Positions 1-21,127 of a DNA stretch of 21,127 nucleotides are shown here, piece after piece. The position numbers were made by a program, and so were the translations under genes. The DNA comes from a bacterium (GTDB taxonomy: Bacteria; Zhuqueibacterota; QNDG01; JAFGCO01), in NCBI GenBank assembly GCA_016932575.1, contig JAFGCO010000038.1, positions 1 through 21,127 of the forward strand, given 5' to 3'. Within the stretch, counting starts at the first letter, position 1. Every line of letters begins with the position of its first letter. The notes below the pieces were generated by a model. It saw nothing but the letters and a program-made list of their open reading frames with translations, did not search any database and was not told where the DNA came from.

Positions 1-732
1 CCAGACATGTTCATAGACTCCTTCTGAATAATATCCAAAATCCTGATACCCCAACATGCCGGCTGAAACAGGAGAACGATAGACAGCTTGCTTAACGGCA
101 TCAACATAAATCTCCTCCATGGTTACCCATCCCCATCCGGGAATGATGACTGCTTCGTTCTGCCAATCTGTGCATGCGCTACTGCAGGGAACAGCATCGT
201 CTACCTCATAGGGCATACACGCTTCGGAGGGCACACCAACCATCCTTATAAATTCGAGAGCTCCCCACATGTACCCACCGTTACATGAACCGGCGCTGCC
301 ACAGGAAAGCACAAACTGCTCGGAAAGGTCGATCATCGAGTCGGGATTCGTATTATATATTTTCCACCAGGCTTCGACCTGAGCAATTGCTGAGAAATTC
401 CAGCAATCGCCGCAGTCTCCCTGATTTTTAACTGGTGTGACCCAGTTGCCATTATTGTCCCGCCAGTCGAATTGTTCAGGCAGATCCACCTGTTCGAAAT
501 GGGCCTGCGGGGCAATGGAGACATCTTCCGGCTCAAGGACCGCACCGCACAAGGCGCGCCGTTCCTCTTTGGACAGGCGCGTCACCCAGTTCTCCCCGGC
601 TGTCCATTTGGCTCCCTTGTTTTTAATGGCCCGGTTGATCTGATCAATGTCACTGTTGGATGAGAATAAAGGAACGACCAATATAATAGAAAAAAACATC
701 GTGGAGCAGCTGTATTTACGCATCAATTTCAT
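1..732 (-). CDS. Papain-family (C1A) cysteine peptidase, exported, 3' end outside window
   Basis: The reverse strand is open for 244 codons from ATG at 732 to the left edge, so the C-terminus is missing. Residues 1-27 look like a Sec signal peptide (Lys/Arg, then a hydrophobic stretch). Residues 85-111 contain the classical C1A entry: PEQFDWRD, then PVKNQGDCGDCWNFSA, with oxyanion-hole Gln104 and catalytic Cys110. DLSEQ and the CNGG motif (about 150-153) follow, as in papain. The segment before 85 may be a short propeptide. The catalytic His and Asn would lie beyond the edge and cannot be checked. A good ribosome site (GGGAGGG, 741-747) precedes the ATG. The enzyme is probably a secreted endopeptidase; whether it ends in a type IX sorting domain is not visible. 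The family call is firm, the substrate unknown. Confidence 0.9.
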   Translation of the reverse strand, partial: MKLMRKYSCSTMFFSIILVVPLFSSNSDIDQINRAIKNKGAKWTAGENWVTRLSKEERRALCGAVLEPEDVSIAPQAHFEQVDLPEQFDWRDNNGNWVTPVKNQGDCGDCWNFSAIAQVEAWWKIYNTNPDSMIDLSEQFVLSCGSAGSCNGGYMWGALEFIRMVGVPSEACMPYEVDDAVPCSSACTDWQNEAVIIPGWGWVTMEEIYVDAVKQAVYRSPVSAGMLGYQDFGYYSEGVYEHVW

Positions 733-799
733 TTTTATCACCCTCCCTTTAGGGTTTGCATCACCACTGCCTGAGATGATTTGAAAATACACGATCGAC

Positions 800-906
800 T
801 GTCATTTCGAACGGAGCGGAGCGAAGAGAGAAATCTTAAAATATCCGGTTACTGTATAGACTGTCTTCATTTAAGATTTCTCACTGAAAAAATGCTCGAA
901 ATGACA
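800..906. repeat. Nested perfect inverted repeat (dispersed palindromic element)
   Basis: The outer arms TGTCATTTCGA (800-810) and TCGAAATGACA (896-906) are perfect 11-bp complements. The inner arms GAGAAATCTTAAA (828-840) and TTTAAGATTTCTC (870-882) are perfect 13-bp complements. Between outer and inner arms on the left lies a GGAGCGGAGCGAAGAGAG stretch. The form (GTCATTTCGA...AGAAATCT...AGATTTCT...TCGAAATGAC) resembles intergenic repeat families I know from FCB-group genomes. It would fold into a long cruciform or RNA hairpin. Copy number in the genome cannot be seen here. Confidence 0.7.
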
Positions 907-920
907 TATAAAAAGCTGTC

Positions 921-945
921 GTCTCGACCGAAGCGGAGAGACCTG
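921..945. repeat. Partial second copy of the CGACCGAAGCGGAG repeat
   Basis: GTCTCGACCGAAGCGGAGAGAC closes a short stem (GTCTC 921-925 with GAGAC 938-942). Its core resembles the CGAACGGAGCGGAG part of the nested palindrome at 800-906. It is probably a half-element of the same or a sister repeat family, without its own distal arm. Confidence 0.45.
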
Positions 946-1087
946 TGATCAGATGGATTCATCGACAGACACAATAACCGGATTGACGGCTGTGAACTTC
1001 AGTACAGATAACAGATTTTCACTTGTCGACTATCAGGGCCTGCCTGAAGCTAAGGAAATCCCGGTTTCTTTGTACCGACCAGGATAC

Positions 1088-1147
1088 TTGCTCCCCCTGA
1101 TAAGGGGGATCCAGCAAAGCTGGTAGGGGGTTTGCTCCCCCTGATAA
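1088..1147. repeat. Direct repeat with internal hairpins (CTCCCCCTGATAAGGGGGA type)
   Basis: TTGCTCCCCCTGATAA occurs at 1088-1103 and again, identically, at 1132-1147. Between them TCCCCC (1092-1097) pairs with GGGGGA (1104-1109), and CCAGC (1111-1115) pairs with GCTGG (1119-1123). The whole is a compact G/C-rich stem-loop unit followed by the start of a second unit. It looks like a dispersed intergenic repeat, not a terminator, because no T-run follows. Confidence 0.55.
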
Positions 1148-1208
1148 TACTTGCCCATGAAAATATATAAATCCAACTATTCCCCGGATCGAGGTGGCAG
1201 TTTCTTTA

Positions 1209-1230
1209 TTCCCACGGAAAACCGTGGGAA
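1209..1230. repeat. Perfect 9-bp hairpin TTCCCACGG/CCGTGGGAA
   Basis: The arms 1209-1217 and 1222-1230 are perfectly complementary around an AAAA loop. The hairpin lies just past the 3' end of the gene remnant at 1241-1600. It resembles the short TTCCCACG...CGTGGGAA repeats scattered in many bacterial genomes. Its position, where the rest of that remnant's last domain should be, suggests it marks the break point. Confidence 0.5.
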
Positions 1231-1240
1231 CGAGAAAATA

Positions 1241-1600
1241 TCACCTCATCAGGATCATCCGGCGCATACCATAAAAATCATCCGCAAGGCTTCTGACAAA
1301 TTCGCCTTTGATATTAAAAATGCTCAGTTCAACATGCCCCGGTTCAGGCAAACCGAAGCAGAGATGTGTGGAAGGATTAAATGGATTGGGATAATTCTTA
1401 TTGAGAGAAAAATCCTTGCTCCTAAGATGAATCGAACTCTCATCCACTCCGGTCAGCGGACACAGCCACTCCATCGCATTTTCCATAAAAGTTCTGCCAA
1501 ATCCTTCCTGTCTGCCCCAGTAACCATAATACCATGCGCTTAAAAAATTAATATAAATGACACGTCCCGAACGGATCATTCTTGTGTTCTTCATATTCAT
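1241..1600 (-). pseudogene. Remnant of a secreted protein with a truncated type IX (Por) sorting domain
   Basis: The frame encodes 119 residues. Residues 66-76 hold the hallmark of Por-type C-terminal sorting domains, NYPNPFNPSTH, followed by LCFGLPEPGHVELSIFNIKG and a VRSL step. This matches the family pattern of hydrophobic strand, NYPNPFNP, LPxxxxVxLxxxxxxGxxV. The domain normally runs another 35-40 residues (W-D-G-x-D...G-x-Y) to the protein end; here it stops after VRSLADDFYG with a short unrelated tail. The N-terminal half (GRVIYINF, then FMENAMEWL) looks like the tail of a larger secreted domain, but the bulk of a passenger is absent. A possible ribosome site (GGGGAGGG) precedes the ATG by about 4 bases. 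It is most likely a decayed 3' gene end; a small intact gene is less likely. Confidence 0.6.
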
Positions 1601-1904
1601 GATTCCCTCCCCTTATCATGGCTCTGTGGAATGCATTGCTGAAAATTTTCAGGATGAAATCAGGAATATTTTATTTGAAAAATTAATATACCCAATCCCC
1701 CTCGGAAGAAAACGTGTATAAAAAGTCGTTTGAATAAGGAGCACATCTGATAGCAATGAATGTTACTAAAATCAACCAATAAACGCAATAATAAAAATGG
1801 ATACATAAATGAATGTCAGAAACGCACGAAACACTTGTAATTTCTGTCTGATCATTTTATATTAATTGTTCGTGGACAGATGGAATATTGATCTCTTTAT
1901 GGAG
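1601..1904. other. AT-rich intergenic stretch with nothing recognised
   Basis: Both strands were read. I see no coding-like frame, no strong hairpin followed by a T-run and no motif I can name. It separates the sorting-domain remnant from the repeat block ahead of the methionine synthase gene. Confidence 0.5.
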
Positions 1905-2085
1905 CCTGTCCGCTAATCTTTTTGGCGGGACCCGGAAGTTTTTTCCCGTCTTTCTATATGGCAGGACTGATTTTCTGGACCTTGCAAAGGTTTCCAACCT
2001 TCGCAAGGTCTTTAAAACACAGGAGGCTACAATAGTCGCCTTCAATACCCGTCCTCCCATTTCGGTGGGACTACAGGGGGGATAA
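1905..2085. repeat. Mosaic of short inverted repeats upstream of the methionine synthase gene
   Basis: Several stems lie side by side: a GTCCGC...GCGGGAC imperfect stem around 1908-1931, the GACCTTGC palindrome at 1978-2010 (listed separately), and TCCCA (2055-2059) with TGGGA (2066-2070). Open frames on both strands cross the block (minus 1857-2060, plus 1888-2085), but their products look like translated repeat sequence. The block resembles the mosaic repeats seen between genes in FCB-group genomes. I found no cobalamin or SAM riboswitch core in it, although such an element would be natural before this gene. Confidence 0.4.
1978..2010. repeat. 15-bp near-perfect palindrome GACCTTGC...GCAAGGTC
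   Basis: The left arm GACCTTGCAAAGGTT (1978-1992) and right arm AACCTTCGCAAGGTC (1996-2010) are complementary at 14 of 15 positions around a 3-base loop. It is followed by TTTAAAAC, so a weak terminator function on the plus strand is possible, but the element looks like a dispersed repeat. Confidence 0.55.
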
Positions 2086-2123
2086 TAATTTAATCATACA
2101 AAAATTCAGGAACCATCATTGCC

Positions 2124-4517
2124 ATGAAAAAATCCGAATTAAAAAACCGGTTGAAAAACGAAATCCTTATCCTGGACGGCGTATACGGCACCATGCTCCA
2201 GCCCCATCTGCCCGCAGGCGCCTGTGTGGATATGGCCAACCTGGAACAGCCGGAACTCGTGGGTCAGGTCTGTAAAGCCTATGTGGATGCAGGAGCCGAT
2301 CTTATTTCAACCAATACATTCGGCGCCAGCCGGATTAAACTGGATGAATACAAACTGGGCGGCCGAACCCGGGAAATCAATGAGGCAGCCGCCGCGATTG
2401 CAAAAAAACACGCGCAGGGCCGGTGGATTACCGGGGTGATCGGACCCACCGGAAAACTGGTGGAACCCCTGGGACCGCTCACACTTGACGAAACTGTTGA
2501 TGTTTTCAAGGAACAGGCGCTGGCGCTCGCTGAAGGCGGAGTGGATTGTTTTCTTCTGGAAACATTCAGTGATCTGAAAGAGATTAAAGCCGCAATCATG
2601 GCAATCAAGGAACATACGGATCTACCTATACTGGCCTGTATGACTTTTGGTGAAGACTTTTTGACCTTCACGGGCACCGATCCGGTTACTGCGGCCAATA
2701 TATTGGTCTCATTAGGCGTGGATGTTCTGGGCGTCAACTGCTCGACCGGCCCGGAACCCATGCTGGAAGTGCTTGGCCGTTATGCTGCATTCACGGATAT
2801 ACCTCTGGTAATCGAGCCCAATGCAGGCATTCCCCGGCTCAGCGATGCCACAGTGAGTTATGAGGTGAATCCGGATGAAATGGCCCTTTTCGCGGACAAA
2901 TTCGTACAGATAGGCGCGAATATCGTGGGCACCTGCTGCGGCAGCACACCGGAATACACGGCCCGTCTGTGCGAAACCATTAAAAACCGCCGCCCTGTAT
3001 CGCGGCAGAAGCAGACCGGCCTTTGCCTGTCGGGCCGGACAAGAACCGTGATCATCGGTCCCGGACTGCCGTTCGGAATCATCGGAGAACGGATCAACCC
3101 GACCAACCGGGACGATCTCGCCGAAGCCCTGCAGCAAGAACGTATCAGCCTACTTCAGAAAGAGGCTCAGGATGAATTCAAAGAAGGCGCCCATATGCTG
3201 GATGTAAATATCGGCGTGCCCGGCCTGGATGAAGCGGGCATAATGGGAAAAGTGATCCGGGGAATCGAAAATGTGGTTCCGGTTCCTCTGGTCATTGACA
3301 GCACCAATCCTGCAGCCGTCGAAGCAGCCCTGCGGGAATCTCCGGGAAAGGTGCTGATCAATTCCGTACACGGCAGTGAAGACAGCATGAATTCCATTAT
3401 CCCGCTGGCTGCAAAATACGGAGCCGCACTGCTCTGCCTGGCCGTGGATGAAAAAGGCATTCCCAAAACCGCGGAAGCACGGCTGGATGTACTGAAGCGG
3501 ATCATTGAACGCACGGATGCGGCCGGCATACCGCGCAGCCATCTGATCTGCGACTGCCTCACACTCACCGTATCGGCTCAGCAAAAAAGGGCCGATGCCA
3601 CACTCAGGGCCATTCAAATGGTAAAAGAAGAACTGGGACTCCCCACAGTCCTGGGCGTTTCCAACATTTCATTCGGACTTCCCGAGAGAAGCCTGATCAA
3701 TGCCACTTTTTTAAGTATGGCCATGGCAGCAGGTCTGGATGCGGCCATCATGAATCCCGGTGACAGGCGGATGATGGAAACAGTGAGGGCCGCCTCGGTC
3801 CTGACGGTACGGGACAAAGACTCCAAAGCCTTTGTATCGTCCCATCATAAAAGGAAAAAAACACAAAAACAGAAAGAACCGTACGAAATTATTCAGGATA
3901 CCAATCCCGTCTATCAGGCAGTCCTTTCCGGAAATTCGGATGAAATTGAAGGACTGATCCAGACCGCTTTGGATTCCGGGCATACTGCTCTGATCATTAA
4001 CAATGAAATGCTGATCCCCGCAATTCAGGAAGTCGGCCGGCAGTACGACCGAAAAGAGGTATTTCTTCCGCAAATGATTCTTGCTGCGGAAACCATGCAG
4101 AAGGCTTTCGCGCTTCTGGAATCCCACTTCCAGAAGGGAGATGTCAAATCTGCCGGAAAAGTCATCCTGTGCACTGTCAAAGGCGATGTGCATGACATCG
4201 GTAAAAACATCGTGGCTTTGTTTCTTAAAAATGAGGGCTTTGAAGTCATTGATCTGGGCAAAGATGTGACTGCTGACATCATCGTTCAGGAAACCAAAAA
4301 ATCAAATGCCGATATCGTGGGATTATCGGCACTGATGACCACCACCATGGTCCAGATGCCGGTCGTGATTGAACAGATGAAAAAGAAAGGATTAAGCGCC
4401 AAAACCATCGTGGGCGGCGCTGTTGTTACCAAAACTTACGCAAAAGAAATCCAGGCGGACGGCTATGCAAAGGATGCGCTGGAAGCAGTGGTTAAAATAA
4501 AAGAACTGGTCAGCTGA
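2124..4517 (+). CDS. metH: Cobalamin-dependent methionine synthase, short form without reactivation domain
   Basis: This enzyme moves a methyl group from 5-methyltetrahydrofolate through cob(I)alamin to homocysteine, giving methionine, in the cytoplasm. Three modules are visible in 797 residues. The homocysteine domain (about 12-290) starts at DGVYGTML and carries the zinc ligands Cys206 (GVNCSTGP), Cys271 and Cys272 (GTCCGS). The pterin-binding domain (about 310-570) has GERINPT at 321-327, DVNIGVPG and GVSNISFGLPER. The cobalamin cap and Rossmann domains (about 590-797) carry GDVHDIGKN at 687-695, His690 being the cobalt ligand. The AdoMet-binding reactivation domain of the E. coli enzyme (about 1,220 residues) is absent, as in Thermotoga maritima, so a separate reactivator should exist elsewhere. 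AGGA lies 12 bases before the ATG, slightly far. The gene stands alone. Confidence 0.93.
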   Translation: MKKSELKNRLKNEILILDGVYGTMLQPHLPAGACVDMANLEQPELVGQVCKAYVDAGADLISTNTFGASRIKLDEYKLGGRTREINEAAAAIAKKHAQGRWITGVIGPTGKLVEPLGPLTLDETVDVFKEQALALAEGGVDCFLLETFSDLKEIKAAIMAIKEHTDLPILACMTFGEDFLTFTGTDPVTAANILVSLGVDVLGVNCSTGPEPMLEVLGRYAAFTDIPLVIEPNAGIPRLSDATVSYEVNPDEMALFADKFVQIGANIVGTCCGSTPEYTARLCETIKNRRPVSRQKQTGLCLSGRTRTVIIGPGLPFGIIGERINPTNRDDLAEALQQERISLLQKEAQDEFKEGAHMLDVNIGVPGLDEAGIMGKVIRGIENVVPVPLVIDSTNPAAVEAALRESPGKVLINSVHGSEDSMNSIIPLAAKYGAALLCLAVDEKGIPKTAEARLDVLKRIIERTDAAGIPRSHLICDCLTLTVSAQQKRADATLRAIQMVKEELGLPTVLGVSNISFGLPERSLINATFLSMAMAAGLDAAIMNPGDRRMMETVRAASVLTVRDKDSKAFVSSHHKRKKTQKQKEPYEIIQDTNPVYQAVLSGNSDEIEGLIQTALDSGHTALIINNEMLIPAIQEVGRQYDRKEVFLPQMILAAETMQKAFALLESHFQKGDVKSAGKVILCTVKGDVHDIGKNIVALFLKNEGFEVIDLGKDVTADIIVQETKKSNADIVGLSALMTTTMVQMPVVIEQMKKKGLSAKTIVGGAVVTKTYAKEIQADGYAKDALEAVVKIKELVS

Positions 4518-4607
4518 CAGGCAAAGAATATGTTGCAGGAAAAATCCGGATGAAGCATTTCGTTTCAAATATACTGTTTCTGCTCTGTTAGGATGGGATA
4601 AAATCCA

Positions 4608-4636
4608 TTGACTTCATGACAGAATTTTCATAATTT
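4608..4636 (+). promoter_or_regulatory. Candidate sigma-70 promoter for the 4677-8122 gene run
   Basis: TTGACT (4608-4613), a 17-base spacer, then TAATTT (4631-4636) in an AT-rich background. It would start transcription about 30 bases before the first gene of the run. Recognised by eye only. Confidence 0.4.
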
Positions 4637-4676
4637 TAAAAAAATTAATGTCAACCGGTAATATCAATTTATTCTC

Positions 4677-5480
4677 ATGGAACAACCATCCACACATTCC
4701 CTGGTGCGCATTCAATGCCCCAAATGCAAAACCCGCTATCGCATTGATCGGTCTAAAATACCTCCGCAGGGCGCCACCATTCGATGCAAAAAATGCGATA
4801 CAAAACTGCTCCTGAGAAGAAAACCCGAGAAGCGTCCTGAGATACCCGGCCAATGCCCGAAATGCGGATTTCATCAGAAACAAGGTGAATTTTGTTACAA
4901 ATGCGGCACAAGAATCAGACAGCATAGGCCAAAATCCCTGCTTTCCGAAGCGTCCTCTCCTTCAGTCCAAATTCCTGTTGGTCTTATTGAATTTAAAATA
5001 GAATACAAACCCGCGCTCTTTTTTTTAAGTATGTTAAAACCCATCATTGAAATTGACGGAGAATTATATCCGAGGTCATGGGGAAATCACCAATTTCAGG
5101 TTCCACCCGGTAAATATCACTTAAAAGTCTATGGTTATTTTTTGGGGCATCGCAGTGGTCAGAAATCGCAACTGGTTAATGTTGAAAAGGATGATTATAT
5201 CCAAATGCAGTATACAGGAATCTCATGGAATCAGGCTATCTTCCGGGTGGCAAAAAAAGAATCAAATGCACCATGGAGATCTCTCATTAAGCGATCACCG
5301 GTATCAAAAAAAGACCCGTGGTATTACAAACCCATACCGGTAATTTTTTCTCTTGTCACAATTTTTCCTTTAGGTGCATACCTGTTATGGAAATCCAGGC
5401 AATTTTCCGATTCTCACAAGCTGATCATTGCCGTTGTAGGACTGGTGGCGTTTATTTGGATATTAATCAACTTGACATGA
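4677..5480 (+). CDS. Double zinc-ribbon (MJ0042-type) protein with C-terminal membrane anchor
   Basis: Unknown function. Residues 10-45 match the MJ0042 zinc-finger pattern: IQCPKC, a YRID...IPPQG stretch, then RCKKC, with ligands Cys14, Cys17, Cys37 and Cys40. A second ribbon follows at 60-76 (CPKC...FCYKC; Cys60, 63, 73, 76). Residues about 100-195 form a beta-rich domain with a PPGKYHLKVYGYF stretch that recalls small carbohydrate- or peptidoglycan-associated beta folds; that likeness is weak. Two hydrophobic segments at about 220-239 and 248-266 end the 267-residue protein. MJ0042 fingers usually begin such proteins in Deltaproteobacteria and neighbours, often with a membrane segment behind. 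No clear Shine-Dalgarno precedes the ATG. It is the first gene of a close run and may share its promoter with the envelope genes behind it. Confidence 0.75.
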   Translation: MEQPSTHSLVRIQCPKCKTRYRIDRSKIPPQGATIRCKKCDTKLLLRRKPEKRPEIPGQCPKCGFHQKQGEFCYKCGTRIRQHRPKSLLSEASSPSVQIPVGLIEFKIEYKPALFFLSMLKPIIEIDGELYPRSWGNHQFQVPPGKYHLKVYGYFLGHRSGQKSQLVNVEKDDYIQMQYTGISWNQAIFRVAKKESNAPWRSLIKRSPVSKKDPWYYKPIPVIFSLVTIFPLGAYLLWKSRQFSDSHKLIIAVVGLVAFIWILINLT

Positions 5481-5504
5481 AAATTTATTATTCACGGAGT
5501 CAGC

Positions 5505-6068
5505 ATGAATCGAATGTTCAATGATAAAATCAGGCCCACGCTCCTGTTCATCCTGTTCTTCACATCAGGGCTGAATGGAATGAACACTGACAATAAAACG
5601 ATTCAAGCGAATCTGTCTTTGGGACTCGCATATCCGCAGATTCCTCTCAGCCAGTTCAGACCGCCAATCGGTATTACGGGAACCATTGGCTTAGGGTGGC
5701 GTTTTCATGACAAATGGGCATTCTGTGGAAACGGAAACGCACTTAAAACATTCAGTCTGGGAACTATTACCGGTAAGAATGCCACATTAAAATTTGATGC
5801 ATTCTGGTTTGCGGGAAATGTACAATATACATTGACAAATGATTTCCATAAAAAAAATATCCTCTCTCTGGGCATGGGAGGGTACAAATTAAACCGCCAG
5901 CTTGATGATGATATTGATAACGTGAAGACTCCCGGAATTGGTTTGGGATTCATTAACCATACACATCATGAAAAATTTAGGGGCATATTTGAAATAAAAT
6001 GGCATTTACTTTTTAAACCCGAGGACAATCCGCAAATACTGACTGTGACCTATGGTATCCTGATATGA
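5505..6068 (+). CDS. Small outer-membrane beta-barrel-like protein
   Basis: The 187-residue product begins with a probable signal peptide (about residues 1-24, RPTLLFILFFTSG). The rest is an alternating, aromatic and glycine-rich pattern typical of transmembrane beta-strands: LSLGLAYPQ, ITGTIGLGWRF, FAGNVQYTL, ILSLGMGGYKL, GIFEIKWHLLF, LTVTYGILI. The chain ends on a hydrophobic strand, as outer-membrane barrels do, although with Ile instead of Phe. No named family is recognised; an OmpW/opacity-like 8-strand barrel is the nearest guess. GGAG lies about 7 bases ahead of the ATG. The stop overlaps the next start (ATGA), so it is translationally coupled to the acyltransferase gene, which suggests a shared role in the outer envelope. 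Confidence 0.7.
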   Translation: MNRMFNDKIRPTLLFILFFTSGLNGMNTDNKTIQANLSLGLAYPQIPLSQFRPPIGITGTIGLGWRFHDKWAFCGNGNALKTFSLGTITGKNATLKFDAFWFAGNVQYTLTNDFHKKNILSLGMGGYKLNRQLDDDIDNVKTPGIGLGFINHTHHEKFRGIFEIKWHLLFKPEDNPQILTVTYGILI

Positions 6069-6754
6069 AATCAACTCGTGCTTTAAAACGGCAAATAAAA
6101 CGGTGGCGCCGGCGTATCACATACTCCGATCCTTTTCTTGAATTCATTTCATCCCTGTCTGTATTTTTTATCAAATGCTATATGCGGTTATTGCGCATTC
6201 AGATCGTGCTGGACGAAAAATTCAAGAAAACAGATCTGAATAAAACACTCGTTGCTTTCTGGCACGGCCGGTTATTATTGCCAGTGTACACATTCGGCCA
6301 TTGGCACATGGTGATTATGACCGATAAAAGCTGGGCGGGTGAAATATTAGCACGGATATTGCGTAAATTCGGTCATAAGGTCGTACGCGGATCGAGCAAG
6401 CGGAGCGGATTTCGGGGAGTTTTGGATATGATGGCCCTTATGCAAAAAGGGCATGGGGGAGCACTTGCCGTGGATGGTCCGCACGGCCCCATCCATAAAA
6501 CAAAACCGGGCATTTTGTATATGGCGCACAAATTAAACTATCCAATTGTTCCGCTCACATTCGGAGCGGATCGTGCCTGGATTTTTAAAAGCACATGGGA
6601 TCATTTTATGCTGCCAAAACCTTTTGCGAAATGCAGGGTACATATGGGTGCACCCATTTGGGAGACGACAGTCAAGGGGAAAATAACTGCAGAAGCTCTT
6701 GATGAAATCATCATGAAATTTACATCAGATACGGATCAACAATTGCAATCATGA
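6065..6754 (+). CDS. DUF374 lysophospholipid acyltransferase-like protein
   Basis: The 229 residues match the DUF374 (COG2121) acyltransferase family, relatives of the LpxL/PlsC enzymes that add fatty acyl chains to lipids at the inner membrane. A basic N-terminus is followed by a hydrophobic membrane-facing segment (about 27-48). Family landmarks are AFWHGRLLLP (64-73, with the catalytic-type His67), KVVRGSSKRSGFRG (105-118), VDGPHGP (136-142), KPGILYMAH and PIVPLTFGADRAW. The usual DUF374 motif at 136-142 is PDGPRGP, so His140 stands for Arg. The substrate is unknown; lipid A or other outer-membrane lipid is a reasonable inference from the neighbouring barrel gene. It overlaps both neighbours by 4 bases (ATGA at each junction), so the three genes are surely one operon. 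Confidence 0.85.
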   Translation: MKSTRALKRQIKRWRRRITYSDPFLEFISSLSVFFIKCYMRLLRIQIVLDEKFKKTDLNKTLVAFWHGRLLLPVYTFGHWHMVIMTDKSWAGEILARILRKFGHKVVRGSSKRSGFRGVLDMMALMQKGHGGALAVDGPHGPIHKTKPGILYMAHKLNYPIVPLTFGADRAWIFKSTWDHFMLPKPFAKCRVHMGAPIWETTVKGKITAEALDEIIMKFTSDTDQQLQS

Positions 6755-7425
6755 ATTCAATGGAAAGAAAATTAACAAAAAAAGAGCGTGACAGGCGCCA
6801 GGGAATGGAGACCAATCTGTATGTACGCTCTTTCGATGCACCATTTTCTGCTCAGGATTTTCAGAAATTGCCCCGTCTCCCAATTTCTGTGATATTGGAT
6901 AACCTGCGAAGCGCGTTCAATGTAGGCTCAATGATCCGGACAGCGGATTGTGTTCGTGCCGAAAAAATCTACTTTTGCGGATACACGGCGCATCCGCCTC
7001 ATGGAAAATTAGATAAGACATCTCTTGGTGCCTTACCATATGTCCCCTGGACTTATCAATCCTCGGTTATCGAAGCCATCCATGAGATCAAGAAAAAGAA
7101 TCAGCCTCTCATTGCACTTGAAACCACAAACCAAAGTCATGGGCTTTGGGAATACACATTTCCTCTGCCCTGTACATTGATTTTGGGAAACGAAGCATTG
7201 GGTGTATCAAAAACTGCCTTGAGAATGGCCGATGATATTGTTGAAATACCGATGATGGGATTCAAGAATTCCATCAATGTCGCCGTGGCCTTCGGAATCG
7301 TCGCATATGAAATCCAGCGGCAGTACTGGAAAATATTCGCGCCACAATGGCACCGGCATCGGCAAAAACTGCAAGGAGGAAATCATGAAAATGAGATACA
7401 CTCTCCTCGTCATCATTCTCATTAG
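6751..7425 (+). CDS. SpoU/TrmH-family RNA 2'-O-methyltransferase
   Basis: SPOUT-fold AdoMet-dependent RNA methyltransferase. All three knot motifs are present: motif 1 at 51-65 (NLRSAFNVGSMIRTAD, with Asn51 and Arg53), motif 2 at 144-153 (LILGNEALGVS) and motif 3 at 166-182 (IPMMGFKNSINVAVAFGI). KTSLGALPYVPW (89-100) is also typical. There is no RNA-binding L30e-like N-terminal domain, so this is the short TrmH/TrmL-like form; I cannot tell whether tRNA or rRNA is the target. The ATG overlaps the acyltransferase stop; an alternative ATG lies three codons on. The last 14 codons overlap the next gene by 41 bases and contain its ribosome site, so the His-rich tail after residue about 205 is probably dispensable. 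Confidence 0.88.
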   Translation: MNSMERKLTKKERDRRQGMETNLYVRSFDAPFSAQDFQKLPRLPISVILDNLRSAFNVGSMIRTADCVRAEKIYFCGYTAHPPHGKLDKTSLGALPYVPWTYQSSVIEAIHEIKKKNQPLIALETTNQSHGLWEYTFPLPCTLILGNEALGVSKTALRMADDIVEIPMMGFKNSINVAVAFGIVAYEIQRQYWKIFAPQWHRHRQKLQGGNHENEIHSPRHHSH

Positions 7426-8122
7426 TGTGGTCATTTTGAGCATGTCTATATCCAGTACATCTCAGTCAGTGGACAATAAATATGAGCAGGCTCGCCTGCG
7501 CATGGTCGAAATTCAGATCGAACGCCGCGGAATCCGGGATGAGTCTGTGCTTCGGGCCATGCGGTCCGTACCGAGGCATCTTTTTGTTCCTTCAAATTTA
7601 ATACGCAGTGCCTATACGGATCAGCCCCTTCCGATTGGACATAATCAGACCATTTCACAGCCCTATATTGTTGCTTACATGACTGAAGCGTTGCATCTAA
7701 AAAAAGAGGACAAGGTTCTTGAAATCGGCACCGGATCTGGATATCAGGCAGCTGTGCTTGCAGAAATTGCGGACTCCGTGTATACCATCGAAATTGTCGA
7801 GCCATTGGCAAAAAGCGCGCAGAAAAAATTGGATAAACTTGGTTATAAAAACATATTCTGCAAAGCAGGTGACGGTTATCTCGGATGGCCTGAAGCTGCT
7901 CCGTTCGATGCCATTATCATCACAGCCGCGCCTCCACGCATTCCGACTCCCCTGATCGAGCAATTGAAAGAGGGCGGGCGAATGATACTGCCTGTCGGTG
8001 AATGGTATCAGGAACTGGTGTTGATTACAAAAAGGGATGGAAAAATAACCAAAAAGAAACTTTTGCCCGTACGATTTGTTCCAATGACAGGTGAAATTCA
8101 AAATCAAGAGAACACAAAGTGA
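7385..8122 (+). CDS. pcm: Protein-L-isoaspartate O-methyltransferase with N-terminal signal peptide
   Basis: It methylates abnormal isoaspartyl residues in damaged proteins so they can revert to aspartate. The 245 residues begin MKMRYTLLVIILISVVILSM, a clear signal peptide or anchor, so the enzyme should act in the periplasm or on the membrane, unlike cytoplasmic E. coli Pcm (208 residues). Family motifs are DQPLPIGHNQTISQPY (79-94), the AdoMet loop VLEIGTGSGYQ (111-121), AGDGYLGWPEAAPFDAIIIT (161-180), GGRMILPVG (197-205) and the end motif RFVPMTG (230-236). I chose ATG 7385 because AAGGAGG sits 5 bases before it (7373-7379); the frame itself opens earlier, inside the methyltransferase gene. 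It is the last gene of the operon. Confidence 0.9.
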   Translation: MKMRYTLLVIILISVVILSMSISSTSQSVDNKYEQARLRMVEIQIERRGIRDESVLRAMRSVPRHLFVPSNLIRSAYTDQPLPIGHNQTISQPYIVAYMTEALHLKKEDKVLEIGTGSGYQAAVLAEIADSVYTIEIVEPLAKSAQKKLDKLGYKNIFCKAGDGYLGWPEAAPFDAIIITAAPPRIPTPLIEQLKEGGRMILPVGEWYQELVLITKRDGKITKKKLLPVRFVPMTGEIQNQENTK

Positions 8123-8163
8123 TTCATAAAAAAATTCAGTGCTTAAAATGGTATAAAAATAAA

Positions 8164-8182
8164 TTTCTTCTCCCAGAAGAAA
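8164..8182. other. Short perfect hairpin between pcm and the PspC gene
   Basis: TTTCTTCT (8164-8171) and AGAAGAAA (8175-8182) are perfectly complementary around CCC. It is AT-rich and lacks a proper T-run in either direction, so a terminator role for the operon ending at 8122 is only possible. Confidence 0.3.
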
Positions 8183-8216
8183 AAATAATTAAATACTCAG
8201 GCTGTTCCGATTGACG

Positions 8217-8243
8217 GGAAACATTCTGTCCGCACCTCACGTA
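8217..8243 (+). promoter_or_regulatory. ECF-sigma-like promoter ahead of the PspC gene
   Basis: GGAAAC (8217-8222), 17 bases, then CGTA (8240-8243). This resembles the envelope-stress ECF consensus (GAAAC, 16-17 bases, CGTA/CGTC) used for example by SigW. It lies about 40 bases before the start codon of a PspC/LiaI-type gene pair, where such control would make sense. Found by eye. Confidence 0.35.
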
Positions 8244-8281
8244 TATGCAAGTAAAGTTCATAAATAATAAGGAAATCAGCC

Positions 8282-8959
8282 ATGACAGAGCAGAATTCAC
8301 CTTCACAAAAACTCTATAAATCCCGAAAAGATAAAATGATTGACGGTGTGTGCGGAGGAATAGCTGAATATTTTCAAATTGATCCCACAATTGTTCGGAT
8401 CATAGGGCTCGCTTCATTATTCATCGGGGGTTTGGGATTTTTATCATATGTGGTTGCGGCGATGATCATCCCGCCGAATCCGGAGCATAATAATTTAAAA
8501 AAAACTGAGAAAAAGGATCATCACCCACAAATCTTTTGGGGAATACTTCTGATCATTCTCGGTTTTTTCTTTCTGTTCCGCTCCTGGCACTTTCCTTTTT
8601 TCTGGCACTGGCCTTTCCATTTCTGGTACTGGGATTGGTGGAAAATTCCCTGGTCAATCATTGGCCCCGTTCTTATGATTGGACTGGGAGTCTTCTATAT
8701 ATTACACGTATTGAAATCAGAAAAACCGGATGAAATAAAACCTGGATCAACATCTTTTGTGGATGAAAAAAAGCTCAAGCGCCCGGTGAAGAATCGGATG
8801 ATTGCCGGTGTCTGCGCAGCGTTTGCAAATCACTTTAAAATTGATCCAACATGGGTGCGCATTGGTTATGCTTTATTGGCACTTTTCACCAATATTGCTC
8901 CATTGGTAATCCTGTATGTCGTCTTGATTTTTGTAATACCCAAAGAATCCGAATTATAA
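8282..8959 (+). CDS. Double-PspC-domain membrane protein
   Basis: The 225 residues contain two PspC domains around a membrane core. Domain 1 is about 10-62 (LYKSRKDKMIDGVCGGIAEYF, IDPTIVRII, then a hydrophobic helix ending MIIP). Domain 2 is about 160-222 (LKRPVKNRMIAGVCAAFANHF, IDPTWVRIG, ending FVIP). Between them lie two more membrane segments (about 81-95 and 121-142) split by a Trp/Phe/His-rich stretch (FPFFWHWPFHFWYWDWW). PspC proteins sense or counter inner-membrane damage. AAGGAAA gives a plausible ribosome site. The second gene of the pair is a related polytopic protein 24 bases downstream. The double-PspC layout occurs in other FCB-group bacteria, to my knowledge. Stress-response function is inferred from family and promoter. 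Confidence 0.85.
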   Translation: MTEQNSPSQKLYKSRKDKMIDGVCGGIAEYFQIDPTIVRIIGLASLFIGGLGFLSYVVAAMIIPPNPEHNNLKKTEKKDHHPQIFWGILLIILGFFFLFRSWHFPFFWHWPFHFWYWDWWKIPWSIIGPVLMIGLGVFYILHVLKSEKPDEIKPGSTSFVDEKKLKRPVKNRMIAGVCAAFANHFKIDPTWVRIGYALLALFTNIAPLVILYVVLIFVIPKESEL

Positions 8960-8983
8960 TCATCGAACATAAAGGAACAGGTC

Positions 8984-9553
8984 ATGAAACATAAAAGAAA
9001 TTCATTGGTCCCAGGCATCCTGTTAATCGCCTTTGGGTGCTATTTCTTGCTGCGCCGATTTATTGTTACCTTTCCAATATGGGAACAGCTTTACCCGATT
9101 CTTATATTAGTTCTGGCCGGACTCCTCCTTTGGGATACTTACCGAAACAACAGACCCGGTACGTTATTCTGGGCAGTGTTTTTTCTGTGCATCGGTGCCT
9201 TTTTCCTTTTGAGAAATTATGACATCATACCCTATCTCTATGTGGAAGAGTACTGGCCGGTTTTTTTACTGGCATTCGGTTTATCCTTCATAGTAAAATT
9301 TATAGTAAATCCCAGAGATTGGGGAGCACTTGTACCGGGGACATTTCTTTTATTCTTCGGATTGAAACATCTGCTGGACAATTTTGAGGAATTCTATTGG
9401 GAACATAGTTATTATATCGACGATCTATGGCCTTTAATCATTATTGTCATCGGAATCGGGATGCTCATCAGCGGCATCTATACTTCAAAAATAAAAAACA
9501 GTGAAAGTTCAGACCCGTCTTCGTCTTCCCCTACTGTATCAAAAGACGAATAA
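8984..9553 (+). CDS. LiaI/DUF5668-like polytopic membrane protein
   Basis: The 189-residue protein has about six hydrophobic segments organised as three repeats of the pattern G-xx-L-I-xx-G-xxF-LLR, then a loop, then Y/LWP-xx-L-xxxG. Examples are LVPGILLIAFGCYFLLRR, LFWAVFFLCIGAFFLLRN and LVPGTFLLFFGLKHLL; the WP steps are YWPVFLLAFGLSF and LWPLIIIVIGIGM. This matches the LiaI-LiaF-like transmembrane region/DUF5668 family that travels with PspC proteins. The C-terminal 25 residues are Ser-rich and polar. Ribosome site AAGGAACAGG lies just ahead of the ATG. It is surely cotranscribed with the PspC gene; a role in envelope stress is inferred only. Confidence 0.75.
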   Translation: MKHKRNSLVPGILLIAFGCYFLLRRFIVTFPIWEQLYPILILVLAGLLLWDTYRNNRPGTLFWAVFFLCIGAFFLLRNYDIIPYLYVEEYWPVFLLAFGLSFIVKFIVNPRDWGALVPGTFLLFFGLKHLLDNFEEFYWEHSYYIDDLWPLIIIVIGIGMLISGIYTSKIKNSESSDPSSSSPTVSKDE

Positions 9554-9712
9554 AACAAAAACAACATGATCCGCTGGTTTCTGAACAGAAGCGCAGGATT
9601 CTGATACCAAATACACTTGCTGTTGATAAGGCAGATATCAACTGTCATGGAGGTTTTTTTAATTTTAAAAAGGGCATTTATTCTGCCGGGTTATGATAAA
9701 GCGATTTTTTTC
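9554..9712. other. Intergenic stretch, nothing firm seen
   Basis: This is the first half of a 356-base gap between annotated large genes. TTGATA (9623-9628) and TATCAA form a weak stem and a T-rich run lies at about 9653-9660, but they are not placed like a proper terminator. No coding signal was seen. The second half holds the leader listed below. Confidence 0.4.
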
Positions 9713-9741
9713 TTGATTCGAGTCACTATTTTCCATATCTT
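9713..9741 (+). promoter_or_regulatory. Candidate sigma-70 promoter of the leader/COG2122/DUF39 operon
   Basis: TTGATT (9713-9718), a 17-base spacer and TATCTT (9736-9741). Transcription from about 9748 would give a leader whose first ribosome site (AGGA, 9755-9758) lies just inside the RNA. The -10 box is imperfect. Confidence 0.45.
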
Positions 9742-9765
9742 TATTTCATCTTTCAGGAAAATATA

Positions 9766-9837
9766 ATGATGACAGCAAAAACATATGAGTGCCTCATGAT
9801 GGACATGCGGATTTCCCGTTCTGCGGGGTTTCGGTAG
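9766..9837 (+). CDS. Methionine-rich leader peptide (23 codons)
   Basis: The frame starts ATG ATG at 9766 and ends TAG at 9835-9837. AGGA (9755-9758) precedes it at 7 bases, a better ribosome site than that of the next gene. Met occupies codons 1, 2, 11, 12 and 14, that is 5 of 23; codons 10-14 read Leu-Met-Met-Asp-Met (9793-9807). Codon 9 is Cys. A rho-independent terminator follows 31 bases after the stop, directly before genes for homocysteine formation. This is the arrangement of his, leu, thr and trp leader peptides, here with Met as the control residue. The peptide itself likely has no function beyond being translated. It is too short for coding statistics, so the call rests on position, ribosome site, codon content and RNA structure. 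Confidence 0.6.
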   Translation: MMTAKTYECLMMDMRISRSAGFR

Positions 9838-9867
9838 AATGCCTTTTATTCAATAGTTGGAAACCGG

Positions 9868-9901
9868 AAGCCTGCGGGACAGCCTCTCGCAGGCTTTTTT
9901 T
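9868..9901 (+). terminator. Rho-independent terminator just before the COG2122 gene
   Basis: AAGCCTGCG (9868-9876) pairs perfectly with CGCAGGCTT (9888-9896) around an 11-base loop, followed by an uninterrupted run of T to 9901. The next start codon is only 8 bases further on. No large gene ends nearby (the last stop is 9553), which supports a regulatory role. Confidence 0.85.
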
Positions 9902-9909
9902 AAGAAAAA

Positions 9910-10668
9910 ATGCTAAACAGAATTCGAAATCATATTGAGCAGGATGAAACCGTTATGACGCTGATTTGCGACAGGCAGTATTGTCCCACTGCGGCATCAT
10001 CGGTAAAAAATTTTCGTGCATGTCTGCTCAATCATATAAAAACTTTTCCGGAATTTAAAACCAGTCACAAACCATTGACTGCTCCTTCAGGCATCGATCC
10101 TGACATCAAACGCATGTATGAATCAGGTTCAACCGTTAATGTGGGACCCATGGCAAGTGTGGCTGGAATGGTAGCTGAAATTGCCCTGAATACCGTCCTT
10201 AATGAAGGTGCTTCCGAGGTTGTTGCAGATAATGGCGGTGATATTGCCCTTTTTGTAAAAACTGCCACTGCGATTGGCATCTATGCGGGCGAATCCTTCG
10301 TGAACAATATGGCATTTCAAATTGAATCGACTCCCCGCCCCCTGGGCATCTGTACGTCATCCGGCACCGTCGGACATTCTTTCAGCTATGGTTGCGCAGA
10401 TGCGGCAATTATTATCAGTGAAAACATACCCCTGGCTGATGCAGCGGCAACTGCCCTGGGCAATCGAATCCAGAGCTCTGCGGACCTGGACACATGTTTT
10501 CAATTTCTGGATAACATCCCCGAAATTCAGGGGGCAATGGTTATTTTCAGAGACCGGGTCGCAATGTGGGGCATATTGCCGGAATTGGTTGAAGCAGAGG
10601 TAGATAAAGGATTGATCACAAAAGGCTTGAATTTTCACATGGAGACGATGCATGTCAAAAACATATGA
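9910..10668 (+). CDS. UPF0280/COG2122 family protein (ApbE-like fold), sulfur assimilation partner
   Basis: The 252 residues match the UPF0280 family: a PEF...KPL stretch (47-55), NVGPMASVAGMVAEIA (77-92), VVADNGGDIALF (104-115), CTSSGTVGHSFSYGCADA (148-165) and LADAAATALGNRI (175-187). The fold is related to the flavin transferase ApbE. The Methanosarcina acetivorans member MA1715 is known to support sulfide assimilation. The N-terminus is about 10-15 residues shorter than usual; a stop at 9901-9903 blocks upstream extension. No Shine-Dalgarno precedes ATG 9910, only TTTAAGAAAAA; ATG 9955 is an alternative start but would remove a conserved strand. The gene overlaps the DUF39 gene by 17 bases, so the two act together. 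The exact biochemical role is unknown. Confidence 0.85.
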   Translation: MLNRIRNHIEQDETVMTLICDRQYCPTAASSVKNFRACLLNHIKTFPEFKTSHKPLTAPSGIDPDIKRMYESGSTVNVGPMASVAGMVAEIALNTVLNEGASEVVADNGGDIALFVKTATAIGIYAGESFVNNMAFQIESTPRPLGICTSSGTVGHSFSYGCADAAIIISENIPLADAAATALGNRIQSSADLDTCFQFLDNIPEIQGAMVIFRDRVAMWGILPELVEAEVDKGLITKGLNFHMETMHVKNI

Positions 10669-11818
10669 CGAGATCAATGAGAAAATAAAAAAACGCAGGG
10701 CTGTTGTCGTCACAGCTGAAGAGATTATTACAATTATCAAAGAAAAAGGGCCGAAGAAAACAGCAGAACAGGTGGACGTGGTCACTACAGGAACCTTTGG
10801 TCCCATGTGTTCTTCAGGAGCCTTTATCAACTTCGGTCATGCCAAACCCAGAATACGGGCCACACGTGTTTTTCTGAATGATGTCGAGGCATATGCCGGC
10901 ATCGCGGCTGTGGACTGTTACATCGGCGCCACACAGACGAGGCATCATGCACTTGATGTTTACGGCAAGCGTGATTTATCATATGGCGGCGGTCATGTCA
11001 TTCATGATTTGGTTGCAGGAAATCCGGTTCATTTAAAAGCCGAAAGTGACGGGAGTGACTGTTATCCCAATCTGAAGCTTGAAAAAGACCTGGTACTCAA
11101 GGAACTGCCAGACGCATTTTTATTCTGCCCCAGAAACGGATACCAGAATTATCCGTGCGCCGTGAATAAATCGGACAAGAATATTTATACGTATATGGGC
11201 GTACTGAAAGCCAATCTGGGCAATGCCACTTTCAGCAGTGCCGGACAGCTCAGTCCATTGCTCAATGATCCTCTGTTTAAAACCATCGGTCTTGGAACCC
11301 GGATATTTCTGGGCGGTGGCATCGGATATGTCATCGGACCGGGTACGCAGCACAATCCGGATGTCCCCAGAACAGAACAAGGCGTTCCGACCATACCCGC
11401 CGGCACCATGGCCGTGACCGGCGATCTGAAGAAAATGAACAGCCGCTGGCTTAAAGGCATTCACTACAGGGGATACGGGGCCACGATGCGTGTGGGTATC
11501 GGTGTTCCCATCCCCGTTCTGAATGAAGAGATATTAATGTATACTGCGGTTTCAGATGCGGACATTAAAACCGTCATTCTGGATTTCAGCCATGATTATC
11601 CCTATGGAACCGGTAAAGTGCTGGGAGATGTGGATTATGCCCGGCTCAGGCACGGTGTTTTGGAGATTGAGGGTAAAATGGTGCCCTGCTTTCCCCAATC
11701 GAATTACTCAGACGCACTCTGTATTGCACGAATATTAAAATCATGGATCGAACGGGGTGTGTTCCAGCTCGGCAATCCGGTAGAATTGCTGCCGGATGGA
11801 TTGAAAAATACACATTGA
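10652..11818 (+). CDS. DUF39/COG1900 homocysteine biosynthesis protein
   Basis: In methanogens and sulfate reducers, COG1900 proteins (MA1821 type) work with a NIL-4Fe4S ferredoxin protein (MA1822 type) to turn aspartate semialdehyde plus sulfide into homocysteine, without O-acyl-homoserine intermediates. The 388 residues show the family marks: VVTTGTFGPMCSSGAFINFG (43-62, Cys53), RVFLNDVEAYAG, GGGHVIHDLVAG, a Cys at 137 in ESDGSDCYPN, GTRIFLGGGIGYVIGPGTQH, and YRGYGATMRVGIGVPIPVLNEE. Family work points to two conserved cysteines forming a persulfide; Cys53 and Cys137 are the candidates. No CBS pair or ferredoxin domain is attached, and no MA1822-like gene is adjacent. GGAG about 8 bases before the ATG lies within the COG2122 gene. 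A strong terminator closes the operon. Confidence 0.88.
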   Translation: MSKTYDEINEKIKKRRAVVVTAEEIITIIKEKGPKKTAEQVDVVTTGTFGPMCSSGAFINFGHAKPRIRATRVFLNDVEAYAGIAAVDCYIGATQTRHHALDVYGKRDLSYGGGHVIHDLVAGNPVHLKAESDGSDCYPNLKLEKDLVLKELPDAFLFCPRNGYQNYPCAVNKSDKNIYTYMGVLKANLGNATFSSAGQLSPLLNDPLFKTIGLGTRIFLGGGIGYVIGPGTQHNPDVPRTEQGVPTIPAGTMAVTGDLKKMNSRWLKGIHYRGYGATMRVGIGVPIPVLNEEILMYTAVSDADIKTVILDFSHDYPYGTGKVLGDVDYARLRHGVLEIEGKMVPCFPQSNYSDALCIARILKSWIERGVFQLGNPVELLPDGLKNTH

Positions 11819-11830
11819 TTGAGTCAACAA

Positions 11831-11867
11831 AAAAAGGCCCCATAACAATTTTTTCCGGGGCCTTTTT
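11831..11867. terminator. Bidirectional rho-independent terminator
   Basis: AAAAAGGCCCC (11831-11841) pairs perfectly with GGGGCCTTTTT (11857-11867) around a 15-base loop. T-runs flank it on both strands, so it can end the DUF39 operon on the plus strand and the beta-helix gene (stop at 11891) on the minus strand. Confidence 0.9.
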
Positions 11868-11890
11868 ATTGAATATGCTGAATATGATGA

Positions 11891-13219
11891 TTACCGGGCG
11901 TTTCTGTTATATTCCGCAATTTTCTTTTTATATTGCATCCATTCCTGCTTTGTCATGGTATGATTGATTTTGGCCAGTTGCGAATAATCAACAATGCCCG
12001 ATTCAAATCCGCAGCCGGCATTTGCAATGGGCAGGCTCACTGAATTGGTTACCTCAATACGATTGCTTTGAATATCGACTGTACCGTCAGTAAAACCATA
12101 AGATTGATCAACAGCCACAACAGAATTGGTGACTTCATCTTCTGAAAACTCAATTGATTCATCTTCAGGATCAATAAAGTTTGTTTCGTCCACATTGATT
12201 ATCACATTGTTGGTTGTATCGGAAACGCCAGAAATGGATATATCTGTCCAGTTACCCCTGAAATGGCAATTCGACAGGTTGTCTTCATGGTCACTCTCCC
12301 AGCGATTATATCCTTCGAGCCAGGTGCTTATAAAACTGCTGTTCATAATTTCGAAATCCGGACCAAAATTTATGATTCCGCTTATCTGATTGTAAAAAAG
12401 GCAATAGCTGATATGAACAACCGGATCTCCAAATGAGAAAATAAACATCCCCCACTGACTGTCGCGAATCACACAATATTCAAGATCAGCCAGGCCATAT
12501 GATATCTGAAGCCCTGTCCAGTCATTCTCTGAACTCGGTGATTCAACCTCGATGATGATGATCTTATCGGATGTGCCCCTGGCGATGAAAACGCCCCCGT
12601 CAATATCAATTGATATGCTTCCTTCGGAATCAACCTCATTGGGAGCGACAATCACCCGGGTACCGGGTCGGATAATGAGCGAATCACCTTGTTCTACAAA
12701 ATAACTTGTCTGAAGATAAATCACCCCTTCCCAGACATCCGTGATATTGCCATACTCCTGTTCTGTAATGATACGGGTATAATTGACGGTAGAAACAAAA
12801 TCCGCTTCCATACTGCCATTGCAATCCGTCCCTGAATAAGAACCGCTGATTTTGTCACCATTTTCCGTAATCATCCCGTTTCCTTTAAATGTCCCCTGAC
12901 AGGGAGCGTCCTGCTTAATTTTAAAACTGAATTCATTTCCGGAAACATCACCGGAAAAATGGGCTGTCAGTCCGCCCTCCATGGTAATGATCCCGACGAC
13001 TTCTCCGTCTTCATTCTGCTCCAGTATAATTTGGGCGTTAAATTGAGTGCCGCTTGGCAATTGATTTCCACCGGTAACTGTTATGATGATATTCCAGTTT
13101 CCCGTAAGATCATATGCTGGGGGATCCTTTTTGGATTCAGTGGAATTTTTATCGCACATAGTGAGCAGATACATTACAACCAGACAAAAGATCCCGATCC
13201 ATTTAATTTTGAATTTCAT
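11891..13219 (-). CDS. Lipoprotein-like right-handed beta-helix protein
   Basis: The 442-residue product begins with a basic, hydrophobic signal (KFKIKWIGIFCLVVMYLLTMC). Cys22 follows LLTM, an imperfect lipobox because Met replaces the small residue before Cys; export is clear, lipidation uncertain. Residues about 35-145 form a beta-rich domain (LTGNWNIIITVTGG, FSGDVSGNEFSF, ISGSYSGTDCNGSMEADF) resembling the lipocalin-like repeats of small secreted proteins. Residues about 165-410 repeat the pattern of parallel beta-helix proteins: LIIRPGTRVIVAP, IDGGVFIARGTSDKIII, WTGLQISYG, LEYCVIRDSQWGMFIF, ISYCLFYNQISGIINFG. The function is unknown; no catalytic residues can be named. I use ATG 13219 with GAGGAG 11 bases upstream; TTG 13222 would give better spacing. 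It lies alone, back to back with the phosphodiesterase gene on the same strand. Confidence 0.8.
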   Translation of the reverse strand: MKFKIKWIGIFCLVVMYLLTMCDKNSTESKKDPPAYDLTGNWNIIITVTGGNQLPSGTQFNAQIILEQNEDGEVVGIITMEGGLTAHFSGDVSGNEFSFKIKQDAPCQGTFKGNGMITENGDKISGSYSGTDCNGSMEADFVSTVNYTRIITEQEYGNITDVWEGVIYLQTSYFVEQGDSLIIRPGTRVIVAPNEVDSEGSISIDIDGGVFIARGTSDKIIIIEVESPSSENDWTGLQISYGLADLEYCVIRDSQWGMFIFSFGDPVVHISYCLFYNQISGIINFGPDFEIMNSSFISTWLEGYNRWESDHEDNLSNCHFRGNWTDISISGVSDTTNNVIINVDETNFIDPEDESIEFSEDEVTNSVVAVDQSYGFTDGTVDIQSNRIEVTNSVSLPIANAGCGFESGIVDYSQLAKINHTMTKQEWMQYKKKIAEYNRNAR

Positions 13220-13282
13220 CAATTTTCATCTCCTCTGTTTGTTATAAGATGTGACATTTAAAAAAAATTGCTGAATGAATTA

Positions 13283-13759
13283 TCATAACACCACCGGATT
13301 CACATGTCCATTGCCTGTATCCCATATGGCGACCGTACGCCGGCCCGACAGCCATCCTCCGCATTCTCCGGGATTCACCACCAGAGTCGGATCTTTGCGT
13401 ATTTCCAATTCATGCGTATGTCCGCAGACAATACAGTCATATTTCCCGCTGATGGCCAGCGCATCTAAATTATCGGGTTCATGCAAAAGCAGAATTTTAA
13501 GGTTCTTGAACTCAACCAGGTGGGGGGGACGGAAAATCTTATTCTCGAATACTTTGGACAATCCCAGAACTTCCCCGTCATTATTGCCAAAAACCGCGAT
13601 AAACCGAGCATTAAGATTTTTTAATGGCTTTGCTGTAAATGGAGCAATTAAATCTCCCGCATGAAGCACCAAAGAGACCTCAGCATCATTGAACACGCTG
13701 ACTGCTTTCACAAGCGCCGGAATATTGTCATGACTGTCTGCCATGATTCCAATCTTCAT
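13283..13759 (-). CDS. MJ0936/YfcE-type metallophosphodiesterase
   Basis: A small (158-residue) calcineurin-like phosphoesterase with all metal-binding motifs: DSHDN (Asp8, His10), HAGD (33-36), GNND (58-61, Asn60), the LLHEP histidine at 93 and GHTHE (113-117, His114 and His116), then NPGECGG. Family members hydrolyse phosphodiesters such as cyclic nucleotides or unknown small molecules with Mn or Ni. The usual THGH-type step reads LHEP here. GGAG 8 bases ahead of the ATG is a good ribosome site. It has 63 bases to the beta-helix gene on the same strand and may be cotranscribed with it, but no functional link is evident. Confidence 0.9.
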   Translation of the reverse strand: MKIGIMADSHDNIPALVKAVSVFNDAEVSLVLHAGDLIAPFTAKPLKNLNARFIAVFGNNDGEVLGLSKVFENKIFRPPHLVEFKNLKILLLHEPDNLDALAISGKYDCIVCGHTHELEIRKDPTLVVNPGECGGWLSGRRTVAIWDTGNGHVNPVVL

Positions 13760-13919
13760 AAACTGTCTCCAATATAAATAGTAAACGATTTAAAAAAGTG
13801 TAATAATAAAAACAATTCCATGCAATCAAATTTTCATTTTTGGTTTTGATTTATCAGGATAATTTATATATTGGTTTTTGTTTTACGTTCGTCACTTTGA
13901 TAAAAGCCGATATATTAAA

Positions 13920-14357
13920 ATGTCATCGCGGTTCTTCATACTGTTCGTTCTGATTATTCTGCTGACGGGTCTCTGTTATTACGGCGGAACACACACCCCC
14001 TGGCTGAAATTAAGCACCTGCCTTGAACATCCTGAAAAATATGACGGACAGCGGGTCACCTATATTCGCGAACCAAAAATTGAAAAAGTCACACCAGAGG
14101 GATTCATTCTGAATCATGGCGGAGACACCCTCCCTGTAATAGCCGACACAACCGGATTGAAAGCCAACGAATATATTGGTCTGGTCGCAATATTCCACAA
14201 GGAGGGTTATCTTGAAGCCGTGGATATGGTAATCTCGAAAAATCGCCGGTATAAAATCCTTCTCTCTGTCATTCCGGTACTTCTGACAGCCTTTCTGTTT
14301 TTTCGCAGCTTTAAAATTAACTGGAAAACAATGCAGTTCGAGATGAAACATGCCTGA
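13920..14357 (+). CDS. Two-span membrane protein with a small extracytoplasmic beta domain
   Basis: I do not recognise a named family. The 145-residue product has an N-terminal membrane segment (4-22), a roughly 85-residue domain (25-108) and a second membrane segment (111-128), with a basic C-terminal tail. The middle holds LEHPEKYDGQRVTY, GFILNHGGDTLPVIAD and EYIGLVAIFHKEGYLEA. This alternation of 'Px-KYDGQ-RVxY', strand, 'DTLPV', 'GxxVxIxxxFHKEGYLE' resembles the OB-fold of CcmE-like or nucleic-acid-binding-like domains, which is only an impression. ATG 13920 is chosen; the frame extends upstream to a TTG at 13878, but the ATG gives a typical signal-anchor start. No clear Shine-Dalgarno. 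It overlaps the next gene by 8 bases. Confidence 0.65.
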   Translation: MSSRFFILFVLIILLTGLCYYGGTHTPWLKLSTCLEHPEKYDGQRVTYIREPKIEKVTPEGFILNHGGDTLPVIADTTGLKANEYIGLVAIFHKEGYLEAVDMVISKNRRYKILLSVIPVLLTAFLFFRSFKINWKTMQFEMKHA

Positions 14358-14841
14358 TCTGATTACACACATGGCTTTCAGTCATTTAATCATTCGCGTA
14401 TATGAGTTACTGAAAAAGCAGATGCATTTCAGCCCCTTTCGCACCTTATTTTACATCGGTGTGATACTCCCTGATATACTGACACGTCCGGGATACATTC
14501 TATTTTCCGGCACTTATGATTGGACCGTGGCTCTGCATACTCCAATGGGTGCCATGATGGTATGTTGCATCTTATCATTTTTGTTTGAGAAAGCAATACG
14601 GAAAAGAGCATTTCTCTATTTAACATTTGGAGCGCTCAGCCATTTCATTCTGGATGCGCTCCAGAAACAACTGATCTATAACAATTACTGGTTCTTTCCG
14701 TTTTCCTGGAAATCCGTGGGTTGGGGTATTGCAGGCGCAGGCACGATACTTGAATGGATACCGGTCTGGCTTATTGTCATTCTTATATTTGAAATCACAG
14801 TCTGGATGGGTCGAAAACGAAAGAAGAGCCTGTCTGAGTGA
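14350..14841 (+). CDS. YdjM/DUF457-like membrane-bound metal-dependent hydrolase
   Basis: The 163-residue polytopic protein shows the scattered His/Asp pattern of the YdjM-type family (DUF457): MPDLITHMAFSH at the start (His7, His12), GVILPDIL (Pro41, Asp42), HTPMG (63-67) and GALSHFILDAL (94-104, His98 and Asp102). Four to five membrane segments are visible, the last at about 134-150, followed by a basic tail. Such proteins are named hydrolases by likeness to phospholipase C-type zinc sites; activity is not established for most. The start lies inside the end of the preceding gene, so the two are translationally coupled and probably form a complex or a common membrane function. Confidence 0.7.
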   Translation: MPDLITHMAFSHLIIRVYELLKKQMHFSPFRTLFYIGVILPDILTRPGYILFSGTYDWTVALHTPMGAMMVCCILSFLFEKAIRKRAFLYLTFGALSHFILDALQKQLIYNNYWFFPFSWKSVGWGIAGAGTILEWIPVWLIVILIFEITVWMGRKRKKSLSE

Positions 14842-14977
14842 TTGATCCTTTTCAGGTCGTTTTTAAATCCAAAACTGATCCTATCCGCTTTGATTTGTCT
14901 GCAATATAAATTAAATGAACTTCTTTTAAAAAAACAATTGATGAATGAACTCTATTTTCATCCCTTATCACTCATCC

Positions 14978-15313
14978 TCAAACCGGTACAAGGCATAAAA
15001 ACTTAAGTACAGACTGACTATTATTGATGAATTGATGCTTTTCCTGCGGAGGAACAAATATTGCCGTCCCCGCATTCACAGCAACTTCATTTCCCCCCTT
15101 CCAAACCACGCCTTCGCCTTCGAGAATAAAAATTTCGTGTTCGTTATCATGATTATGAAGCGGTGTATAACCACCAGGTTCAACTTCGAATAACCGCATA
15201 GCAAAATTGGGTGCCCCATCCTCCCTGGCAATGAGCCATCGGACCGAAGCATCTTTTGATCCTTCCATCGTTACGGGTTCTGCTTCCATAGATTTGTAAT
15301 TTAAAATTTTCAT
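14978..15313 (-). CDS. Small single-domain cupin
   Basis: A 111-residue cupin_2 protein. Cupin motif 1 is GGYTPLHNHDNEHEIFILEG (47-66) with metal ligands His53, His55 and Glu60; motif 2 is GTAIFVPPQEKHQF (82-95) with His93. All four typical ligands are present, so a metal site is expected. Single-domain cupins of this size bind small molecules, isomerise sugars or serve as oxygenases; none can be chosen. The stop codon of mutY overlaps the start by 4 bases (ATGA), with AGGAGG in mutY's last codons serving as ribosome site, so it is the second gene of the mutY transcript. Confidence 0.85.
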   Translation of the reverse strand: MKILNYKSMEAEPVTMEGSKDASVRWLIAREDGAPNFAMRLFEVEPGGYTPLHNHDNEHEIFILEGEGVVWKGGNEVAVNAGTAIFVPPQEKHQFINNSQSVLKFLCLVPV

Positions 15314-16419
15314 TCGGGACCTCCTCTGATTAGATGTTTTCTTTGTATGGCGACAATGACTTTCCTGTCAGCACCCGGAAATGCATACTGATCCAAAAGG
15401 GATGCTGTGATCCATTGAAAATCAGTGGCCGCATCAGGATTCATCCGAATGCGGCCGGCTTGACATTGGCATTCGAATACATGGAGCGTAATTTTGAAAT
15501 GTGTATACGCATGACCCACCGAGACAAGATGGGATTTGATATGAATTCTCAGGTTAAGTTCTTCAAGAATTTCACGTTTTAAGCAGGTTTCCAATGTCTC
15601 TCCCGGCTTCACTTTTCCTCCGGGAAACTCCCATAGTCCGCCCAGTAATCCTTTGGGCGGCCGAAGTGTAATTAAAAAACGGTCTGCTCTCCAGATAATG
15701 CCAGCTGTTACATCATAATGGGGAACCGGTTTTCGCGGAGAGCGAAGCGGAATCATGGCCTGTAAATGCAGCTCGTTGGCCCGGCAAATCGATGATATCG
15801 GGCAGATCGAACAATCCGGTTTTCCGGGTTTGCAGATCAGGGCGCCCAGTTCCATAACCGCCTGATTAAAAGACCGAACATTTTTTTCGGGTAAAATCTG
15901 TTCGGCCAGCTTCCACAAAATATTTTGGGTAAAAGCCTTATCAATATTATCCGTAATATGAAAGACGCGGGTTAAAACACGAACAGCATTGCCGTCTAAA
16001 ATTGGCGCCGGTTTTTCGAATGCAATACTTAAAATCGCTCCAGCTGTATATCGGCCGATACCAGGCAAAGAAAGCAAATCATCAAGATTGTCCGGAAAGA
16101 CACCATGAAACCGCGATACAATCTCCTGAGCCGCAGCATGCAGATGTCTCGCCCGACTGTAATACCCCAATCCTTCCCATACTTTCATAAGATGATGCAG
16201 ATCTGCTTCAGCCAGTGACTGAACATTCGGATATTGCCGAATAAACCGATGGAAATAAGATTCAACAGTAGTCACCTGCGTCTGCTGCAACATGACCTCT
16301 GATATCCAAATCCTGTACGGATCTGATGTCTGGCGCCAGGGTAAGGGCCGCTGATGCTGCTCAAACCATGACAGCAAACAGGAATTCAGTTTTAATTTTA
16401 TATGTTTTGCAATCTTCAT
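15310..16419 (-). CDS. mutY: A/G-specific adenine glycosylase with C-terminal Nudix domain
   Basis: MutY removes adenine mispaired with 8-oxoguanine. In 369 residues the glycosylase core spans about 1-215: catalytic Glu41 in SEVMLQQTQV, helix-hairpin-helix LPGIGRYTAG (118-127), catalytic Asp142 in LDGNAVRVLTR, and the [4Fe-4S] ligands Cys196, 203, 206 and 212 (C-x6-C-x2-C-x5-C). The C-terminal domain (about 230-365) has the full Nudix box, G268-x5-E274-x7-R282-E-I-L-E286-E287, except that the usual last Gly is Asn289. In E. coli MutY the same region recognises 8-oxoG without a catalytic box. No Shine-Dalgarno precedes ATG 16419; instead a perfect hairpin ends 13 bases upstream. Confidence 0.93.
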   Translation of the reverse strand: MKIAKHIKLKLNSCLLSWFEQHQRPLPWRQTSDPYRIWISEVMLQQTQVTTVESYFHRFIRQYPNVQSLAEADLHHLMKVWEGLGYYSRARHLHAAAQEIVSRFHGVFPDNLDDLLSLPGIGRYTAGAILSIAFEKPAPILDGNAVRVLTRVFHITDNIDKAFTQNILWKLAEQILPEKNVRSFNQAVMELGALICKPGKPDCSICPISSICRANELHLQAMIPLRSPRKPVPHYDVTAGIIWRADRFLITLRPPKGLLGGLWEFPGGKVKPGETLETCLKREILEELNLRIHIKSHLVSVGHAYTHFKITLHVFECQCQAGRIRMNPDAATDFQWITASLLDQYAFPGADRKVIVAIQRKHLIRGGPE

Positions 16420-16432
16420 GTCAATAAAGAGG

Positions 16433-16456
16433 AAGCCGTTGCAAAAGCAACGGCTT
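16433..16456. terminator. Perfect 10-bp hairpin between pepT and mutY
   Basis: AAGCCGTTGC (16433-16442) pairs perfectly with GCAACGGCTT (16447-16456) around AAAA. On the minus strand it is followed by CTTCCTCTTTA, a broken T-rich run, so it may end the pepT transcript. It lies 13 bases before the mutY start codon and could also affect that gene's translation. Confidence 0.5.
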
Positions 16457-16656
16457 ATCAGGGGAAGAGGAAAGGAATTGAGAAATGCAACTTCATTGAA
16501 TTTTAGAGCAAAGATCCTGCCAAAAAAAAAATCATTTTCTGCTCTGTACTATTTCTTACATTAACAGAAGGTTATATGAAATTCCAATTCCCCTCAAAAT
16601 CTTTAATTCAACACAGGGACGGTATTATTTCCCTGAAACGCGATACAATTTACCGG

Positions 16657-17907
16657 TTATAAACTCTTTTCCTTCCATATCTGAACAAGCTGAAACAGCG
16701 TTTCAACTGCTTTTTCCATACTCTGAACTGGTATCCACTCCAGCTTGCTGTGAAAGTTATGTCCACCTGTGAAAATATTGGGAGTCAGCAAATTCATAAA
16801 GCAAAGCTTGGCACCATCTGTACCACCGCGGATTAAATGCAATCTGGGTTCAATACCGCTTCGCTGAACCGCCTCCATAGCATAATCCACAACACGCGGA
16901 TCTTCATCCAGTTTCACTTTCATGTTCTGGTAAGATTCTTGAATATCGAGATTTACTGATGCTTTGGGATGTTTCTTCTGTACCTTCTGCTGAATGGTTC
17001 GGAGTCGCTGCGCCTTATCATCCATTCCCCGTTTGTCAAAATCACGAACCAAAACTTTCAGCATGGCCTCTCCGACGCCACCCTCAAAAACATAAGGATG
17101 AAGATACCCTTCCCGGTTTTCAGTGGTTTCCGGAGAAGGATCATTTTCCAGTTCCACAATAATTTCCCCGATGACACGAAGCGCGTTAACCAGCTTATTC
17201 TTGGCATATCCGGGATGCACGTTAATACCAGTCACATTAAAAACAGCTGAGGATGCATTAAACGTCTCATTCTCAATTTCTCCAACAGTACCACCATCAA
17301 CAGTATAGGCAAAATCCGCTCCGAATTGAATCACATCAAAATAGGCCGTTCCGTTGCCAGTCTCTTCATCCGGTGTGAAACCAATACGAATTGTCCCATG
17401 TTTGATTTCAGGATTATTTTGCAGCCTTTCAAGAAGTGTCATTATTTCGGCGATCCCGGCTTTATCATCTGCTCCCAGCAGTGTGGTGCCGTCCGATGTA
17501 ATAATATCATTCCCCATATTATTTTGTAATTCCGGATTGTCAGACTCAGTGATAGCTTGACCTGGATCTCCAGACAATCGAATATCGCCACCTTGATAGT
17601 TCTCATGCAAACATGGCTTTACATCTTTTCCGGATACTTCGGGTGAAGTATCGACATGACCTAAAAATCCGATGACCGGGATTTTCTTATTGTCTTCTTC
17701 TGAAAGATTGCCCGGCAATGTGGCCATCACATAGCCATATTCATCCATTTCAGCGTCTTCCAGACCCAGTTCCTTTAATTCCTGAACCAGAAGACGGCTT
17801 AAATCCTTCTGTTTTTCAGTACTGGGATAACGGTCTTCCACATCTTCCTGAGATTGGGTATCAATTTTGACATAACGGTAAAAGCGATCCAACAAAGATG
17901 ACTGCAT
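16657..17907 (-). CDS. pepT: Tripeptidase T (M20B peptidase)
   Basis: PepT removes the N-terminal residue from tripeptides in the cytoplasm, using two zinc ions. The 416 residues are close to the family's usual length (about 408-415). Metal and catalytic marks are GHVDTSPEVSG (His and Asp), GTTLLGADDKAGIAE (bridging Asp), TPDEETGNG (catalytic Glu-Glu), TVDGG and, near the end, RGGTDGAKLCFMNLLTPN followed by FTGGHNFHSKLEW (C-terminal zinc His). The start at 17907 has AGGAGG 6 bases ahead. It lies between the SbcC-like gene (upstream in transcription, 66 bases away) and mutY. No link to those genes is evident. Confidence 0.95.
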   Translation of the reverse strand: MQSSLLDRFYRYVKIDTQSQEDVEDRYPSTEKQKDLSRLLVQELKELGLEDAEMDEYGYVMATLPGNLSEEDNKKIPVIGFLGHVDTSPEVSGKDVKPCLHENYQGGDIRLSGDPGQAITESDNPELQNNMGNDIITSDGTTLLGADDKAGIAEIMTLLERLQNNPEIKHGTIRIGFTPDEETGNGTAYFDVIQFGADFAYTVDGGTVGEIENETFNASSAVFNVTGINVHPGYAKNKLVNALRVIGEIIVELENDPSPETTENREGYLHPYVFEGGVGEAMLKVLVRDFDKRGMDDKAQRLRTIQQKVQKKHPKASVNLDIQESYQNMKVKLDEDPRVVDYAMEAVQRSGIEPRLHLIRGGTDGAKLCFMNLLTPNIFTGGHNFHSKLEWIPVQSMEKAVETLFQLVQIWKEKSL

Positions 17908-17973
17908 GCATGCCTCCTCAATTATAAAAATGCTTAATTCCAGTTGTCAGTCTTTAACGAACGAAATCCCTGT

Positions 17974-20064
17974 TTAGTTCAAATGAATCAGAACAAAATC
18001 CTTTCCCAGCACTTTTCCTTTTTCCTTAAAGAGATCACGGATATGATCATCCATAGTAAAATAAAAAATTTGCCAGTCATGACGCGCCAAATGAACCATC
18101 ATATTCACAAGCCGTTCCCGCCGTTCCCAATCAGAATACTGAAACGCATCATCCAGCAGCAAGAATAAAGATTCTTTGCCAAGCAGATGCATGCTGAAAC
18201 CAATGCGCAGGGCGAGCTGGACCTGTTCCTGAGCACCTGTACTTAATTCAGACAAGTCAAACTCTTCCTGATCGGCATCTGAAACCAGAATATGACTGTC
18301 ATCAAGACGTATGGATTGATATCGGCCTGTGACAAGCTGAAGCGTTTTGGTAATCATATCCGATTTTAATCCAGCATAAATATTTTCATCTTCAGACAGC
18401 CGAAGTTTGTCAATAACATGCTGAACGGCTTTTTTCCCGAGTATATCGGCCGTTAAAACCTGATACCGCAACAGAACCGATTCGCGTTCTTCCTGAAGTT
18501 TCTGAATCAGCTTCTGCCAATTGTCCTCATGAAGGATGCCCAGCAATTGCCATATCTCTTTTTTAAGATCCATCAGGGATGTTTCTTCATCTTGAATTTT
18601 CTGATCAAGCCTGTCCATCTTTTGCTGAAGTTCATCCTCTTTCTTTTTATTATATTCGATCGGACTGGGATTCTGAATGCAATCGGATTCACTCACATGT
18701 AGTTCACTCCATTCTTCACGTATCTGATCCAACTTTTCTCGAATGGTTCTCTGCTGCTCTCTGAGTAAATTGATCTCTTTTTGCCATTCTGCATATGAGA
18801 CGGGCCTTCCCAAAAATGATTCGAATTGCTGGTTAATGTCAAGAGAGAGTGATTCCAGCTCTTTCTCCTTAACCTGGATATCTTCGTTTAATATTTGGAG
18901 CCGGTTATTGGCTTTTTCCATAGACTTCAATCTTGCTTCCAGCTGCGGTAAGCCACTCAAAGGTTCATGGAAACGCTTGGCATATTCATCCTCAATCTTT
19001 CTTAATTCGTCCCATTTATGAATATTCCGTGTATATCTGAACAGTCTCCATATTGAAAGTCCTGTGAGACCGGCACCGGAAACGACACAAAAAATGCTCA
19101 CCAGAGGTCCGTACCAGAGAATAGATCCGATGGATATGACAATCAATATCAATGCAGATATCCATAGAATCCAGGGAGGTTTACAGGGGAGCGCTGTTAA
19201 ACGGGTCCGATACAGATCAACTGCTTTTTCCAGCCAGGGATAAAATAAACTCTCCTGTTCTGCCTTCGCAATTTGACCTTTTTGCTGCTTTATATCAGAT
19301 TGCAATCGTCGGTAATTGTTGAAATGATCATACAGAGCATCGAAGTCTTCAGACTCGATATGACTGAGTCGGGCCTTGAGCTGTTTTCCTTTCTCCAGCA
19401 GTTGCCATGCAAGATGCTTTTTCGCGTTCTGCATTTTATCCAATTCCTGCTGTACTATATTTCGTTTTATCACCAAAGCCTGTCTCTGACCGCCGGAATA
19501 AGTTTGATCTATCCGTTGAAATAATTCATCGATACGGATTAACTTATTATGCAGTTCCTCCATGTCCTGCAAAGGTCCCCGGCCTTTGGAAACGGGAATA
19601 ATCTTCTCTCTGACTTCTGATTTTAAAATGGTGGGAAGAATCCTTTTTTCAATAGAATCAAGCAGTGTTTGATTTGACAAGTATGTTTTTAAAATATGTT
19701 TATCAATCCCCCCCCCGACTTCAGACAGCTCAACTTCCGCTCCCTTGACGATCAATAATCTGGAAAGGTCGGGACCGAGTTCCAGTTGATTCTGCTCCCA
19801 GTAATCTTCAAGTTTCCTGGAAGTGGGAGTAAATTTTTCCGGCTTTGACGATAATCCTTCAACAACAACCGAACCCCGGGTTCTGACATCCCGCAAACGC
19901 CACGCTTTATTTTTTCTAAAAAGACATTGCATTAAAAATTCAATAAGATGTGTTTTTCCTTTTTCATTTTTTCCATAGAGAAGATTGAGAAGACCCGGCT
20001 GAAACTTTAATTTTTCAACAGGACCTCGTTGCTGTACGGCAATTTCCTTGATTCTCATGCCCAT
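17974..20064 (-). CDS. SbcC/YhaN-like SMC-type ATPase with two central membrane segments
   Basis: This is a DNA-repair type ATPase of the Rad50/SbcC/YhaN class. In 696 residues: Walker A GKNEKGKT at 31-38, coiled coil about 160-290, two membrane-like segments at about 298-317 and 321-341 (ILWISALILIVISIGSILWY, then LVSIFCVVSGAGLTGLSIW), a second coiled coil about 350-570, ABC signature LSTGAQEQ (607-614) and Walker B LFLLLDDAF (633-641) with Asp638/Asp639. There is no zinc-hook CxxC at the coil apex; the membrane pair occupies that place, as in Bacillus YhaN. The enzyme is shorter than Bacillus YhaN (over 900 residues). It starts 2 bases after the nuclease gene's stop, GGAG in that gene serving as ribosome site; ATG 20058 is an alternative. 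Confidence 0.85.
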   Translation of the reverse strand: MGMRIKEIAVQQRGPVEKLKFQPGLLNLLYGKNEKGKTHLIEFLMQCLFRKNKAWRLRDVRTRGSVVVEGLSSKPEKFTPTSRKLEDYWEQNQLELGPDLSRLLIVKGAEVELSEVGGGIDKHILKTYLSNQTLLDSIEKRILPTILKSEVREKIIPVSKGRGPLQDMEELHNKLIRIDELFQRIDQTYSGGQRQALVIKRNIVQQELDKMQNAKKHLAWQLLEKGKQLKARLSHIESEDFDALYDHFNNYRRLQSDIKQQKGQIAKAEQESLFYPWLEKAVDLYRTRLTALPCKPPWILWISALILIVISIGSILWYGPLVSIFCVVSGAGLTGLSIWRLFRYTRNIHKWDELRKIEDEYAKRFHEPLSGLPQLEARLKSMEKANNRLQILNEDIQVKEKELESLSLDINQQFESFLGRPVSYAEWQKEINLLREQQRTIREKLDQIREEWSELHVSESDCIQNPSPIEYNKKKEDELQQKMDRLDQKIQDEETSLMDLKKEIWQLLGILHEDNWQKLIQKLQEERESVLLRYQVLTADILGKKAVQHVIDKLRLSEDENIYAGLKSDMITKTLQLVTGRYQSIRLDDSHILVSDADQEEFDLSELSTGAQEQVQLALRIGFSMHLLGKESLFLLLDDAFQYSDWERRERLVNMMVHLARHDWQIFYFTMDDHIRDLFKEKGKVLGKDFVLIHLN

Positions 20065-20066
20065 GC

Positions 20067-21127
20067 TCAGTCTTCTCCATACACCGTTTTTAATGCCTGC
20101 AGCATCATTTCATCTCTGCCAGGATCGTAGGGTCCGGGAGTAAAATTCAGTCGATCCACCGCCTGTATGGACAATTGTGCAATTTTATTTAGCTCTGCAT
20201 CATCTGCAAAAAATAACTCTGAATCATCCAATCCTTCATCTTTATAAAACCGGAAGGATTTAAAAGACTCCCGGATCATCCCGGTGAGCTTTTCTTTATC
20301 CGATGTGAAGCCCCTGACTTTGATCCGTATACGGCACTTGTCCCGCTCGTGAGATTGTATATCCCAATTGGCAATTCTCTTTTGGATTTCTTCTTTCATT
20401 CGATTCAATTCATTCAGCCCCGGAAGGATCATTAAAGTTTCATTGAAAAACAGTAATTCAGAGTCTACAATGGACGGTGCAGTCTCCCCGGTTTCCGTAT
20501 CAATAACCAAATATCGCCTTCTGCCCGTTTCGGTGATATCCAGAGGACACGGAGAACCGGGATAATGCACCGGATCAGAATCCAAAGGCTTGTGAATATG
20601 GCCGAGAATAATCCGGCGGGGCTGATAAATCGTCACATCGGAACGCGAAAGCGGCATATAAATACCAGGTTCGTGCGGATTTAATGTTTTCAGGCCGTCC
20701 GACCAGTCCCCATGACCGATTAATATCCACTTCTGGGGTTCCAGATGAGTCTGAAACTCGGCAAGTATATCACCCATGGTGCAATCATGCCGATAAGGGA
20801 GAAAAAGAATGGGCATACTCATCAAATCGCCTAACTGAGTTAATTCTGGTTGCGAATAAACATGAACATTGGAGGAGGCGAAATGCGACTGTTTAATCTG
20901 CACATCATGATTGCCGGGAATCAGATGAATGGTCAACGACTGAAATTCTGTTTGTCTTATAATGTGATCCCATTCGCTATAATTGGACCGGCCTTTGTCA
21001 AAACAGTCACCGGCAATAACAAGATGTGTGATGCCGGTATCCAATACATTCCGTAAAAGTTTCTCCAACGTCTGAAACCGTTCCGGATGTTCATCTCTGG
21101 AAGTCAGATGATGATCAGCAGTGACAG
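20067..21127 (-). CDS. SbcD/YhaO-like metallophosphoesterase, 5' end outside window
   Basis: The frame is open to the right edge, so the N-terminus is cut off; a TTG at 21066-21068 is not the real start because conserved sequence continues before it. Motifs in order: TADHHL at the edge (the Asp-x-His motif I), VIAGDCFD, IPGNHD, IGHGDW and LGHIHKP, which together form the two-metal site of the SbcD/Mre11 nuclease family. The C-terminal 130 residues are an Mre11-like accessory region with no clear motif. The gene lies 2 bases before the SbcC/YhaN-like ATPase gene, the standard partner order. Together they should form a nuclease-ATPase complex that processes blocked or hairpin DNA ends, possibly at the membrane. 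Confidence 0.88.
   Translation of the reverse strand, partial: VTADHHLTSRDEHPERFQTLEKLLRNVLDTGITHLVIAGDCFDKGRSNYSEWDHIIRQTEFQSLTIHLIPGNHDVQIKQSHFASSNVHVYSQPELTQLGDLMSMPILFLPYRHDCTMGDILAEFQTHLEPQKWILIGHGDWSDGLKTLNPHEPGIYMPLSRSDVTIYQPRRIILGHIHKPLDSDPVHYPGSPCPLDITETGRRRYLVIDTETGETAPSIVDSELLFFNETLMILPGLNELNRMKEEIQKRIANWDIQSHERDKCRIRIKVRGFTSDKEKLTGMIRESFKSFRFYKDEGLDDSELFFADDAELNKIAQLSIQAVDRLNFTPGPYDPGRDEMMLQALKTVYGED

Follow-up and report, generated by a model that had tools for sequence, protein, structure and literature searches.

Here we report that the leader of a homocysteine biosynthesis operon, found in a 21,127-nucleotide (nt) stretch of bacterial DNA (hereafter referred to as the window) and in eight related genomes, is very probably a transcription attenuator in which a translating ribosome senses the supply of charged methionyl-tRNA. 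Leader-peptide attenuation is textbook knowledge for tryptophan, histidine, leucine, threonine and phenylalanine, and methionine sensing is usually ascribed to MetJ, SAM riboswitches or T-boxes. An earlier note on the window had proposed an attenuator with methionine codons ahead of its COG2122 and DUF39 genes, and comparison with related sequences supports that mechanism well.

We computed the coordinates of the parts, their conservation, their spacing and their mutually exclusive pairing. The leader open reading frame (ORF; positions 9766 to 9837, on the plus strand like the other parts of the leader and operon) begins with ATG at 9766, encodes the 23-codon peptide MMTAKTYECLMMDMRISRSAGFR (9766 to 9834) and ends with TAG at 9835 to 9837. 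Methionine occupies codons 1, 2, 11, 12 and 14, exactly as had been claimed, and the M-M-D-M segment (9796 to 9807), for which most relatives have M-G-M, contains the putative regulatory codons. The ribosome site described earlier is the putative Shine–Dalgarno sequence AGGA (9755 to 9758), 5′ of the ATG. Transcription is predicted to start near 9748, after a putative sigma-70 promoter, TTGATT-N17-TATCTT (9713 to 9741), in which the −35 element (9713 to 9718) and the −10 element (9736 to 9741) are separated by 17 nt. The intrinsic terminator (9867 to 9901), likewise confirmed, consists of a 13-base pair (bp) stem (9867 to 9879 and 9885 to 9897) with the loop CAGCC and a run of seven T (9895 to 9901), and has a folding energy of −21.0 kcal/mol. 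The first gene of the operon is a UPF0280/COG2122 gene (9910 to 10668), PRK04334-like, which overlaps by 17 nt with the DUF39/HcyBio homocysteine biosynthesis gene (10652 to 11818; PF01837, 486.7 bits). Elsewhere in the window (2124 to 4517) lies a MetH-like gene of 797 amino acids. Its matched domains bind homocysteine, pterin and B12 and do not include a reactivation domain; no methionine leader was found 5′ of the gene.

The close type of UPF0280 is present in 9 of 12 genomes of the order and in one genome (G061) from another order of the phylum, ten genomes in all; there are also two additional, more distant UPF0280 copies. In nine of the ten, a promoter, an ORF with clustered methionine codons, its stop codon, a spacer of 26–32 nt and a terminator follow one another in the same order, so that a short translatable ORF of 23–34 codons, with its start and stop spacing kept, lies between the promoter and the first gene. 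The nine leader-bearing genomes (G000, the 4.4-Mb draft genome that contains the window, G003, G004, G005, G007, G008, G009 and G010 in the order, plus G061) belong to seven genera in six families and at least two orders. In G007 and G003, the ORFs would start with TTG and GTG, respectively; their distance to the methionine cluster equals that of the ATG starts in G008, G005 and G010.

The promoter of the window is present as the earlier note described it, but, taken by itself, its match does not exceed what this region yields by chance; it gains weight because eight relatives carry near-consensus promoters there. These consist of TTGAC(T/A) or TTGTCA, 17–18 nt and TA(T/C)ATT, end 46–85 nt 5′ of the methionine cluster, and include TTGACT-N17-TATATT at the place equivalent to the window promoter. 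They also bear on the possibility that the hairpin only ends transcription of the preceding gene, or stops transcripts prematurely and constitutively, the ORF being there by chance. In favour of this explanation, the genes 5′ of the window leader are on the same strand as the operon, and one genome, G006, lives without the element; its UPF0280 gene (G006:C101:8558, L114) is the sole close-type copy with neither leader nor terminator. However, the terminator is separated from the upstream gene by a conserved promoter, and the whole set of parts is common to nine genomes, together with the methionine enrichment and the antiterminator pairing described below. We therefore regard a plain terminator as the most improbable of the explanations weighed here. 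The pattern that would speak against an attenuator, a terminator retained where the leader ORF or its methionine codons are gone, was found in none of the ten genomes. The G006 UPF0280 gene has a promoter-like TTGACT directly 5′ of its start codon, and the DUF39 genes of that genome are on another contig.

When both strands of well over 100 loci were searched for a short ORF with clustered methionine codons 26–33 nt 5′ of a terminator, the only sequences returned were the nine leaders of the family and a few unrelated matches, which we judged to be due to chance: L021 overlaps a dut-like gene, and L053, L155 and L164 are weak or far from a UPF0280 or DUF39 start. No methionine leader was found at the deltaproteobacterial DUF39 loci, where L021 is the match, and none was found outside the phylum when UPF0280 was searched in 388 genomes and 30 loci were examined. 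In the genome of the window, ATGNNNATG followed by a terminator matched 17 other sites; those examined were gene-end terminators or coding sequence, including L121 (after a yqeY-like gene) and L130 (after dapA), and none was seen 5′ of a methionine gene. Other matches to ATGGGNATGCG with a T run in the wider phylum had no UPF0280 or DUF39 gene adjacent to them.

The codon content of the leaders is consistent with selection for methionine. Internal methionine accounts for 26 of 218 codons in the nine leaders, compared with 2.4% in the genes of the window, and for 22 of 172 codons when one leader per genus is counted, although this comparison is biased, because methionine codons had themselves served to find some members of the family. 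Six leaders (G061, G004, G005, G007, G003 and G009) were first reached through UPF0280 or DUF39, not through the methionine motif. The methionine codons cluster 5′ of the antiterminator in all nine leaders, within flanks that vary. Two such codons are few for attenuation, yet the trp leader likewise uses two. Between the ORFs of G005 and G010, 20 of 78 sites differ, with no insertions or deletions and with the differences distributed 8:2:10 over the three codon positions, a pattern suggesting that the leader ORF is translated. Shared ancestry or a different constraint could account for the near-constant ATGGGCATGCG.

The usual motif is M-G-M-R, and the window carries the variant M-D-M-R (in full, M-M-D-M-R). 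The retention of Gly and Arg around the methionines in most leaders exceeds what simple codon sensing needs, and MGMRRSA is kept between G005 and G010 with two synonymous changes. Both observations would fit a nascent-chain arrest motif, with the peptide and free methionine or SAM stalling the ribosome as TnaC does with tryptophan. By contrast, G004 has M-G-M-P, the window departs from the motif, and the leader of G061, MKKYMQNKMMPKRSILRGFAQSVP, which belongs to another order and has the same layout, reads MMPKR; this replacement suggests that methionine codons are kept, rather than one peptide motif. Moreover, given the geometry of the leader, arrest by abundant methionine would turn the biosynthetic genes on when methionine is plentiful, which is the wrong sign. 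Arrest by the peptide is thus quite unlikely, and the comparison favours the sensing of methionyl-tRNA at the codons themselves.

To examine the pairing, we placed a ribosome so that its A site held the second methionine codon of the cluster, and folded the RNA left uncovered as far as the terminator loop. The first free base was set 20 nt downstream of the A of the first methionine codon (a general value for the ribosome footprint). In the predicted minimum-energy folds of all nine leaders, the 3′ part of the ORF pairs with the 5′ arm of the terminator, consistent with the claim that a ribosome stalled at the methionine codons leaves the antiterminator free. In the window, this antiterminator comprises 16 bp with one mismatch (9819 to 9835 with 9863 to 9879; −25.9 kcal/mol) and occupies the GC core of the terminator 5′ arm; the pairing of 9826 to 9834 with 9864 to 9873 recognized in the earlier note forms only part of it. 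The 5′ strand of the antiterminator, in the 3′ part of the ORF up to the stop codon, starts 20 nt downstream of the A of the codon-12 ATG, and 9819 is where a ribosome with the codon-14 methionine in its A site would end. Counted from the first methionine codon of the cluster, the first pair lies at 20 nt in G000, 21 nt in G007, G003 and G008, 22 nt in G005, 23 nt in G010, 25 nt in G009 and 28 nt in G061, that is, at 20–28 nt in eight of the nine leaders, and at 31 nt in G004. With a ribosome placed at the stop codon, which the antiterminator 5′ strand precedes or reaches in most leaders, the terminator alone remains, as expected if a ribosome finishing the peptide masks the antiterminator.

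We assessed the pairing with shuffled ORF parts in a ribosome-bounded region, chosen as a narrower one after an initial duplex test over a broad region had given weak results for several leaders. Dinucleotide shuffling gave p values of 0.0013 (G000), 0.0043 (G007), 0.038 (G003), 0.045 (G008), 0.001 (G005 and G010) and 0.023 (G061), so that seven of the nine leaders are below 0.05, along with 0.20 (G004) and 0.56 (G009); as the leaders are related, these figures, like the permutation rank given below, are guides rather than strict probabilities. Codon shuffles agree and place G009 at a borderline 0.08, and G004, with a weak antiterminator of −10.6 kcal/mol, is no better than chance. The terminators of all nine leaders range from −14 to −22 kcal/mol, and their helix covaries across the nine sequences (five pairs with double changes and 11 double-change cells, matched in 0 of 500 shuffles). 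Because MAFFT aligns the ORF part poorly, covariation of the antiterminator was tested by partner exchange: when terminator arms were exchanged among eight leaders, the leaders' own partners ranked 6 of 40,320 permutations. The earlier note had proposed looking for covariation in both hairpins; it is positive for the terminator, and the antiterminator partners change together by this different test. Furthermore, the ORFs of G005 (ATGAATT with AATTCAT), G010 (ATGAAA with TTTCAT) and G007 match bases of the terminator loop, a pairing not explained by terminator function alone.

On this basis, we infer that the leader ORF is translated, that ribosomes stall on it when methionine is limiting and that stalling relieves termination. 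RNA polymerase would start near 9748, and a ribosome would begin the leader peptide. When charged methionyl-tRNA is scarce, the ribosome would halt at the methionine codons (9796 to 9807) with its front edge at about 9818, leaving 9819 to 9835 free to pair with 9863 to 9879 before the 3′ arm of the terminator exists, and transcription would continue into the homocysteine genes. A ribosome reaching the stop codon would instead cover the 5′ strand of the antiterminator, allowing the terminator to form. The antiterminator would have to act kinetically, through co-transcriptional folding, because, once the 3′ arm is included and the full free RNA is folded to equilibrium, the terminator is the favoured structure in every leader except that of G010.

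A shortage of methionine also hits initiation, which complicates methionine as a signal, and in classical attenuators an absence of translation leads to termination. Even without any ribosome, the antiterminator is the predicted minimum-energy fold of the RNA that precedes the 3′ arm in six of the nine leaders, and the classical protector hairpin appears to be present inconsistently among the nine. As methionine is needed for both start and elongation, an operon that is on without translation would give the same sign for the two failures; this reading comes from folding energies only. It is conceivable, if somewhat doubtful, that the leaders are tuned specifically to methionine, most of them lacking a protector hairpin, such that failed initiation and stalling at methionine codons both free the antiterminator and switch the operon on.

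Control of the same genes elsewhere is consistent with a methionine signal. SAM-I riboswitches precede them in other phyla (L029, L030, L077, L063, L080, L018, L060 and L062), and a T-box precedes UPF0280–DUF39 in an armatimonadotal genome (L059:1829–2116; 79.5 bits, E = 1.3e-17, below the Rfam cut-off of 93 bits), in which the specifier loop GAACAUGG, read as AUG, is apparently a methionine specifier. Since these elements precede the same genes, methionine status, and in one case probably methionyl-tRNA, controls them in those lineages. In L062, from a Peptostreptococcaceae genome, tandem SAM-I aptamers (444 to 546 and 614 to 716) lie about 1.3 kb 5′ of DUF39. These precedents would favour a riboswitch or protein-binding leader (SAM, SAH or T-box) with an incidental ORF in the window too. 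However, covariance-model searches found no SAM-I in the 12 genomes of the order and no SAM-I or T-box match in the window, and no Rfam family reached its cut-off in the window leader; the best match, His_leader (21.2 bits, E = 0.25), falls short of the gathering score of 49 bits, and the ORF has no histidine codons. The conserved parts, moreover, are the methionine cluster of the ORF and the terminator. A riboswitch is accordingly highly improbable, and attenuation by a translating ribosome remains our reading.

The operons differ in their gene content. UPF0280, lysC and DUF39 form the operon in G003, G009 and G004; in G008, UPF0280 is followed by the beginning of lysC, where the contig ends; and in G061 asd takes the place of lysC (L140:154–1209, minus strand). 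In G005, the gap between UPF0280 and DUF39 contains a 25-residue remnant of an aspartokinase N terminus (L006:2645–2719, minus strand), 68% identical to the LysC of L012, and lysC seems to have been deleted from this operon. The DUF39 route yields homocysteine from sulfide and a substrate that aspartokinase and aspartate-semialdehyde dehydrogenase supply. Desulfovibrio vulgaris needs COG2122 and DUF39 to synthesize homocysteine, and methionine rescues the mutants (PMC5764234).

The element resembles the trp, his, leu, thr and phe attenuators in that a short ORF carries codons for the product of the pathway, the antiterminator overlaps the terminator 5′ arm, the position of the ribosome would be decisive and the stop codon lies close to where the antiterminator strand ends. 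It differs from them in its methionine codons, in serving the DUF39/COG2122 homocysteine route in an uncultured phylum, in its apparently inconsistent segment 1:2 protector hairpin and in matching no Rfam family. Where the SAM-I riboswitch (RF00162) precedes DUF39 operons, methionine status regulates the same enzymes, but this element senses SAM through an aptamer and is absent from the order studied. The T-box (RF00230) of L059 would sense methionyl-tRNA charging for the same gene pair, but it binds tRNA directly through stem I and its antiterminator, without the need for translation. The cysteine-codon leaders of Actinobacteria are also short ORFs with sulfur amino acid codons before sulfur metabolism genes, whereas their codons specify cysteine and they have no conserved terminator (PMC1262725). 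The same study reported no methionine attenuators in Actinobacteria and placed methionine operons elsewhere under S-box control (PMC1262725). We found no methionine leader-peptide attenuator in the open-access papers searched, which is weak evidence of absence; the class of mechanism is known, and the amino acid, the operon and the lineage appear to be new. A methionine-codon attenuator would fill a gap in the list of attenuated amino acids and tie regulation to the little-studied DUF39/COG2122 route to homocysteine, in which the operon content supports a role for lysC or asd, and it raises the question of how a ribosome can sense an amino acid on which its own initiation depends.
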